Shown: piece by piece, positions 1 to 64,000 of the stretch
How positions within the stretch are numbered: the stretch's first letter is position 1
Layout of the letters: every line of letters begins with the position of its first letter
Origin: Nocardiaceae bacterium
GTDB taxonomy: Bacteria; Actinomycetota; Actinomycetes; Mycobacteriales; Mycobacteriaceae
Length of the DNA: 64,000 nt
Assembly (NCBI GenBank): GCA_021372355.1
Contig: JAJFUQ010000183.1
Coordinates: 1 to 64,000, forward strand
Reading direction: 5' to 3'
Position numbers and translations under genes: made by a program
The notes under the pieces: generated by a model
What the model was told of the DNA's origin: nothing
The model's database searches: none
The model's input: the letters and a program-made list of their open reading frames with translations, nothing else

Positions 1-583
1 AGGTCTTGAATCCTCCTGGGACGCGTGCGATGCCGAAATCTGCGAGTTGGGGTTCGTCGTAGGCGGTGACGAGGACGTTGGCAGGCTTGACGTCGCGATG
101 CAGGATGCCCATCCAATGAGCCGATTCGATGGCGCCCGCGAGCTTGATCCCGATGCGAACGGTGTCCTGCCAGGGGATGGGGCCGTTTCGATGTACCGCG
201 CGCTCGAGGGAACCGCGCGCATGAAAAGGCATCAGGATGTACGGGCGTCCACTCGTGGTCGCGCCGATCTGCAGGATGTCGACGATGTTGGGGTGGCCGG
301 ACAAACGGCCCATGGCGTGTTCTTCCCGGAGGAAGCGCTCGCGATTTTCTTCGTCCAGATCGGCGGCGAGTACCTTGACCGCCACGGAGCGGTCCAAGGA
401 GGGCTGGAAGCAGCGGTAGACGGTGCCGAACCCGCCGCGGCCGATTTCCGTAGCCGACTCCAGTCCGGCGACCTCGAGTTCGGCGACGATGTCGGGTTCG
501 GGATCGCGGCTGGCGCTGGACCGTTCGGGTGCTGTCGCCCCGGCGATCTGGTTGAAACGCGTGGCTCTCGAATCTGGGCCCAT
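1..583 (-). CDS. PknK-like Ser/Thr protein kinase, N-terminal part (cut by window edge)
   Basis: The visible 194 residues are a eukaryotic-type protein kinase lobe. There is a glycine loop (GRGGFGTVYRC), the VAVKVL lysine, the HRDVKPANVLV catalytic loop and the ADFGIARVPGGF activation segment. The order and wording (GLESATEIGRGGFG, RLSGHPNIV, MPFHARGSL) match the N-terminus of mycobacterial PknK. PknK continues into a long AAA/LuxR-like regulatory part; that portion would lie outside the window, so its presence here is inferred. The start is ATG at 583, giving a 40-residue lead before the kinase domain. It is divergent from the pit gene, with a DosR-like site in between. Confidence 0.85.
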   Translation of the reverse strand, partial: MGPDSRATRFNQIAGATAPERSSASRDPEPDIVAELEVAGLESATEIGRGGFGTVYRCFQPSLDRSVAVKVLAADLDEENRERFLREEHAMGRLSGHPNIVDILQIGATTSGRPYILMPFHARGSLERAVHRNGPIPWQDTVRIGIKLAGAIESAHWMGILHRDVKPANVLVTAYDEPQLADFGIARVPGGFKT

Positions 584-654
584 ATATCCACTCTCACCCC
601 AGGTGAGGTCAGCATAGTCCCGGAACTGCTTGTCGGGGTGAGGTCTTGACGTGC

Positions 655-674
655 TCGGGGCCTTACGTCCTTCG
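655..674. promoter_or_regulatory. DosR/DevR-like operator A
   Basis: The core GGGCCTTACGTCCT (658-671) matches 11 of 14 positions of the M. tuberculosis DosR core GGGACTWWAGTCCC. It lies 83 nt upstream of the pit ATG and 71 nt from the divergent kinase start. The same 83-84 nt spacing recurs at operators B and C, which supports function. The match was scored by eye. Confidence 0.5.
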
Positions 675-757
675 CCGAATGTCTTCGGGCCCTACCGAGG
701 TCGGACCTGCAGCCAGAACAATCGAGGCATGGACGTTCGTGGTCGGCCCTGACGAAA

Positions 758-1765
758 ATGGCGTTGTTCGCACTGACCATGGTCGTCGTTCTGGCGATGA
801 TCTTCGACGTCACGAATGGATTCCACGACTCCGCGAATTCGGTGGCCGCGCTCGTCTCGACGCGGGCCGCCACGGCGCGCCAGGCTCTGGTCATCACCGC
901 GCTGGGCAACCTCACAGGACCACTCCTGGCGGGGACGGCGGTCGCGAACACGGTCGGCGGCGTCGTCGACGTGCCGTTGAGCGACACCGTCCCCGTTGTC
1001 GGTGCCGCACTGACGTCCGCAATCGTGTGGAACGTCATCACGTGGCGCTTTGGCCTACCGTCCAGCTCCTCGCACGCGCTCATCGGCGGTCTCGTCGGGG
1101 CCGCGGTGCTCAGTGGATGGGACGGAGTTCACTGGGGAGGGTTCGTCGGGTGGCGACCCTATGGCGTGATGGGTGTGCTTGCCGGACTTGCCATTTCGCC
1201 GATCCTCGGGGTCGTCGTCGGGGCTGCGGCGAGTGCGCTCGCTCGCCGCGCGTTGCGGCGCGCGCCACGTCGCGTGAACAAGGTCGTGCGGCGCGGCGAG
1301 TGGGTGACAGCGTCGGCCCTGGCGTTCAGCCACGGTGCCAACGACGCCCAGAAGACGATGGGCGTTGTCGCGTTGTTGTTGTATGCGACCGGGCATCTCG
1401 ATCGGTTCGACGTTCCGCTGTGGGTGCGGCTCGCAGCAGCGACCGCGCTGACGATCGGAACGATGCTCGGCGGTTGGCGGATCGTTCGTACGGTCGGACA
1501 CGGCATCTACCGGATGCGTCCATTGGATGGACTGGTCAGTCAGGGAAGTTCGGCGGCCGTGATTCTCGCCGCCGCTGCGGTCGGTGCGCCAGTGAGCACC
1601 ACCCATGTCGTCGCGTCCGGGGTTGTCGGGGTCGGCGCGCAGCGAAGAATCCGCCATGTGCACTGGGCGGTGGTCCGGGAGATCGGTGCCGCGTGGCTCG
1701 TCACGTTGCCCGTGACCGCCATGGCGGGAGCGGCTTTGTTGTTCATCTGGAGGGGATTGTCATGA
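758..1765 (+). CDS. pit: Inorganic phosphate transporter, PiT family
   Basis: A 335-residue polytopic membrane protein of the low-affinity PiT (SLC20) family, which takes up metal-phosphate with protons. The two inverted family signatures are visible: DVTNGFHDSANSVA near residue 17 and FSHGANDAQKTMGV near 190, plus PVSTTHVVASGVVG near 280. The length is normal for short actinobacterial PiT proteins. The ATG at 758 follows a DosR-like operator. The stop overlaps the start of the next gene (ATGA), so it is co-translated with a PhoU/DUF47-like partner, the usual arrangement for PitA with its accessory protein. Confidence 0.9.
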   Translation: MALFALTMVVVLAMIFDVTNGFHDSANSVAALVSTRAATARQALVITALGNLTGPLLAGTAVANTVGGVVDVPLSDTVPVVGAALTSAIVWNVITWRFGLPSSSSHALIGGLVGAAVLSGWDGVHWGGFVGWRPYGVMGVLAGLAISPILGVVVGAAASALARRALRRAPRRVNKVVRRGEWVTASALAFSHGANDAQKTMGVVALLLYATGHLDRFDVPLWVRLAAATALTIGTMLGGWRIVRTVGHGIYRMRPLDGLVSQGSSAAVILAAAAVGAPVSTTHVVASGVVGVGAQRRIRHVHWAVVREIGAAWLVTLPVTAMAGAALLFIWRGLS

Positions 1766-2376
1766 AACGTATTCGCGCCTGGTTCCTGCCGCGCAACCTC
1801 GATACGCTCGGAACTCTCGTGCACCAGCTCGAAGTCGTCGAGCAGATGCTCGGAACACTCTCGTCCTGGATCGAGGGGGCCGAATCCGAGGCGTCGGTTA
1901 TCGAACTGCGGCGTCTGGCGAAGGTCGAACACGAGCTGCGCCGGCAACTGAACACCGAGGTGCGGCAGAGCTTCAGCACGCCTCTCGAGGCGGAGGATCT
2001 GTTCGAGTTCGGGGAAGCCCTCGGTGAGATCGCTGAGAGCATCTACGCGCTCGTGCGCGAGGCGGATCTGTCGCACACCGGACCCGATGCGTGCTTGCGG
2101 GCTATCGTCGACGCGATCGGCGCCGCGTTCACACCGTTGGCGTCCGCCGTTCGGATGTTGCCGCACAAGCGCGCGGCGACCATGGCCGACCAATCGCTGC
2201 AACTGCTGACTGTGGCAGAGCATTGCTACCGCGGAGCAATCGCGGACCTGGAGTACGAGGAGGACCTGCGCCGCGAACTTCGCCGCCGCGAACTCTATCG
2301 GCGCAGTGAGCATCTCGGCGCCGCGACGCAGGCACTGGCACGCCGCGTGTGGTACGCGGTGTTCAAGACCGAGTGA
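1762..2376 (+). CDS. PhoU-like / DUF47-type accessory protein of Pit
   Basis: A 204-residue, largely alpha-helical, charged protein starting MKRIRAWFLPRN. Its heptad-like helices (LVHQLEVVEQMLGTL, EFGEALGEIAESIYALV) fit the PhoU/DUF47 helical-bundle family, whose genes usually follow pit genes and modulate phosphate transport. No enzymatic motif is seen. The start ATG overlaps the pit stop by 4 nt, so translation is coupled. The family assignment rests on context, length and helical pattern rather than a diagnostic motif. Confidence 0.7.
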   Translation: MKRIRAWFLPRNLDTLGTLVHQLEVVEQMLGTLSSWIEGAESEASVIELRRLAKVEHELRRQLNTEVRQSFSTPLEAEDLFEFGEALGEIAESIYALVREADLSHTGPDACLRAIVDAIGAAFTPLASAVRMLPHKRAATMADQSLQLLTVAEHCYRGAIADLEYEEDLRRELRRRELYRRSEHLGAATQALARRVWYAVFKTE

Positions 2377-2378
2377 GG

Positions 2379-2789
2379 TCAGTCCACGCTCGCGACGGGC
2401 GACGATGCAATAACGTCGATCTTCGGCGGGTCGTTCAGCGTATTGGTCACCGTGCAATGCGCGACCGCCGCGATCATTCCATCGCGGTGGTCCGCATCGA
2501 GCTCGCTCGGCGAAACGACGGTCAGCTGGACGCGGGCAACGCGAGCCGGATTCGCTCTCATGTTCCATTGGCAGTCCACCCGCAGACCGCGGTGGGGGAG
2601 CCCATTGGCCCGCAGGTAGCGCGCCGCGTAGTACGCGGCACAGCCGGCCACGGACATCACCATCAACTCGACGGGTGAGGCGCCGACCTCGACATCGTCG
2701 GCGCGTGGCTGATCCACCAGGACGGCGTGGTTGCGGGTGCGGATCTCGAACCGATCGTTGTCGAACTCGGTCACGGATATCGATGCCAT
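2379..2789 (-). CDS. OsmC/Ohr-family peroxide-reducing protein
   Basis: A 136-residue OsmC-fold protein. The two redox cysteines of the family are in place: one in the central helix (MSVAGCAAYYAARYL) and one later (AAVAHCTVTNTL). Members reduce organic hydroperoxides by a cysteine thiol mechanism in the cytoplasm. It begins 11 nt downstream of the Acg-like gene and is almost certainly its operon partner, so it probably shares the DosR-like promoter. Whether it is OsmC, Ohr or a thiol-handling relative cannot be settled by eye. Confidence 0.85.
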   Translation of the reverse strand: MASISVTEFDNDRFEIRTRNHAVLVDQPRADDVEVGASPVELMVMSVAGCAAYYAARYLRANGLPHRGLRVDCQWNMRANPARVARVQLTVVSPSELDADHRDGMIAAVAHCTVTNTLNDPPKIDVIASSPVASVD

Positions 2790-2800
2790 GGCCGCCTGCC

Positions 2801-3805
2801 CTACCGGTTGTCTGCGCGATCGAACGGGTCGATCACTTCAGCGAGGCTGCGCCGGGGTGTTTGGGGCACCGGCTCGGCAGCGATCGGCGCCCAGCCGACT
2901 CGCAGGATCATCTGCGGAAATCCTTTGTCGCCGAGCACATCTGTGCGGACGATTGTGCGCAGGTTGGCAATCTCGAGCGGCTCGGTGAGTGGGCAGGTGG
3001 CCAGACCGATGGAGGTCGCTGTCAACAAAGCCGCGCTCGTCGCTTCGCCTGCCCGAATGCGTGACATCGGATCGTCGGAAGTGGTGCCGACGATCAGGAG
3101 CGCCCCGGGATTCGCATCCGTCGAAACGGGGTCCGCGAGCGTACCGGCGGAGAAATTGCGGGCGACGACGCCCGGTTCGGCCGAACCAGGAACGGTCGCA
3201 TTCCGCGCGGGCACGCCGTCGGCTGCGACACGCCGGCCGCTCCAGATCGCGAGCTCGGTCACGTACTCCGCCTGTGCAGCGTGGACCTGCGAGGCCGCGA
3301 AGACTGCGTCTTCGAGCGTCGTGCGTGATTGTCCTTCGGTTTCGTACACCAGGACGCCTTCGTCGACGGCCGCACTGGCAATCGCGCGGACGTGCGCCTC
3401 CGGAACCGGCCAGGAGCTGTATCGGCGTCGATCTGACCGACGGCGCGAGATTGCTGCGGCAAGCGCGATCTCGTCGTCGGTCGGCGTGTGGCGAGAGAGT
3501 TCGACGGAAGCAATGTGGTTCGGATGCGACGGGTCCGGCAGGCGGTGGACGGTTGCCGCCCAACCCAGCGCGGCGAGACCAACGCGCAGGTGATGCAGAG
3601 CGGCTCCGCAACTGAGCAGCAGGTCCCGCTGATCCGGGTCCGTAGCAGGCAGCTGACGGCTCGGGTCCGCGTACAGGTGGATCGTCCGGTCGCCCACGCG
3701 CCAGCGCCACGGCTGCGTGTTGTGGACCGACGGCGCGCGAACCGCGAGGGCTAGCGCAGTCCGGATCGTCTCCTCGTCGGGAAGCCCGTGGTCCATCATC
3801 ATCAC
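2801..3805 (-). CDS. Acg-family nitroreductase-like flavoprotein
   Basis: A 334-residue protein of the Acg (Rv2032/Rv3127) family: a duplicated nitroreductase fold that binds FMN but has a lid closing the active site, with no known reductase activity in the M. tuberculosis member. Signatures seen are AVRAPSVHNTQPWRW near residue 20, the SCGAALHHLRVGLAALGW segment, and a C-terminal nitroreductase-like half ending RVGWAPIAAEPVPQTPR. Acg genes are classic DosR targets in mycobacteria, and a DosR-like site lies 46 nt upstream of the start. It is divergent from the Rv2004c-like gene. Confidence 0.88.
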   Translation of the reverse strand: MMMMDHGLPDEETIRTALALAVRAPSVHNTQPWRWRVGDRTIHLYADPSRQLPATDPDQRDLLLSCGAALHHLRVGLAALGWAATVHRLPDPSHPNHIASVELSRHTPTDDEIALAAAISRRRSDRRRYSSWPVPEAHVRAIASAAVDEGVLVYETEGQSRTTLEDAVFAASQVHAAQAEYVTELAIWSGRRVAADGVPARNATVPGSAEPGVVARNFSAGTLADPVSTDANPGALLIVGTTSDDPMSRIRAGEATSAALLTATSIGLATCPLTEPLEIANLRTIVRTDVLGDKGFPQMILRVGWAPIAAEPVPQTPRRSLAEVIDPFDRADNR

Positions 3806-3851
3806 CTCTCGTTCGGGTGCGTTCAGTTCATCTCGGGTGAGCGAGCCGTCG

Positions 3852-3871
3852 GGAGGGTCGCAAGGCCCGAT
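3852..3871. promoter_or_regulatory. DosR/DevR-like operator B
   Basis: The core GGGTCGCAAGGCCC (3855-3868) is a degenerate DosR palindrome with conserved GGG..C and GGCCC halves; the GGCCC variant also occurs in mycobacterial DosR boxes. It is shared by the divergent Acg-like gene (46 nt) and the Rv2004c-like gene (83 nt). Homologues of both genes belong to the M. tuberculosis DosR regulon. Confidence 0.45.
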
Positions 3872-3954
3872 GTCCGGTGACCTTCGCCGTTAGCGGCGGT
3901 CGGGCCGCGCCCGCGATTCTCAGAAGGGAGTTGCGAACAGAAGAGGCGATACCC

Positions 3955-5436
3955 ATGACATCCGGTGGCTCGCTCGATCCGATCGCGTACGAAACCCATT
4001 CGGGGTTGGTCGTTCTCGTCGGCGATCGGGCGTACAAAGCCAAGAAGGCCATCGTGACGCCGTTTCTTGATTTCGGTGACGTCGAGCGCCGGCGACAGGC
4101 ATGTCAGAGGGAAACAGAGCTCAACCGCCGACTGTCCCCGGATGTGTATCTCGGGGTGGGAGAACTGACGGATCCGACGGGCCGGCCCTCTGAGCCGGTG
4201 CTGTTCATGCGTCGGATGCCTGCGGAGCGCCGTCTTTCTGCGCTGGTGCGCGGCAGCGAACCGGTCGGTGAATTGATCGCAGACCTCGCCGCCCGGTTGG
4301 CGACGTTCCACGCCGGCGCCAAGCGGGGCCCCGACATCGATGACGAGGGCCGCGCGGATGCCTTACAGCGGCGCTGGTCCGCGAACCTCACCGAAATGGC
4401 TGAACTCGGCGCAGGCGTCATTGCTCCAGCGGTTCTGAAATCTGTCGGGCTACGAGTGGAGGACTACATCAGTGCGCGAAAGCCGTTGTTCGAGAGGCGA
4501 ATCGCTGAGCATCGCATCGTCGACGGGCATGGTGATCTGATCGCCGACGACATCTTCTGCCTACCCGATGGACCGAGGATGCTGGACTGCCTCGATTTCG
4601 ATGATCGGTTGCGCTACGTCGACGTCGCCGACGACATCGCATTTCTCCAGATGGACCTCGAGTTCCTCGGTCGTGGTGATCTCGCGGACGCACTGGGGGA
4701 CGCGTACGACGCGCATACCGGCGACCCGGTTCCGCATTCTCTGCGCCACCACTACATCGCCTACCGCGCCGTGGTGCGGGCAAAGGTCGAACTCTTGAGG
4801 TGGCATCAGGGCAGTGTCGTCGCGCGTCGCGCCGCCGACGAGCACCTTCGGCTGGCTGTGGATCATCTCGAGCGTGGCGTGATCCGCCTGGCCCTGGTGG
4901 GTGGCCTTCCCGGGACTGGGAAGACAACACTGGCCAGAGCTCTCGCCGATCGGGTCGGCGCGGTCGTCATCTCCAGTGACGTCGTTCGCCGCACATTGCA
5001 GGCGGAAGGCGTCGTCGGCGGAACTGTCGGCGAGTACGGCCAGGGCCTCTACACGTCAGCCCACCGTGACGCGGTATACGAGCGGATGATCGAACTCGCC
5101 CGAGTGGAATTGGGCATGGGTTCCTGCGTCATTCTCGACGCCTCGTGGATGAGCGAAACCGACCGTGCCCGAGCAGCCGAACTAGCGGCGCAGATGCGCG
5201 CCGCGCTCATCGAACTCCGATGTACCGCGCCACCTGAAGTGGCCGATGAGCGGATCCGAACGCGACGGAACTCCGAGTCCGACGCGACTCCGGCGATTGC
5301 TGCGGCAGCTGCCGCAGCGGCGCAGCCGTGGTTCGAGGCCGTCCCAGTGGACACCAGCAACGGGATCGAGCCAGCGGTGCAGACTGCCGAATCGATGTGG
5401 CGGCTCACCATGTCCGGTTCCTCGAGCACCCGCTGA
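3955..5436 (+). CDS. Phosphotransferase-like + P-loop kinase fusion (Rv2004c-like)
   Basis: A 493-residue two-domain protein. The N-terminal two-thirds resembles aminoglycoside-phosphotransferase/kinase folds: IVDGHGDLIADDIF around residue 190 as the catalytic loop and LDCLDFDDRLRYVDVADD as the metal-binding loop. The C-terminal third is an AAA/zeta-toxin-like P-loop kinase with Walker A GLPGTGKTTLARALADR around residue 320. The same architecture is found in mycobacterial Rv2004c, a DosR-regulon protein of unknown substrate. The start was set at ATG 3955 (AGAGG upstream) rather than an in-frame codon at 3877, which would put operator B only 5 nt from the start. Confidence 0.8.
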   Translation: MTSGGSLDPIAYETHSGLVVLVGDRAYKAKKAIVTPFLDFGDVERRRQACQRETELNRRLSPDVYLGVGELTDPTGRPSEPVLFMRRMPAERRLSALVRGSEPVGELIADLAARLATFHAGAKRGPDIDDEGRADALQRRWSANLTEMAELGAGVIAPAVLKSVGLRVEDYISARKPLFERRIAEHRIVDGHGDLIADDIFCLPDGPRMLDCLDFDDRLRYVDVADDIAFLQMDLEFLGRGDLADALGDAYDAHTGDPVPHSLRHHYIAYRAVVRAKVELLRWHQGSVVARRAADEHLRLAVDHLERGVIRLALVGGLPGTGKTTLARALADRVGAVVISSDVVRRTLQAEGVVGGTVGEYGQGLYTSAHRDAVYERMIELARVELGMGSCVILDASWMSETDRARAAELAAQMRAALIELRCTAPPEVADERIRTRRNSESDATPAIAAAAAAAAQPWFEAVPVDTSNGIEPAVQTAESMWRLTMSGSSSTR

Positions 5437-5452
5437 GAAGCGCCGCTGAGAT

Positions 5453-5472
5453 TGGGCGCCGTTAGGCCCCTC
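5453..5472. promoter_or_regulatory. DosR/DevR-like operator C
   Basis: TGGGCGCCGTTAGGCCCCTC matches 13 of 20 positions of the DosR consensus, with a well-kept right half (TTAGGCCC). It lies 84 nt before the first universal-stress-protein gene, the same spacing as operators A and B. Confidence 0.5.
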
Positions 5473-5556
5473 GCAAAGGTGACGAAGGGCCGTGTTCGCC
5501 GGCCCGTAGATCTTGAAGACTTGAATTCAGAATCCATCCGAAGGGCAGGACCAGCG

Positions 5557-6510
5557 ATGACATCGCATCCAGATACGGGGAACCCGGCGCTTCATGGCAA
5601 TGAAGTCGTCATCGGCATTGACTACTCACGCAATTCTGAAAACACGGTCCGGTGGGCAGCGCGGGTCGCATCGGAGCGCGGTCGGACGCTGCGCATCGTC
5701 CACGGGCTCGGACTCGGGCCGATGACGTCGACGATCGACTATCCGTCTCTGGGGATCCCGCAGTTTGTCGAGCGGCTGCGCGCCAAGGCCGAGGAGACCG
5801 TCGAGCGGTCGCGGCGTACCGCCCACGCCGTTGACCCCAATCTGACGGTGATCACCGAAGTCTCGGACGAGTCAGCCGCAGCTGTACTGGTGGATCGGTC
5901 GAAATCCGCGTACGAGGTCGTGCTCGGTACCGGCGCTCCAGAGGCCGGCGTGGGGCGTATCGGATCGACCATCACCGCCGTTGCCAGCCACGCGCACGCA
6001 CCCGTCGTCGTAGTTCGTGGCGACCTCGAGCGCTCGCCACGTCCGTCGACCGCACCGGTCGTCCTAGGACTCGATGGCAGTCCCATCGGCGAAGCGGCGA
6101 TCGCGGTCGCGTTCGACGAAGCTTCGTGGCGCCGGACCAGCCTTGTCGCAGTTCATGCATGGAGCGATCTTTCGCTCGGGATGTTCGCGCAACGGCATGA
6201 GCTGCTGACCCCACCCGAAGCATTCGAACAGGCCGAGAGCGTGATCGTTGCCGAGCGTCTCGCGGGCTGGCAAGAGAAGTATCCCGATGTCGCAGTGAGC
6301 CGAAGGATCTACCTCGACGGACCGCGCCAGCACCTCCTGCGGTGGTCCCAGCGCGCTCAGCTCGTGGTTGTCGGTACCCGCGGCCGGGGCGGGCTCGCGG
6401 GCATGTTGCTCGGTTCGACAAGCACCACGTTGATCCATCAGGCCCAGTGCCCGGTCATGGTCGTTCGCCCCGAAATCGGCGCGACCCTGCGTACGGGAGA
6501 CGAGAAATGA
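5557..6510 (+). CDS. Universal stress protein, two UspA domains
   Basis: A 317-residue tandem UspA protein. The first domain starts VVIGIDYSRNSENTVRWA and has a degenerate ATP loop (LGTGAPEAGVGRIGST). The second starts VVLGLDGSPIGEAA and has an intact G-2x-G-9x-GS loop (VVGTRGRGGLAGMLLGSTS), so ATP binding probably rests on domain 2. Tandem Usps of this size are typical DosR targets in mycobacteria and bind ATP under hypoxia. The start is ATG 5557, preceded by AGGGCAGGA. It overlaps the next usp gene by 4 nt. Confidence 0.9.
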   Translation: MTSHPDTGNPALHGNEVVIGIDYSRNSENTVRWAARVASERGRTLRIVHGLGLGPMTSTIDYPSLGIPQFVERLRAKAEETVERSRRTAHAVDPNLTVITEVSDESAAAVLVDRSKSAYEVVLGTGAPEAGVGRIGSTITAVASHAHAPVVVVRGDLERSPRPSTAPVVLGLDGSPIGEAAIAVAFDEASWRRTSLVAVHAWSDLSLGMFAQRHELLTPPEAFEQAESVIVAERLAGWQEKYPDVAVSRRIYLDGPRQHLLRWSQRAQLVVVGTRGRGGLAGMLLGSTSTTLIHQAQCPVMVVRPEIGATLRTGDEK

Positions 6511-7376
6511 ATCCTGGCGATCCCATTGTCGTCCGCGTAGATCAGTCGCCTGCGGCGGAATCCGCTGTGCGCTGGGCCGCTGCGGACGCGGCGCGGCACC
6601 GAGTCGGACTGTTGCTCGTCACTGCGTTGCCCCCTGCCGAGATCTATGGTCCGGCGTTGTCTTTCCCGCCGATCGATCTCGAACGCGCGCGAAGCGAGGC
6701 GCGTGACCTGCTGCGAAGCGCTACCAAGTTGGCCGAAGAAGCCGCCGCCGACCTCGGTGGAGTCGAGGTGTCCACCCAGGTCATGAGGGGTCCGGCGACT
6801 ACCGCCCTGATGGAGCAGTCCAAGAACGCACGCATGGTGGTCGTCGGGAGTCGCGGGATGGGCGCGTTCGGACGGGGCATTTTCGGGTCTGTCAGCAGTG
6901 CCCTCCCGAGGCACGCTCACTGCCCGGTGGCTGTCGTACCGGCACGCGAGAAGGCCGCCAAGGGTCCCGTCGTGGTCGGCATCGACGGCACACCGAGCAG
7001 TGTGCCCGCGATCGAGATCGCATTCGACGAGGCATCGACCCGCGGTGTAGAGCTCATTGCAGTGCACGCCTGGTTCGATGTGAGCGACGGCATCCCGTTG
7101 GCCGTCACGTGGCCCGACGTCGAGATCTCGGCGAATGCCGTTCTCGCCGAGAGTCTTGCCGGGTGGGCCGAACGCTATCCGGACGTGTCCATCAAGCGTG
7201 TTGCCGTCATCAATCGCCCAACCCGAACGCTGTTCGAGGAGTCTGCCAAAGCGGACCTCGTGGTCGTCGGCAGTCGAGGCCGCGGCGGTTTCGCCGGTAT
7301 GACATTGGGCTCGACGAGCCAGGCACTGCTCCACAGCGTCGAGTGCCCGATCATCATCGCCCGCAACCCGATGTGA
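6507..7376 (+). CDS. Universal stress protein, two UspA domains
   Basis: A 289-residue tandem UspA protein translationally coupled (ATGA) to the preceding usp. Both halves keep the nucleotide-binding loop (VVGSRGMGAFGRGIFGSVS and VVGSRGRGGFAGMTLGSTS). The first strand is VVRVDQSPAAES, lacking the usual glycine before the Asp, a small departure from the family. Presumably expressed with its neighbour from the DosR-like promoter at 5453. Confidence 0.9.
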   Translation: MNPGDPIVVRVDQSPAAESAVRWAAADAARHRVGLLLVTALPPAEIYGPALSFPPIDLERARSEARDLLRSATKLAEEAAADLGGVEVSTQVMRGPATTALMEQSKNARMVVVGSRGMGAFGRGIFGSVSSALPRHAHCPVAVVPAREKAAKGPVVVGIDGTPSSVPAIEIAFDEASTRGVELIAVHAWFDVSDGIPLAVTWPDVEISANAVLAESLAGWAERYPDVSIKRVAVINRPTRTLFEESAKADLVVVGSRGRGGFAGMTLGSTSQALLHSVECPIIIARNPM

Positions 7377-7421
7377 ATGGAGTCGCGGTCCCCAATGCCA
7401 ACCTCAACCCGGAGACAGAAG

Positions 7422-7637
7422 ATGGCTGCCGAAAATCCCGGCGCTGACCGCACCCGGTGCCGTGTCACGTTCGGCGTCGTCTACGTTCAGATCGTTCTCA
7501 TTCACGCCCTACTTATGGCCGCCATATTGTCTGCTCGGTCCCACACCGCCACGAGAGCGCATTGGTTGCACCTCAGAGAATTCACGGGCGCGGCGGTGAC
7601 AGCCCTCCGTGACCGCCGCGTTCGCATGAAGGAATAG
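7422..7637 (+). CDS. Small putative membrane protein
   Basis: A possible 71-residue protein starting at ATG 7422, with GGAGA about 7 nt upstream. One hydrophobic segment (VTFGVVYVQIVLIHALLMAA) is followed by a basic tail ending RDRRVRMKE, so a single-pass membrane protein with cytoplasmic C-terminus is plausible. It begins 45 nt after the usp stop and has G/C-rich third positions. I recognise no family; it could be a chance frame. Confidence 0.4.
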   Translation: MAAENPGADRTRCRVTFGVVYVQIVLIHALLMAAILSARSHTATRAHWLHLREFTGAAVTALRDRRVRMKE

Positions 7638-7648
7638 CGTCGATCCTT

Positions 7649-7664
7649 CTCGGAATTTTCCGAG
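7649..7664. promoter_or_regulatory. Short palindrome upstream of a hydrolase gene
   Basis: CTCGGAATTTTCCGAG is a 7-bp inverted repeat with a 2-nt centre (or a 6-bp stem with an ATTT loop). It lies about 80 nt upstream of the hydrolase start and just after the preceding small gene. It could be an operator or a weak transcription terminator. Confidence 0.35.
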
Positions 7665-7741
7665 TCGCGCTGCCGTTTCATGGATACCCCAAAGCTGGGC
7701 GGAATGGTTCCAGCAATGATGCTGCTGCTAGGAAAGTGCGC

Positions 7742-8734
7742 ATGTCGAATTCTGCGCGTGACCCGTTAACCTCGCCCGGGCCGATGTACACCCACATTTC
7801 CGGGCGTACGCCGCAACTTGAAACAATCGGCCGGCTGCTGAAAGTCACCGTGAAGCCCTTCTTGTGGACCTGGTCCAAGACGTGGTTTCTGCCGTGGCCG
7901 ACCGGCTTGGTCGATCACGTGGGCCGCGTGTTGGCGCGGGATGCCGATGTGGAAACCGCCGCCGTTCAATTGCCGAATTGTTCCGCGCAGATGTATTCAC
8001 CGAAGAATCTCGATTCCGATCGCCTCGTGCTCTACTTTCACGGCGGCGCCTTTCTTGTCGGTGGGAATCACCTCCACCGGCAGATGATCAGCCGATTCTC
8101 GACCGAGCTCGCCACCCGGGTCCTCGCAGTGGGTTACCGCAAGATGCCCCGTCACTCGCTGATGGCGGCAATCGACGACTGTCTCGACGCATATCGATAC
8201 GCGCTGAGCCAGGGATCAAGTCCGGACCGGGTCGTCTTCATGGGTGACTCGGCGGGTGGTTACCTGGCCTTGGTGGCCGCGATGCAAACGAAGAGTGCCG
8301 GACTTCCGATGCCCGGTGCGATCGTCGCGATGTCGCCATTGACCGACTGGAACCACACCACGAAGGTCGAGGCGGTCACCGCAGGCGAATGCGCGGTGTT
8401 TCCGCGATCCGCCGTTGCGGCGTTCGCACGTGCGGTCCGCCGTTATGGGGATGGGTCTGTCGAGTTGATCTCCCCAGCGCAGTCGGAGTTGACCGGCCTT
8501 CCGCCCACTCTCATTCAGGCCGGGCGTCGCGAAATGCTCTATCCGGATGCCGTGGCCGTTGCCGAGAGACTGGCACAGCACGAGGTGGCGTGCGAACTCC
8601 AAACCTGGGACACCAACGTGCACGTCTTTCAGGCGGCGGCCGGCATTGCACCGGAAGCCGCACATGCGGTGAGAAGTACCGTCGCGTTCATCGATCGCAT
8701 TGTGCACAGAAAGCAGCAACGGGAGGCGTCGTAA
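7742..8734 (+). CDS. Alpha/beta hydrolase, HSL (hormone-sensitive lipase) family
   Basis: A 330-residue esterase of the HSL/lipase GDXG family. The oxyanion-hole motif HGGAFLVGG (about residue 100) and nucleophile motif GDSAGGYLAL (about 165) are clear, and a catalytic His is likely in NVHVFQ near the C-terminus. Members hydrolyse short acyl esters. The start is ATG 7742; an in-frame GTG at 7736 is also possible. No transmembrane segment or signal peptide is evident. It stands alone, convergent with the gene at 8762. Confidence 0.88.
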   Translation: MSNSARDPLTSPGPMYTHISGRTPQLETIGRLLKVTVKPFLWTWSKTWFLPWPTGLVDHVGRVLARDADVETAAVQLPNCSAQMYSPKNLDSDRLVLYFHGGAFLVGGNHLHRQMISRFSTELATRVLAVGYRKMPRHSLMAAIDDCLDAYRYALSQGSSPDRVVFMGDSAGGYLALVAAMQTKSAGLPMPGAIVAMSPLTDWNHTTKVEAVTAGECAVFPRSAVAAFARAVRRYGDGSVELISPAQSELTGLPPTLIQAGRREMLYPDAVAVAERLAQHEVACELQTWDTNVHVFQAAAGIAPEAAHAVRSTVAFIDRIVHRKQQREAS

Positions 8735-8761
8735 CCGTCGGCTGTGCCGCCTGCCGGCCAG

Positions 8762-9157
8762 TCAGGGGAGAACGACGACGTGCTCGCTGGTATCGATCGC
8801 ATGCCGCAGGCTCTCGCGCGACAGCGTCCACGCGCCGCATTCGCACGCTGCTGGAACCTCGTCGGCAATGAATTGATCGGCATCGAGGAGATCGGCGAAT
8901 CGGGTGCCGAGTCGAGAGGCTCGGTGCGGCTCGTCGATGTAGTCCTTGCGGCCGTGGGCATGCTGTCCGGTGAAGGATTCGATCACCACGCCCTCGTCCG
9001 TATTCAAGACGGTGGCAACGTGGTGAGAACTGCGGCAGCGAACCTGGAGCAATGTGTGCTCCGCCCGGTTACCTCCGAGAGCGTCGATCGCGCGCGCGGC
9101 CGCAACCTGCCGCATCGATGGGGTGTTTTCAATGAAGGTCATGTGTCCATCGTTCAC
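8762..9157 (-). CDS. Conserved hypothetical protein
   Basis: A 131-residue soluble protein I cannot assign to a named family. Visible features are a Cys/His-containing segment (LLQVRCRSSHHVATVL) and a CECG motif (PAACECGAWTLSRESL), which together could bind a metal or act in redox chemistry. ATG codons at 9157 and 9142 are both possible starts. A DosR-like operator immediately upstream suggests membership of the local stress regulon. Confidence 0.65.
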   Translation of the reverse strand: MNDGHMTFIENTPSMRQVAAARAIDALGGNRAEHTLLQVRCRSSHHVATVLNTDEGVVIESFTGQHAHGRKDYIDEPHRASRLGTRFADLLDADQFIADEVPAACECGAWTLSRESLRHAIDTSEHVVVLP

Positions 9158-9174
9158 CGGTCGAACCCGCCCAA

Positions 9175-9194
9175 CCAGGGCCGATGGTCACAAT
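9175..9194. promoter_or_regulatory. DosR/DevR-like operator D
   Basis: The core GGGCCGATGGTCAC (9178-9191) matches 10 of 14 consensus positions; read on the minus strand it is GTGACCATCGGCCC. The 11-bp string GGGCCGATGGT recurs exactly in operator E at 14309. It is 17 nt from the upstream ATG of the hypothetical gene, or 32 nt from the ATG at 9142. Confidence 0.45.
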
Positions 9195-9240
9195 AGGGCG
9201 CGGCCAAGTACCGTCGGTCGGGGGTGGGAACTCATTGTGA

Positions 9241-9957
9241 TCACCCGATCCCGACTCCACCGATGAGGTGGCCGACTCCGTACGTCACGGCCATGCCGAC
9301 CGCGCCACCAACCACCACGCGCACCATTGCCGTTTTCGCGCTCGCCCCTCCGAGTGTGGCGCTGAGTGCTCCGGTCATCGCGAGAGCGATGAGAACAACG
9401 ACGAACGTGATCGGGACGCGAACGGCCACCGGCAGAACGAGGATCGCAAGGAGAGGAAGTAGGGCTCCGACCGTGAAGGCCAACGCGGACGCCCCCGCCG
9501 CGTGCCACGGGTTCGTCAGATCGTCGGGGTCGATCTTGAGCTCCGCCTCGACATGCGCAGCGAATACATCGTGTTCCGTCAGCTCGATGGCGACCTGGCG
9601 CGCGGTTTCCGGTTTTAGCCCCTTGGACTCATAGATCCCGGCGAGTTCGTTGAGCTCGGCCTCCGGCTGGTGCTCCAGCTCGTGACGTTCCTTCGCGATT
9701 AGCGCTCTCTCGCTGTCACGTTGCGTACTCACCGACACGTACTCGCCCAGCGCCATGGATATCGCACCGGCGAGGAGCCCGGCGACTCCCGCGGTGAGGA
9801 TTGGCGCGCGCTCGGTGGTGGCGCCCGCGACACCGACCGCAAGGCCGGCGATCGAGACGATGCCATCGTTTGCGCCCAGCACGCCCGCCCGCAGCCAGTT
9901 GAGCCTTCCACCCATCCCGGTCACATGCGGCTCATTGCGGTGTACCCAGGTGGTCAT
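9241..9957 (-). CDS. VIT1/CCC1-family iron/manganese transporter
   Basis: A 238-residue membrane protein of the VIT/CCC1 family. The N-terminus (LNWLRAGVLGANDGIVSIAG) is the family's first transmembrane signature, followed by GAISMALGEYVSVSTQRDSE, a charged cytosolic metal-binding helical region rich in Glu and His (ELEHQPEAELNELAGIYE), and three C-terminal hydrophobic segments. Members export or sequester Fe2+/Mn2+. The start is ATG 9957. It is transcribed away from the 344-bp intergenic region. Confidence 0.9.
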   Translation of the reverse strand: MTTWVHRNEPHVTGMGGRLNWLRAGVLGANDGIVSIAGLAVGVAGATTERAPILTAGVAGLLAGAISMALGEYVSVSTQRDSERALIAKERHELEHQPEAELNELAGIYESKGLKPETARQVAIELTEHDVFAAHVEAELKIDPDDLTNPWHAAGASALAFTVGALLPLLAILVLPVAVRVPITFVVVLIALAMTGALSATLGGASAKTAMVRVVVGGAVGMAVTYGVGHLIGGVGIG

Positions 9958-10301
9958 GGGAAGTGTCCTGTCTTAGCAGTGATCGTTTGATCGCACCGGT
10001 TTTGATTTTGACGTTATGAAAGCCATCCGCGAAATTCTCCGGCCGTCGGTCATTGTCGCGGGGGACCTTCGTCAGTACCTCGGTTCGGGCGCAATTTGTA
10101 CCGTCGCGTATTCGGACTAATCAGACACCGGCGACAAAGGGAACCGGGGTGGACGCATTCTCGAGATCGCGTCGAGTTTTACGTGAGGTGTCCCTACTGC
10201 AAGCTATGATTCCCGTATCAAACCGATCAGTCTTGTTTCTGCGGCAGGGTGGAACTCTTTCCGCTTGAGCGGGACGCGTCTTTGGTGGGGAGTGTGCAAC
10301 G
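9958..10301. other. 344-bp intergenic region
   Basis: No convincing gene. It is visibly richer in A+T than the surroundings. One weak DosR-like site is present (GGGACCTTCGTCAG, 10062-10075, 10 of 14 core positions). It is about 100 nt upstream of the VIT gene and about 230 nt before the hypothetical at 10302, so its target is unclear. Confidence 0.5.
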
Positions 10302-10646
10302 GTGGACGGATCCGTAGTTGATGCCGCTGCGACCTGCGAACTGATTCATCGCAGTATGCAGCTGATGAACGCTCTCGCGACCGGATCTCGCCGAGACGAT
10401 TGCCGAGCGTTGTGGCAGGGCGTGCATACGATGCGAGACCGGGTGACCAATTCGAATATCTCGCCGTTGAGTATGGCCGCAATCAACTTTTCGAGCATCG
10501 TCGGGCAATGGTACGTCAGCGTTGACAGCCACCTCGCTGGCGCATATGAATCCCTGGCGCAGGTGGAATCGTCGAAAATCGCGGCAATGATGCGATTTTC
10601 GGAACAGTCGCTGTCGAATTGCGGTACCGAGATTTTCGCGAACTGA
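10302..10646 (+). CDS. Hypothetical protein
   Basis: A 114-residue predicted protein from a GTG start preceded by GGGGAG. It looks helical (CELIHRSMQLMNALA; AYESLAQVESSKIAAMM), with no signal peptide or membrane segment and no motif I recognise. Its codon use is less G/C-biased than that of its neighbours, like the adjoining A+T-richer intergenic region, so it may be recently acquired or fast-evolving. An antisense reading frame covers part of it; this one is favoured by its ribosome-binding site. Confidence 0.5.
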   Translation: MDGSVVDAAATCELIHRSMQLMNALATGSRRDDCRALWQGVHTMRDRVTNSNISPLSMAAINFSSIVGQWYVSVDSHLAGAYESLAQVESSKIAAMMRFSEQSLSNCGTEIFAN

Positions 10647-10682
10647 TTCAGTCCCAGACGAGAATAAATTCGACTTCCGAAT

Positions 10683-10937
10683 TCAACCCGCCAGCCGGGA
10701 TGCCAAGGCTCCGACCGTGGTACTGCCCGTGACCTCGTCCGCGCCCAGAACGATGCCATGGCGCCGCTCGATCGCGCCAGAGAGAACGCTGCGGGTCAAT
10801 GCGTTGAGGCCTAAATTGTCGAGTGTCGTATTCGGGCCGATCCGGTCTGATTCGGCTGTCCGGTTCAGTTCACAGGCAATTCGAATGAGCCAGCGGAGTT
10901 CCGCCTCTGTTTTGTCAGCATCGCACAATGACGACAT
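10683..10937 (-). CDS. Acyl-carrier-protein-like domain without the serine
   Basis: An 84-residue four-helix ACP-like protein. The region where ACPs carry D-S-L (phosphopantetheine on Ser) reads NLGLNALTRSVLSGAIERR, with Asn-Ala in place of Asp-Ser. The rest of the fold, including the C-terminal TVGALASRLAG helix, is kept. The pantetheine attachment serine is therefore missing and normal acyl carriage is unlikely. The start ATG 10937 was chosen over an upstream frame opening because GGGAG precedes it at about 10 nt. Convergent with the hypothetical at 10302. Confidence 0.6.
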   Translation of the reverse strand: MSSLCDADKTEAELRWLIRIACELNRTAESDRIGPNTTLDNLGLNALTRSVLSGAIERRHGIVLGADEVTGSTTVGALASRLAG

Positions 10938-11112
10938 ATGTCCGCCAACTCCCGAACTGCAAAAGCCCGCGGCTTCAAATGTTTTCGACTCATTGACCTG
11001 ACAATATTGCGAGTTCAACAGGCTCCAAGAGGGCCTGAGGACTCTAGAAGACCGGCCACATTACTTCTCGAATAGATGTCCGTGGACCTTGGCGACCAGT
11101 GCGAACGCCCCG

Positions 11113-12252
11113 TCATGACGCGTGTGCGACGGGAATGCCGAGTGCGCTGCGCGCGGAGGCGGTGACCAGGTCGGTTGCGGTGACAACTCCGATCAGCCGG
11201 TGCGCGTCGTCGACGACAGCGACAAGATCGAGCCCGGGCCGCAACAACACCGAGGACAGAAGGTTCGTCAACGGCGTATCTGCCGTGACCTTCGCCGCGG
11301 CGGGTAGCTCGCGCGCCACCGACTCGACGCGTGCGTCACGTCGGAGGCGCGGCGCGCGTGCCAGTTCGAGAAGTGACACGACGGCGATCGGATGACCGTT
11401 CGCATCGATCACCGGAAACACCCGATGCCACGTCGGTAGCCCGGACCGGAGAAAATCCTCGACTGATGTGCCGGCGAGCACGGTGAAAGGGTGCGCGGTC
11501 ATGATCTCGGCGACGGTGGTGCTGCCCAGCTGGTGACGAGCCGTCGCGGCGGCAAGGTCCGCCGTAGCCGCCGAACGAAGGAACAGCCCGAGCAGCACCA
11601 GCCATATTCCTGCCGCGGACGCGAGCACGACGACCTCCGCGATCCCGAGCCCGATCAATGCAGCTCCCAGGTATCGGCCGCCACGCGCGGCGATAGAGGC
11701 GGCACGCAGTTGGTCACCTGTCCGCATCCAGACGATGTCGCGCAGTACCCGGCCGCCGTCCAGCGGCATGGCCGGCAGGAGGTTGAACACCGCAAGCACG
11801 ATATTGGTCCCGGCGAGCCAGCCAACTACTGCGCCAGTGAGTCCGAGACTGACGTTCGAACGGAGTACCGCGAGTGCTGCGAAGAGCCCCACGCCTATCG
11901 CAATGCTCGTGGCTGGACCGGCCAGGGCGATGCGCAGATCAGTCCGGGGATCGTCCGGCTCGTCGTGCATCTCGGAAACGCCACCGAGGAGCCACAACGT
12001 GATGCGGTCGATGTGCACCCCGGACCGGCGAGCCGTCACCGAGTGCGCAAGTTCATGTGCGAGAAGGGTGGCCAGGAATCCGATCGCACCCACGGGCGCG
12101 ATGAGCCAGCGTTGGACGTGGTCTACGTCCGGGGCCAGCTGAGGAATGACCGCGCCGCCGAGGAGAAAGGTCAAGAGCACTGCCGTGACCAGCGCAGACC
12201 AGTGCGCTTCGATTCGGATTCCGGCGATTCGGAAGAGGGGAATTCCACGCAT
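11113..12252 (-). CDS. M50-family membrane zinc protease with CBS pair (Rv2625c-like)
   Basis: A 379-residue site-2-protease-like membrane peptidase. The HExxH zinc motif is in LLAHELAHSVTARRSG (about residue 65) and the second motif in NLLPAMPLDGGRVLRD (about 160). After several hydrophobic segments, the C-terminal 130 residues form two CBS motifs (TVAEIMTAHPFTVL; VVDDAHRLIGVVTATDLV), which usually sense adenine nucleotides. The same architecture is found in M. tuberculosis Rv2625c, a DosR-regulon gene. It is the last gene of a three-gene minus-strand unit behind operator E. Start at ATG 12252 (MRGIPLFRIAG). Confidence 0.88.
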   Translation of the reverse strand: MRGIPLFRIAGIRIEAHWSALVTAVLLTFLLGGAVIPQLAPDVDHVQRWLIAPVGAIGFLATLLAHELAHSVTARRSGVHIDRITLWLLGGVSEMHDEPDDPRTDLRIALAGPATSIAIGVGLFAALAVLRSNVSLGLTGAVVGWLAGTNIVLAVFNLLPAMPLDGGRVLRDIVWMRTGDQLRAASIAARGGRYLGAALIGLGIAEVVVLASAAGIWLVLLGLFLRSAATADLAAATARHQLGSTTVAEIMTAHPFTVLAGTSVEDFLRSGLPTWHRVFPVIDANGHPIAVVSLLELARAPRLRRDARVESVARELPAAAKVTADTPLTNLLSSVLLRPGLDLVAVVDDAHRLIGVVTATDLVTASARSALGIPVAHAS

Positions 12253-12263
12253 TGCACACGCTT

Positions 12264-13403
12264 TCAGAAGAGTTTTCGCAGAACGGTGTGGCGGACCAGC
12301 AATCCACCGATCCAGAAGCTGGCGACGACCCCGCCGACCGCGACGGCGACCGCTTTGAATTCGACGGGAACATCGAGGAATCGCAGGCTCGTGGCCAACA
12401 GCATGAGAACCGGACCTTGCAGGAAGAACGCTGCGAAGGCTTCGCGGTGGTGCCGTCCGAGGAAGTCTGATTCGAGATGTTGTTGGGCCACGCCGATGAG
12501 CCAGATCGAATACGAGACGACGACGACTCCCTCGATCACCGAGGCGATCAGTGACTGCCACGTCCAGCCGCCCAGGAACGGAAGGCTGTCCCGCGCGAAG
12601 TCGTGCACGCCGGCGAACCAGGCCGCAACGGGCATCGCGATTGTCGTGCCCAAGGCAACGTCACGGCATCGCGCGACAAGCTTCGGGTCGAGAGCGTCGA
12701 GCCATCGAAACCCGCCGGCGACTGTGCCGAGCCCGAACATGATCAGACACTGGGGCAATTGCCAGAAGTGCAGATCGCCGGCTTGCTTGCTGCGAGCGGG
12801 GAATCCGAGTCGCACGACGAAGTTGAGTGCGGCGATCAGCGCGACGGCCGCCAGAATATGGCGCGCGGCCAGCACAGTCCGAGCCGGCCGATGGAGTGAC
12901 CAGAGCAGCGCGTACGCGGCGGAGAACACCAGCAGCACTTCGGCGAACCACATGGCGCCCGAATCGAGGAACGGATCGCGGTGCCGGAAGACCCACCACG
13001 GCGACACGTCGTATCCGGCCGCACGGTAGGCGACCCACACCGACAACGGCCACACCAGCAGCGCGGACAGCAGGAATGGCAGTCCCAACCGCCGCAGTCG
13101 TTCCGATACGTAGCTGCCCGGTCCGCGGCGCGCTAGCGAGATGGGCGCCAAGAGACCGGAGATGAAGAACAACGCACCGATGACGAACAGGCCGCTGACG
13201 CCGACCAGTGCGATGAGCACGATTTCGAACAGCGGACGGATCCGCGACTCGGCGATTTCGTGATAAGCCCAGCCGCCGGCCGCCGAGTACCCGAGAAGTC
13301 CGTGCGCGGCGATGATCCAGGCGACGAGTGCTGTCCGCAGATTGTCGAGGTACGCCAGCCGACGGGTTTGAGGCGGCGCGAGTGAGACGGACATCGGCGT
13401 CAC
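12264..13403 (-). CDS. Acyltransferase 3 (OafA/OpgC-like) membrane protein
   Basis: A 379-residue integral membrane acyltransferase. The start, RRLAYLDNLRTALVAWIIAAH, is the characteristic acyltransferase-3 opening with the proposed catalytic His in the first transmembrane helix. About ten hydrophobic segments follow. Relatives transfer acetyl, succinyl or other acyl groups to sugars or lipids at the cytoplasmic membrane. The substrate is unknown. Its start overlaps the stop of the upstream hydrolase by 4 nt, and its stop lies 11 nt before the protease start, so the three genes form one operon. Confidence 0.85.
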   Translation of the reverse strand: MTPMSVSLAPPQTRRLAYLDNLRTALVAWIIAAHGLLGYSAAGGWAYHEIAESRIRPLFEIVLIALVGVSGLFVIGALFFISGLLAPISLARRGPGSYVSERLRRLGLPFLLSALLVWPLSVWVAYRAAGYDVSPWWVFRHRDPFLDSGAMWFAEVLLVFSAAYALLWSLHRPARTVLAARHILAAVALIAALNFVVRLGFPARSKQAGDLHFWQLPQCLIMFGLGTVAGGFRWLDALDPKLVARCRDVALGTTIAMPVAAWFAGVHDFARDSLPFLGGWTWQSLIASVIEGVVVVSYSIWLIGVAQQHLESDFLGRHHREAFAAFFLQGPVLMLLATSLRFLDVPVEFKAVAVAVGGVVASFWIGGLLVRHTVLRKLF

Positions 13404-14275
13404 TGCGGCCCTGCCGGGTGGTGGATTTCGCCAGTCAACTCCACCGATTCGAGGTTGAGAATGTTGGTGATGACCTCGCAGAATGCCGCTGGGTCACTGT
13501 TGACCCAGCTGTGGCTGCCGTCGATGGTGACGTAGAGATGGTCTCCGGCGGCCGCGCGTAGTGAGCTGATCGTGACGTCGGGTATCAACCGGTCGCGTCG
13601 GCTCCAGACGATCGCGAGCGGAAGCCGCCGCCGTTTGAGCTCTTCGAGTTCAGCTGTCGCGTTCGTCGTTCTCGCGAGCATGGCGGTCCGCCACAGGACG
13701 CGCGGGTTCCGGAGGAGCGGGGGCAGACCATCGCGGAGGATGACCGGCAGGACCCGGGTGGCTTCGCGCCGGGCGCTGAAGTCCGCACTCAAGTGCAGAC
13801 CCCAATCCCAGAGCGGCCGTCGGTCCAGCCTGATGGTCGATCCCTTTCGATTCATCCAGACCGACCCGCCGATCGAGTTGATCAGGACGAGTCGTTCGAC
13901 CAGGTCCGGAAAGTCGTGGGCCAGTCGAATGGCGACTCCGCCTCCGAAGGAGTAGCCGACGAGCGCAAATGGTCGCGGCATGTTGACGGCTTCGGCGAAG
14001 CGGGAAAGCCACGCGGCGTAGCCGTCCAGCGAGAACTGATCGCGCGGCAGCGAACTCGAGCCGAACCCAGGGAGCACGGGTGCATAGACTTCGAACCCGC
14101 TGAGCGGGAGCCGGCGAACCGCATCGAGGTAGACCGGGCTCGACGCAAGACCCCAGCCGTGGACGAACAGCACGGCGGGTCCGGCACCGCCCACCAGATA
14201 CTTTGCGGGCGCGCCGTCGACCGTCGTCGACATCTGCGCGATGCCGCTTGTTGCGAAACCACCACCGCTCACCAC
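13400..14275 (-). CDS. Alpha/beta-fold hydrolase
   Basis: A 291-residue alpha/beta hydrolase. Oxyanion-region motif FVHGWGLA, nucleophile elbow GYSFGGGVAIRLAH (Ser around residue 115), acid likely in WSRRDRLIPD and catalytic His in DGSHSWVNSDP. It lacks a signal peptide. Substrate not predictable; it is closest to general esterase/C-C hydrolase types. GTG 14275 is preceded by GGATGGGG; the internal ATG 14233 (MSTTVDGAPAK) is an alternative start that would place operator E 72 nt upstream. Confidence 0.85.
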   Translation of the reverse strand: MVSGGGFATSGIAQMSTTVDGAPAKYLVGGAGPAVLFVHGWGLASSPVYLDAVRRLPLSGFEVYAPVLPGFGSSSLPRDQFSLDGYAAWLSRFAEAVNMPRPFALVGYSFGGGVAIRLAHDFPDLVERLVLINSIGGSVWMNRKGSTIRLDRRPLWDWGLHLSADFSARREATRVLPVILRDGLPPLLRNPRVLWRTAMLARTTNATAELEELKRRRLPLAIVWSRRDRLIPDVTISSLRAAAGDHLYVTIDGSHSWVNSDPAAFCEVITNILNLESVELTGEIHHPAGPQ

Positions 14276-14305
14276 CCCATCCTGTTCGGATGGAACACAC
14301 CTGAG

Positions 14306-14325
14306 CAGGGCCGATGGTCCTCGGT
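14306..14325. promoter_or_regulatory. DosR/DevR-like operator E
   Basis: The core GGGCCGATGGTCCT (14309-14322) matches 10 of 14 consensus positions and repeats the GGGCCGATGGT string of operator D. It stands in front of the hydrolase, acyltransferase and M50-CBS operon and directly follows the 3' end of the DevS-like kinase gene. Confidence 0.5.
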
Positions 14326-14341
14326 TCCGATGTCCTCGGGC

Positions 14342-16989
<2,648 letters not shown>

Positions 16990-17021
16990 GCCTCCAAGGT
17001 CCGCGCTCGCCTCCGCGCCCA

Positions 17022-17041
17022 CGAGGGACCAAAGTCAATGA
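17022..17041. promoter_or_regulatory. DosR/DevR-like operator F
   Basis: The core GGGACCAAAGTCAA (17025-17038) matches 11 of 14 positions, with the left half (GGGAC) perfect. It ends 32 nt upstream of the usp start at 16989, a distance that would allow direct activation of that gene. Confidence 0.55.
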
Positions 17042-17084
17042 AGAGACGAAGAACGACACCGGCTTCGTCGGCGGTGCCGAAGCA

Positions 17085-17546
17085 TCACGTGTAGAGGATC
17101 ACGAGCTCGGCGACGACCGCCGGGCGCTCACCGCCCTCCACCTCGACCGTCAGCCCGAACACGGCTTCGACCGAGGTGCCGCGGGGGTTCGCCGACACCA
17201 GGGAGAGGTGTCCCCGGAGGCGGGACCCCGAGGGGACCGGAGCCGTGAATCGAACCTTGTTGGTGCCGTAGTTGACGACCGCTTTGGTGTCGTTGACCTT
17301 GACGACCTGCTCGAGGAACAGCGGAACGAGCGACAGGGTGAGATACCCGTGGGCGATCGTCGTGCCGAAGGGCCCGGACTTCGCGCGCTCGGCGTCGACG
17401 TGAATCCACTGGTGGTCTTCGGTGCAATCGGCAAAGCCGTTAATTCGGTTCTGGTCGATGGTGATCCACTCGCTGACGCCGATCGGTCCGGGCTGGCCGA
17501 GGAGTGCCTGTGGGTTGGCGAAGGTCGCCGGTGCGGTGCTGGTCAT
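17085..17546 (-). CDS. MaoC-like (R)-specific enoyl-CoA hydratase
   Basis: A 153-residue single hot-dog-fold dehydratase of the MaoC/PhaJ type. The hydratase-2 motif is visible as DQNRINGFADCTEDHQWIH, with catalytic Asp and His, followed by GPFGTTIAHGYLTLSL. These enzymes convert trans-2-enoyl-CoA to (R)-3-hydroxyacyl-CoA. The gene lies 36 nt downstream of phaC in the same direction. It therefore plausibly feeds beta-oxidation intermediates into polyhydroxyalkanoate synthesis, though related enzymes also serve other acyl-CoA pathways. Confidence 0.85.
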   Translation of the reverse strand: MTSTAPATFANPQALLGQPGPIGVSEWITIDQNRINGFADCTEDHQWIHVDAERAKSGPFGTTIAHGYLTLSLVPLFLEQVVKVNDTKAVVNYGTNKVRFTAPVPSGSRLRGHLSLVSANPRGTSVEAVFGLTVEVEGGERPAVVAELVILYT

Positions 17547-17582
17547 GATGGCCCTTGTTCTGGTCGAAATGTGCTGATGGGT

Positions 17583-19268
17583 TCAGTTGTCGAAAACGTA
17601 CGTCCCCGGCGCCGCTGCCAACGCGGGCAACGCCGGTGTGCCGAGAGCCGGGGGAGCAGGTTTGCGATCACCGGCGCGCTCGTCGAGCCATGCCGAGAGG
17701 TCACCCCACCAGGAGCCAGCGGTCGACTCCGCCTTGGCGAGCCATTCCTGCGCGTTCGCCGGAGTCCCTTCGCCGACGTAGAAGCTCGACTTCGGGTTGC
17801 CGGGCGGGTTGACGAGTGCGGCGATGTGGCCGCTCGTCGACAGCACGAACCGGCTCTTGCCGCCGAAGAGTTGCGTGGTCTGGTAGCAGTTCTGCCAGGG
17901 CGTGATGTGATCGGAGATGCCGGCGACGATGTAGGCGTCGACGTCGATCTTCCCGAGGTCGATCGGCACCCCGAGGACCGTCAGCGCACCCGGCTTGACC
18001 AGCGTGTTGTCGATCGCCAGGTCGACGAAATCGGCATGGAGTCCCGCGGTCATACGGGTGGTGTCCGAGTTCCAGAACAGAATGTCGAATGCTGGGGGCT
18101 TCTTGCCGAGCAGGTAGTTGTTGACCCAGTAGTTCCAGATGAGGTCACCCGGCCGCAGCCACGCGAAGACCTCCGCGAGCGCCTTGCCGTCGAGGTACCC
18201 CTTGCGACGCGACATCGCCTTCGCGGCGCGCGCCAACCGCCGATTGTTGATCGCCGACACCGTGCCGGACTTCTCGTTGTCGATGACGGTCACCGCGAGA
18301 ACCATCGCCGAGATGCGGTCGAGCTGACCGATTCCGGCGAGGTAGGCGGCGGTGATGCTGGCCAGGATGCCACCTGAACAGATTCCGGCGAGCGCCGACG
18401 TCTCGCTCCCGGTGATCGAGCGGACCGCGTCGAGCGCATCCACGATGGCCTTGACGTACGTGTCGAAGTTCCAATCTGCATGCCGCGCATCGGGATTGCG
18501 CCATGAGATGCAGAAGAGCTGACGACCCTGCCGCACGGCGTGCTCGATGAGGCTGCGGCCCGGCGCGAGGTCGATCGCGTAGAACTTGTTGATCGTCGGC
18601 GGCACGACCAGGATCGGGACGCGGTAGACCTCGTCGTGCTGCGGCTTGTACTGAATGAGTTCGAAGACCGCGTTGCGGAAGACGACCGCGCCTTCGGTGG
18701 TGGCGATGTTCTCGCCGACCGCGAACTTCGACTTGTCGACCATCTCCGGGATGCGCGGTGCCGCCGACATGTCCTTGACGAACTGAGCGCTGCCGCGCAG
18801 CAGGTTGGCGCCGGCGGAATCGATCGCGGCCTTCGCGGACGCCGGGTTGACGAGCGGGAGGTTGCTGGGCGACAGAGCTTCGACGGTGTTCTCGACGAGG
18901 AACCGGACCCGCTGTTCGTCGCGCCAGTTCAGCTTCGTGCTGGCCACGAGGTCGTTTGCGGTGCGTCCGGCGGCGAGATAGCCCTGGAGGAGGCGGCGCA
19001 GCAAGGGATTCGAGGACCATGCCGGGTCGCCGAATCGGCGGTCGCGCTTGGACGGAGCGACGTCGGAGTTGCCGGCGACGATCTTCGCTCCTTCGGACGC
19101 GAAAGCACCGAGACGGCGAGCAGTGGCGGTGGGCTGCTTGGCGAGCTCGCCGAGCCACCGAACGGTCGATGAGTCCGGCGCGAATCGTTGGACGGGCCCC
19201 AGTGCCGACTCGATGAGCAGCACATCGAGGGGTGCTGCGAGGCCGGCGATGTCGTCGTGGGTCTTCAT
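17583..19268 (-). CDS. phaC: Poly(3-hydroxyalkanoate) synthase
   Basis: A 561-residue PHA synthase. The lipase-like box GICSGG carries the catalytic Cys297. The downstream Asp in GISDHITPW and His in STSGHIAALVNPP complete the triad, and PPTINKFYAIDL and FNCISW-type core segments (here LFCISWRNPD) are typical. It polymerises (R)-3-hydroxyacyl-CoA into storage granules. The length and the absence of a phaE partner point to class I/II. ATG 19268 is preceded by GGAGA. A PucR-type regulator is encoded divergently. Confidence 0.92.
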   Translation of the reverse strand: MKTHDDIAGLAAPLDVLLIESALGPVQRFAPDSSTVRWLGELAKQPTATARRLGAFASEGAKIVAGNSDVAPSKRDRRFGDPAWSSNPLLRRLLQGYLAAGRTANDLVASTKLNWRDEQRVRFLVENTVEALSPSNLPLVNPASAKAAIDSAGANLLRGSAQFVKDMSAAPRIPEMVDKSKFAVGENIATTEGAVVFRNAVFELIQYKPQHDEVYRVPILVVPPTINKFYAIDLAPGRSLIEHAVRQGRQLFCISWRNPDARHADWNFDTYVKAIVDALDAVRSITGSETSALAGICSGGILASITAAYLAGIGQLDRISAMVLAVTVIDNEKSGTVSAINNRRLARAAKAMSRRKGYLDGKALAEVFAWLRPGDLIWNYWVNNYLLGKKPPAFDILFWNSDTTRMTAGLHADFVDLAIDNTLVKPGALTVLGVPIDLGKIDVDAYIVAGISDHITPWQNCYQTTQLFGGKSRFVLSTSGHIAALVNPPGNPKSSFYVGEGTPANAQEWLAKAESTAGSWWGDLSAWLDERAGDRKPAPPALGTPALPALAAAPGTYVFDN

Positions 19269-19414
19269 TGTGGAAATCTCCTTTCCGGACTTCGCTGGCC
19301 GGGTAGTGCGTGGCTTGACACGACCAATGCTCCGCGGGCACAAGGCGATTCCGTAGGGCTGCGAACACGGACTTCGTTGTGCTCCGGCACAAACCAAGTG
19401 CTAGGTTGCGAGTT

Positions 19415-20596
19415 ATGACCCAGGTCACACCCGATCCGGTTGTGCGCGCGCTCTGCGTCGAACTGCTCGCCGACGTCGATGAGCTGGGTAACCGGATCGC
19501 GCAGCGGATCCGCGATTCCGACCCGTACTACGCGTCCGAAACCCTCGTGACGCACGCCGACCTCGACATCGCCGTCCGCGACAACATCGCGTACATCCTG
19601 ACCAGCCTGGCGGCCGTTCCCGGCGCCGACCTCGACATTCCGCGCGCGACAGCCCGGACTCGAGCACTGCAGGGTGTGCCCTACGAATCGGTTCTCCAGG
19701 CGTTCCGAATCGGTGCTCGCGCGCTCTGGGAAGTGATGATCGAACACTCGAGCAACGAGACGCGAGACGTGCTGCTGCAGGCCGCGGCCGACATCTGGCA
19801 GGTGTCGGACAACCTGGCGTTCGCCGTCACCGACACCTATCGCGACGCGGTCGCCGCACGTGCACGCGTGGATTCGCAGGTTCGTTCGGCACTGCTCAAC
19901 TCGCTCCTCGACGGCACGGCCGACACTGCTCGGCAGTGGGATGCGGCACGGCTGCTCGGCCTCCCGATGCAGGGCAACTTCATCGTGGTCTCCGCGGAAT
20001 GCGTTCTGCCCGGCCAGGAACCGCTTCCGCGTATCGAGTCGACGTTCCTGCGCGCCGACGTCGCCTCGGCCTGGCGGGTCGACGCCGATCGGCAGGAAGG
20101 CATCATCGCGCTGACGCGGCACACCGGAATCGATGCGGTTCTCGACGTTCTCCGGTCGGCCGCGATCAGCCGCATGGGATGCAGTGCCATGTTCGGCCGC
20201 CTCGATGAAACCGCGCGGGCCGTGCACGACGCGCGCCTCGCCTGTGCGGCCGCCACGCCGGGCAGCCGTGAGATCACGCGGTTCGATGGGAACCCGGTAG
20301 GGGTGTTGCTTGCCAGTGCGCCCGAATCCGCCGCGATGCTTGCCCGGCAGATCCTCGGCCGGGTCCTCGATCTGCCCGAGCAGGACCGCGCGGTCCTGCT
20401 CGATACCGCCCGCACGTGGTTATCGGTATCGGGTTCGACGTCCACTGCCGCAAAGCAACTGCACATGCACCGCAACACGGTCCGGTACCGGCTGCGTCGA
20501 CTCGAGGAACTGACGGGGCGCGACCTGACGAACCCGCGCGACCTCGGCGAGATCCACCTCGCATTGGAAGCGGCCAGAATCCTGTCGTTGGTGTGA
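19415..20596 (+). CDS. PucR/CdaR-type transcriptional regulator
   Basis: A 393-residue regulator. A helical N-terminal sensor region is followed by a GGDEF-like middle domain. The C-terminal HTH_30 domain contains SGSTSTAAKQLHMHRNTVRYR, the classic PucR helix-turn-helix with NTVRYRLRRLEE. It is divergent from phaC with about 146 nt between starts, so it is a candidate regulator of PHA synthesis. Start at ATG 19415; its stop overlaps the next GTG start. Confidence 0.88.
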   Translation: MTQVTPDPVVRALCVELLADVDELGNRIAQRIRDSDPYYASETLVTHADLDIAVRDNIAYILTSLAAVPGADLDIPRATARTRALQGVPYESVLQAFRIGARALWEVMIEHSSNETRDVLLQAAADIWQVSDNLAFAVTDTYRDAVAARARVDSQVRSALLNSLLDGTADTARQWDAARLLGLPMQGNFIVVSAECVLPGQEPLPRIESTFLRADVASAWRVDADRQEGIIALTRHTGIDAVLDVLRSAAISRMGCSAMFGRLDETARAVHDARLACAAATPGSREITRFDGNPVGVLLASAPESAAMLARQILGRVLDLPEQDRAVLLDTARTWLSVSGSTSTAAKQLHMHRNTVRYRLRRLEELTGRDLTNPRDLGEIHLALEAARILSLV

Positions 20597-20859
20597 TCGC
20601 ATTGCTCGACAAGATATTTCGTGACCAATCCGGACGGATCGTGCTGTGGCAGTGGCCCAGCATCCCGTTGATCTGCTGGGGCTTGTTGAAAGTCGCAGCC
20701 CTGGTGTCCGGCGGTCATCTGCAGTCCGCGTTCAGTAGCGCGAGTACCGCATTTCTGTTCGTCTGGGCGTACCTCGAACTCGCGCAGGGAGTGAACTACT
20801 TTCGTCGCGCGCTGGGCGCGATCGTTCTGCTGGCGATCGGCATCAGCTTCTTCCGGTAG
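20593..20859 (+). CDS. Small membrane protein coupled to the PucR gene
   Basis: An 88-residue protein from a GTG start that overlaps the regulator's stop (GTGA). Two or three hydrophobic stretches (WPSIPLICWGLLKVAALVSG, AFLFVWAYLELAQGV, ALGAIVLLAIGISFF) mark it as an integral membrane protein. Similar short proteins are common in Mycobacteriales, function unknown. The overlap with the PucR gene suggests co-translation. Confidence 0.65.
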   Translation: MIALLDKIFRDQSGRIVLWQWPSIPLICWGLLKVAALVSGGHLQSAFSSASTAFLFVWAYLELAQGVNYFRRALGAIVLLAIGISFFR

Positions 20860-20896
20860 GCAAGACGTTGCCGGAACGAGTAACTTTTCTGCCGTT

Positions 20897-20917
20897 CGCG
20901 GCCTGTTTCGTGCCGCG
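20897..20917. terminator. Possible terminator hairpin
   Basis: CGCGGC (20897-20902) pairs with GCCGCG (20912-20917) around a 9-nt loop, about 40 nt after the small membrane gene. No U-tract follows, so it is a weak call. Confidence 0.3.
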
Positions 20918-21032
20918 GCTCACTCTTAAAGTTTGAATCAGTCGAAATCAACACCGCAGAAAAATCAGCGGCCCGGGATTTCATTTCGCGAAGCAAACAA
21001 CTTTCGCACCGAATTCAAATCTGGAGAAACAA

Positions 21033-21218
21033 ATGCAGCTCTACGTCCTCATCGGTATCTACCTGGCCGCCGCACTTCCCATCTCGCTCGGCGTGGTCTC
21101 CGCGATCTGGCATGGGTTCACCGATGGCATCAAGTCGATGACGTCCACCGCGGTCGACGCCGTCGAGCACGTCGAGGTCGCGCCGCGCCGCCTGGCACTC
21201 GTCGGCGAGACCAAGTAA
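21033..21218 (+). CDS. Small single-pass membrane protein
   Basis: A 61-residue protein with a clear GGAGA site 5-8 nt before ATG 21033. An N-terminal hydrophobic helix (LYVLIGIYLAAALPISLGVV) is followed by an amphipathic, partly acidic segment and a short basic C-terminus. The 173-nt A+T-richer leader before it probably carries its own promoter. No family recognised. Confidence 0.6.
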   Translation: MQLYVLIGIYLAAALPISLGVVSAIWHGFTDGIKSMTSTAVDAVEHVEVAPRRLALVGETK

Positions 21219-21263
21219 TTCAGCACGCAGCGAAACCAAGACCACGGGCGCTACGCTGCCACT

Positions 21264-22589
21264 ATGCGCAAGTCGCGGGTCGTCGTGGTGGTCGTCCTGC
21301 TGGCTGTGATCGGCCTTGTCGGTGGCTACTGGTACGAGCGTCCGGTCATGTTCACGGGCAGCGGTTACGCGGCGCACAGCGCATGCGCGACGGTCATCAC
21401 GGCCCATCGCGACAATCCTCGTGACGACCTTCCACCCGACCCACTGAGCATTCTTCTGCGACTGTCGTATGGCGACCAATCGGTCACCGCGAGCGGCCTG
21501 GGAATCATTGCGAAGAAAACAGCCTGGTTCACGCCGGGCTACGGCTGCACCGTCGCTGATGAACGCCCGAATTTCGTACCTCCGACACCGGTGAACGCAC
21601 AATCCAATCCGTTCACGAATGCGCCGTCGCCTGGCGACGGACCGTTGAAGGCAGCCATCGATCATGCCTTCGGGACGGATCTGTCGGCCACCGCGCAGAA
21701 GCAGTTGGGTACGCGCGCTGTCGTCGTCGTTCACGACGGCAAGATCATCGCCGAACGCTACGCCCCGGGGTTCACCAAGGACACCCCGCAAATCAGTTGG
21801 TCGATGACCAAGAGCCTCACCAACCTGCTGGTCGGCCGACTTGTCTATGAGGGCAAGCTCAACCTCGATCAAGACCACCTGCGACCCGAATGGACCGATG
21901 AGCGCGCGTCCATCACGATCCGTCAACTCATGCAGATGACGAGCGGCCTGGAGTGGCAGGAGATCTACGCACTCAACACCCCCGTGACGCGGATGTTCTA
22001 TCTGCACCCGGACATGGGCGCTTACGTCGCCTCGCAAAAACTGGTGCATCCACCCGGGCAGTTTCTCCAGTACTCGACCGGTAGCACGACGTTGCTGTGC
22101 TCGATCATCGCGCCGAAGAACGGCGGACCCGACTTCCCGCGTCGGGCATTGTTCGCGCCGCTCGGACTGACGAGTGCGGTCCTCGAACCCGATGCGGTCG
22201 GCACGCCGGTCTGTGGCGCGTACCTGTGGGCGACCCCGCGCGACTGGGCCACGATCGGGCAGTTCGCGCTCGACGACGGTGTCTGGAACGGTCAGCGACT
22301 GCTGCCGAAGGGATGGATGGCCGACTCCGTGAAAGCTGTCCCCGCCGCTGAGACCGAGGAAATCGGGTACGGATCCGGATGGTGGACGAACAAGGATTTC
22401 GCCGGCAACGTCATCAAGACCGGTCTCCCGGCGGACACCTACTACGCCGAGGGGCACGACGGACAGCGGATGGTCATCGTTCCTTCGGAGCGTCTTGTTG
22501 TCGTGCAGATGAGCTTCACGCAGCACTCACCCGAATTCGGCCGATCTCTCAAACTCGCCGCCGATGCCATTGCGGCGCTGCATCACTAG
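21264..22589 (+). CDS. Beta-lactamase-fold serine hydrolase (class C-like), membrane anchored
   Basis: A 441-residue protein with an N-terminal signal-anchor (VVVVVLLAVIGLVGGYWYE), so it acts on the outer face of the membrane. The catalytic SxxK is in SWSMTKSLTNLLVG around residue 180 and the Tyr motif is in LQYSTGSTTLL around 275. A C-terminal GHDGQRMVIVP supplies the KTG-equivalent (HDG). Relatives include EstB-type esterases, D-aminopeptidases and 6-aminohexanoate hydrolases. Antibiotic hydrolysis is not implied. Confidence 0.85.
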   Translation: MRKSRVVVVVVLLAVIGLVGGYWYERPVMFTGSGYAAHSACATVITAHRDNPRDDLPPDPLSILLRLSYGDQSVTASGLGIIAKKTAWFTPGYGCTVADERPNFVPPTPVNAQSNPFTNAPSPGDGPLKAAIDHAFGTDLSATAQKQLGTRAVVVVHDGKIIAERYAPGFTKDTPQISWSMTKSLTNLLVGRLVYEGKLNLDQDHLRPEWTDERASITIRQLMQMTSGLEWQEIYALNTPVTRMFYLHPDMGAYVASQKLVHPPGQFLQYSTGSTTLLCSIIAPKNGGPDFPRRALFAPLGLTSAVLEPDAVGTPVCGAYLWATPRDWATIGQFALDDGVWNGQRLLPKGWMADSVKAVPAAETEEIGYGSGWWTNKDFAGNVIKTGLPADTYYAEGHDGQRMVIVPSERLVVVQMSFTQHSPEFGRSLKLAADAIAALHH

Positions 22590-22595
22590 GTGATC

Positions 22596-22610
22596 TCCGG
22601 CACAGCCGGA
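22596..22610. terminator. Possible terminator hairpin
   Basis: TCCGGC (22596-22601) and GCCGGA (22605-22610) form a 6-bp stem with a 3-nt loop, just after the serine hydrolase stop. No U-run follows. Confidence 0.35.
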
Positions 22611-22756
22611 CCCACGTCGATGTTCAATTCCGCCCGCTGACCGGGCGAAACTGCCCAACTTGCGCACGAACTTGATGTTTCGCCTACCCACACAATCACT
22701 TTCGTGAATCGACAACCATTGCGGCCGGTCCGAATCCGTCCCTAACGTGGTTTTCA

Positions 22757-22867
22757 GCGAAGGGGAGTAGTTCCCTCGGTCCCCGGACCGAGGAGGTTCG
22801 TCGACATACTGGCCGCCCATGCGGCCCGGCGTGCCGCCCGATTGACTCGGGTGAGCGAGACCTTCGG
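22757..22867 (+). promoter_or_regulatory. yybP-ykoY (manganese) riboswitch upstream of mntP
   Basis: The hallmark conserved segments are present in order: AGGGGAGTAG (22761-22770), TCGACATACTGG (22801-22812) and GTGAGCGAGACCTTCGG (22851-22867). The P1 helix pairs CGAAGG (22758-22763) with CCTTCG (22861-22866). A CCTCGGT/ACCGAGG hairpin (22774-22780 with 22787-22793) and a GGCCGC/GCGGCC arm lie between. This class binds Mn2+ and turns on exporters. It lies in the leader of the mntP gene beginning 74 nt later. With the hairpin at 22596 it accounts for most of the 351-bp gap. Confidence 0.9.
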
Positions 22868-22940
22868 CACCGGAATTCCGTCGCCGAGATCTCTCTCCTT
22901 GCGCAGTCACCTGCGGGCACGGTCGAACGAAAGGCCGATC

Positions 22941-23501
22941 ATGTCCTTCTGGCCCCTGTTGCTCATCGCGGGTGGTGTCGCTGCCGACGCCTTCGCGGTC
23001 TCGCTGGGTAAGGGACTTGCCTGCACGACATTCAACTGGCGCACGGGCTGGAAGCTCGCCGGAGCGTTCGGCGCGGCCCAAGCACTGATGCTGCTCCTCG
23101 GTTGGATGCTCGCCGCGAAGTTCTCGCCGCTCATCACGGGAATCGATCACTGGATCGCGTTCACCCTCCTGGGCGCGATCGGCATCAACATGTTGTGGGG
23201 AGCGGTCCGAGCCGGCGGTTCGACGAACGGGGATGAGACGTCCGGACGCGAAGTTCTGGTCCTGGCCATCGCGACCAGTATCGACGCGCTCGCTGTGGGC
23301 ATTGCACTGGCCTTCCTTTCTGTCGACATCCTGGGTGCGGCCGTTCTCGTGGGCGTCACCACGCTGGCGTTCTCGCTCGTCGCGTTCCGTATCGGTCATC
23401 GCGCGAACGAGAAGCTGGGCACGGCGGCTGAGGTGGCGGGTGGAATTCTGCTGGTCGGCATCGGCACGAACATCCTGTTCAGCCACCTCGGATTCTGGTG
23501 A
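22941..23501 (+). CDS. mntP: Putative manganese efflux pump MntP
   Basis: A 186-residue six-helix membrane protein of the MntP family. The two repeats carry the metal-site aspartates: GGVAADAFAVSLGKG near residue 15 and IATSIDALAVGIALAF near 110. It exports Mn2+ to prevent intoxication. The start at ATG 22941 follows AAGGCCG; a longer in-frame opening at 22842 was rejected because it lies inside the riboswitch. The Mn2+-sensing leader and the family agree, making this a confident regulatory pairing. Confidence 0.93.
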   Translation: MSFWPLLLIAGGVAADAFAVSLGKGLACTTFNWRTGWKLAGAFGAAQALMLLLGWMLAAKFSPLITGIDHWIAFTLLGAIGINMLWGAVRAGGSTNGDETSGREVLVLAIATSIDALAVGIALAFLSVDILGAAVLVGVTTLAFSLVAFRIGHRANEKLGTAAEVAGGILLVGIGTNILFSHLGFW

Positions 23502-23514
23502 CCTGGGGTTGTGC

Positions 23515-25164
23515 TCATCGACGCGGCGGCATCACCCGGTACAGGCGCCAACGCGGTTGATCGGCACCGTCGTTGGGAGCTTCCAGTTCGAGCAGGGCGA
23601 TACCGGCGCCATCTGCATAAAGCGTCGGGTATCGCCGGTTGAGCGCGTCCGATGTCCCGCGACCGGACGGAGGCACCGTGAGCAGGTACTGGACTCCCGA
23701 GCGCGCCGGGTCGTTCAGAATGGTCACGAAGTCGCGGTCGGAGGGAATGACGAATCGGCTCGGATGACGCGAGGCGGTGGTCACCGCAAACCCGTAGACG
23801 GAGTCCACCAGCACCGAGCCGTCCGGCAGATCGCGTGAATCGAGGTAGTCGGCGATCTGCCGCTCGGTGCCGAAGGTCGCCGCTATGGCGAGTTTCCGGT
23901 CGCGCAAGGCCACGTCATGGTCGTCGCTGTCGGGCGAAAGAACGACCGAGAGCGCGTATTCCTGGGGCGCGAGCTGGGGTTGCGCCATTCCCCATCCGCC
24001 GACGGCGATTCCCGCAGTCAGCGCGACGACACCCATTGCCGCCAACCCGCGAGCGGGAACACCGATCAGGTCTGACGACGAAAATGCTCCCGGACGTCGC
24101 GAAGGGGGAAGCAGACGGCGCTGTGGAAGCAGGAGCACCGCCGTTGCCAGCCACGGAATGACCGAGATGTAGAACCTGAGCAATCCGAAGGTCGAACCGC
24201 TCAGGTAGGACAGGACCTGGAACGCCACGATGGGAGCGCAGATGACGACGGGTACGAAGGCGGCCAGTTCCCGGCGCCGGACTCCGAGTGCGAATGCGAT
24301 GGGTGCGATGACGAGAAGGCCCGGAGCGAGCACGATGCACTCGGTGAGAGCGAACGCGATTCCCGCCGCAGGTGTCGGACGGGTGGCTCCGGATTCGGCG
24401 AGGATCGCTGCGTTGCCGTAGACCGAGGTGAATTGTGCGAATCCCTCACCGGTGAGCAACCAACTGACCGCCACCCAGAATAAGAAGGCGAACACGGGTG
24501 GCCCGGCGACCAGAATGACGTCGATCCGGGCGGCCACGAGTCGATCGCGAAGTGGCCCGGTGTGCCTTCGGACCGCGAGAGCACCCACGAACAGCGACGC
24601 GGAAGCGGCAGCGACGATGCCGTCATAACGAACCAGGTAGGCAAGGCCGAGCGACGACCCGACCACCATGAGGTCAGAAACGTCGTCGGTGCTGGTCCAT
24701 CGGATCAGGCGACGCATCGCCCAGCAGATGAAGAAGACGAACGGCGCTTCGCTCATTCCGTTGGCGCCGTAGAAGACGATCATCGGTGTCAGGGCGAAGA
24801 GTGTGGTTACCAGTGTCGTGAGCCGGCCCGGCACTCCGCGGTCGAGCCCGATGCCGCGTACTTGCACCACGGCACCTGCCATGAACACCGCAGAGGTCAC
24901 CACTCCGGATACCGCCCAGCGTGTCACCCCGGGCCACCACGAACTCAACACAGTCAGCGGGATCTGGACGAGCGCCGTGAGCGGCGTGAAGATGAATCCC
25001 AGCGCCGCCACGTGCGCATCGCGCGACAACACGACCGCGCGCGCGGCCGCTACCCGCGCCAGCGCATCGCCAAGGATGAACTGGTGCCCGATGGCCAACC
25101 AGAGCCCGGCCGCGAGGTAGCCCGCGAACGCCCCCGCGAAGACCGCCACAGACCGCCACTTCAT
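23515..25164 (-). CDS. Polytopic membrane protein, GT-C (GT39/GT87-like) glycosyltransferase
   Basis: A 549-residue protein with roughly ten transmembrane helices, then a soluble C-terminal part of about 150 residues. An early loop holds ILGDALARVAAARAVVLSRD, where GT-C enzymes often place an acidic residue, and a later loop has YGANGMSEAPFVFF. It looks like a polyprenyl-phosphate-sugar-dependent glycosyltransferase, but no definitive motif is visible. It is the last gene of the five-gene putative exopolysaccharide operon; ATG 25164 overlaps the GT2 stop by 4 nt. Confidence 0.65.
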   Translation of the reverse strand: MKWRSVAVFAGAFAGYLAAGLWLAIGHQFILGDALARVAAARAVVLSRDAHVAALGFIFTPLTALVQIPLTVLSSWWPGVTRWAVSGVVTSAVFMAGAVVQVRGIGLDRGVPGRLTTLVTTLFALTPMIVFYGANGMSEAPFVFFICWAMRRLIRWTSTDDVSDLMVVGSSLGLAYLVRYDGIVAAASASLFVGALAVRRHTGPLRDRLVAARIDVILVAGPPVFAFLFWVAVSWLLTGEGFAQFTSVYGNAAILAESGATRPTPAAGIAFALTECIVLAPGLLVIAPIAFALGVRRRELAAFVPVVICAPIVAFQVLSYLSGSTFGLLRFYISVIPWLATAVLLLPQRRLLPPSRRPGAFSSSDLIGVPARGLAAMGVVALTAGIAVGGWGMAQPQLAPQEYALSVVLSPDSDDHDVALRDRKLAIAATFGTERQIADYLDSRDLPDGSVLVDSVYGFAVTTASRHPSRFVIPSDRDFVTILNDPARSGVQYLLTVPPSGRGTSDALNRRYPTLYADGAGIALLELEAPNDGADQPRWRLYRVMPPRR

Positions 25165-26609
25165 GTCTCTTCGGCCGTCTCGTGCAGACCGTGGTACGTC
25201 TTCTCCCAATATGAGGGGTTCACGATCAGCTGCCAGCAACCCTTCGCGGCAGCGATGCTCATCAGAATCCAGTACAGCGGCAACAACAGGCACGCCGTGA
25301 ACAGTTCCGGTTGTCGATTTTCCCGCGCGGCAACGAGGTTCATGTAGATCGTCGCGGTGTTGCCGACGATGATGCACACCACCGACGGGTAGTAGACGAT
25401 CGGCGGGAACACCAGCGAGATAAAAGCCGGCTGGCCGAGGAACCAGAACAGTGTCAGGAGCCAGAACAACAGGTTGAGGCAGGCGATGATCGGGGTGCCG
25501 GCGAGCAAGAGGCTGAACCGCAGAAAGCTCACGGTGCCGATTTGTCTCCAGAGCCGGACCGGGCGGCGGGTGTGGACCAGCCACGTCTGTAGATAGCCCT
25601 TGTACCAGCGCGAGCGCTGCCGAATCCAGTTGATCGGGTCGCTGTTGGCTTCCTCGAGAGTCACCGAATCCAGTACGGCCGTTCGATATCCGTTCGCCGC
25701 GATGCGTACACCGAGATCAGCGTCCTCGGTGACGTTGTACGGGTCCCACGCGCCGATGTGTTCGAGGACCGAACGTTTCAGATGATTCGACGTTCCGCCC
25801 AGCGGAATCGGGGCGTCACTCTGCATCAAGCCGGGCAACAGGAAGCTGAACCACAGGCCGTAATCCGCGGTGAACCACTTCGTCAGAAGGTTCTGGTTCT
25901 CGTTGTGGAAGGACAGCTTCGCCTGGACACACGCAACGTTGTCCGGTGAATCGGCGAACGCTGCGACGACCCGTCGCAGCTGAAGTGGGTCTGGCAGATC
26001 CTCCGCATCGAAGATCGTGATGATGTCCCCGGTCGCGAAATGAACGCCGTAGTTGCACGCCTTGGGTTTGGTCCTGGGTTCTGCTGCGGGAACGAGCAGG
26101 ACCTGGACGTGATCTTCCATGTGATGTTGCTTGGCCGCTTCGATCGTGGCGAAGTCGTCTTCCTCGAGCAGGAGAAGGACCTGCAGCTTGGACGGCGGAT
26201 AGTGGAGCTTGCGCATCGCTCCGATGAGGTCGCCGACGACCTCCGGCTCGTCGTAGGCAGGGACGAGAACGGTGTAGTTCGGCAGTTCGTCGTCGGGGAT
26301 GGACAGCGCCTCGGCCTTGGAGACGGTGACGATCGCGTCGCGAGGCAGCCCCCGCCGGAAGATGAGAATGCGGTCGGCGATGGCGATCAGGTAGGTGAAC
26401 GTGCATATTCCGGCCAACACCGCCAGGGTCACCGTGGTGAACAGGACCAGAAAGACGCCGGTTGTGGCGATCAGTCCGCCGAGTACCCAACGTTGCCACG
26501 GCACCAACGGAACGGCAGCCGACGCGAGTGGATCGGATTCGCGCAGTCCGTGAACGGCATCGTGGAGTGCGGCCGCGATGAACTCGTCACTGGCCTGCCC
26601 GGGCTTCAT
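25161..26609 (-). CDS. Processive GT2 glycosyltransferase (BcsA-like core, no PilZ)
   Basis: A 482-residue membrane glycan synthase. Two N-terminal helices precede a GT-A domain with YTVLVPAYDEPEVVGDL, the DxD-type FDAEDLPDP, the TEDADLGVRI motif and the processivity motif QRSRWYKGYLQT (Q-x-x-R-W). Four C-terminal helices complete the channel. This layout matches cellulose/hyaluronan-type synthases that polymerise and translocate a polysaccharide from NDP-sugars. No C-terminal PilZ domain is present, so direct c-di-GMP control is unlikely. ATG 26609 overlaps the upstream gene's stop. Confidence 0.85.
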   Translation of the reverse strand: MKPGQASDEFIAAALHDAVHGLRESDPLASAAVPLVPWQRWVLGGLIATTGVFLVLFTTVTLAVLAGICTFTYLIAIADRILIFRRGLPRDAIVTVSKAEALSIPDDELPNYTVLVPAYDEPEVVGDLIGAMRKLHYPPSKLQVLLLLEEDDFATIEAAKQHHMEDHVQVLLVPAAEPRTKPKACNYGVHFATGDIITIFDAEDLPDPLQLRRVVAAFADSPDNVACVQAKLSFHNENQNLLTKWFTADYGLWFSFLLPGLMQSDAPIPLGGTSNHLKRSVLEHIGAWDPYNVTEDADLGVRIAANGYRTAVLDSVTLEEANSDPINWIRQRSRWYKGYLQTWLVHTRRPVRLWRQIGTVSFLRFSLLLAGTPIIACLNLLFWLLTLFWFLGQPAFISLVFPPIVYYPSVVCIIVGNTATIYMNLVAARENRQPELFTACLLLPLYWILMSIAAAKGCWQLIVNPSYWEKTYHGLHETAEET

Positions 26610-28066
26610 GGCGCCTGCTGAGCTGCGACGAGTGCGCGGCCAACGGTCTCGAGCAACGCACGGTCCTGGTAGTTCGGATTCGCGTCGGCGGTGACGGCAT
26701 TGCCGCGCAGGAGCACGGTGAAGATGTTCGCGAAGAATGCCCCGCGCGACGCCTGCGGCTCCGGAAACGCCGCCGTCGCCCGGTGGTCGTCCACGGAGAA
26801 GATGCTGACGCGTTGGACAACGTGGGAATTCGCCCACTGAAAGGTGAGCTTGGTCCACGTGAGTAGTAGCTGTTCGTCCACCACGGTGTAGAGGCGCGCC
26901 GAAATTCCGTTCCCGAGAGCGACGGTCAGCGCAGGGCTCTTCCGGGTGCGCGACATCTCGTAGAGGCTGCCCTCGGGATAGCTCGACAGCGCAGCGCGAT
27001 CGGTGGTGCTCAGCGAGTCGACCACGACGATGCGCGGCCGATCCTGGACGTCCCAGGCGTGCACCGGTTCCACCGCGACGAATCGCTGGCGCCGGAGTGT
27101 CGAGTCGGATCCCAAGTACCGGCTGACCCACGGGAAGGTTTCGGTGGCGGTTTCGATCCACCCGGCCGGCGTTTTCAGTGGCCGTCCCACGGCAATCGAT
27201 GCCGGTGCGGGCCCGGTCGGTTGGGCTACCGGCGGCGGAAGCGGGACCAGATGCATCGCAATCGCCGCTCCGACGAGAGTGATCATCGGGCCGCGGACGC
27301 CGCGGGCAGTCGGAGAGGGCAACGGATCGGCGAAGCGGAGTCGACCGTGGGGGCGCAAGACGACCGCCGAGACCAGTACGGCCGCGACCACGGCGGGAAT
27401 GGATTGCATGAGCGCCCGCGGTGGGTCGCTCATCAGGAGCGTGATCAGATTGAGCAATCCCGTTCCGATGACGGCGGTGGCGGCGGCGGCCGCCAGGGCG
27501 TCGCCGCGCGATGAGCCGACCGCGATCGCTGTCGCGATCGAGGCCATGGCCACCATGACGTACCCCGCGTTCACAGATTGACCGCCCACGGCGAGCACGA
27601 GGATTCGATACGGAAACGGTGCGAAGACGAAGACGAACAGCCACACCTGCCAGAAGCGGGCCAGCGGCCGTAGCCCGAACATGAGCACCGCGCCGCTGAG
27701 GACGAACACTCCGAGCGACCAGGCGTCGAGATGAATCATGCTGTAGTGGTCGGGATAGCGGGGTAGGAGCAACGCCTGTACGCCGATCGCGAGGCCGATG
27801 CCCATGCCTCCGACGATGACGTCGGCTTGACGGTCGTAGATCGGTAACGACTTCCACGGTCGCCGAGCGATGCCGATCAACGCGATGGCGGCCAGCACCG
27901 AGGCCGCATAGATGTAGGTGATCATCGAGCCTTGGCGAGACTCGGCAATCAGTCGTTCACCGGATTTCTGTGCTGCAACCGACCAACACACGGCGAGAAC
28001 GATCCAGCGAACCGTCGTGTCTGCCGCACCGCCGAGGTGCCGTTGTTCGTTGACCCCGGTCGTCAC
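26606..28066 (-). CDS. Large membrane protein of the exopolysaccharide operon
   Basis: A 486-residue protein with about eight hydrophobic helices in the first 270 residues, followed by a soluble, presumably extracytoplasmic C-terminal domain of about 200 residues (GRPLKTPAGWIETATETFPW onward). The layout superficially resembles exosortase-type proteins with an EpsI-like C-terminal domain, but I see no sortase-like catalytic triad and do not assign it. GTG 28066 was chosen because it overlaps the preceding stop (GTGA); an upstream GTG at 28126 would overlap that gene by 64 nt. Confidence 0.7.
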   Translation of the reverse strand: MTTGVNEQRHLGGAADTTVRWIVLAVCWSVAAQKSGERLIAESRQGSMITYIYAASVLAAIALIGIARRPWKSLPIYDRQADVIVGGMGIGLAIGVQALLLPRYPDHYSMIHLDAWSLGVFVLSGAVLMFGLRPLARFWQVWLFVFVFAPFPYRILVLAVGGQSVNAGYVMVAMASIATAIAVGSSRGDALAAAAATAVIGTGLLNLITLLMSDPPRALMQSIPAVVAAVLVSAVVLRPHGRLRFADPLPSPTARGVRGPMITLVGAAIAMHLVPLPPPVAQPTGPAPASIAVGRPLKTPAGWIETATETFPWVSRYLGSDSTLRRQRFVAVEPVHAWDVQDRPRIVVVDSLSTTDRAALSSYPEGSLYEMSRTRKSPALTVALGNGISARLYTVVDEQLLLTWTKLTFQWANSHVVQRVSIFSVDDHRATAAFPEPQASRGAFFANIFTVLLRGNAVTADANPNYQDRALLETVGRALVAAQQAP

Positions 28067-30009
28067 CGTCGAGTCCGGCCGGGCGAACGACGGTTCCGAA
28101 CCAGGACGAATCCGACCGCCAGACACGTCGCCACGGCGAGCGCCACGCCCGCAATCGCGATGTTCCGAACGAGCGGACTCGCGTTCTCTTCCGGAATCTC
28201 CGTGGGAGACCGGTCATTGAGGGACAGCATTTGCATCGGCCGGCCCCGGGGTTCGAAGAGAACGTCGCCCGTGAGCCGCTCCCACAGCGCCGGGTCCGCG
28301 TCGAGCTGTCGGAGGATGTCGTCAACCAGGTCAGGAGCCTTTGTCGACGTCGCCGCCAGAATCATTCGATGCCCGGTCCAGGCCGCCTGCAATGACCCGA
28401 AGGACACGCCCGGCAGCACTTGCATGTCGGTGGCCCCCTCGTTCGTGAGGACTTTCAGCGTGCTTACTTCGACCTCGGTGAGCGGAAGGGGAATCGAGCG
28501 GGGTATTCCGCCGTTTGCGGCGATCAGGATGGCAGGAAGGTCGCTGACGACAGCCGCATCGAAGTCGACGACTTGCGGAATAAGCGGAGCGTCGCTCAGG
28601 CGTTGCAGGCCCGAAATGAGTGAAACGGCGCGCCGGGTGTCGTCGAATCCGCCATCTGCGAGTCCGACATCCACGCGCGGCAGCAGACCTTGCGGCAATG
28701 CGCCGAATCCACCCGGACGTGGTTCGTCGGTCGACTCGGTGTGCACTTCACTCGCGGGATCGATCTCCAACGTGATCGGATTGTCGAGGCCACAGCCGGC
28801 ACTTGGGCCGGCCTGGTCGAACCGTACGGAGACCGTGGTGAATCGACCGAGCAGGTCGTTGGGGATGTGTATCGACCGGGAGAAGTGTCCGTCACCCGTC
28901 GCCGGCCACGAATCGAGTTCGCGGTTGCCGATCAGGACAACGAGGCGACCGCTGCTCGATGCGGGCGGGGGAGTGTACGACCCGCGCAGGTCGAGGGTGA
29001 CATTGCGGACTGGTCGGCCGAAACGCGTCTGATCGAGCCCGATGTCGACTGTTGCATGCAGAGGCGCGGTGACGCTGAGGTTGACCTCACCGAGATCCTG
29101 CAGTGTGGCACGCGTCGGTGCGATCTGGGATCGCGCCGCGAGGTCGCCCGCGGCAGCCCGCGGAGTCACTGCCAAACGGGCGAGGTCACTGGTGAGCAGC
29201 CGGACCTGGTCAGTGAGCGCCTCGCCGTGGCCGGCGAGTCGAAGCAACGGCGCCGGTCCGTCAGACCGCAGTTCCACGAACGGCTGGGGCTCATCCGTGA
29301 CCGCGATCTGCCGTTCGAGGGGAGCCGAGGGGTGGTCAGCCACGATCTGTCCGGGCTGGAACGAATGCGTCTCCACCAGGACCGGCTGTGGGCGATATTG
29401 CGAGACCAGGTCCGCGACCAGTTGCAGCGCCGCCTCGGTTTCGGACGCCTTGGGCGACGCCGGCACATAGACCGACACCTTCTGCAAAACCGGCGGCAGA
29501 AATTCGGCGACGACCGTGGGTGGTGCATCCACCCCGCTGTAGACCGTCTTCAGGTCGACAAGCCGGACCGCCGGCGTGAACCGATCGAGCAGGCACGGGC
29601 CATCGGCGACGACGCGGGTTCGCAACTCGAACGTCGCGTGGCCATCCACCACCGGCACTCCGGCCAACGGTATCGACACGCGAGTGCCGAGTGTTTGCGG
29701 GAGGTCGATTCGGGCCAGCAGTCGGCCCTTGTCGAGAACGTCGATCGATCCGCGACTGACGCCGGGCGCAAGCTCGACAGCTGCGTCCAGTGCTATTGCC
29801 GTCATGCCGTTCGCGACCGCCACCGACAGGGTGGCGGTGTCCGATATGTTCCAGAAGTCGAGATTCGGGGGGAGTCCCAGACTCCAAGTCGGTAAAACGA
29901 ACGCTAGCGGATCCCCAGGTTCTGCTAGCGCCGCAATAGGCGACGTGGTGGCCGCGGTTACCACGAGAAATGCGACTGCACCAACGCGGCAAATTCGTGA
30001 CAACACCAA
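28063..30009 (-). CDS. BcsB-like secreted/membrane-anchored glycan synthase partner
   Basis: A 648-residue protein with a signal peptide (AVAFLVVTAATTSPIAALA), a long beta-rich extracytoplasmic part and one C-terminal transmembrane helix (IAIAGVALAVATCLAVGFVL) followed by a basic tail. This is the topology of cellulose synthase subunit BcsB, which docks on the GT2 channel and guides the polymer. The position two genes before the BcsA-like synthase supports it; the sequence similarity was judged only by layout. The start is TTG 30009 or the next codon, GTG 30006. I prefer TTG provisionally. Confidence 0.65.
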   Translation of the reverse strand: MVLSRICRVGAVAFLVVTAATTSPIAALAEPGDPLAFVLPTWSLGLPPNLDFWNISDTATLSVAVANGMTAIALDAAVELAPGVSRGSIDVLDKGRLLARIDLPQTLGTRVSIPLAGVPVVDGHATFELRTRVVADGPCLLDRFTPAVRLVDLKTVYSGVDAPPTVVAEFLPPVLQKVSVYVPASPKASETEAALQLVADLVSQYRPQPVLVETHSFQPGQIVADHPSAPLERQIAVTDEPQPFVELRSDGPAPLLRLAGHGEALTDQVRLLTSDLARLAVTPRAAAGDLAARSQIAPTRATLQDLGEVNLSVTAPLHATVDIGLDQTRFGRPVRNVTLDLRGSYTPPPASSSGRLVVLIGNRELDSWPATGDGHFSRSIHIPNDLLGRFTTVSVRFDQAGPSAGCGLDNPITLEIDPASEVHTESTDEPRPGGFGALPQGLLPRVDVGLADGGFDDTRRAVSLISGLQRLSDAPLIPQVVDFDAAVVSDLPAILIAANGGIPRSIPLPLTEVEVSTLKVLTNEGATDMQVLPGVSFGSLQAAWTGHRMILAATSTKAPDLVDDILRQLDADPALWERLTGDVLFEPRGRPMQMLSLNDRSPTEIPEENASPLVRNIAIAGVALAVATCLAVGFVLVRNRRSPGRTRR

Positions 30010-30097
30010 TAAAGGCTACCGCGGCAACATGTTTCACTATGTGCAGTTTCTCCGATGGTAGCCGAACAAACGAGCGGTGAACGCCGTCCGAAAGTGC

Positions 30098-31216
30098 TCA
30101 GCGCCGGCGGTACGGATACTTCGTTTGTGTGTGTATTTCGGCGAACAGTGGGTCTGCCGGACCGATGTCGTAGGTGCATTCGGTGAGTCGCGGATCTGGG
30201 ACGTAAGCCCACACGAGTCCGCCCGCGGTACCGGCAGCTCGTTGACCGGACATCGTCTTGGACAGGGCGACCCGACGGTCTTCGAGGGACCTGCAGCTAC
30301 CGGCGACCGCCCCGATCTCGGCAACCAGAAGCGGTTTGCTCAGCTGTCGAGCCTGCCGGAGCCGAGCGGCGAGTCCGCTCGACGCGTCGCCCGGCAGGAC
30401 CGTCCCGGAGTCGAAGTAATCGTGATAGCTCAACACATCGACATAGCGAGACCTGCCGACGGTGACGTAATCGCCCGCGCTCGTCCCACACTGGTTACCG
30501 CCGAGGAAGCCCGCGAAGATCAAGCGACGCGGGTCAGCCGATCGCACGAGGACTCCGGCATCGTCCGCAAACCTGCGCATCAGCGTCGCCGCGTCGGCGG
30601 GACATGACCGCTGGGTGCACTCCAGGTCGAGACAGACGCTCGGTTCGGGCTCGCCGATCAGTTCCCATCCGGCGACCACCGGCGACGAGCGATATCGCGC
30701 GACCGCGATCGATACCCAGTCGGCGTAGCTGACCAGTTGGCCGGTACCGGGGCTCAGTCTTCGCCAACCATCGACGTACCACAACCGCTGCTTGAACACC
30801 TGGTCGTCACACCGACCGTCCTGCGGCGACAGCACGGGCAGGATCAGCCGCCTCGCACGCTCGGCGGCCCGGAAGACCGCATCCGCCGCGGAGAAGTCAA
30901 AGGACTGCGATTTCTTGTCGATCACCAGATGCTGAAACAGATTGAACCGAATGAGCGCATGCGGCGGGGTGGCGGCAAAGAAGGCATCGAGATCGACTTG
31001 TGCACCACAGCCCTCGTTGAGCGCGTAGCGCGTGAGGAGTTCGGGGGCATTGATACCCGCCGGCCACCAATCCACGCCGTTGAGTCGCAGGGTCGTCCCC
31101 TGGGCCGTCACGACCGGCACGGCCGGAGGCGCTGACGCCGTGAGGCCGAACATCGTGAGGAGTAATGCGACGATGACCACGAGCAAGGACGATCGCCTCT
31201 GCTCCCACTTCACCAT
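30098..31216 (-). CDS. Secreted GH5-like glycoside hydrolase
   Basis: A 372-residue protein with a signal peptide (SLLVVIVALLLTMFGLTASA) and a TIM-barrel glycosidase of clan GH-A. The acid/base Glu is in AGWELIGEPEPSV (canonical ...NEP is IGEP here), and the nucleophile Glu in KPLLVAEIGAVAG. An early LNGVDWWPAGINAPELL is typical of GH5/mannanase-like enzymes. It heads the exopolysaccharide operon, so it may trim or edit the polymer like BcsZ. The start codon lies within the RAE promoter module of the divergent helR. Confidence 0.8.
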   Translation of the reverse strand: MVKWEQRRSSLLVVIVALLLTMFGLTASAPPAVPVVTAQGTTLRLNGVDWWPAGINAPELLTRYALNEGCGAQVDLDAFFAATPPHALIRFNLFQHLVIDKKSQSFDFSAADAVFRAAERARRLILPVLSPQDGRCDDQVFKQRLWYVDGWRRLSPGTGQLVSYADWVSIAVARYRSSPVVAGWELIGEPEPSVCLDLECTQRSCPADAATLMRRFADDAGVLVRSADPRRLIFAGFLGGNQCGTSAGDYVTVGRSRYVDVLSYHDYFDSGTVLPGDASSGLAARLRQARQLSKPLLVAEIGAVAGSCRSLEDRRVALSKTMSGQRAAGTAGGLVWAYVPDPRLTECTYDIGPADPLFAEIHTQTKYPYRRR

Positions 31217-31266
31217 ATCGCGCACCCCCGGGCTTGCGGCAAGACCCCCACTGTGCCGCACAATCG
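31208..31266 (+). promoter_or_regulatory. RAE promoter module of helR
   Basis: It contains the 19-nt rifamycin-associated element GGGCTTGCGGCAAGACCCC (31230-31248), with inverted CTTGC/GCAAG arms and GGG/CCC flanks. A CACAAT -10-like hexamer (31259-31264) follows at the right distance to put the element near -35. The whole 59-nt segment aligns without gaps, 46 of 59 identical by hand count, to 41360-41418 upstream of the rifampicin-monooxygenase-like gene. Confidence 0.85.
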
Positions 31267-31326
31267 TGACCCTACGGCTTCGGCCTGCGCAAACGCAGTC
31301 ACCCGACAGCCTGGATTGGGGGGCGC

Positions 31327-33501
31327 ATGTCAGATCGAGAGTACGAAGACGAGTTGCGGTCCGAGCGAGAGTACGTGGCCGACCTCTATGCACGACTCGA
31401 TGCCGAGCGCGCTCGGGTCGGCGCGAAATTCTCCGATGCCTTGCGCGAACACGGCGGCACGCTCATCGAGCGGGACGTCGAAGTCCGCACACTGGGGCGG
31501 GAAGTGCAGCGACTCGACGTCGCCGACAACGGCCTGTGCTTCGGCCGCCTCGACGCGCTGACTGGCGAACGTTCGTACGTCGGGCGGATCGGCATCTACG
31601 ACGAAGCGAATGAGTACGAGCCGCTGCTGCTCGACTGGCGAGCACCGGCCGCCCGACCGTTCTACGTGGCGACGGCAATATCGCCGGAGAACATGCGACG
31701 TCGCCGGCAGTTCCACAGTCAGGGCCGAGAGCTCGTCGACTTCAGCGACGAGGTGTTCGGGCATCCCGGTGGCGGCGAACGCGGAGACGCCGCCCTGCTC
31801 GCGGCGGTCAACGCCCCGCGTGGCGAGGGGATGCGCGACATCGTCGCGACGATCCAAGCTGAGCAGGACGAGATCATTCGGCTCAGCCACAACGGCGTCG
31901 TGGTCATCGAGGGCGGCCCTGGTACCGGAAAGACGGTCGTCGCGCTGCACCGCGTCGCGTACCTGCTGTACACGTACCGGGAACGCATGGAAAAGCACGG
32001 CGTTCTCGTCGTCGGACCGAACAAGGCGTTCATTCGACACGTCGGACGGGTGCTCCCGTCGCTCGGTGAAACGAGCGTCGTCTTCATGACGCCAGGGGAC
32101 TTCCTGCCGGGGATGCACGTGACCACCGAGGACGCCCCGGCGGTCGCTCGCCTCAAAGGTTCGCTCAACATGGTGACCGTTCTCAAGCGCGCGGTCGCGA
32201 ACCTGCAGCGACTGCCGGAGGACCCGATTCCGATCCAAGTCGGCGGCGTCAGTCTCCGGATCGACGACGACACCGCGGAGTGGGCGCGCGACGAAGCCCG
32301 GAACACCGGTCTGCCGCACAACGAAGCCCGCGCAAAATTCCGCGAGATCATCACCTACGTCCTCACCGAGCGCGCGATCGGCCGCCTCGGTCGGGGCTGG
32401 TTGTCTCGCGAGAATCGCAAAGAGTGGGAGGACATGCGGTCGTCGTTGATCGCAGAACTCGCCGCATCGGACACATTCACCTCGATGCTGGACCGGCTGT
32501 GGCCGGTATTGAAGCCGGAAACCTTTCTGGCCGAGCTCTATTCGAACCGAAGCCGACTTCGGGCGGCCGGTGCCGACGACGCGTTGTGGCGCGAAGACGG
32601 TGCCGCGTGGACGGTCTCGGACGTTTCGCTCATCGACGAGCTCATCGAGATCATCGGACGCGATCCCGCCGATGATGCGGCCGCGGCCCGCGAGCGCGCG
32701 ACCGCGATCGAGCACGCCAAGGACGTCATGGACATGATGGTCACTCGCCAGGACAACATGGATGGCGAAGGCATGCAGCTGTTCGCGAACGAGATCATGG
32801 ACGCCGAGCGCCTGGCCGAGCGGTTCGTGGAACGCGACACCCGCGACGTCGCCGAACGCGCGGCGTCGGACCGCGACTGGACGTATCGGCACGTGGTGGT
32901 GGACGAGGCACAGGAACTGTCCGAGATGGACTGGCGCGTCCTCATGCGCCGCTGCCCGACCAAGTCGTTCACCATTGTCGGCGATCTCGCACAGCGTCGT
33001 TCGTCGGCCGGTGCGACGTCGTGGGGAACGATGCTCGAGCCGCACGTCCCCGGTCGCTGGGCTTACCGGACGCTGACCATGAACTACCGCACGCCGGCGG
33101 AGATCATGGCGGTGGCCGCCGAGCTTCTCGCGTCGTTCGCCCCGGGTGTCGAGCCGCCGGAGTCGGTCCGATCGAGTGGCGTCCAGCCATGGTCGCGACA
33201 GGTTTCCGAAAGCGAGATTCCCGCTGCGATCGATCAATTCGTCGCCGAAGAAGCGGAGCGGGAGGGCACGAGCATCGTCATCGGGCCGGTTGGTTTCCCG
33301 GGAACGGTTCCCGCTTCGGAAACGAAGGGTCTGGAGTTCGATTCGGTTCTCGTTGTCGAACCGGAACAGATCATCACCGAAGGCGAACGGGGTGCGGCCG
33401 AGTTGTACGTGGCACTGACGCGAGCCACGCAGCGCCTCGGCGTACTGCACGTCGGCCCGCTGCCGGATTCGCTTGGCGGTCTGGCGGTTTCCGGCCGTTG
33501 A
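31327..33501 (+). CDS. helR: HelD/HelR-type superfamily-1 helicase-like protein (rifamycin protection)
   Basis: A 724-residue UvrD/Rep-like ATPase lacking RecB-type domains. An N-terminal coiled segment (YEDELRSEREYVADLY) is followed by Walker A EGGPGTGKTVVALHR near residue 198, motif II VVDEAQELSEMDW near 525, and motif VI VALTRATQRL near 694. HelD proteins bind RNA polymerase and free stalled complexes. The RAE-controlled HelR subclass displaces rifamycins from RNA polymerase. The RAE at 31230 makes HelR the best call; a housekeeping HelD remains possible. Confidence 0.85.
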   Translation: MSDREYEDELRSEREYVADLYARLDAERARVGAKFSDALREHGGTLIERDVEVRTLGREVQRLDVADNGLCFGRLDALTGERSYVGRIGIYDEANEYEPLLLDWRAPAARPFYVATAISPENMRRRRQFHSQGRELVDFSDEVFGHPGGGERGDAALLAAVNAPRGEGMRDIVATIQAEQDEIIRLSHNGVVVIEGGPGTGKTVVALHRVAYLLYTYRERMEKHGVLVVGPNKAFIRHVGRVLPSLGETSVVFMTPGDFLPGMHVTTEDAPAVARLKGSLNMVTVLKRAVANLQRLPEDPIPIQVGGVSLRIDDDTAEWARDEARNTGLPHNEARAKFREIITYVLTERAIGRLGRGWLSRENRKEWEDMRSSLIAELAASDTFTSMLDRLWPVLKPETFLAELYSNRSRLRAAGADDALWREDGAAWTVSDVSLIDELIEIIGRDPADDAAAARERATAIEHAKDVMDMMVTRQDNMDGEGMQLFANEIMDAERLAERFVERDTRDVAERAASDRDWTYRHVVVDEAQELSEMDWRVLMRRCPTKSFTIVGDLAQRRSSAGATSWGTMLEPHVPGRWAYRTLTMNYRTPAEIMAVAAELLASFAPGVEPPESVRSSGVQPWSRQVSESEIPAAIDQFVAEEAEREGTSIVIGPVGFPGTVPASETKGLEFDSVLVVEPEQIITEGERGAAELYVALTRATQRLGVLHVGPLPDSLGGLAVSGR

Positions 33502-33507
33502 CCCGTC

Positions 33508-33540
33508 GGTGGCGCTGCGGACCGGATCCGCAGCGCCACC
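33508..33540. terminator. Bidirectional terminator between helR and hmp
   Basis: A perfect 13-bp inverted repeat, GGTGGCGCTGCGG (33508-33520) and its complement (33528-33540), with a 7-nt loop. It fills the gap between the convergent helR and hmp stops. There is no U-tract, as is usual in actinobacteria. Confidence 0.75.
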
Positions 33541-33549
33541 CAACCGGGA

Positions 33550-34746
33550 TCAGTTCAGCAGCCAGTCATTCGGCGAGAAGAGTTCGAAGTGCGCGGCTTC
33601 GGCGGGCACGCCCATATCGAGCAACTGGCCCCGAACATGCTGCAGAAATCCCGGTCCACCACACAGGTAGTACTGGGCCGTTCGGGGGAGTCCGAGGGAG
33701 CGCACGTCAAGTGCCCCAGCACCGCTCGAGTCGTACCAGAATTCGACCGTTGCGTTCGGCAGGTCCTCCATCAGCTCCAGCATCCGGTCACGCAGCGGGT
33801 GTGTTTCTGGTGCGGTGTCGGCGTGGACGACCCATACCGATCGCTCGCAGTCATGTGCAGCGAGATGAGCGAGTATTCCGGCGATGGGCGTGACTCCGAT
33901 GCCTGCCGAGATCAATACCAGCGGGCCGCGGTCGTCGTCATCGACAACGAGGTCGCCGAATGGGAGCGTCACGTCGACTTCGGTACCCGGCGTTGCGTGC
34001 GTGCCCAGCCAGTCCGAGACCTCGCCAACTCGGCGCGCAGCGAACGTGTAGCGCCCGTCGCCGGTTGCGGCGTTGATCAAGCTGTATTGGCGAAGCTGGC
34101 GCGCGCCGTCCTCGAGCGGCACTCCCACGGAGATGTACTGACCCGCATCGAAATCGGGGAGCGGGCAGGAGGGGTCCGCAGACTCGATCGTCACCACGAC
34201 GGCGCCCGCCGGATCGTCCGAGCGCGACGTGACGACCGCCCGCCGGAACACGTCTCCCGGTTCGACGGCCGAGTCGACGTACAACTGCTTCTCGAAGTCG
34301 ATGAGCAGGTCGGCCATCAGCCAGTAGACGCGGTCCCACGCTTCGGCGATCGCGGGCGTGACCACATTCGCGCCCAGAACCTCGACGATCGCACCGAACA
34401 AGTGCTCGTGAACCACCTCGTACTGGTCCGCGGTGACGCCCAGCGACGCGTGCTTGTTTCCGATGCGCCCCAGCATGTCGGCGGGGTTGGGTAGAGACGG
34501 GTCGATCAAGTGTGTGGCGAAGGTGGCGATAGAAGCCGCCAGGGCTCGTTGTTGAGAACCCTGCGCCTGGTTGCCGCGATTGAACAAGTCGGTCTGAAGC
34601 GTCGGATGCGCAGCGAACAGCCGACCGTAGAACGTCCGCGTGATGGCGTCGATGTTCGCTCCGATCACAGGAAGAGTGGCACGGATGACGTCGGCGTGGA
34701 CCGGGTCCAGGGTCGGCTTCGGCGAAAGGGAACGGTCACTCTTCAT
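33550..34746 (-). CDS. hmp: Flavohaemoglobin (nitric oxide dioxygenase)
   Basis: A 398-residue globin-FAD-NAD(P)H reductase fusion of normal length. The globin shows Tyr B10 in ITRTFYGRLF and the proximal His in RIGNKHASLGV. The reductase has the FAD motif RQYSLINA, the NAD site SAGIGVTPIAGIL and the C-terminal HFELFSPNDWL. Hmp converts NO to nitrate with O2. Two tandem DosR-like boxes lie upstream, an unusual regulatory link for hmp. Confidence 0.95.
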   Translation of the reverse strand: MKSDRSLSPKPTLDPVHADVIRATLPVIGANIDAITRTFYGRLFAAHPTLQTDLFNRGNQAQGSQQRALAASIATFATHLIDPSLPNPADMLGRIGNKHASLGVTADQYEVVHEHLFGAIVEVLGANVVTPAIAEAWDRVYWLMADLLIDFEKQLYVDSAVEPGDVFRRAVVTSRSDDPAGAVVVTIESADPSCPLPDFDAGQYISVGVPLEDGARQLRQYSLINAATGDGRYTFAARRVGEVSDWLGTHATPGTEVDVTLPFGDLVVDDDDRGPLVLISAGIGVTPIAGILAHLAAHDCERSVWVVHADTAPETHPLRDRMLELMEDLPNATVEFWYDSSGAGALDVRSLGLPRTAQYYLCGGPGFLQHVRGQLLDMGVPAEAAHFELFSPNDWLLN

Positions 34747-34868
34747 CGGAACTCCTCGGCAACTCGGTGGGTACTGCGGTCACACGCTACGTACCGCACC
34801 GCCGAAAGCCTGCACTCGAAGCGGGTGGCCGGAATCATGCCGCTGAACTGCAGTTTCTCTACCTGCGA

Positions 34869-34911
34869 CGTCTGTCTTTGGTCCCGGAAAATTGAGTACT
34901 TAGGTCCCCGG
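34869..34911. promoter_or_regulatory. Two tandem DosR/DevR-like operators (G) between hmp and SRPBCC gene
   Basis: The stronger box TTGAGTACTTAGGTCCCCGG (34892-34911) matches 15 of 20 consensus positions. A weaker copy with core CTGTCTTTGGTCCC (34872-34885, 10 of 14) starts exactly 23 bp earlier, so both face roughly the same side of the helix. They end 74 nt before the SRPBCC start and are 122-145 nt from the hmp start, so either divergent gene could be controlled. Confidence 0.6.
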
Positions 34912-34985
34912 ACTGAGTTGCCGATCAGAAGACGGTGGTGAGGTGGAATCATGCCAACTAAGCCCCGCCTACTCAGAGGTCGCCC

Positions 34986-35477
34986 ATGAGATATCGCGAT
35001 TGCCCCACCGCCGAGGTTTCCGAACGCATCACGGGCAACTGCGCCGACATCTGGGCAGCAGTCACCGATATCTCGTTTCCCATCCAGTTCTCTGCCGAGC
35101 TGTGGAAGGTCGAGTGGCTCGACGGCGCTGATCACGTGGAAGTCGGCGCCCGGTTCCGCGGTTTCAACCGCAACCCGGCACTCGGCGAATGGCACACGAA
35201 CTGTCAGGTCATCGAACTCGAGCCCGAACGCCGCTGGGTGTGGCAGGTCGACGGCGAAGGCGCGCCGATGGCGACCTGGGGCTTCGAAATCGACCCCACG
35301 AGCGACGGTGCGATCGTGCGGCAATGGGCGCGAATGGGGCCGGGCCCGAGTGGACTGACGTTCGCGATTCGTGCGATGCCGGACAAGGAAGCGCGCATCG
35401 TCGCGGGTCGGCTCGATCAGTGGAGGCAGGGTATGGCCGCCAACCTGGCCGGGCTCAAGGCGTTGATCGAAGGATGA
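34986..35477 (+). CDS. SRPBCC-family (polyketide cyclase-like) protein
   Basis: A 163-residue START/Bet v1-like fold protein. It begins with the ERITGNCADIWAAVTDISF strand-helix typical of the family and ends with a long helix (RLDQWRQGMAANLAGLKALI). Such proteins bind hydrophobic ligands; no catalytic assignment is possible. Its stop overlaps the following LLM oxidoreductase start by 4 nt, so it is the first gene of a three-gene unit behind the tandem DosR-like boxes. Confidence 0.8.
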   Translation: MRYRDCPTAEVSERITGNCADIWAAVTDISFPIQFSAELWKVEWLDGADHVEVGARFRGFNRNPALGEWHTNCQVIELEPERRWVWQVDGEGAPMATWGFEIDPTSDGAIVRQWARMGPGPSGLTFAIRAMPDKEARIVAGRLDQWRQGMAANLAGLKALIEG

Positions 35478-36493
35478 CCGGCTTGCGCGTCGGGGTGATG
35501 ATCGAGCCGAGGCTTCCGGGCGCAGTGGAATTCGCACAGGAAGCCGAGCGGCTCGGCGTCACCTCGCTGTGGGTGCCGGAGGTGTGGGGCTACGACGCCC
35601 TCACCGGCCTCGCATTCCTTGCGGCGCACACGACGTCGATCGAACTCGGTACGTTCGTCGTGCAGCTCGGCTCGCGGTCACCCGCGATGCTGGCCACGTC
35701 CGCGCTGAGCATTCAGCAATTGTCCGGTGGGCGCTTCAACCTCGGGATCGGCGTTTCCGGGCCCCGGGTCATGGAGGGCTGGCACGGCGTCCGGTTCCAC
35801 AAACCGGTGCAGACCACGCGAGAGACGATCGAGATCATCCGGATCATCGAACGCGGCGACCGGCTCGTTCACGACGGCGAGATCTACCCGCTCCCGCTGC
35901 CGAACAGTTCCGGCGCCGCGCTGCGTCCGCTGGTGACGCCGCAACACGTGCCGGTCTACGTCGCCGCAATGGGACCGGCGAACCTACGGCTCACCGGCGA
36001 GCTTGCCGACGGCTGGCTCGGAAACGCCTTCATGCCCGAACTCGCCGACGTCTTCCTCGGACCGCTGTACGAAGGTGCCGAGAGCGCCGGACGGAGTCTC
36101 GACGACGTGACTCTCGTGGCTCCGGTCGCGGTCGATTTCACCGACGATCCCGGCATTGCACGCCAGCACGCGGAGGGCTACGCCTTCACCATCGGATCGA
36201 TGGGCGCCGGCGGCCGCAACTTCTACAACGACGCGTTCACCCGGCTCGGTTTCGGAGCCGAGGTCAAAAAGGTCGCGGAACTGTGGCAGTCCGGTGATCG
36301 AGAAGCGGCCAAGCACGCCGTCCCGATCGAACTTGGGAGGCAGACGAATCTGGTCGGAACGCCCGCCGAAATCAGCGCGCGTATAGCCCTGTACGAACAG
36401 TCGGGGATCGACGTGCTCTTGGCCAAACTCGACGGACCATGGGAGAAGCAGCTCGACACTCTCGATCAACTGATGGCCGCGGTGGCCGCATGA
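35474..36493 (+). CDS. LLM-class F420-dependent oxidoreductase
   Basis: A 339-residue luciferase-like TIM-barrel flavin/F420 oxidoreductase. Recognisable segments are LRVGVMIEPRLPGAVEFAQE, SLWVPEVWGYDAL, and GGRFNLGIGVSGPRVMEGWH with PVYVAAMGPANLRL. Actinobacteria carry many F420-dependent members; the substrate cannot be inferred. ATG 35474 overlaps the SRPBCC stop, and its own stop overlaps the next start, so the three genes are co-translated. Confidence 0.85.
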   Translation: MTGLRVGVMIEPRLPGAVEFAQEAERLGVTSLWVPEVWGYDALTGLAFLAAHTTSIELGTFVVQLGSRSPAMLATSALSIQQLSGGRFNLGIGVSGPRVMEGWHGVRFHKPVQTTRETIEIIRIIERGDRLVHDGEIYPLPLPNSSGAALRPLVTPQHVPVYVAAMGPANLRLTGELADGWLGNAFMPELADVFLGPLYEGAESAGRSLDDVTLVAPVAVDFTDDPGIARQHAEGYAFTIGSMGAGGRNFYNDAFTRLGFGAEVKKVAELWQSGDREAAKHAVPIELGRQTNLVGTPAEISARIALYEQSGIDVLLAKLDGPWEKQLDTLDQLMAAVAA

Positions 36494-37566
36494 CCGCGCG
36501 ATCGAGGCAGCTCATTCGGTCCGCCTACGGTGCGACCGCGGCCGAAGCGTTCCTGATCATCGCGATCATCACGATCCTGGCGACCCGCTCGTATCTGCAT
36601 TTGACGGGCTATCCGCAGATCGGCGGCGGAAATCTGCACATCGCGCACGCCCTCTGGGGTGGCGCGCTCATGATGACCAGTCTCATCATCGGATGGCTGT
36701 TCATCGGCTTCGGCGTCCGTGCCACCGCCGTGGTGCTCGGCGGCATCGGACTGGGATTGTTCCTCGATGAAGTCGGAAAGTTCGTCACCAAGGACAACGA
36801 CTACTTCTACGGTCCGTCCGCGGAGATCATGTACATCCTCGTGGCCGGGGTGCTGGTGCTCAATCGGATCATTCGCGATCTGCGGCCGCCGAGCGCCCGC
36901 GAGTTTCTCGCGAACGCCGCGGAGATCGCCGCGCAAGGCATCGTGCAAGGAATGCCCCAAGCACGGCGAGAGTGGGCGCACGGACTTGCACAGGCCGCCG
37001 AAGACGCCGGGGCGGACCCGGCGTCGGTCGCCCACGTGCGCGGACTCATCGATCTGTGTGGTCCCGGTGACGGCAAGCTCGCCAGCCTCAAGAACACGGC
37101 AATCGGTTGGATTCCGGCCTGGACCCGAAGTCACCGCTGGATCCCGGTCGTCGGCTGGCTGATGGTTCTGACGGCCGGACTCGGGGTCGCGTTCGGCGCG
37201 ATCGGGGCGGCGCTCGGCGGCTATTTCTACGAAGACCGCCGCGTGCATTTCGAGTTGGCCGGGATGTCCGTTGCGACCGCGTTGCTGCTGCTCAGTGCGA
37301 CGATCACGCTGGCGTTGTCGCTGCCGGCGATGATCGCACTGCGTCGTACGGACAAGGTGTGGCCGCTGGAACTGCTGCAAGCCGCAGCGCTGTCGTTCAC
37401 AACGCTCAACGCGCTCGTCGAGTTCGCCACCGATGGCTTCGCCGCGGTCGGAAACCTCATGATCGGGCTCGCCGCAGTCGGCATCATCACGTACCAGGTT
37501 CGCCAGCGACGAGAGCTCGCCGCGGGCGAAGTAGTGGTGAATCAGTCGGCCTCGGCCAGGATGTAG
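36490..37566 (+). CDS. Polytopic membrane protein of unknown function
   Basis: A 358-residue protein with about eight transmembrane segments. Four lie in the first 130 residues (AFLIIAIITILATRSYL; ALMMTSLIIGWLFIGFGV; ATAVVLGGIGLGLFLDEVGK; IMYILVAGVLVLNRII), then a soluble central domain, then four more. A conserved-looking FLDEVGKFVTKDNDYFYGP loop is notable. No family recognised. It is the third gene of the SRPBCC/LLM operon and overlaps the convergent small gene by 25 nt at its 3' end. Confidence 0.75.
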   Translation: MTARSRQLIRSAYGATAAEAFLIIAIITILATRSYLHLTGYPQIGGGNLHIAHALWGGALMMTSLIIGWLFIGFGVRATAVVLGGIGLGLFLDEVGKFVTKDNDYFYGPSAEIMYILVAGVLVLNRIIRDLRPPSAREFLANAAEIAAQGIVQGMPQARREWAHGLAQAAEDAGADPASVAHVRGLIDLCGPGDGKLASLKNTAIGWIPAWTRSHRWIPVVGWLMVLTAGLGVAFGAIGAALGGYFYEDRRVHFELAGMSVATALLLLSATITLALSLPAMIALRRTDKVWPLELLQAAALSFTTLNALVEFATDGFAAVGNLMIGLAAVGIITYQVRQRRELAAGEVVVNQSASARM

Positions 37567-37937
37567 CCGATGTAGACGTTCGGCACCCCGGCGTCGATCC
37601 ACGTTGCGACCTTGTAGTTGTCCGCGGTTTCTCCCATGACGCCGGAACCGTAGGCGTTGGCGCCCAGGTAGTTGTTGGCCGAGTTGAAGTGGGCGACGTT
37701 TCCGGTTTCGCCCACGTCGTAGGAGATCGAGATGGGCATGGTCGGCGACGAGGTGTTGGCGACTGCGGTCACGATGACGGTCTTCCCGGGGTCGAGCGCT
37801 TCTCGCGGTGCGACGACCCAGTGGCCGTTGGGGTTGTCCGACCGGACGAGCCACATCGTCTGGTCGGTGTAGTTGGAGATCTTCAATGTGGTGGTGGGTA
37901 CGGCGAAGATCCGGCGGCGGGTTTTGGTGATGATCAT
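37542..37937 (-). CDS. Small beta-rich protein, aegerolysin-like pattern
   Basis: A 131-residue protein without signal peptide, apart from a short basic start (MIITKTRRRIF). The pattern TLKISNYTDQTMWLV, NGHWVVAPREALDPGKTV, SISYDVG resembles the beta-sandwich of aegerolysins and related lipid-binding proteins (N-terminal strand, G-x-W, PG turn). This is pattern-level only and unconfirmed. The start ATG 37937 has GAAAGGA upstream. It overlaps the convergent membrane-protein gene by 25 nt. Confidence 0.6.
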   Translation of the reverse strand: MIITKTRRRIFAVPTTTLKISNYTDQTMWLVRSDNPNGHWVVAPREALDPGKTVIVTAVANTSSPTMPISISYDVGETGNVAHFNSANNYLGANAYGSGVMGETADNYKVATWIDAGVPNVYIGYILAEAD

Positions 37938-38107
37938 GGGATCGGTCCTTTCGGGAGTTGCTTTTCGCTGCCCTTACGGTCCCGCTTTCAACGCCCTGGA
38001 CCCGTCCGCCAAAACATGGATTCACCAGCGGAGACGCCGTTCCTCCGATCGGTGGATGCGAAACGAAATACGCTGTGACAAGACCAATTCCGATCCCAGG
38101 AGTCGGC

Positions 38108-39472
38108 ATGTCGCGGCCGCAGACCCCCGTACACCCGAAGTCGATCATTGCGGCGATTTCCCTCGCCCTGTTCTGCATTCAGATCGACTACTTCGCGATG
38201 AACCTCGCGCTGCCACGCATGGCGGACGATCTCTCGTCGTCGAGCACGGATCTGCAGTGGGTCATCAGCGCCTACATGCTGGCGCTGGGCGCATTCATGG
38301 TGCCCGGCGGTCGCGTGGGCGACATCTACGGCCGTCGACGCGTTCTGTTGATCGGGATCGGCCTCTTCGGTCTGGCGTCCATACTGTGCGCCCTCGCCCC
38401 GAACGTGGGGTTTCTCGTGGCGTTCCGAGTCGTGCAGGGGCTGGGCGCCGCACTCGTCTTTCCCGTCTCGGTGAGCGTGCTGACCAACGCGTTTCCCGCC
38501 GGCGAGGCTGGCAAGACGATCGGATTGTGTTACGGGATAGCGGGTTTGGGGAACGCAGCAGGACCGCTCGTCGGCGGATTCCTCACCGCGGAACTGAGTT
38601 GGCGGTGGATCTTCTGGCTCAACGTCCCGCTCACCCTGGTGGCTCTCGCCATCGTGGCGGTGCGCGTAGTCGAGTCCACTGACGCGACCGCCTCGAAACG
38701 CATCGACATCGCCGGGCTGGCCTTGATCACCACGGGCATCGGGCTGTTCACTCTCGTGTTCGACCGGGCGACGTCGTGGGGTTGGGTGTCAGTACAGACC
38801 CTGGGACTCTTCGGCGCTGCGGTGTTCTTGCTTGCGGCATTCGTCGTGGTCGAGAACCGGATCGAACAGCCGCTCGTCGACCTGAGCCTGCTTCGACAGT
38901 CGCGCTTCACCATTCTCGTCGTGGCCGGCGCGGTCGCGAACATCTCTTACGCCGTCACGGTTTTCGGCTCGACGCTCGCGCTGCAGCAAGGCCGCGGAAT
39001 GGGCCCGCTCGAAGCCGGCCTCGTCTTCCTCGGGCCATCGATCGGCGCCGCCCTCGGTGGGCCGGTGTCGGGGCGCCTGGGCGCACGAATCCCGCACATG
39101 ATCGTGATGGGCGGGGATTGCATCGTGGCGGCCGTCGCGGAGTTCGTGCTCGGTTCGGTCCACGCGCTACCCGCATACGTCGCCGCTCTGACGGCCACCG
39201 GATTCACGCTCGGACTGATCTATGCGTTCACGACCGTCGCCACCCAGTCCGTTGTGAGTCCGGCGAGAGCAGGCGAAGCGGCCGGGGTCACGCTCACCGT
39301 GATCGTCACGCTGGCGGGCGTGGGCATTGCCGTCGCGAGCACGGTGATCGAGATGCTCGAATCGCAGGGGTCATCGCTGGAGACCGCGGTGGGACGCATT
39401 CTCCAGGTTCTCGCGCTGGGTTTGTTGCTTGCCGGTGCTGCGGTTCTCGCTGCGAGCCGATCTCGCCGCTAG
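38108..39472 (+). CDS. MFS drug exporter, DHA2 (14-TM) family
   Basis: A 454-residue major facilitator with about fourteen helices. Motif A-like GGRVGDIYGRRRVLLIGIG and motif C-like GLGNAAGPLVGGFLT are clear, and LDxxxVNxALP is present as IDYFAMNLALPRMADDL. DHA2 members export drugs, dyes or antibiotics with proton antiport. ATG 38108 has AGGAG 5 nt upstream. Its stop overlaps the convergent hypothetical by 4 nt. It lies between the two RAE genes but has no RAE of its own. Confidence 0.9.
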   Translation: MSRPQTPVHPKSIIAAISLALFCIQIDYFAMNLALPRMADDLSSSSTDLQWVISAYMLALGAFMVPGGRVGDIYGRRRVLLIGIGLFGLASILCALAPNVGFLVAFRVVQGLGAALVFPVSVSVLTNAFPAGEAGKTIGLCYGIAGLGNAAGPLVGGFLTAELSWRWIFWLNVPLTLVALAIVAVRVVESTDATASKRIDIAGLALITTGIGLFTLVFDRATSWGWVSVQTLGLFGAAVFLLAAFVVVENRIEQPLVDLSLLRQSRFTILVVAGAVANISYAVTVFGSTLALQQGRGMGPLEAGLVFLGPSIGAALGGPVSGRLGARIPHMIVMGGDCIVAAVAEFVLGSVHALPAYVAALTATGFTLGLIYAFTTVATQSVVSPARAGEAAGVTLTVIVTLAGVGIAVASTVIEMLESQGSSLETAVGRILQVLALGLLLAGAAVLAASRSRR

Positions 39473-39972
39473 CCGTTTCCGGTTGCGTCGAGCGCGAACC
39501 ACAGGACGTTCGCGGGGTCGTTGTCGCCGCGCTTCCACATCGCCGGCCCGAGGAACATGCCCGGCGCCACTTCACGCAGTTCGTCGTGGATCTTGCGGAT
39601 GAACCACGGATTCCCGGGCTGCTCGTAGTCCAGCACGATCGTGTCGGCACCATCGATCACTGACGGCTGCACGCGGGTGGCGAACGGGAACCAGTCCATC
39701 GTCACGCCGAGGCCGATGCGGTTGATTCCGACGCCGCTCGACTCGTCGCCGGCGGTGAGAGTCTTTCCGTCCCAGGGAAACACCGGAAGTTTCGAGGCCA
39801 GTGAGAGCAACCCGGCGAGCGGAGTCTTGTCGACCCCGCGAACGGCCAGCATGCGCCCCTTCGGCTTGTTGTCGAGAACTCCGATATCGGCCGGAACGCT
39901 GCCCGCCCGATAGAGAGCATCGAGTTCTTCGAAACTCTTGGCGGACAGATCATCGAGGGTCAGTGCGCTCAC
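39469..39972 (-). CDS. Conserved hypothetical protein
   Basis: A 167-residue soluble protein. It starts with a helical SAKSFEELDALYRAG segment and contains a beta-rich C-terminal half (NRIGLGVTMDWFPFATRV; PGMFLGPAMWKRGDNDP), suggestive of a lipocalin-like barrel related to GXWXG/DUF4334 proteins; that link is tentative. The start was set to GTG 39972 because AGGAGG lies 9 nt upstream; an upstream in-frame codon at 40014 lacks such a site. Confidence 0.6.
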   Translation of the reverse strand: MSALTLDDLSAKSFEELDALYRAGSVPADIGVLDNKPKGRMLAVRGVDKTPLAGLLSLASKLPVFPWDGKTLTAGDESSGVGINRIGLGVTMDWFPFATRVQPSVIDGADTIVLDYEQPGNPWFIRKIHDELREVAPGMFLGPAMWKRGDNDPANVLWFALDATGNG

Positions 39973-40062
39973 GTTGTTCAACCTCCTGCAGACGGTGACG
40001 TAGCTGAGGGCCATACTTCGCCGTCACCGTGGGTCGCGTTCGTCGAACTGCGCAAACGAACG

Positions 40063-40917
40063 TCAACGTTGTTTGTGGGCACAAAGAACATGCGGCGGCG
40101 CCGCAGAATCTGCTCGCCACGAGACGTCTGCGCCGTACCCGGCGAGCAGGTCCGGCGCGCTGCGATCGGCGACGATTCGGAATCCGTGCCGACGGAGGAG
40201 TGCTCCCATCGCCTCGGGCGTGAAGTAGCTCAGCCAAGGCTCGCCGACGGCGGCCACGCGCGCGGCCCGCTCGTTGAGGGACTGCGCACCGCTCGGGCCC
40301 GCGGGCGGGAGATAGTCGACGATCAACCACACCGGACCGTCGTGTGCGGCGACGTACTCGAGGGTGCTCGCTACCGCTGGTTCGGTGAGGTACATCGTCA
40401 CCCCGAGCCACACGAAAACCGTGGGGACACTGCGGTCCAACCCAGCCTCGGCGAGTCGGTCGGCAAGGTCGTCGGTCTCGAAGTCGACCGGAACGAAATG
40501 CAGCGATTCCGGAATCTCGATCTCGGCCTTGGCGAGATGACGGCGCTTCCATTCCTGCGTCGCCGGGTGGTCGACCTCGAACACCGTGATACCCGCCGAT
40601 CCATGCCGGTAGCCGAAGGTATCGAGGCCGGCGCCCAGGATGACGACCTGCCCGTCCGTCAATTCCTGTGCGATGACGTCTTCGGCGAAACGTGCCCGCG
40701 ACACGACCAGCAACCGGCGAATTCGCGCCCACTCGGGATCGGTGGCACTGCCCAGAGTCGCGGCCTCGCGTTCGAGGACGTCATCCTCGGCAGCCCCGAG
40801 GAGTCGGTTGGCGAGATGGTCGTTCAGAATCTTCGGTTCGTCGACGAAGTGGTGATAGGCACGCGCGTATGCCGTCGCCAACGCCGTCCGGCTCGGCCCT
40901 GCCTCTTCAACCGCCAC
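40063..40917 (-). CDS. SAM-dependent methyltransferase, LCM/TIGR00027 type
   Basis: A 284-residue methyltransferase of the leucine-carboxyl-methyltransferase-like family that is expanded in mycobacteria. The family opening SRTALATAYARAYHH, motif I VVILGAGLDTFGYRH, FEVDHPATQEWKRR and the FVWLGVTMYLTEPAV motif are all present. These enzymes methylate unknown small molecules. It lies 3 nt downstream of the small gene at 40921, so the two likely form an operon. Confidence 0.9.
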   Translation of the reverse strand: MAVEEAGPSRTALATAYARAYHHFVDEPKILNDHLANRLLGAAEDDVLEREAATLGSATDPEWARIRRLLVVSRARFAEDVIAQELTDGQVVILGAGLDTFGYRHGSAGITVFEVDHPATQEWKRRHLAKAEIEIPESLHFVPVDFETDDLADRLAEAGLDRSVPTVFVWLGVTMYLTEPAVASTLEYVAAHDGPVWLIVDYLPPAGPSGAQSLNERAARVAAVGEPWLSYFTPEAMGALLRRHGFRIVADRSAPDLLAGYGADVSWRADSAAPPHVLCAHKQR

Positions 40918-40920
40918 GGG

Positions 40921-42875
<1,955 letters not shown>

Positions 42876-42888
42876 ACAAGATGGGCGG

Positions 42889-44235
42889 GTGACCGAACAA
42901 GTTCGTCAGGCCCTCGACGCGGTACTCCCGTCCGTCCGCGCAGACCTCGAGGCACTCGTTCGAATCCCCAGCGTCAGTGCACTTCCGGAGCATGCGGCAG
43001 ACGTGCAGCGATCCGCGGAAGCGGTTGCCGACCTGTTTCGGCAGGAAGGGCTCGACGTCCAGATTCTCACGGCCGATGGCGGCGCTCCGGCAGTAGTGGC
43101 CCGGCGGCCGGCGCCGGCTGGAGCGAAGACGGTTCTGCTCTACGCCCATCACGATGTGCAGCCGACCGGCAAACGCGAGGACTGGACGACCGAGCCCTTC
43201 GAGCCCACCGAGGTCGGTGCGCGCCTCTACGGGCGCGGGGCCGCCGATGACAAGGCCGGAATCGCGGTCCACTTGGCGGCGATCCGGGCTCTCGGCGACG
43301 ACCTCGCGGTCGGCGTGACCGTGCTCGTCGAAGGGGAGGAGGAAGTCGGGTCGCCGACGTTGGCCGCGTTCCTCGCGGCACATTCGGAACTGCTCCGCGC
43401 TGATGCCATCGTGATCGCCGACTCCGGCAACTGGGATATCGGCGTTCCGGCGTTGACGACGAGTTTGCGTGGTCTCGTCGACGGGATCGTAGAGATCCGC
43501 ACCCTCGATCACGCTGTGCATTCCGGCATGTGGGGTGGCCTCGTTCCGGACGCCGTCACCGCGCTGATCCGTCTGCTCGCGACACTCCACGATGGTGAGG
43601 GCAATGTTGCCGTCGCCGGTCTGCACAGCGGACCCGCCGCTGCGGTCGACTACCCGGTAGAGCGCCTGCGCGCCGAGAGCGGAATCCTCGACGGCGTCGA
43701 ATTCATCGGGTCGGGGACGGCCGTTGAACGTTTGTGGACCAAACCCGCGATCGCGGTGGTCGGCTTGGACGTCACGCCGGTCGCGCAGGCGAGCAACACC
43801 CTCAGCGCCGGTGCCCGGGCCAAGATCTCGGTGCGGCTCGCGCCCGGTGACAATGCCGAGCGAGCACTCGCCGCCGTGCGGTCGCATCTCGAGAAACACG
43901 TCCCGTGGGGCGCGAAGGTCACGTTCACGCCCGGCGACGCGGCGGAACCCACCTCGATCGATCCGGTTGGTCCGATCTACGACGTGGCACGGGGAGCATT
44001 GCGCGACGCGTGGGACGGCACCGAGCCCATCCATATGGGCGTCGGCGGCTCGATTCCGTTCATCGCGGCCTTCCGCGAAGCATTCCCCGGGGCAACGGTT
44101 CTCGTCACGGGCGTGGAGGATCCAGATACCCGCGCACACGGCGCGAACGAAGGATTGCACCTCGCGGAATGGAAACGCGCGTGTCTTGCGGAGGCCTTCC
44201 TGCTTGCGCGGCTCGGTGCCAAGGACTACGGGTGA
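42889..44235 (+). CDS. M20-family metallopeptidase (dipeptidase-like)
   Basis: A 448-residue zinc peptidase. The metal-binding motifs are LLYAHHDVQPTGKREDW (His, Asp), GRGAADDKAGIAVHLAAI, the catalytic VEGEEEVGSP and a C-terminal GANEGLHLAEWK. This pattern fits M20A/C dipeptidases that split small peptides. GTG 42889 is the best start. It is 13 nt downstream of the monooxygenase and 3 nt before the WS/DGAT gene, so it may share their transcript. Confidence 0.88.
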   Translation: MTEQVRQALDAVLPSVRADLEALVRIPSVSALPEHAADVQRSAEAVADLFRQEGLDVQILTADGGAPAVVARRPAPAGAKTVLLYAHHDVQPTGKREDWTTEPFEPTEVGARLYGRGAADDKAGIAVHLAAIRALGDDLAVGVTVLVEGEEEVGSPTLAAFLAAHSELLRADAIVIADSGNWDIGVPALTTSLRGLVDGIVEIRTLDHAVHSGMWGGLVPDAVTALIRLLATLHDGEGNVAVAGLHSGPAAAVDYPVERLRAESGILDGVEFIGSGTAVERLWTKPAIAVVGLDVTPVAQASNTLSAGARAKISVRLAPGDNAERALAAVRSHLEKHVPWGAKVTFTPGDAAEPTSIDPVGPIYDVARGALRDAWDGTEPIHMGVGGSIPFIAAFREAFPGATVLVTGVEDPDTRAHGANEGLHLAEWKRACLAEAFLLARLGAKDYG

Positions 44236-44238
44236 TCT

Positions 44239-45645
44239 ATGGGTGATTCACTGTCGGCGACCGACCGGGCGACCCTGACCGCCGAAAAGGGCAACGTCAA
44301 CATGACCGTCGGCGGATTGGTTCTCACCGACGCCGGTCCCGGGGTCACCTACGACGCCTTGGTGCGACGCATCGATGAACGCATTCACCTGCTTCCGCGC
44401 TACACCCAACGATTGCAGGAGTCGTGGTTCGGCGAGCGCCACCCGACCTGGGTCGAAGACGAGAACTACGACACCCATTGGCACGTGCATTCCACGCACG
44501 TGACGAGCGAGGCCGAACTCGCGCGATACGTCGGCAAGCAGATGTCCGCGCGCCTCGACCGCTCGCGTCCGCTGTGGGAGTTGCACGTCATCGAAGGTCT
44601 ACCCAACAACCAGTCGGCCGTGCTGGTGAAGATGCACCACGCCCTCGTCGACGGGATGAGCGCGGTCGGCGTCTTCATGGTGCTCATGGACATGACACCC
44701 GAGCCGCAGCCGGTCCCGCCGGCTGCCGAACCGGAAACCGAACCCCGGCAGCACTCGAAGCTGTACCACTATTTCGCCCGGATTCCGTTGAAGAACCTCA
44801 ACCTGACGCAGCGGATCGCGGTCACCGCGACCGAATGGATGCTCGACCGGGCGCTGGACCCGCGACAAGCCGAAAGCGACCTGCGGCATGCCACTGCGCT
44901 GGTGCGCGCACTGCAGAAGCTGCGCTCCTCGGCTGCGCCGTTACCGTTCAACAAGCCGATCAGCGCCAACCGTTCCTTCGCGTGGACCACCGCACCGCTG
45001 GATGGACTCAAACGGGCCGGAAAAGCGAGCGGTGGAACGGTGAATGACGCCATTCTGTCGGCCGTTTCCGGCCAGATCGCGCGCTATCTCGAAGCCGCAG
45101 GTTTCGACCTGGCGAACCTCGAGCAGGACCCCGTCGCGCTCGTGCCGGTGTCCGTACGCCCGCCGGGTGATGCGTCGGGTGGTAACCGGATCGCCGTCGT
45201 CTTCGTCGACCTGCCGGTTTCCGAACGGGATCCCGCGAAGCGGATCGAACTGATCTCCGAGCGTATGCGCAAAATCAAAGGGTCGGCCGAAGTGATCGCC
45301 GGATCGGTCGCGCTCGACATGACCGGCGTCGTTCCGCCGCTGATGTCCAGCGCGCTCGCCGCCATGCCGCGACCGCGCGACGACGGCGGCTCGATTCAGA
45401 ACATCGTCGTATCCAACGTGCCGGGCCCGCAGATGCCGCTGTACTTCAACGGTTCCGCGGTGCACGGAGTCTTCCCGGTCATGTCGCTCAATCCCGCAGA
45501 CCAGGGCTTCGGCGTCGGAGTCCTGTCGTACAACGGCCGCGTCTGCTTCGGAGTCACCGCCGACAAGTGGCTCGACCCCGGTGTCGACGTCGCTCTGGCG
45601 GCCCTGCGGGCCGAACTGGACGAGATTCTGAAACTCGGAACCTAG
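44239..45645 (+). CDS. Wax ester synthase/diacylglycerol acyltransferase (WS/DGAT)
   Basis: A 468-residue acyltransferase of the Tgs/Atf family. The catalytic HHxxxDG motif is in VKMHHALVDGMSAVGV near residue 133, and the C-terminal domain has the conserved NIVVSNVPGPQMPLYFNG. The N-terminal LSATDRATLTAEKGN is the family start. It makes triacylglycerol or wax ester from acyl-CoA, a second storage-lipid route beside PHA in this window. It ends in a stop codon shared, on opposite strands, with the lipase gene. Confidence 0.9.
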   Translation: MGDSLSATDRATLTAEKGNVNMTVGGLVLTDAGPGVTYDALVRRIDERIHLLPRYTQRLQESWFGERHPTWVEDENYDTHWHVHSTHVTSEAELARYVGKQMSARLDRSRPLWELHVIEGLPNNQSAVLVKMHHALVDGMSAVGVFMVLMDMTPEPQPVPPAAEPETEPRQHSKLYHYFARIPLKNLNLTQRIAVTATEWMLDRALDPRQAESDLRHATALVRALQKLRSSAAPLPFNKPISANRSFAWTTAPLDGLKRAGKASGGTVNDAILSAVSGQIARYLEAAGFDLANLEQDPVALVPVSVRPPGDASGGNRIAVVFVDLPVSERDPAKRIELISERMRKIKGSAEVIAGSVALDMTGVVPPLMSSALAAMPRPRDDGGSIQNIVVSNVPGPQMPLYFNGSAVHGVFPVMSLNPADQGFGVGVLSYNGRVCFGVTADKWLDPGVDVALAALRAELDEILKLGT

Positions 45646-46643
45646 CGAACCTTCGGGCTCACTTCGTCGACGAACTCCGCGATCTCGTCGAGCGCCTGCG
45701 AAGCGTTCTTCGAGACGCGATGCGAGACCTGGAACACGTGGAACTTGTTGTGGTACAGGTGAAGACGGCCCTTGCCACCGACCGCGTTGAGCCGCTCGAC
45801 GTAGTGCTCGGCATCGCCGGCGAGCAATTCGTTGTCGCTCGCCTGCACGAGGACGGGCGGCATCACGGTGAGGTCGTCGTTGGTGAGCAGCATCTCGCGG
45901 TGCTCCGCGGACACATTGCGCCAGTGCGCAGCCATGAGCGTGCGACCCGCGTCGGTGAAGTAGTCCGGAAGATCGGCGTCGTGATCGCGCACCCACCGAC
46001 GGCTCAGCGCCATCTGCGGATCGACGACCGGCGACAGCGCAACGACACCGGCGGGCGTCGGAAGCCCGGCCCGCTTGGCACGGGGCGACAGACCGAGCGT
46101 CAGGTGACCGCCCGCGGAATCGCCGGCGACCACGATCTGGGACGCGTCGAGTCCCGAGGCAAGGAGCCACTTGTACGCGCGGAGTGCATCGTCTGCGGCT
46201 GCCGGGTATGGGTACTCGGGCGCGCGCCGATAGTCGACCGAGAACACCGGCCGTCCGGTACGCGCAGAGATTTCGCTCGTCAGACCCCGATGGGACAGGG
46301 GGGAACCGGCGACGAAGCCGCCGCCGTGGATGTACAGGATGACATTCTCGGTGCGGGGCCCGACGCCGGGCCGCTCGACCCATTCGCCCCGGACCTGGCC
46401 GCCCTCGAAGTCCGCGCGGACCTGTTCGACGCGCGTACTGCGATCGGCCGCCATGGCCGGTCTGGTCATGTACCTCTCGAGCATGATCCGCATGGCCCGA
46501 ACCTCAGGCATTGTCAGGGTTTCACGTGCGGCCATGCCGCGGGTGTACTGACCGGCTGCACGAAGTCCGCCGCGAGTGACGATGCGGCGCACATTCCGGG
46601 CGACTCGAGGCCAGGTCACCGATGACCGTGGGGCGTTCGACAT
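45642..46643 (-). CDS. HSL-family lipase/esterase
   Basis: A 333-residue alpha/beta hydrolase. HGGGFVAGSPLSH forms the oxyanion hole near residue 105, GDSAGGHLTLGLS the nucleophile elbow near 170, and HVFQVSHRVS the likely His near the end. Convergent with the WS/DGAT gene and transcribed away from the hydrogenase cluster. ATG 46643 (MSNAPRSS) is preferred over an upstream opening. Possible role in storage-lipid turnover is inferred only from its neighbour. Confidence 0.88.
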   Translation of the reverse strand: MSNAPRSSVTWPRVARNVRRIVTRGGLRAAGQYTRGMAARETLTMPEVRAMRIMLERYMTRPAMAADRSTRVEQVRADFEGGQVRGEWVERPGVGPRTENVILYIHGGGFVAGSPLSHRGLTSEISARTGRPVFSVDYRRAPEYPYPAAADDALRAYKWLLASGLDASQIVVAGDSAGGHLTLGLSPRAKRAGLPTPAGVVALSPVVDPQMALSRRWVRDHDADLPDYFTDAGRTLMAAHWRNVSAEHREMLLTNDDLTVMPPVLVQASDNELLAGDAEHYVERLNAVGGKGRLHLYHNKFHVFQVSHRVSKNASQALDEIAEFVDEVSPKVR

Positions 46644-46708
46644 GACCCCAGCATGGCACTGCGGGCCGCAGGGTGGAATCAATCCCCGGCGTTCGGCGTT
46701 TCCCGAGC

Positions 46709-47020
46709 ATGGCAATGACCGAAGTTGGCAACTCGAACTTCTGGACGACGGTGCTCAAGCAGGACCAGCCCGTCGTCGTCGCGTTCTGGGCCACCTGGTG
46801 CGGTGCGTGCAAGGCGACGATGCCCGCGGTCTCGGAGCTGGGGGACCAGGGTCTGCCGGTCTACACCGTCAACGTCGGGAACGAACCGGCCATTGCGTAC
46901 GAGTACGGCGTCACCGCGGCTCCGACGCTCAAGGTCTTCGATCAGGGCAAGGTCGTCAAGACGATCACGGGTCGGAAGACGAAGCAGGAGCTGGAAACCG
47001 AGCTCGCCGAATATCTCTGA
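46709..47020 (+). CDS. Thioredoxin-like protein with WCGAC active site
   Basis: A 103-residue thioredoxin fold. The active site reads FWATWCGACKATMP; Ala replaces the usual Pro of WCGPC, which typically makes thioredoxin more oxidising or slower. The cis-Pro loop is present (VTAAPTLKVFDQG). ATG 46709 or 46715 may start it. It lies 81 nt before hypA in the same direction, so it may serve hydrogenase maturation or its transcript. Confidence 0.85.
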   Translation: MAMTEVGNSNFWTTVLKQDQPVVVAFWATWCGACKATMPAVSELGDQGLPVYTVNVGNEPAIAYEYGVTAAPTLKVFDQGKVVKTITGRKTKQELETELAEYL

Positions 47021-47101
47021 GCCCCCGGCTGAAGGCCCATCTCTGTCGCGTCGCTGCATCGCGACCTATCGTGGAAGCTAGCCCTTCCCGGCGAGGTCGT
47101 G

Positions 47102-47485
47102 ATGCACGAATTGGCGATTACCGAAAGTCTCATCGAGACGGTGTGCGAGGCCGCCGCGGGTAGGCGCGTGTCGGTGGTGCGCGTCGAGGCCGGGGCTTTG
47201 ACGGGCGTTTTCCCGGACGCGATGGAGTTCTGCTTCGAGCTGGCAACCGAAGGCACCGTCGCTGCGGGCGCCCGCCTCGAACTCACCGTGATTCCGGGTA
47301 TCGGGTCGTGTCGCAGCTGCGGCAACGACATTCAATTCGAGGACTTCATTCTGCTGTGCCCCTGTGGCAGCGCCGACGTGGTGGTGCGGAGCGGTCGGGA
47401 CATACGCATTCTTTCCATCGACGTCGAGGATCGAGAACAACAATGTGCGCAACCTGCGGATGCGGCGAGTCCGACGGCTCGGTGA
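47102..47485 (+). CDS. hypA: Hydrogenase nickel-insertion protein HypA
   Basis: A 127-residue HypA/HybF. It begins with the essential MHELAITESLI, where the N-terminus and His2 bind nickel. The zinc site is built from C-R-S-C (IGSCRSCGND) and CPCGSAD later. It delivers Ni2+ to the hydrogenase large subunit with HypB. ATG 47102 is used, although a GTG three bases earlier is in frame, because HypA must start MHE. The 3' end overlaps hypB by 43 nt. Confidence 0.95.
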   Translation: MHELAITESLIETVCEAAAGRRVSVVRVEAGALTGVFPDAMEFCFELATEGTVAAGARLELTVIPGIGSCRSCGNDIQFEDFILLCPCGSADVVVRSGRDIRILSIDVEDREQQCAQPADAASPTAR

Positions 47486-48228
47486 TCACGATCGAGACCC
47501 ACACCCACGATGGGCACACCCATACCCATCACCACGTGCACGAACACGAGCACGACCATCCACACGAAACCCTGACGCTCGAGCAGAAGGTTCTCGCGAA
47601 GAACGACGCGATCGCCGAGCAGAACCGGCGCTGGTTCGCCGACCACGCCATCACCGTTCTCAACCTGACCAGCTCGCCCGGGTCCGGCAAAACGACTTTG
47701 CTGGAACGCACCATCCGGGAACTCAGCGGCAGGCGTTCGGTTTCGGTGATCGAGGGAGACCAGGAAACGACCCTCGACGCCGATCGCATCCACTCCGCCG
47801 GGGCCAATGTGGTTCAGGTCAACACGGGAGCCGGCTGCCATCTCGACGCGAGCATGATCGAGCGAGCGCTCGCGAAACTCCAGCCCGCGGACAGTTCCGT
47901 CCTATTTATCGAGAATGTCGGAAATCTGGTTTGCCCGGCGATGTTCGATCTCGGAGAAATGGGCAAAGTTGTCGTCATCTCGGTCACCGAGGGCACCGAC
48001 AAACCGCTGAAATATCCGCATATGTTCGCGGCTGCCACGCTGGTCCTGGTCAACAAGATCGACCTGCTGCCCTATGTCGACTTCGATCTCGAAAGTTGTT
48101 CGCAATATGCACGATTGGTGAATCGCGACGTCACGGTTCTGCCGGTTTCCGCCAAAACCGGCGAGGGGCTCGACGCTTGGTTCACATGGGTTGAGATGAA
48201 TTGTCGGGCAAGCATTGACAGCGATTGA
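47443..48228 (+). CDS. hypB: Hydrogenase nickel-incorporation GTPase HypB
   Basis: A 261-residue GTPase. It starts MCATCGCGES, the high-affinity N-terminal Ni site (CxxCGC), followed by a histidine-rich stretch (about a dozen His between residues 18 and 45) for nickel storage. G-domain motifs: LTSSPGSGKTTLL, IEGDQETTLD, VNTGAGCHLD and NKIDLLPYVD. It couples GTP hydrolysis to nickel delivery. The ATG at 47443 is inside the end of hypA. Confidence 0.95.
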   Translation: MCATCGCGESDGSVITIETHTHDGHTHTHHHVHEHEHDHPHETLTLEQKVLAKNDAIAEQNRRWFADHAITVLNLTSSPGSGKTTLLERTIRELSGRRSVSVIEGDQETTLDADRIHSAGANVVQVNTGAGCHLDASMIERALAKLQPADSSVLFIENVGNLVCPAMFDLGEMGKVVVISVTEGTDKPLKYPHMFAAATLVLVNKIDLLPYVDFDLESCSQYARLVNRDVTVLPVSAKTGEGLDAWFTWVEMNCRASIDSD

Positions 48229-48292
48229 AAATCGACAGAAGCTGAAAATTAGCGTCACGCAAGTGGGCTGAAGGACAGCTCCTGCGACGCGA

Positions 48293-48316
48293 GGGGGCTC
48301 CCAGCCCACCGCCCCC
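48293..48316 (+). promoter_or_regulatory. Hairpin just upstream of the hydrogenase small-subunit gene
   Basis: GGGGGC (48293-48298) pairs with GCCCCC (48311-48316) around a 12-nt loop, ending 14 nt before the GTG start. It could act as an attenuator, an mRNA-stabilising 5' end or a processing site separating hypAB from the structural genes. Confidence 0.35.
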
Positions 48317-48330
48317 GCGAAAGCTGCATC

Positions 48331-49386
48331 GTGCCCACAGAAGCAGCAGTCAAAGCAGAGTCAGCGTTGATCCACATTCTCTGGATCAACGCCGGGCTCA
48401 GTTGTGATGGCGACTCGGTAGCGTTGACTGCCGCTACCCAGCCGAGTATCGAGGAAATTGCGCTGGGCGCACTTCCCGGACTGCCCCAGGTCGCTGTCCA
48501 CTGGCCCCTCATCGATTTCGAATGTGGCCCCAACGGTGGGGCAGACGACTTCCTCGAATGGTTCTTCAAGGCCGACCGCGGAGAACTCGAGCCGTTCGTC
48601 CTCGTCGTCGAAGGCTCCATTCCGAACGAAAAGCTACACGCGGAGGGTTACTGGTGCGGGTTCGGAAACAACCCCGCGACCGGACAACCCATGACCACGA
48701 GCGAATGGCTCGACCGGCTCGCGCCGAAGGCGACCGCGGTGGTCGCCGTGGGGACGTGTGCGACCTACGGCGGCATGCACGCGATGGCCGGTAACCCGAC
48801 CGGCGCCATGGGTGTGCCGGACTATCTCGGCTGGGACTGGAAGTCCAAGGCCGGCATTCCGATCGTGTGCGTTCCCGGCTGCCCGATCCACCCGGACAAC
48901 CTCTCCGAGACCCTGACCTACCTGCTCTACATGGCGACCGGTCAGGCACCCATGATTCCGCTTGACGAAGCGCTGCGCCCCACGTGGCTCTTCGGCGCAA
49001 CCGTGCATGAGGGATGCGACCGAGCGGGTTACTACGAGCAGGGCGACTTCGCGACCGAATACGGCTCGCCGAAGTGCATCGTCAAGCTCGGCTGCTGGGG
49101 CCCGGTCGTGAAATGCAATGTGCCCAAACGTGGTTGGGTCAATGGTGTCGGTGGATGCCCGAACGTCGGTGGCATCTGCATCGGCTGCACGATGCCCGGG
49201 TTCCCGGACAAGTTCATGCCGTTCATGGACGAACCGCCAGGCGGCAAGCTGTCGTCCGCCGGCTCGAAGGCGTACGGCTCGCTCATTCGCAAGCTGCGCG
49301 GAATCACCGCCAAGACCGTCGACAAGGAGCCGCACTGGCGGCACAAGGGCGACAAGCTCACCACCGGTGCCACCCGCACCTGGTAA
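48331..49386 (+). CDS. hhyS: [NiFe]-hydrogenase small subunit, group 1h (high-affinity) type
   Basis: A 351-residue small subunit that carries three Fe-S clusters. It has no Tat signal, as expected for the cytoplasmic-side group 1h enzymes. The proximal-cluster motif is C25-D-G-D28, with Asp in place of the second Cys, matching the 3Cys-1Asp cluster known in the Ralstonia actinobacterial-type enzyme. Other ligands are in GTCATYGG, VPGCPIHPDN, and the distal/medial clusters CIVKLGCWGP and GGCPNVGGICIGCTMPGF. GTG 48331 gives the normal N-terminus. Confidence 0.95.
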   Translation: MPTEAAVKAESALIHILWINAGLSCDGDSVALTAATQPSIEEIALGALPGLPQVAVHWPLIDFECGPNGGADDFLEWFFKADRGELEPFVLVVEGSIPNEKLHAEGYWCGFGNNPATGQPMTTSEWLDRLAPKATAVVAVGTCATYGGMHAMAGNPTGAMGVPDYLGWDWKSKAGIPIVCVPGCPIHPDNLSETLTYLLYMATGQAPMIPLDEALRPTWLFGATVHEGCDRAGYYEQGDFATEYGSPKCIVKLGCWGPVVKCNVPKRGWVNGVGGCPNVGGICIGCTMPGFPDKFMPFMDEPPGGKLSSAGSKAYGSLIRKLRGITAKTVDKEPHWRHKGDKLTTGATRTW

Positions 49387-49407
49387 CCCGAACTGCAGAG
49401 GCATCCG

Positions 49408-51207
49408 ATGACAACGATCATCCCCGAGCCGTCGCAAAGGTCCGATTCCGGCAATCTCGTGGAGATGGCATGGGACCCCATCACTCGCATTGTGGGCAGT
49501 CTCGGCATCTACACCAAGATCGACTTCAAGAACCGCCAAGTGGTGGAATGCCACAGCACGTCGTCGATCTTCCGCGGCTACTCGATCTTCATGAAGGGCA
49601 AAGACCCTCGCGACGCACATTTCATCACGAGCCGCATCTGTGGAATCTGCGGCGACAACCACGCCACGTGTTCGTGCTACTGCCAGAACATGGCCTACGG
49701 CGTGAAGCCACCCCATCTCGGCGAGTGGCTCGTCAATCTCGGTGAGGCCGCCGAGTACATGTTCGACCACAACATCTTCCAGGAGAACCTGGTCGGGGTC
49801 GACTACTGCGAAAAGATGGTCTCGGAGACGAACCCGAAGGTCCTCGCCAAAGCCGAGAAGACCAAGGCGCCGAACTCCGACGCTCACGGCTACCGGACCA
49901 TCGCCGAGATCATGCGGGCCCTCAACCCGTTCACCGGCGAGTTCTACCGCGAAGCGCTTGTCGTCAGCCGGTGGACGCGCGAGATGTTCTGCCTCATGGA
50001 AGGCCGCCACGTCCACCCGTCGACGCTCTACCCGGGCGGCATCGGCACGGTCGCGACGATCCAGCTCATGACCGACTATCAAACGCGGCTCATGCGGTAC
50101 GTCGAGTTCATGAAGAAGGTCGTGCCGATGCACGACGACCTGTTCGACTTCTTCTACGAAGCGCTGCCTGGCTACGACAAGGTCGGCCTCCGGCGGACTC
50201 TGCTCGGATGCTGGGGTTCGTTCCAGGACCCCGAGGTCTGCAACTTCGCCTACAAGGACATGGAGAAGTGGGGCCGGGCGATGTTCGTGACGCCGGGCGT
50301 CGTCGTCGACGGCAAGCTCGTCACGACCTCGCTTGTCGACATCAATCTCGGCATCCGGATCCTGCTGGGTAGCTCGTACTACGACGACTGGACCGACCAG
50401 GAGATGTTCGTCAAGAACGACCCGCTCGGCAACCCGGTCGACCGCCGGCACCCGTGGAACCAGCACACCAACCCGAAGCCGCAGAAGCGGAACATGGAGG
50501 AGGGCGGCAAGTACAGCTGGGTCATGTCGCCGCGTTGGTACGACGGCAAGGACCACCTCGCCCTCGACACCGGTGGCGGCCCCTTGGCTCGTCTGTGGTC
50601 GACTGCCCTCGCGGGACTCGTCGACATCGGATACGTGAAGGCGACCGGCACGAGCGTGCAGATCAACTTCCCGAAGACCGCGCTCAAAGGTCCGGTCTCA
50701 ATGGAGTGGAAGATTCCGGCGGACGGTAGCAACACCATCGAGCGGAACCGCGCCCGCACGTACTTCCAGGCCTACGCCGCCGCGTGCGCCCTGCACTTCT
50801 GCGAAAAGGCGATCGCGGAAATCCGCGCCGGCCGTACGAAGACGTGGGAGAAGTTCGACGTCCCGAACGAGGCCATCGGCTGCGGCTTCACCGAGGCCGT
50901 ACGCGGAGTGCTCAGCCACCACATGGTGATTCGCGACGGCAAGATCGCGAACTACCACCCGTATCCGCCGACACCGTGGAACGCGAATCCGCGCGACAGC
51001 TACGGCACACCCGGTCCCTACGAGGACGCCGTTCAAGGGCAACCCATCTTCGAGGAGAACGACCGGGAGCACTTCAAAGGCATCGATGTCATGCGGACGG
51101 TCCGCAGCTTCGACCCGTGCCTGCCCTGCGGAGTGCATATGTATCTCGGCGAAGGCAAGACCCTGGAGAAGCTGCACTCTCCGACTCAAACCCTCACGGC
51201 GGAGTGA
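49408..51207 (+). CDS. hhyL: [NiFe]-hydrogenase large subunit, group 1h (high-affinity) type
   Basis: A 599-residue catalytic subunit. The L1 motif TSRICGICGDNHATCSC (Cys78 and Cys81) and the L2 motif DPCLPCGVHMY (Cys571, Cys574, His577) bind the NiFe(CN)2CO centre. The wording of both motifs is that of the group 1h/Hhy family, which scavenges atmospheric H2. Maturation should cleave after His577, removing a 22-residue tail. It lies 21 nt behind hhyS and 3 nt before the NifU-Rieske gene. Confidence 0.95.
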   Translation: MTTIIPEPSQRSDSGNLVEMAWDPITRIVGSLGIYTKIDFKNRQVVECHSTSSIFRGYSIFMKGKDPRDAHFITSRICGICGDNHATCSCYCQNMAYGVKPPHLGEWLVNLGEAAEYMFDHNIFQENLVGVDYCEKMVSETNPKVLAKAEKTKAPNSDAHGYRTIAEIMRALNPFTGEFYREALVVSRWTREMFCLMEGRHVHPSTLYPGGIGTVATIQLMTDYQTRLMRYVEFMKKVVPMHDDLFDFFYEALPGYDKVGLRRTLLGCWGSFQDPEVCNFAYKDMEKWGRAMFVTPGVVVDGKLVTTSLVDINLGIRILLGSSYYDDWTDQEMFVKNDPLGNPVDRRHPWNQHTNPKPQKRNMEEGGKYSWVMSPRWYDGKDHLALDTGGGPLARLWSTALAGLVDIGYVKATGTSVQINFPKTALKGPVSMEWKIPADGSNTIERNRARTYFQAYAAACALHFCEKAIAEIRAGRTKTWEKFDVPNEAIGCGFTEAVRGVLSHHMVIRDGKIANYHPYPPTPWNANPRDSYGTPGPYEDAVQGQPIFEENDREHFKGIDVMRTVRSFDPCLPCGVHMYLGEGKTLEKLHSPTQTLTAE

Positions 51208-51210
51208 ACC

Positions 51211-52089
51211 ATGCCGGGCGAAGTGGGTACCAACGACGACCACTGGCGCTCGGCCGGAGAGCGGATCCAGAATCTCCTCGACGCCATGTCGGCCGGCGGG
51301 CCTGCGGTCCGCGAGCGGGCCGAGATGCTCGTGCACGAGGTCGCCGACCTTTACGGGTCGGCGCTCTCGCGCGTCGCCGAGTCCCTGCCCGCACCGATGC
51401 TCGACCGGCTCGCCGGAGACGAATTGGTGTCCAGCCTGCTTCTCGTCCACGGTCTGCATCCGCACGACCTGTCGCAGCGGGTGTCCGCCGCACTGGAACG
51501 GGTTCGGCCGTACCTCGGATCACATGGCGGGGACGTCAAGCTGCTCAGCGTGGAGGGCAACGTCGTCAAACTCCAGTTCGCGGGGAGCTGCCAGAGTTGC
51601 CCGTCCTCTTCGGTGACGCTCGAGTTCGCGGTCGAGGACGCGATCCGGGCCGCAGCACCCGAGATAGACGCAATCGTCGTCGTCGAGTCCGAACCGACGG
51701 CAAAACTGATCCCGGCGGCATCGCTCTTCTCGAAAGTGCATGCCGATGGGACGAGCTGGCACCACGTGCCAGAGATAGCGTCGTTGACCGCGGGGGAAGT
51801 CGGCGGCTTCGCGGTCAACGGCGCGACTGTGCTGGCATGCCGGGTGGGCGATGAGTTGTATGCGTATCGCGATCGCTGTCCGGCGTGCCTCAGTTCGATG
51901 GCGGGTGCGGTCCTGCATCGCGGCACCAGCACGGCGCCGGCCGTGTTGCGTTGTCCCCGTTGCCGATCGCATTTCGACGTCGTCCACGCGGGCGCGAGCC
52001 TCGACGACGACACCCATCTCGATCCGCTGCCACTGCTCGTGCGTGACGGCGTGCTCTCGGTCGCGATACCGGCCGGAGTCTCGGGATGA
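51211..52089 (+). CDS. NifU-domain + Rieske-like fusion, hydrogenase electron-transfer partner (HhyE-like)
   Basis: A 292-residue fusion. After a helical N-terminal region there is a NifU-type domain with Cys127-x-x-Cys130 (AGSCQSCPSS). A Rieske-like beta domain follows, with four cysteines, CPAC (223/226) and CPRC (248/251), where Rieske proteins have C-x-H and C-x-x-H. The metal could be a rubredoxin-like Fe, a Cys4 [2Fe-2S] or Zn. In mycobacteria the gene at this place (HhyE) is needed for H2 oxidation, probably relaying electrons from the hydrogenase to the quinone pool. The stop overlaps the next ATG. Confidence 0.85.
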   Translation: MPGEVGTNDDHWRSAGERIQNLLDAMSAGGPAVRERAEMLVHEVADLYGSALSRVAESLPAPMLDRLAGDELVSSLLLVHGLHPHDLSQRVSAALERVRPYLGSHGGDVKLLSVEGNVVKLQFAGSCQSCPSSSVTLEFAVEDAIRAAAPEIDAIVVVESEPTAKLIPAASLFSKVHADGTSWHHVPEIASLTAGEVGGFAVNGATVLACRVGDELYAYRDRCPACLSSMAGAVLHRGTSTAPAVLRCPRCRSHFDVVHAGASLDDDTHLDPLPLLVRDGVLSVAIPAGVSG

Positions 52090-52700
52090 ACAGCGCGTAC
52101 GACGTCTTGCAGCGGATCCGCGCGACTCGTCGCGCGGCCTCCGCCGAAGAGCGTTGCGAGATGTGTACCGAACCCATCTCCGACGAGCACTCCCACGTCG
52201 TGAATCTCGCGGGGCGGCAATTGATGTGCGTATGCCGCCCCTGCTATCTGCTGTTCACCGATCAATCCGCCGACCTCCGGTACCGCTCGGTCCCCGACCG
52301 GTACCTCGAGTTCCCTGATTTCGCGCTGAGTCCGGCACATTGGGACGCGCTGGAGATACCGGTCGGATTGGCGTTCTTCTTCCGGAACTCCGTCCAGGAC
52401 CGGATCGTCGCGTTCTACCCCGGACCGGCCGGGGCGACCGAATCCGAATTGTCGATGGGCGCCTGGGACGACATCACCGCCGCCGAACCGCGGGTGAAGA
52501 TGCTCACTGCCGACGTGGAAGCGCTGCTCATCCGGATGCCGGGTCGGGACTGCTTCCTGCTTCCGATCGATGCCTGTTACGAGTTCGTCGGTCGACTCCG
52601 CATGCTGTGGCGCGGGTTCGACGGCGGGCAGGATGTGCGCGCGTTCATCGAGGACTTCTTCGAACGAATCCGAGCGCGCAGCCGGGCGGTGACGTCGTGA
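52086..52700 (+). CDS. DUF5947-type protein of the hydrogenase cluster
   Basis: A 204-residue soluble protein found, as I recall, only in group 1h hydrogenase loci (DUF5947). A possible zinc site is made by CEMC (residues 24-27) and C-x-C-x-x-C in MCVCRPCYLLF. The rest is mixed alpha/beta with a helical C-terminus (FIEDFFERIRARSRA). Function unknown. Overlaps of 4 nt on both sides tie it to the operon. The family name is from memory. Confidence 0.75.
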   Translation: MNSAYDVLQRIRATRRAASAEERCEMCTEPISDEHSHVVNLAGRQLMCVCRPCYLLFTDQSADLRYRSVPDRYLEFPDFALSPAHWDALEIPVGLAFFFRNSVQDRIVAFYPGPAGATESELSMGAWDDITAAEPRVKMLTADVEALLIRMPGRDCFLLPIDACYEFVGRLRMLWRGFDGGQDVRAFIEDFFERIRARSRAVTS

Positions 52701-53326
52701 GTGGCATCACCTTCGCCGTGCTCGATGTGACTCCGGAAACCTATTCGGTCACACCGGTTCTCCGTGCACGGGTGGGTGTCGCGGCGCTCGAGGACATGCC
52801 GGTGCACGCGATTGCGCTGCGCTGCCAGGTGCGAATCGAGCCGATGCGACGCCGCTACGACGACAACGAAGCCGCGGGTCTCACGGACCTGTTCGGACCC
52901 CGCGAGCGCTGGGCCGACACGCAACGCACCTTCCTGTGGCTCCATTGCGCGACGATGTTGCGCGGCTTCTCCGGCGCGACCGAGATCGACCTGCCGCTCG
53001 AATGCACCTACGACTTCGACGTCGCTGCGTCGAAGTACCTGCACGCCCTGCGAAACGGGTCCGTTCCACTGTTGTTCCTGTTCAGCGGCACGGTGTTCCT
53101 CAAGGGCAACGCCGGGTTCGCGGTTCAGCAGATTCCGTGGGACCGCGAAGACCGCCACGAAATGCCGGTGGCCACCTGGCGTGCGCTCATGAAGCAACAC
53201 TTTCCAGACAGCGGTTGGCTGCGACTGCGCGAGGACACCATCGCTGCACTCGTCCGATACAAGGCGGCCCACGGCCTTCTCGACTTCGACGAGACGGTCG
53301 GCAAACTTCTCGGAGCGTCCGCATGA
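52697..53326 (+). CDS. DUF6084-type protein of the hydrogenase cluster
   Basis: A 209-residue protein from a GTG overlapping the previous stop. Beta-rich N-terminal half (FAVLDVTPETYSVTPVL; AIALRCQVRIEPMRRRY) and a helical C-terminus. No membrane segment or cysteine cluster. Recalled as DUF6084, confined to these loci. It may be an assembly or membrane-docking factor; that is inference from conserved position only. Next gene overlaps by 4 nt. Confidence 0.72.
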   Translation: MSGITFAVLDVTPETYSVTPVLRARVGVAALEDMPVHAIALRCQVRIEPMRRRYDDNEAAGLTDLFGPRERWADTQRTFLWLHCATMLRGFSGATEIDLPLECTYDFDVAASKYLHALRNGSVPLLFLFSGTVFLKGNAGFAVQQIPWDREDRHEMPVATWRALMKQHFPDSGWLRLREDTIAALVRYKAAHGLLDFDETVGKLLGASA

Positions 53327-54600
53327 GTTCCGTTCGCGCTGTCGCCGATGCCGTCCTGTACGAGGGCTACCTGCTCTATCCGTACCGGGGAAACGCGACG
53401 AAGAACCAGGCTCGATGGCAGTTCGGCGTGCTCGGACCGACTGACGCCGAGACTGACGGACTCGGGGAGAACGACCATCTCACCGCACAGTTCGTCGTCG
53501 AGGGGAACGGTTCGCTCGATGTCACCGTGCGATTCCTTCAGTTGCAGCACCGCACCGCCGAGCGGGCGGTCGGCGACCGCTTCGAGCCCGTCACCGAGCT
53601 CACCGACGGACAGCGCTCGTGGCTCACGTGGGACGAGGCGGTGCCGCGCGAGATCTCGTACGGGCCGATGGCGGTGGAAGATCTGCCGCGGCTCTTGCCA
53701 CTGCACGTGCCCGGCGGTACGGACATCGAAATCATCGGAACCGCCGGACGATTGGTTCGTACGCGCGAAAGCCTCAACGGCTACCTCGAGATGACGGCGA
53801 AGTCCATCGGAACGCTGACCATGATCACGCTGTCGGTGTACAACTCCGGGGCGCGGGCGGCGGGCAAGAACGACGCCATCGCCCGGTCGTTCATCGGATC
53901 GCATGCGATCGTCGAGGTTGCCGGGGGAGAGTTCGTCTCCCTGCTCGACCCGCCACCCGAGATGACGTTCGACTGCCGTCAGCACCGCTGCTTCCCGGTT
54001 CTGGCCGGCGAACCCGATCAGCGCCGCACGCTCTTGATCTCGCCGATCATCCTGTACGACTACCCGCAGATCGCCGAGCAGAGCGAAGGTTCACTCTTCG
54101 ACTCCACCGAGATCGACGAGATCCTCACGCTGCGCGTCATGACGATGACCGACGAAGAGAAGGCGCAGGCCCGGGCCACCGACCCGGAAGCCGCCCGGAT
54201 CATCGACCAATGTGATGCCATGACCCCCGACGCCATGCAGCGACTACACGGGATTTTGCGCAGTCCGCGCGGGCTGATCCCCGAAGTTCCCGACGGCGTC
54301 GATTGGTGGGACCCGATGGCCGACTCCGCCGTGTCACCCGATGCCGACGCCGTGCTCGTCAACGGTGTACGCGTCGCGAAGGGAACCCACGTGCGCCTGC
54401 ACCCCGGCCGCCGCGCGGACGCCCAGGACCTGTTCTACGAGGGCAAGACCGCACACGTGACCTCTGTCCATGCCGACGTCGACGGCAACGCGCACGTGGG
54501 TGTCGTGCTCGACGAAGATCCTGCTGCCGACCTGCATGAATGGTTCGGCCGCTACCTGTACTTCGCCCCCGACGAGGTCGAACCGCTCACGGCTAGATAG
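53323..54600 (+). CDS. Unassigned 425-residue hydrogenase-cluster protein
   Basis: A large soluble protein with beta-rich N-terminal segments (LLYPYRGNATKNQARWQFG), a middle part with EMTFDCRQHRCFPVL, and a C-terminal region (VRLHPGRRADAQDLFYEG then a beta barrel-like tail VTSVHADVDGNAHVGVVLD). I recognise no enzyme motif. The starting YEGYLLYPYR is distinctive and could serve as a family tag. Start ATG 53323 overlaps the preceding gene. Its constant place in group 1h loci suggests a role in assembly or regulation. Confidence 0.8.
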   Translation: MSSVRAVADAVLYEGYLLYPYRGNATKNQARWQFGVLGPTDAETDGLGENDHLTAQFVVEGNGSLDVTVRFLQLQHRTAERAVGDRFEPVTELTDGQRSWLTWDEAVPREISYGPMAVEDLPRLLPLHVPGGTDIEIIGTAGRLVRTRESLNGYLEMTAKSIGTLTMITLSVYNSGARAAGKNDAIARSFIGSHAIVEVAGGEFVSLLDPPPEMTFDCRQHRCFPVLAGEPDQRRTLLISPIILYDYPQIAEQSEGSLFDSTEIDEILTLRVMTMTDEEKAQARATDPEAARIIDQCDAMTPDAMQRLHGILRSPRGLIPEVPDGVDWWDPMADSAVSPDADAVLVNGVRVAKGTHVRLHPGRRADAQDLFYEGKTAHVTSVHADVDGNAHVGVVLDEDPAADLHEWFGRYLYFAPDEVEPLTAR

Positions 54601-54609
54601 GAGCCTGAA

Positions 54610-54729
54610 ATGGAAATTGTTGGCATCGGCGCAACGGTCATTGTCGTGGCCGCCGTCCTGGTCGGCGTCGTGGTGGGTATTCGTTCAGTGCCGGATCTAC
54701 GCCGGTATGTCCGGATGCGTCGAATGTGA
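54610..54729 (+). CDS. 39-residue single-span membrane peptide (DUF6893-type)
   Basis: A short gene just after the 425-residue protein. A hydrophobic helix (IGATVIVVAAVLVGVVVGI) is followed by the basic amphipathic tail RSVPDLRRYVRMRRM. GGAGCC lies 4-9 nt before ATG 54610. Such peptides occur in the same place in other actinobacterial hydrogenase loci (DUF6893, from memory). It could anchor the complex to the membrane, which would fit a soluble group 1h enzyme that must reduce quinone; unproven. Confidence 0.7.
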   Translation: MEIVGIGATVIVVAAVLVGVVVGIRSVPDLRRYVRMRRM

Positions 54730-54740
54730 TGGTGCGGTAA

Positions 54741-55184
54741 GTGCCCGGAATCCTGGTCGCCGGTATCGGCAACATCTTCCTCGGAGACGATGGCTTCGGC
54801 TCCGAGGTGGTGCGCAGATTGCCTGACCTCGGTCCGGGCGTCCGCGTCGTCGACTACGGAATCCGCGGAATGCACCTCGCCTATGACCTGCTCGACGGGG
54901 TAGATGAACTGATTCTCGTCGACGCGATACCCAGCCGCGGTACACCTGGAAAGGTGCACGTTCTCGAAGCCGCTGCCGGAGACGGCGCCGCGCTGGACGC
55001 GCACGCCATGGACCCGGCGACGGTGTTCGCCACACTGAAAGCACTAGGGGGAGAGCTTCCCCGGACCATCGTCGTCGGCTGTGAAGCCGAGAACACCGAC
55101 GAAGGGATGGGGCTGAGCCCCACTGTCTCCGCGGCCGTCGACCGCGCGAAGACCATCGTGGCCCAATTGGCCCGGGCGGGCTGA
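54741..55184 (+). CDS. Hydrogenase maturation endopeptidase (HyaD/HybD family)
   Basis: A 147-residue protease that removes the C-terminal tail of the large subunit after nickel insertion. The start ILVAGIGNIFLGDDGFGSEV contains the family's Ni-sensing Glu/Asp (GNxxxGDDGFG), and a second Asp is in GVRVVDYGIRGMHLAYDLL. Normal length. GTG 54741. It should act on the HhyL tail after His577. Confidence 0.92.
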   Translation: MPGILVAGIGNIFLGDDGFGSEVVRRLPDLGPGVRVVDYGIRGMHLAYDLLDGVDELILVDAIPSRGTPGKVHVLEAAAGDGAALDAHAMDPATVFATLKALGGELPRTIVVGCEAENTDEGMGLSPTVSAAVDRAKTIVAQLARAG

Positions 55185-55187
55185 CCC

Positions 55188-55430
55188 ATGTGCCTCGGAA
55201 TTCCAGGGCAGGTCGTGCGGCTCCTCGAAGGTTACGGGGGCCAGCTCGCGCTCGTCGATGTGGCCGGTGAGCACCGGAAGGTGAACATCGGAATGCTGCC
55301 CGAGGAGACCTTCGAGGCCGGCGACTGGGTGATCATCCATATGGGATTCGCCGTCGAGAAGACTGACGCCGAAGGCGCCGCGAACGCGATGGCCGGACTT
55401 CGCCTCCTGCAACGGGGTGACGAACCTTGA
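55188..55430 (+). CDS. hypC: Hydrogenase assembly chaperone HypC (copy 1)
   Basis: An 80-residue HypC/HupF OB-fold chaperone. It begins MCLGIPGQVV with the essential N-terminal Cys2, which holds the Fe(CN)2CO unit with HypD. Distinct from the second copy at 57718 ([10 protein letters not shown]). 3 nt after the protease gene; its stop overlaps the hypF TTG. Confidence 0.93.
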   Translation: MCLGIPGQVVRLLEGYGGQLALVDVAGEHRKVNIGMLPEETFEAGDWVIIHMGFAVEKTDAEGAANAMAGLRLLQRGDEP

Positions 55431-57706
55431 GAACCCGGATGCGACTCGAAGTTCACGGCGTCGTGCAGGGCGTCGGATTCCGCCCGTTCGTCTACACCAC
55501 CGCTGCCGAACTCGCGCTCTCCGGATTCGTCGGTAACGACAGCTCCGGCGTGTTCATCGAGGTCGAGGGCGAATCGGGCGCAGTGGCGGAATTCGCGAAT
55601 CGGGTCGAGCATCGCCCGCCGCCACTCGCGGTCGTCGAGTCGATGACCGCGGTCGAGATCCCGGTCGCCGGCGGAACCGGGTTCCGTATCGGCAGCACGA
55701 ACAAGACCGGCGGGCGGACGCTCGCCTCGCCGGACGTCGCCATGTGTGCCGATTGCGCCCGTGAACTGCGCGATCCCACGAACCGCCGATACCGCCACCC
55801 GTTCGTCAACTGCACGAACTGCGGCCCTCGGTTCACGATCATCCGCGAGCTCCCATACGACCGCGTGGCCACCACGATGGGCGTGTTCCCGATGTGCGAG
55901 AAATGCGCGCAGGAGTATGCGGATCCCGCGGATCGGCGCTTCCACGCGCAACCCGTGGCGTGCCCGGAGTGCGGCCCCGAACTCGAGTTCGTCGCGGCGG
56001 GAGAAATTCACCACCGTGAAAGCGCCCTCCGCCGTGCGCGGGACATGCTGGCCGCCGGTCGAATCGTCGCGGTGAAAGGCATCGGCGGCTACCACCTCGC
56101 CTGCGACGCCTTCGACGACACCGCGGTCCAGGTTCTGCGACAACGAAAGCGGCGCGGCACCAAGCCCTTTGCCGTCATGGTGCCCGATCTCGCGACCGCT
56201 GAGTCCTTGGTTCACCTCGACGAACGCGAGCGTTACCTGCTCGAGTGCCCGCAGCGGCCGATCCTGCTGGCGGCCAAGCGCGGCGAGATCCTCGCCCCGT
56301 CGGTCGCGCCCCACAACCGCAACCTTGGGCTCATGATCGCGTACACGCCGATGCATCAACTTCTGTTCGGATTGCCCGGCGATGCACCGGGTCCACAGGT
56401 TCTCGTGATGACCTCGGGCAACCTCGGCGGCGAGCCGATCTGCTACCGCAACGACGATGCCCTCGACCGCTTGCAGCACCTCGCCGACGGATTTCTGCAG
56501 CACAACCGCGCGATCCTCGTGCCGTGCGACGACTCGGTCATCCGGGTGGTCGACGGCGAAGACGTTCCGATCCGTCGCTCGCGCGGTTACGCGCCGATGC
56601 CGGTCGCGCTGCCGCAACCCGTCCCACCGATGCTCGCGGTCGGAGCCGATCTCAAGAACACGTGCGCGGTCGCCGACGGCCGGTATGCCTGGTTGAGCCA
56701 GCACATCGGCGACATGGACGACCTCGCCACGCTGCAGGCCTTCACCGACGCCGAGCAGCACCTCGAAGAACTCACGAGCGTCTCGCCGACGATGGTCGTC
56801 GCTGACGCGCACCCGCTGTACCGGTCGACGGGTTGGGCCAAACGCCATCAGGGCGATCGCCCGCTTGTCCTCGTCCAGCACCATCACGCGCACATCGCGG
56901 CGGTCATGGGAGAGCACGGTCTCGACGGGTCCGGCCAGGTGATCGGCTTCGCCTTCGATGGCACCGGCTACGGCCCGGACGGAGCGGTGTGGGGCGGCGA
57001 GGTGATGCTCGCCGATTACAAGGGGTTCCAACGACTTTGGCACCTACGCTACGTCCCGCTCGCCGGCGGCGACATCAGTGTGGAACGGCCGTACCGAATG
57101 GCGCTGTCGCACTTGTGGGCTGCGGGGGTCGAGTGGACGCCGGACATCCCGTCCGTCGCCGCCTGCTCACCGACCGAACAGCGAGTGTTGAAGCATCAGC
57201 TCGAGACCGGCCTCGGCTGCGCTTCGACGTCCAGCATGGGACGACTGTTTGACGCCGTGGCATCGCTCGCCGGTGTCCGCCATGTCGTCGACTACGAAGC
57301 CGAGGCCGCGATCGAGTTCGAAGGGCTGACGGCATCCGCTGAATTGACAGCATCTACTGAGGCCGAGCCGTATGCGTTCGAGCTCGCGCGAGACGAAATC
57401 GACGCTGCGCCCGTCATCCGCGCGGTCGTCGACGATGTCCGGAACGGCGTGCAGGCCACGCTGATCGGCGCGCGCTTCCACGCTGCGGTCTCGGCGCTCA
57501 TCGTCGAACTCGCCGAACGAATCCGGTCCGACACCGGAATCGAGGTCACCGCCCTGTCCGGCGGTGTCTTCCAGAACGCTGTGCTGCTGTCCGCGGCACG
57601 CCGGGCGCTGACCGACCACGGCTTCACCGTGTTCAGCCACCGCAAATTGCCACCCAATGATGGCGGGATCGCACTGGGGCAGATCCTCGCCGCCAACGCC
57701 ATGTGA
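55427..57706 (+). CDS. hypF: Carbamoyltransferase HypF
   Basis: A 759-residue HypF of normal length. Domain order: acylphosphatase (EVHGVVQGVGFRPFVYTTA), two zinc-finger motifs (CADCARELRDP...CTNCGP; CEKCAQEYADP...CPECGPEL), a YrdC-like domain (AAGRIVAVKGIGGYHLACDA) and a Kae1-like carbamoyltransferase domain (HHHAHIAAVMGEHG; LSGGVFQNAVLL). It makes the carbamoyl-AMP precursor of the CN ligands. TTG 55427 overlaps hypC; ATG 55439 in the same frame is an equally good start. Confidence 0.95.
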   Translation: MRTRMRLEVHGVVQGVGFRPFVYTTAAELALSGFVGNDSSGVFIEVEGESGAVAEFANRVEHRPPPLAVVESMTAVEIPVAGGTGFRIGSTNKTGGRTLASPDVAMCADCARELRDPTNRRYRHPFVNCTNCGPRFTIIRELPYDRVATTMGVFPMCEKCAQEYADPADRRFHAQPVACPECGPELEFVAAGEIHHRESALRRARDMLAAGRIVAVKGIGGYHLACDAFDDTAVQVLRQRKRRGTKPFAVMVPDLATAESLVHLDERERYLLECPQRPILLAAKRGEILAPSVAPHNRNLGLMIAYTPMHQLLFGLPGDAPGPQVLVMTSGNLGGEPICYRNDDALDRLQHLADGFLQHNRAILVPCDDSVIRVVDGEDVPIRRSRGYAPMPVALPQPVPPMLAVGADLKNTCAVADGRYAWLSQHIGDMDDLATLQAFTDAEQHLEELTSVSPTMVVADAHPLYRSTGWAKRHQGDRPLVLVQHHHAHIAAVMGEHGLDGSGQVIGFAFDGTGYGPDGAVWGGEVMLADYKGFQRLWHLRYVPLAGGDISVERPYRMALSHLWAAGVEWTPDIPSVAACSPTEQRVLKHQLETGLGCASTSSMGRLFDAVASLAGVRHVVDYEAEAAIEFEGLTASAELTASTEAEPYAFELARDEIDAAPVIRAVVDDVRNGVQATLIGARFHAAVSALIVELAERIRSDTGIEVTALSGGVFQNAVLLSAARRALTDHGFTVFSHRKLPPNDGGIALGQILAANAM

Positions 57707-57717
57707 GGGGAGTAGAT

Positions 57718-58026
57718 ATGTGCCTGGCCGTACCCGGACGCATCCTCAATCTCGAGGAACGCGACGGGACTCTGATGTCCGAAGTCGACTTCGGAGGTGT
57801 GCACAAGGACGTGTGTCTGCAATACATCCCCGACGCAGCGGTGGGGGATTACGTCGTCGTCCATGTCGGCTTTGCGATCCAGCGCCTCGATGAAGAGTCC
57901 GCCCTTCGCACGCTGAAAGAGTTCGAGCACCTCGGTGTGCTCAAGGAAGAGTTCAGCGACGGATTCTCATTCGCCGCCAAGCAAGCGGGTCTACCGGATC
58001 CCACCGTCTCGAAGGCGACGTCATGA
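57718..58026 (+). CDS. hypC: Hydrogenase assembly chaperone HypC (copy 2)
   Basis: A 102-residue HypC paralogue starting [17 protein letters not shown], with Cys2 intact and a C-terminal extension of about 20 residues absent from copy 1 ([18 protein letters not shown]). Preceded by GAGGGGAG. Two copies may divide the work: one shuttling the Fe unit with HypD, one chaperoning the large subunit. It overlaps hypD by 4 nt. Confidence 0.93.
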
Positions 58027-59135
58027 AGTACCTCGACGAATTCAGCGACCCCGACCTCGCGCGCATTCTCATCGACAAGATCCACGACACCACCGACCGT
58101 CGCTGGTCGATGATGGAAGTCTGTGGTAGACAAACACATTCGATCATCCGCCACGGCATCGACCAACTCCTTCCGGAGACGATCGAGATGATCCACGGGC
58201 CGGGCTGCCCGGTCTGTGTGACCCCGCTCGAGCTCATCGACAAGGCGCTTGCCATCGCCGCGCAACCTGGCGTCATCTTCTGCTCGTTCGGCGACATGCT
58301 CCGCGTCCCCGGCAGCAGCAAGGACCTCTTCCACATCAAGAGCGAAGGCGGCGACGTTCGCGTCGTCTACTCGCCACTCGACGCCCTCAATCTCGCTCGC
58401 CAGAACCCGGACAAGCAGGTCGTGTTCTTCGGAATCGGCTTCGAGACGACGGCTCCGGCCAACGCCATGACCGTCTACCAAGCCGAGCGCCTTGGCGTCG
58501 AGAACTTCTCGCTGCTGGTGTCGCACGTTCTGGTGCCGCCCGCGATCGCCGCGATCATGGACTCGCCACAGTGCCGCGTCCAGGCGTTCCTGCTCGCCGG
58601 CCACGTCTGCAGCGTCATGGGCACCGAGGAGTACCCGCCGCTCGTCGAGAAGTACAAGGTGCCGATGGTGGTCACCGGGTTCGAGCCGCTCGACATTCTC
58701 GAGGGCATCCGCCGGACGGTCGAGCAGCTCGAACAGGGGCGCGCCGAACTCGACAACGCGTACCCGCGGGCCGTCCGTGCCGAGGGAAACCTCCCCGCCA
58801 AGAAGATGCTCAACGACGTCTTCGAGGTCACGGACCGCAAGTGGCGGGGCATCGGAATGATCCCGAAGAGCGGCTGGAAGCTGTCCGAGAAGTACCGCAA
58901 GTTCGATGCCGAACACCGGTTCGCGGTGCAGGATCTGCACGCCAACGAATCGCCGATCTGCCGGTCCGGAGAGGTGCTGCAAGGACTCATCAAGCCCCAC
59001 GAGTGCGCCGCGTTCGGCAAGGAATGCACACCGCGTAACCCGTTGGGCGCCACGATGGTTTCGTCCGAAGGCGCATGCGCGGCCTACTACCTGTACCGGC
59101 GACTGACTGTCCTTCCCGAGGTGGCCCATGTCTGA
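58023..59135 (+). CDS. hypD: Fe(CN)2CO assembly protein HypD
   Basis: A 370-residue Fe-S scaffold for the active-site iron. Signatures: [18 protein letters not shown] near residue 33, [15 protein letters not shown] near 60, [17 protein letters not shown], and C-terminal cluster Cys residues in [14 protein letters not shown] and [16 protein letters not shown]. Normal length. Start overlaps hypC-2; end overlaps hypE by 8 nt. Confidence 0.96.
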
Positions 59136-60201
59136 GGAAACTCTGCCCGTGACGATCGATGTCGACGGCTGGGTGTGCCCGCTTCCGCTGCGCGATTCAC
59201 CGAACATCGTCATGGGCCACGGCGGCGGCGGTGCGATGTCCGGCGAGCTCATCGAGCATCTGTTTCTGCCCGCATTCGGGGCCGCGGCGGACGCGCAGAT
59301 GGGTGACTCGGCCGTCGTCGAAGTGAACGGCACTCGGCTCGCCTTCTCGACCGACTCGTTCGTCGTGAAACCGCTCGAATTCCCGGGCGGCAACATCGGC
59401 GATCTCGCGGTCAACGGAACCGTCAACGACCTCGCGATGGCCGGCGCGACACCGTTGGTTCTCTCGACGGCGTTCATCCTCGAAGAGGGGACACCGCTCA
59501 CCGAGATCCAGCGCGTCGCGCACGCCCTCGGTACGGCGGCGATGGCGGCGGGCGTCAAGCTCGTCACGGGCGACACCAAGGTCGTCGATGCCGGTCACGG
59601 CGACGGGATCTTCGTCAACACGACGGGCATTGGCGTCGTCCCGGCGAACGTCGACGTGCGCCCCCAGCGCGCGACTCCCGGCGACGTCGTGATCGTCAGC
59701 GGCGATATCGGCGTGCACGGGATCGCCATCATGAGCTGCCGCGAAGGGCTCGAATTCGGAACCACGATCACCAGCGACACCGCACCGTTGAACGGGCTGG
59801 TCGCGGCGATGATCGCCACCGGTGCCGACATTCACACGATGCGGGATCCCACACGTGGTGGACTGTCGGCCACGCTCAACGAGATCGCGCGGACCGCCGG
59901 TGTCGGCATCTCACTCGACGAACGCAAACTGCCGGTTCCACCGGAAGTACGCGACGCGTGTGGGCTGCTCGGGCTGGACCCGATGTACGTCGCGAATGAA
60001 GGAAAGCTCGTGGCGTTCGTGCGGCCGGAAGAGGCCGACAAGGTGCTCGAAGCGATGCGCGCGCACCCGCGGGGATCGCGCGCTGTCGCGATCGGGGAGT
60101 GCGTCAGCGACCACCCCGGGATCGTGGTGGCCAAGACGGCGCTCGGCGGCACGCGGGTCGTCGACCTTCCCGCCGGGGAGCAGCTTCCGCGAATCTGTTG
60201 A
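59128..60201 (+). CDS. hypE: Carbamoyl dehydratase HypE
   Basis: A 357-residue AIR-synthase-fold protein ending in the essential PRIC, whose C-terminal Cys is carbamoylated by HypF and dehydrated to thiocyanate. The glycine loop [18 protein letters not shown] and the ATP-binding region [15 protein letters not shown] are intact. Starts 8 nt inside hypD. Confidence 0.96.
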
Positions 60202-60210
60202 GAATGTGCC

Positions 60211-60930
60211 ATGACTGCGACCGTCGACTCCGATGCCGGGCCCGTGCTGTTCGCGCGCTACGCGTTTCCGCCGCACGAGCTGGGTTACTGCGGCCCGACC
60301 GACGTCGACACCGAATTGGAGTTGGGGCAGCGCGCTCGTGAGTTTGACGGCGCCTGGCCCTATCTCGCGGCGTTGGCCAAGGCCGGCGGGTTCGAGAACC
60401 CGATGGACGCCCGGATCGTGGAGGCGTACTGGATCGGCGGAGAGTTACTCGACCGCGTCGATCCCGACGCCTTGCTGGATCACCTTCGAGAAGCGTTCGC
60501 CCACCAGAATCCGGGTGCGCTTGGGGACGTCGAATCCGCGGTGGCGCACCACAGCTTCCATGTGTTCGCCGTGTATCCCTGGGTCCGGCTGCTGTCCGCG
60601 GACCCGGTGACGCCACTCGCGATCCTGCAGAAGTGCCGGATTCGATGGGGCACCGTCGTCGCGGTCGATGAGGACCACGCGACCGTCGAGACCCGGCCGC
60701 TGGAATTCGATGGGACCAAACTGGCCCTCGGTGAACCGTCGCCCGAGCGGATCCGCTGGCGGAGCCCCACCCATTCACTCATCGGCCCACCCCGGGTCGG
60801 CCTCAGCGTCAGCGCGCATTGGGGCTGGATCTGTGACAGGTTGGACACTGCTGAGGTTTCCGCTCTGGCGGCTGCCACGGAGCGTTCGCTCGCGCTGGTC
60901 AACGCCGTTCTGATACAGAGAAGGTCGTGA
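60211..60930 (+). CDS. DUF6390-type protein of the hydrogenase cluster
   Basis: A 239-residue soluble protein starting after a short spacer from hypE. Distinct motifs are FARYAFPPHELGYCGPTDV near residue 15, HHSFHVFAVYPWVRLL near 111 and a C-terminal HWGWICDRL. Rich in Trp, His and Pro. I recall similar genes beside group 1h hydrogenase hyp genes (DUF6390; name from memory). Function unknown. Stop overlaps the NiCoT start by 4 nt. Confidence 0.72.
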   Translation: MTATVDSDAGPVLFARYAFPPHELGYCGPTDVDTELELGQRAREFDGAWPYLAALAKAGGFENPMDARIVEAYWIGGELLDRVDPDALLDHLREAFAHQNPGALGDVESAVAHHSFHVFAVYPWVRLLSADPVTPLAILQKCRIRWGTVVAVDEDHATVETRPLEFDGTKLALGEPSPERIRWRSPTHSLIGPPRVGLSVSAHWGWICDRLDTAEVSALAAATERSLALVNAVLIQRRS

Positions 60931-61952
60931 GAATGCACGCGGTGTCCAACCACGCCCGGCTGATTCTCGATTCGACGTATCGAGAGTCGCGGCCGGAGCG
61001 CACGCGTCGAGCGGTGACGCTCGGCGTCGTCGGATTGCTGCACGTGATCGGGCTGTGCTTGCTCGCCGTCGGGGCGCTCGACGGTTCGGCCGGCGCGATC
61101 GCCACCGGCGCCGCCGTCACCGCCTACCTCGCTGGCCTACGGCACGCCGCCGACTGCGACCACATCGCCGGAATCGACAATGCGACAAGAAAATTCGTCG
61201 GCGAAGGAAGACGGCCGACGAGTGTGGGCCTGGCCTTCAGCCTGGGGCACTCGACGGTGGTGTTCCTGCTGGCGCTCGCGATTGTCGCGGGTTCGCAGCT
61301 CGCGCGCGGCGTGGTCGCGGACGGAGCCCCGACGACGTTCGCCACCGTCGGCGGGATCGTCGCGGGCAGCTTCCTGATCTTGATCGGCGCGTTCAATTCC
61401 GTGAGCCTGTTCGGCGGTTCGCGACAGCAGGACATGCTTCCACGGACGTTCTCTGGGCGCCTGATGATGAAACCTCTCGCCCGGGTCCGTCAGCCGTGGC
61501 ACATTTTCGTCCTCGGTTTCCTGTTCGGATTGGGCTTCGACACCGCGACTCTCATCGGTTTCCTCGTCCTCACCGCGGCGACGGCGACGTCGGGAATCGG
61601 CATCGCCGGCGTTCTCGCGCTCCCGGTCGCGTTCGCCGCCGGTATGACTCTGGCCGACACTGCCAACGGCCTGGTGATGCTGCGCCTCTACGCGAATGCC
61701 ATGTCCACGACCGGGCGGCCGCGGTTCCTCGTTTTCATCACCGCCATGTCCGTCGTGTCGGCACTGGTCATCGGTGTGATCGTCCTGGTCGGCACACTCC
61801 ATTCGGCGCTGGACCTGTCTGACCCGGTCACCGCAGCCATCGCGTCCGTCAACCTCGAATACGCCGGCTTCGTGCTGTTCGGAATGTTCGCGGCGATCTG
61901 GGCAACCGTGCTCATCCGAGGTCAATTCCGTCCGCTGAGCGAGCGCAGTTGA
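60927..61952 (+). CDS. NiCoT-family nickel/cobalt permease (HoxN/NixA type)
   Basis: A 341-residue eight-helix transporter. The family signature in helix 2 reads LRHAADCDHIAGIDNATRK (canonical RHAxDADHI; Cys in place of Ala). Others are FSLGHSTVVFLLA and LGFDTATLIGFLVL. It imports Ni2+ with high affinity. Its place at the end of the hyp operon argues for nickel supply to the hydrogenase. GTG 60927 overlaps the upstream stop; ATG 60933 is an alternative. Confidence 0.92.
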   Translation: MRMHAVSNHARLILDSTYRESRPERTRRAVTLGVVGLLHVIGLCLLAVGALDGSAGAIATGAAVTAYLAGLRHAADCDHIAGIDNATRKFVGEGRRPTSVGLAFSLGHSTVVFLLALAIVAGSQLARGVVADGAPTTFATVGGIVAGSFLILIGAFNSVSLFGGSRQQDMLPRTFSGRLMMKPLARVRQPWHIFVLGFLFGLGFDTATLIGFLVLTAATATSGIGIAGVLALPVAFAAGMTLADTANGLVMLRLYANAMSTTGRPRFLVFITAMSVVSALVIGVIVLVGTLHSALDLSDPVTAAIASVNLEYAGFVLFGMFAAIWATVLIRGQFRPLSERS

Positions 61953-63397
61953 CCACTACTTTCGACGTCGTCATCGTCGGCGCGGGATTGTCGGGTATCA
62001 ACGCTGCCTATCGGTTGCAGGAGCGGTGTCCGGACAAGACGTACGCGATCCTCGAGGCCCGCGACTCGATGGGCGGCACCTGGGACCTCTTCCGCTATCC
62101 CGGTGTCCGTTCCGATTCCGACATCTTCACGTTCGGCTTCGGCTTCAAGCCCTGGACGGGCGACAAAACCTTGGCCGATGGTGCGGAAATCCTCCACTAT
62201 CTCCGCGAGGCTGCGCACGAAAATGGCATCGACCAGCACATTAGGTATCGCACGAAGGTCGTGCGCGCCGACTGGTCGAGCCGGCACCAGAAGTGGCATC
62301 TGACTCTCGAGGTCGACGGCGAGACCTCATTCGTGGACGCCCGGTTCCTGTATCTGTGCTGTGGCTACTACCGCTACGACGCCGGGTACACCCCGGATTT
62401 CGCCGACCTCGGATCGTTTGCCGGAACCTTGGTTCATCCGCAGTTCTGGCCGGACGACCTCGACTACGCGGACAAGAACGTCGTCATCATCGGGAGTGGT
62501 GCGACGGCCGTGACGATGCTGCCCGCGATGGCCCGCACAGCACGACACGTGACCATGCTCCAGCGGTCCGCAACCTGGATCACACCGGTCCCGTCGCGGG
62601 ACAAGACCGCTGATCGGCTGCAGTCGATACTGCCCGCTAAACTCGCGCATTCGATCCTGCGCCTGCGGTACGCGACTCTGCGGACGGTGTTCTATTCCTA
62701 TTGCCGTCGGAACCCGGAAGGCGCGCGCAAGCTACTCCTCGGACTCGCGACGAAGATGCTCGAAGGTCACGAGGAACTCGTCGCCGAGCACTTCACGCCG
62801 ACGTACAACCCCTGGGAACAGCGGCTGTGCGCCGCCCCGGGTGCCGACTTCTTCAAGGCGATCCGCAGTGGAGACGCGAGCGTCGTGAGCGATCGGATCG
62901 ACCACTTCGAATCCGACGGAATCCGTCTCGTCAGCGGTGCGAAACTCGATGCGGACGTCGTCGTCACCGCGACCGGCCTCCAGCTGCTGCCGGCCGGCGG
63001 GATCGATGTCTCGGTCGATGGTCGAAAGGTCGAGTTGAACCAGACCTTCCTGTGGCGCGGCACGATGGTCAGCGGTGTACCGAACCTGGCGATCTGCATC
63101 GGATACACGAACTCGTCATGGACGCTGCGCTCGGACATCGCCGCCAAACTCGTGTGTCGACTGCTTCGCCACATGGACCGCAAGCATCTGACGTCTGTTT
63201 CCGCAGCGGCGCCCGACGGCATGCCGCGCAGCCCTTTGTTCAACCTCAAATCGGGATACTTCCAACGCGCGGGCGACCAGTTTCCGGCCCAAGGTCCCAT
63301 TGGCTCGTGGCGGATGCACCAGAACTACTTCCTTGACCGGTTGGCAACGCGCCGTGGCGGATTCAATCGTGAACTGCAGGGGCAGGACGCCAGCTAG
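61949..63397 (+). CDS. Flavin-containing (Baeyer-Villiger-type) monooxygenase, EthA-like
   Basis: A 482-residue FAD/NADPH monooxygenase. FAD site DVVIVGAGLSGINAAYRLQE at the start, ARDSMGGTWDLFRYPGVRSD typical of EthA-like BVMOs, and NADPH site VVIIGSGATAVTMLPAMA near residue 180. Reactions range from ketone oxygenation to sulfoxidation; EthA activates ethionamide. TTG 61949 overlaps the NiCoT stop, yet no functional link to hydrogenase is obvious. Convergent overlap of 4 nt with the anti-sigma-like gene. Confidence 0.88.
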   Translation: MTTTFDVVIVGAGLSGINAAYRLQERCPDKTYAILEARDSMGGTWDLFRYPGVRSDSDIFTFGFGFKPWTGDKTLADGAEILHYLREAAHENGIDQHIRYRTKVVRADWSSRHQKWHLTLEVDGETSFVDARFLYLCCGYYRYDAGYTPDFADLGSFAGTLVHPQFWPDDLDYADKNVVIIGSGATAVTMLPAMARTARHVTMLQRSATWITPVPSRDKTADRLQSILPAKLAHSILRLRYATLRTVFYSYCRRNPEGARKLLLGLATKMLEGHEELVAEHFTPTYNPWEQRLCAAPGADFFKAIRSGDASVVSDRIDHFESDGIRLVSGAKLDADVVVTATGLQLLPAGGIDVSVDGRKVELNQTFLWRGTMVSGVPNLAICIGYTNSSWTLRSDIAAKLVCRLLRHMDRKHLTSVSAAAPDGMPRSPLFNLKSGYFQRAGDQFPAQGPIGSWRMHQNYFLDRLATRRGGFNRELQGQDAS

Positions 63398-63789
63398 AAC
63401 GTGCGGCTCATGTGAATCGTCGTACCGGATTCGGATCTCTCGATGTCGACCGTCGTCATCACCGCGATCATGAGCGGGATCCCGCGTCCGCGCATCGCAT
63501 TCCGTTGGGATTCCCGCCAAATGCCATTGTCGGAGACCGTCACCAGGAACTCGTGTGGGCGGACGAACGCGACGACGCTGAACTCGACCGGTGTCCCCGG
63601 CGAGCGCGGTATCGCGTGCTCCACGGAGTTCGCGACGGCTTCGTCAACCGCGAGAACGACATCGGTTTGAACCAACACCGGGACGTGCTCCTCTGACAGC
63701 CACGTGCGCAACGCCAAGCGGACGTCCTGCAGGACTGCAGGCGTTCCGGGCATCGTCAGTGCAAATCCTTGGACGAGATCATCAGGCAT
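63394..63789 (-). CDS. RsbW-like HATPase anti-sigma/serine kinase
   Basis: A 131-residue protein with a GHKL ATPase fold of the RsbW/SpoIIAB group. N-box-like VVLAVDEAVANSVEHAI with conserved Glu and Asn, G1 VSDNGIW, and G2 GRGIPLMIAVM. These bind sigma factors or phosphorylate anti-sigma antagonists in partner switching. It lies 31 nt downstream of the phosphatase gene in the same direction, a common pairing. Confidence 0.88.
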   Translation of the reverse strand: MPDDLVQGFALTMPGTPAVLQDVRLALRTWLSEEHVPVLVQTDVVLAVDEAVANSVEHAIPRSPGTPVEFSVVAFVRPHEFLVTVSDNGIWRESQRNAMRGRGIPLMIAVMTTVDIERSESGTTIHMSRTF

Positions 63790-63820
63790 CGTGATCGCTG
63801 ATTACCCGCGCAGGTCCGCA

Positions 63821-64000
63821 TTAACTCACTTGTCGATCATCGAACGGCACACAGCGCGCGATGAGCAGTGCGACGTCGTCGCGTGGTGCTTGTGGCCCGA
63901 CGAGCCGGGACATGACCCGGGCACAGACCACCTCGGGTTCACCGTTTGTCATCGCCGTGAGGAGCCTCTTCAAACCGATGTCCATACTCTCGCCACGCCG
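63821..64000 (-). CDS. PP2C/SpoIIE-type phosphatase, C-terminal end (cut by window edge)
   Basis: Only 59 C-terminal residues lie in the window. The last part PQAPRDDVALLIARCVP is the conserved metal-binding D-D-V-A-L-L ending of SpoIIE/RsbU phosphatases. Such enzymes dephosphorylate anti-sigma antagonists, matching the adjoining RsbW-like kinase. The N-terminal sensor portion, if any, is outside. Confidence 0.8.
   Translation of the reverse strand, partial: RRGESMDIGLKRLLTAMTNGEPEVVCARVMSRLVGPQAPRDDVALLIARCVPFDDRQVS

Follow-up and report, generated by a model that had tools for sequence, protein, structure and literature searches.

Five genes lie on the minus strand of the window (the whole 64,000-nucleotide stretch of DNA that was analysed). 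The initial annotation had joined four of them by 4-nt overlaps, and all five open reading frames were found in place, as follows.

ATG 31216 to stop 30098, minus strand: GH gene, GH5-like (clan GH-A), 372 aa.
TTG 30009 to 28063, minus strand: BcsB-like gene, 648 aa; the TTG start is uncertain.
GTG 28066 to 26606, minus strand: gene of the 8-TM protein, predicted to be of exosortase type with an outer domain, 486 aa.
ATG 26609 to 25161, minus strand: GT2 gene, predicted processive-type synthase, 482 aa.
ATG 25164 to 23515, minus strand: GT-C gene, PMT_2 type, 549 aa.

The overlaps, at 28063-28066, 26606-26609 and 25161-25164, link the BcsB-like, 8-TM, GT2 and GT-C genes in that order, while 88 nt lie between the GH stop and the BcsB-like TTG. 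Among 80 loci from named records, retrieved by the GT2 profile, the 8-TM gene and the GT-C gene are each present in all 80, the BcsB gene in 77 and the GH gene in 39; the three loci without BcsB (L142, L187 and L195) lie on contigs that break off inside the 8-TM gene or shortly upstream of it. These loci come from Nocardia, Rhodococcus, Gordonia, Williamsia, Tsukamurella and many Mycolicibacterium, and the operon set is widespread in Mycobacteriales. Carriers include Rhodococcus erythropolis (L126) and Mycolicibacterium vanbaalenii (L163).

The GT2 protein matches PF13641 (1.1e-28), its DAED, TED and QRSRW motifs are invariant in the family alignment (33/33 rows), and it also has a C-terminal WEKTxH motif. 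The solved structures nearest to the family profile are those of BcsA (5e-16). To determine whether this enzyme, annotated as a QxxRW synthase, clusters with non-processive enzymes we placed it in a tree, where it groups with the processive ones in a clade of its own, apart from BcsA (100/97) and from PgaC. ArnC, WcaA and WcaE, which are without TED and QxxRW, fall outside at a fork of 88/88 that is not fully supported; their branches are very long, and the root is only a midpoint root. The GT2 is listed here as a predicted processive-type synthase, with membrane helices read by eye.

The BcsB-like protein of the window scores below threshold for PF03170 (14.9 bits versus a cut-off of 21), and 17 of the 41 members of its family match this model at E ≤ 0.1 (best 1.9e-6). 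Searched by sequence against the PDB it returned RuvC (0.25) and a designed-looking beta protein (0.0096), both taken as chance matches; since the sequence search was uninformative, a fold search was required. The model of the 28063 product (pLDDT 88.9) matches E. coli BcsB in Foldseek with an E-value of 2e-31 and aligns with solved BcsB over nearly its full length (VIA-align Z 24.6, 533 residues, rmsd 5.1). This backs the proposed BcsB-topology partner, and the protein is modelled as an extracytoplasmic BcsB fold. Helices 7-22 and 612-640 can be read by eye as a signal helix and a C-terminal TM anchor, the latter a TM helix with a basic tail that resembles an exosortase client in shape. A plasmid search using this protein gave no match.

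The GT-C protein exceeds the cut-off for PF13231 (27.1 versus 26.1 bits), 30 of the 33 family members share this type of assignment at E ≤ 1, and D33, R37 and H51 are invariant. The GT-C enzyme named in the initial annotation holds, and so does the secreted glycosidase, in which a signal peptide can be read by eye. The GH protein of the window has no Pfam match of its own, and PF00150 is matched at E ≤ 0.1 by 6 of the 27 family members, the window protein counted (best 2.6e-5). Against the PDB the family profile finds GH5 endo-mannanases (best 1.7e-14). E189 and E300 are invariant (27/27 rows) in the contexts WELxGEPE and VAEIG, and the region of the catalytic Glu aligns with mannanase 4awe. 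The protein has both catalytic Glu of GH clan A.

If the glycosidase reflects the polymer on which it acts, the product might be mannose- or ManNAc-based and nearer to that of Nfr than to that of Bcs, as the GH profile matches 15 solved proteins at E ≤ 0.01 and 13 of them are named mannanases. A related gene set on plasmid L223 includes a GH113, a family that includes beta-mannanases, and at L117 a processive-type GT2 adjoins a short exosortase near a protein that by eye is UDP-GlcNAc 2-epimerase-like. However, a GH family is no sure guide to the substrate, a GH3 is found instead in L105, and no sugar-nucleotide gene is among the five genes of the window. We regard a mannose- or ManNAc-based product, which would be compatible with the polysaccharide machine proposed below, as possible but on the unlikely side, and a mannan-type polymer is a weak guess.

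The most unusual component is the 8-TM protein. Its confident model (pLDDT 92.1) supports the annotated topology of eight helices and a roughly 200-residue outer domain: eight membrane-helix units, read by eye, precede residue 241, another lies at 258-273, and residues 284-484 form a beta-rich outer domain. An 8-TM core with a C-terminal outer domain is also the architecture of exosortases of the XrtD/XrtA type together with EpsI. The PF09721 cut-off is exceeded in at least two family members (L048 with 35.6 and L058 with 30.8 bits, cut-off 25.7) and reached at E ≤ 1 by 4 of 34, the window protein not among them. Pfam scans of selected members gave an exosortase match in 3/10 of one set and in 0/9 of another that includes four divergent or paralogous proteins; as a control, 33 GT-C membrane proteins gave no exosortase family match. 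A further link runs through a triad-bearing protein on L238, a 10.6-kb contig of one draft genome, which itself matches TIGR04178 with 56.7 bits (cut-off 23). The 8-TM family profile (A6) finds it with 2e-40 at Z=1e6, and hhalign aligns the two over their full length (99.7%, E 1.4e-26, 466 columns). Moreover, the L238 exosortase adjoins a GT2 and a GT-C of the same families as those of the operon.

No BcsB-like gene was found on the L238 contig. A 388-aa protein encoded between its GT-C and exosortase was considered as a BcsB relative and ruled out (3.8%), and it matched no NCBIfam model. By eye, the C-terminus of this 388-aa protein looks like a sorting signal.

XrtD alone gives a weak result with the 8-TM profile (7.4%) and is too distant for comparison. 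Foldseek with the 8-TM model returned nothing at E ≤ 0.001, a fold search with its membrane part gave no exosortase among the matches listed, and a PDB sequence search with the family alignment gave none at E ≤ 5. From the profile comparisons we infer that the 8-TM protein belongs to the exosortase superfamily by homology.

If the 8-TM protein were an active exosortase, the Cys/Arg/His triad would be expected at the columns set by the L238 protein, in which all three residues are kept. Instead, the Cys column is a gap in 102/102 distinct family members, no Arg lies within 4 columns of the Arg site in any of the 102, and a His lies within 4 columns of the His site in 1/102. No Cys column is common to more than 13/34 or more than 17/75 members, and 15/75 lack Cys altogether. 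The Cys of the L118 exosortase and that of L238 fall in different columns of the largest alignment; a search for relatives of L118 in the class of G203 found only L118 itself (1/66 genomes). The 8-TM protein is thus predicted, from these alignments, to be a catalytically dead exosortase relative that has lost its triad. W411 and R454 are invariant and D468 near-invariant in the outer domain, which argues that the protein keeps a function. This domain occupies the place of EpsI, yet it is not clearly DUF3485, the EpsI model (1/34 members, E 0.036). Its fold matches are MOG1/PsbP-like (best Z 7.8, MOG1) and may reflect just a common arrangement.

It might be argued that the function kept is enzymatic and that the 8-TM protein modifies the polymer, for example as a transferase, with catalysis by the conserved D78, R79, D82, R103, D114, R133, W411, R454 and D468. 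The strong conservation of charged residues speaks for this, several being identical in the L238 protein (R20, D78, R79, D82, R103, D114, R133, R326, D350 and, beside these, W411), as does the fact that 2/34 members touch Acyl_transf_3 (best 3.8e-4). However, the match examined in detail scores only 16 bits, with the cut-off at 31 (L046), no transferase family passes its curated cut-off in the scans showing cut-offs, and the outer-domain fold matches are middling. We therefore consider a polymer-modifying enzyme unlikely.

Like Bcs (BcsA-BcsB), the operon combines a processive GT2, a BcsB fold and a GH, and it could in principle be a Gram-positive version of Bcs that makes true cellulose. The partner with a BcsB fold fits this, and CelA is the best NCBIfam match of the GT2, but its 69.8 bits are far below the cut-off of 699, and the GT2 stands outside the BcsA clade. 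The GH is GH5-like and mannanase-like rather than GH8, which no member of the GH family (27 members) matched in Pfam at E ≤ 0.1. A GT-C and an inactive exosortase are added relative to Bcs. In agreement with the claim that PilZ and c-di-GMP elements are lacking, no PilZ was found in the GT2 protein, and a genome-wide search at E ≤ 0.001 gave neither PilZ nor MshEN. In Listeria Pss, a BcsB orthologue serves a synthase whose product composition is not predictable from sequence, as cellulose or otherwise, according to the available text of the source (PMC4125290). A cellulose product is thus quite improbable.

Some sister GT2s bear an MshEN (c-di-GMP-type) domain placed before the GT2 domain. Among 132 GT2 frames scoring at least 200 bits (L118 and L238 not included), with the 8-TM gene sought in the fetched stretch, the 8-TM gene occurs without MshEN in 118 and MshEN without the 8-TM gene in 8; the two never occur together, and 6 frames have neither, one of the six (L069) being cut off by the fetched stretch. 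The 118 are almost all of one clade, some genomes are counted doubly through overlapping fetches (the contigs of L069 and L126 are equally long), and five of the eight MshEN GT2s went into the MshEN profile, with the five scanned sequences chosen for a visible extension. The exclusion is therefore weaker than it looks, and we claim no functional swap.

Within the family of the host, the BcsB-like gene is found in 55/121 genomes, its own counted in, which places the operon beyond chance. At three of 40 loci (L034, L052 and L071) the BcsB-like gene is present and the other operon genes are absent. In the genomes G001 and G029, where it stands alone, neither an 8-TM relative nor a close GT2 was found, which suggests that the BcsB-like protein may also work alone. 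Although this patchy spread, and the retention of just the BcsB-like gene at the same place in the congener G001, could be taken for a decaying or accessory locus without present function, the open frames, the tight overlaps and a GT2 identity across genera of ∼60–68% in the main version of the set make this scarcely credible.

Together these data point to a synthase-dependent polysaccharide machine with a catalytically dead exosortase fold as a structural subunit, a reading that we consider fairly probable, and we infer that its product is an exopolysaccharide. In such a model the GT2 would build the chain from a sugar nucleotide in the cytoplasm and move it across the membrane through a channel of its own, and the BcsB-fold protein would take up the chain and guide it on the outer side. 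The GT-C would decorate the polymer on the outer face with side sugars from a polyprenyl-phosphate donor, and the secreted GH may trim or release the chain. The 8-TM protein would most likely be a non-catalytic scaffold of the complex, which is a guess. More tentatively, the exosortase fold may have been recruited: in the Mycobacteriales line a GT2/GT-C-coupled exosortase would have lost its active-site segment and would now hold the C-terminal anchor of the BcsB-like protein against the synthase, with MshEN input absent. This is plausible, but we hold it with less than even confidence.

Parts of this arrangement have precedents. Listeria Pss (pssA-E) likewise sets a GT2 beside a BcsB orthologue in a Gram-positive, but it has an I-site c-di-GMP receptor, PssE, and the available text mentions no exosortase-type protein (PMC4125290). 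EpsH-EpsI fusions and exosortases in polysaccharide loci were described by Haft and others in 2006 (PMC1569441, as far as its available text goes); in contrast to exosortase systems, no sorted substrate protein is evident among the five genes. XrtG of Lactobacillaceae is an exosortase-family protein genetically tied to glycosyltransferases, again in Gram-positives, but it has a Firmicu-CTERM target protein, and no BcsB or GT-C is mentioned in the available text (PMC12854382). In Nfr of E. coli, as in some sister GT2s, a processive GT2 is coupled to MshEN, which per the accessible text is C-terminal in NfrB (PMC8669469), whereas it precedes the GT2 domain in the sister GT2s and is absent from the GT2 of the window.

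Our search of the open-licence PMC literature found no paper on the operon or on an inactive exosortase in these genera, which is weak evidence of novelty. To our knowledge, polysaccharide synthases of the BcsA/BcsB kind have been little described in mycolic-acid bacteria, and this conserved synthase-type operon offers a defined genetic target for the surface glycans and biofilm polymers of these genera. The inactive exosortase also makes the old association of exosortases with polysaccharide loci directly testable: if the triad-less protein is still needed for the polymer, the exosortase fold does more than cleave proteins. Recruitment of the fold, if true, would explain why exosortase genes occur in polysaccharide loci, and a dead exosortase relative in a conserved gene set hints that the exosortase fold can be a building block of polymer export.

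The 486-residue membrane protein at the centre of the operon was recognised in the initial annotation as an eight-helix (8-TM) protein with an outer domain and was left without a family; the helices and the domain are present, and profile comparisons now place the protein among the relatives of exosortases. Pfam Exosortase_EpsH is reached by 4 of the 34 8-TM members at E ≤ 1 (best 8.5e-9), with the proteins of loci L048 (35.6 bits) and L058 (30.8 bits) exceeding the cut-off of 25.7 bits over profile positions 2 to about 142 and that of L046 falling slightly under it (24.9 bits). The NCBIfam exosortase models are reached weakly, by up to 7 of the 34 (best 1.5e-4). As counter-evidence, Acyl_transf_3 is also touched by two of the 34 (best 3.8e-4). 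When 33 GT-C proteins, multi-pass membrane proteins of the same operons, were used as a control, no exosortase family appeared among their matches at E ≤ 1. Compared with 12 triad-bearing exosortases led by that of L118, the 8-TM family scored 94.7% (E 6e-8) in the first half of the protein, and 7.4% against eight XrtD proteins alone. In a wider search the family profile found matches in nine of 396 genomes of the phylum, namely seven of the same family, G203 (the source of L118) and G470, the draft genome that provides L238, the main link to exosortases. The L238 exosortase aligns with the 8-TM family along its entire length (E 2e-40 by profile, at Z=1e6; hhalign 99.7%, E 1.4e-26, 466 columns), retains the active-site triad (C215, R260, H281) and scores 56.7 bits to TIGR04178 exo_archaeo against a cut-off of 23. 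Its operon and a related plasmid set (L223) are laid out as follows:

2932-9639 of L238, one strand: GT-C, a 388-aa protein, exosortase-type protein and GT2
4453-11943 of L223, Hyphomicrobiales (Pseudomonadota) plasmid CP131057.1, unannotated: GH113 (opposite strand), BcsB-like protein (hhalign 95.3%), MshEN-GT2, a 527-aa protein and a response regulator

The 388-aa protein of L238 ends in a TM-like helix followed by RRRR and, from these sequence features, could be the sorted substrate of the L238 exosortase. At L117 (7606-11537) a processive-type GT2 adjoins a short exosortase, whose best NCBIfam matches, XrtS and XrtR, are both under their cut-offs; a putative UDP-GlcNAc 2-epimerase was seen nearby by eye. 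This locus again ties exosortases to GT2s.

Haft and others (2006, PMC1569441) describe the Cys/Arg/His triad of exosortases, the fusion of EpsH to EpsI and the residence of these proteins in polysaccharide loci. In an alignment of the L238 protein with 102 distinct 8-TM members the Cys column is a gap in 102/102, an Arg up to four columns from the Arg site is missing in all 102, and a His at that distance or less from the His site occurs in one. A smaller alignment resolves the gap as a deletion of roughly 45 residues bearing the Cys (10/10 members); the Cys of L118 and L238 are co-aligned here and fall apart in the larger alignment, so that the local alignment is uncertain. Independently of any exosortase alignment, the most widely common Cys column is filled in ≤13/34 or ≤17/75 8-TM members, and 15/75 have no Cys at all. 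Because the profiles join its family to L238 and the triad is lost, the window protein, as judged from sequence, shares ancestry with exosortases and does not function as one. Its outer domain, modelled confidently as a beta-rich fold, stands in the place of EpsI; DUF3485 (EpsI) is touched weakly by a single 8-TM member (E 0.036), and we do not claim identity as EpsI.

Inspection of the ORFs bore out the five minus-strand genes, four of them linked via three 4-nt overlaps; 88 nt separate the end of the GH gene from the BcsB-like ORF (taken, without certainty, to start at TTG 30009), and the G+C content of the region is unremarkable against the rest of the window. The neighbouring genes encode a UvrD-type helicase (31327-33501) and a flavohaemoglobin-type globin plus NAD-binding protein (33550-34746). 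By protein search the BcsB-like product is present in 55 of 121 same-family genomes and 20 of 31 genera, its own genome counted. In 40 loci fetched around BcsB-like matches, GT2 relatives adjoin the BcsB-like gene in 37 and the 8-TM protein is found in 34 by tblastn and in two more (L070, L073) by profile; at L069 it is absent from the stretch fetched, and at L034, L052 and L071 the BcsB-like gene occurs without the other operon genes. A GT2-alignment scan of named genomes gave at least 579 confirmed relatives, and the best 80 of these, which are therefore the nearest ones, have the 8-TM gene in 80/80, GT-C in 80/80, BcsB in 77/80 and GH in 39/80, in Nocardia, Rhodococcus, Prescottella, Williamsia, Gordonia, Tsukamurella, Mycolicibacterium, Corynebacterium, Dietzia and others. 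The loci in these counts are not independent events, and two of the fetches overlap. Where the operon has its main form, conservation is much stronger in the GT2, with about 60-68% identity to that of the window, than in the BcsB-like and 8-TM proteins, with about 31-41%. L070, L072 and L073 represent a second, divergent version (about 48-50% for GT2, 21-26% for the other two) in the order 8-TM, GT2, BcsB, GT-C, which genomes G115 and G116 carry alongside the main one; L070 has two BcsB-like genes. Four mycobacterial loci (L159, L162, L193, L194) have additional 8-TM matches upstream of BcsB. In the congener G001 the BcsB-like gene stands alone on the opposite strand (L034, 6866-8797), between genes that look orthologous to those for the serine hydrolase and the UvrD-type helicase in the window; that genome gave no match to the 8-TM protein and, elsewhere, only a distant one to the GT2 (3e-14). 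At L071 no GT2 relative from the window clade accompanies the BcsB-like gene, whose surroundings look by eye like a Wzx/Wzz-type polysaccharide locus.

The GT2 had been read as a processive, QxxRW-type synthase, and the motifs DAED, TED and QRSRW and a C-terminal WEKTxH are indeed invariant in 33 rows, with BcsA as the closest solved relatives. In a tree of 27 sequences the window GT2 falls in a 15-row clade (support 100/97) separate from BcsA and PgaC. ArnC, WcaA and WcaE, which have neither TED nor QxxRW, fall outside the remaining rows; since that fork has support of 88/88, very long branches and a midpoint root, the motif evidence outweighs the tree. Five same-clade GT2s of other lineages (L107, L108, L112, L113, L223), chosen because of an N-terminal extension, all carry MshEN above the Pfam cut-off, and by a profile built from them eight members of the clade have MshEN and six have neither MshEN nor the 8-TM gene. 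An MshEN beside a GT2 is shown to bind c-di-GMP in NfrB (PMC8669469). In the genome from which the window comes, neither MshEN nor PilZ gave a match at E ≤ 0.001.

Sequence alone ties the BcsB-like protein only weakly to BcsB (PF03170, 14.9 bits, under cut-off), and the proposed BcsB topology is supported by structure prediction: an AlphaFold2 model (75 aligned sequences, pLDDT 88.9) matches E. coli BcsB (Foldseek E 2e-31; VIA-align Z 24.6, 533 residues, rmsd 5.1), the first unrelated row following at Z 8.4, rather than proving unrelated to it. Its C-terminus is a TM helix with a basic tail, a shape like that of exosortase clients (8 of 75 C-termini inspected).

Among solved structures the alignment of the GH5-like glycosidase best matches GH5 endo-mannanases (4awe, 1.7e-14; mannanase is the name of 13 of the 15 proteins matched at E ≤ 0.01), and both catalytic Glu are invariant (27/27). 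The related L223 set has a GH113 and the distant set L105 a GH3. Overall the sequences hint faintly at a mannan-type polymer. The GT-C enzyme is of PMT_2 type, a family that usually takes polyprenyl-phosphate sugar outside the membrane, and since it also belongs to the conserved core, this suggests that the polymer may be decorated there from such a sugar.

The Listeria Pss system has been described as a Gram-positive GT2 adjoining a BcsB orthologue (PMC4125290), and XrtG as an exosortase tied to glycosyltransferases (PMC12854382); the window resembles the former in its GT2-BcsB neighbours and the latter in linking an exosortase-family protein to glycosyltransferases. Limited literature searches found no GT2/BcsB set combined with an exosortase lacking its active site, and so far as they go it is this pairing that would be new, the two links themselves being known. 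In the mechanism we propose, in which the anatomy alone is observed and the roles are predicted from sequence, the GT2 would synthesise and translocate the chain, the BcsB-fold protein would guide it, the GT-C would decorate it, the GH would trim it and the inactive exosortase-type 8-TM protein would serve as a scaffold. Because the BcsB-like C-terminus is client-like, a look that ordinary BcsB anchors may share, the boldest version of this mechanism would have the inactive exosortase grip that anchor.
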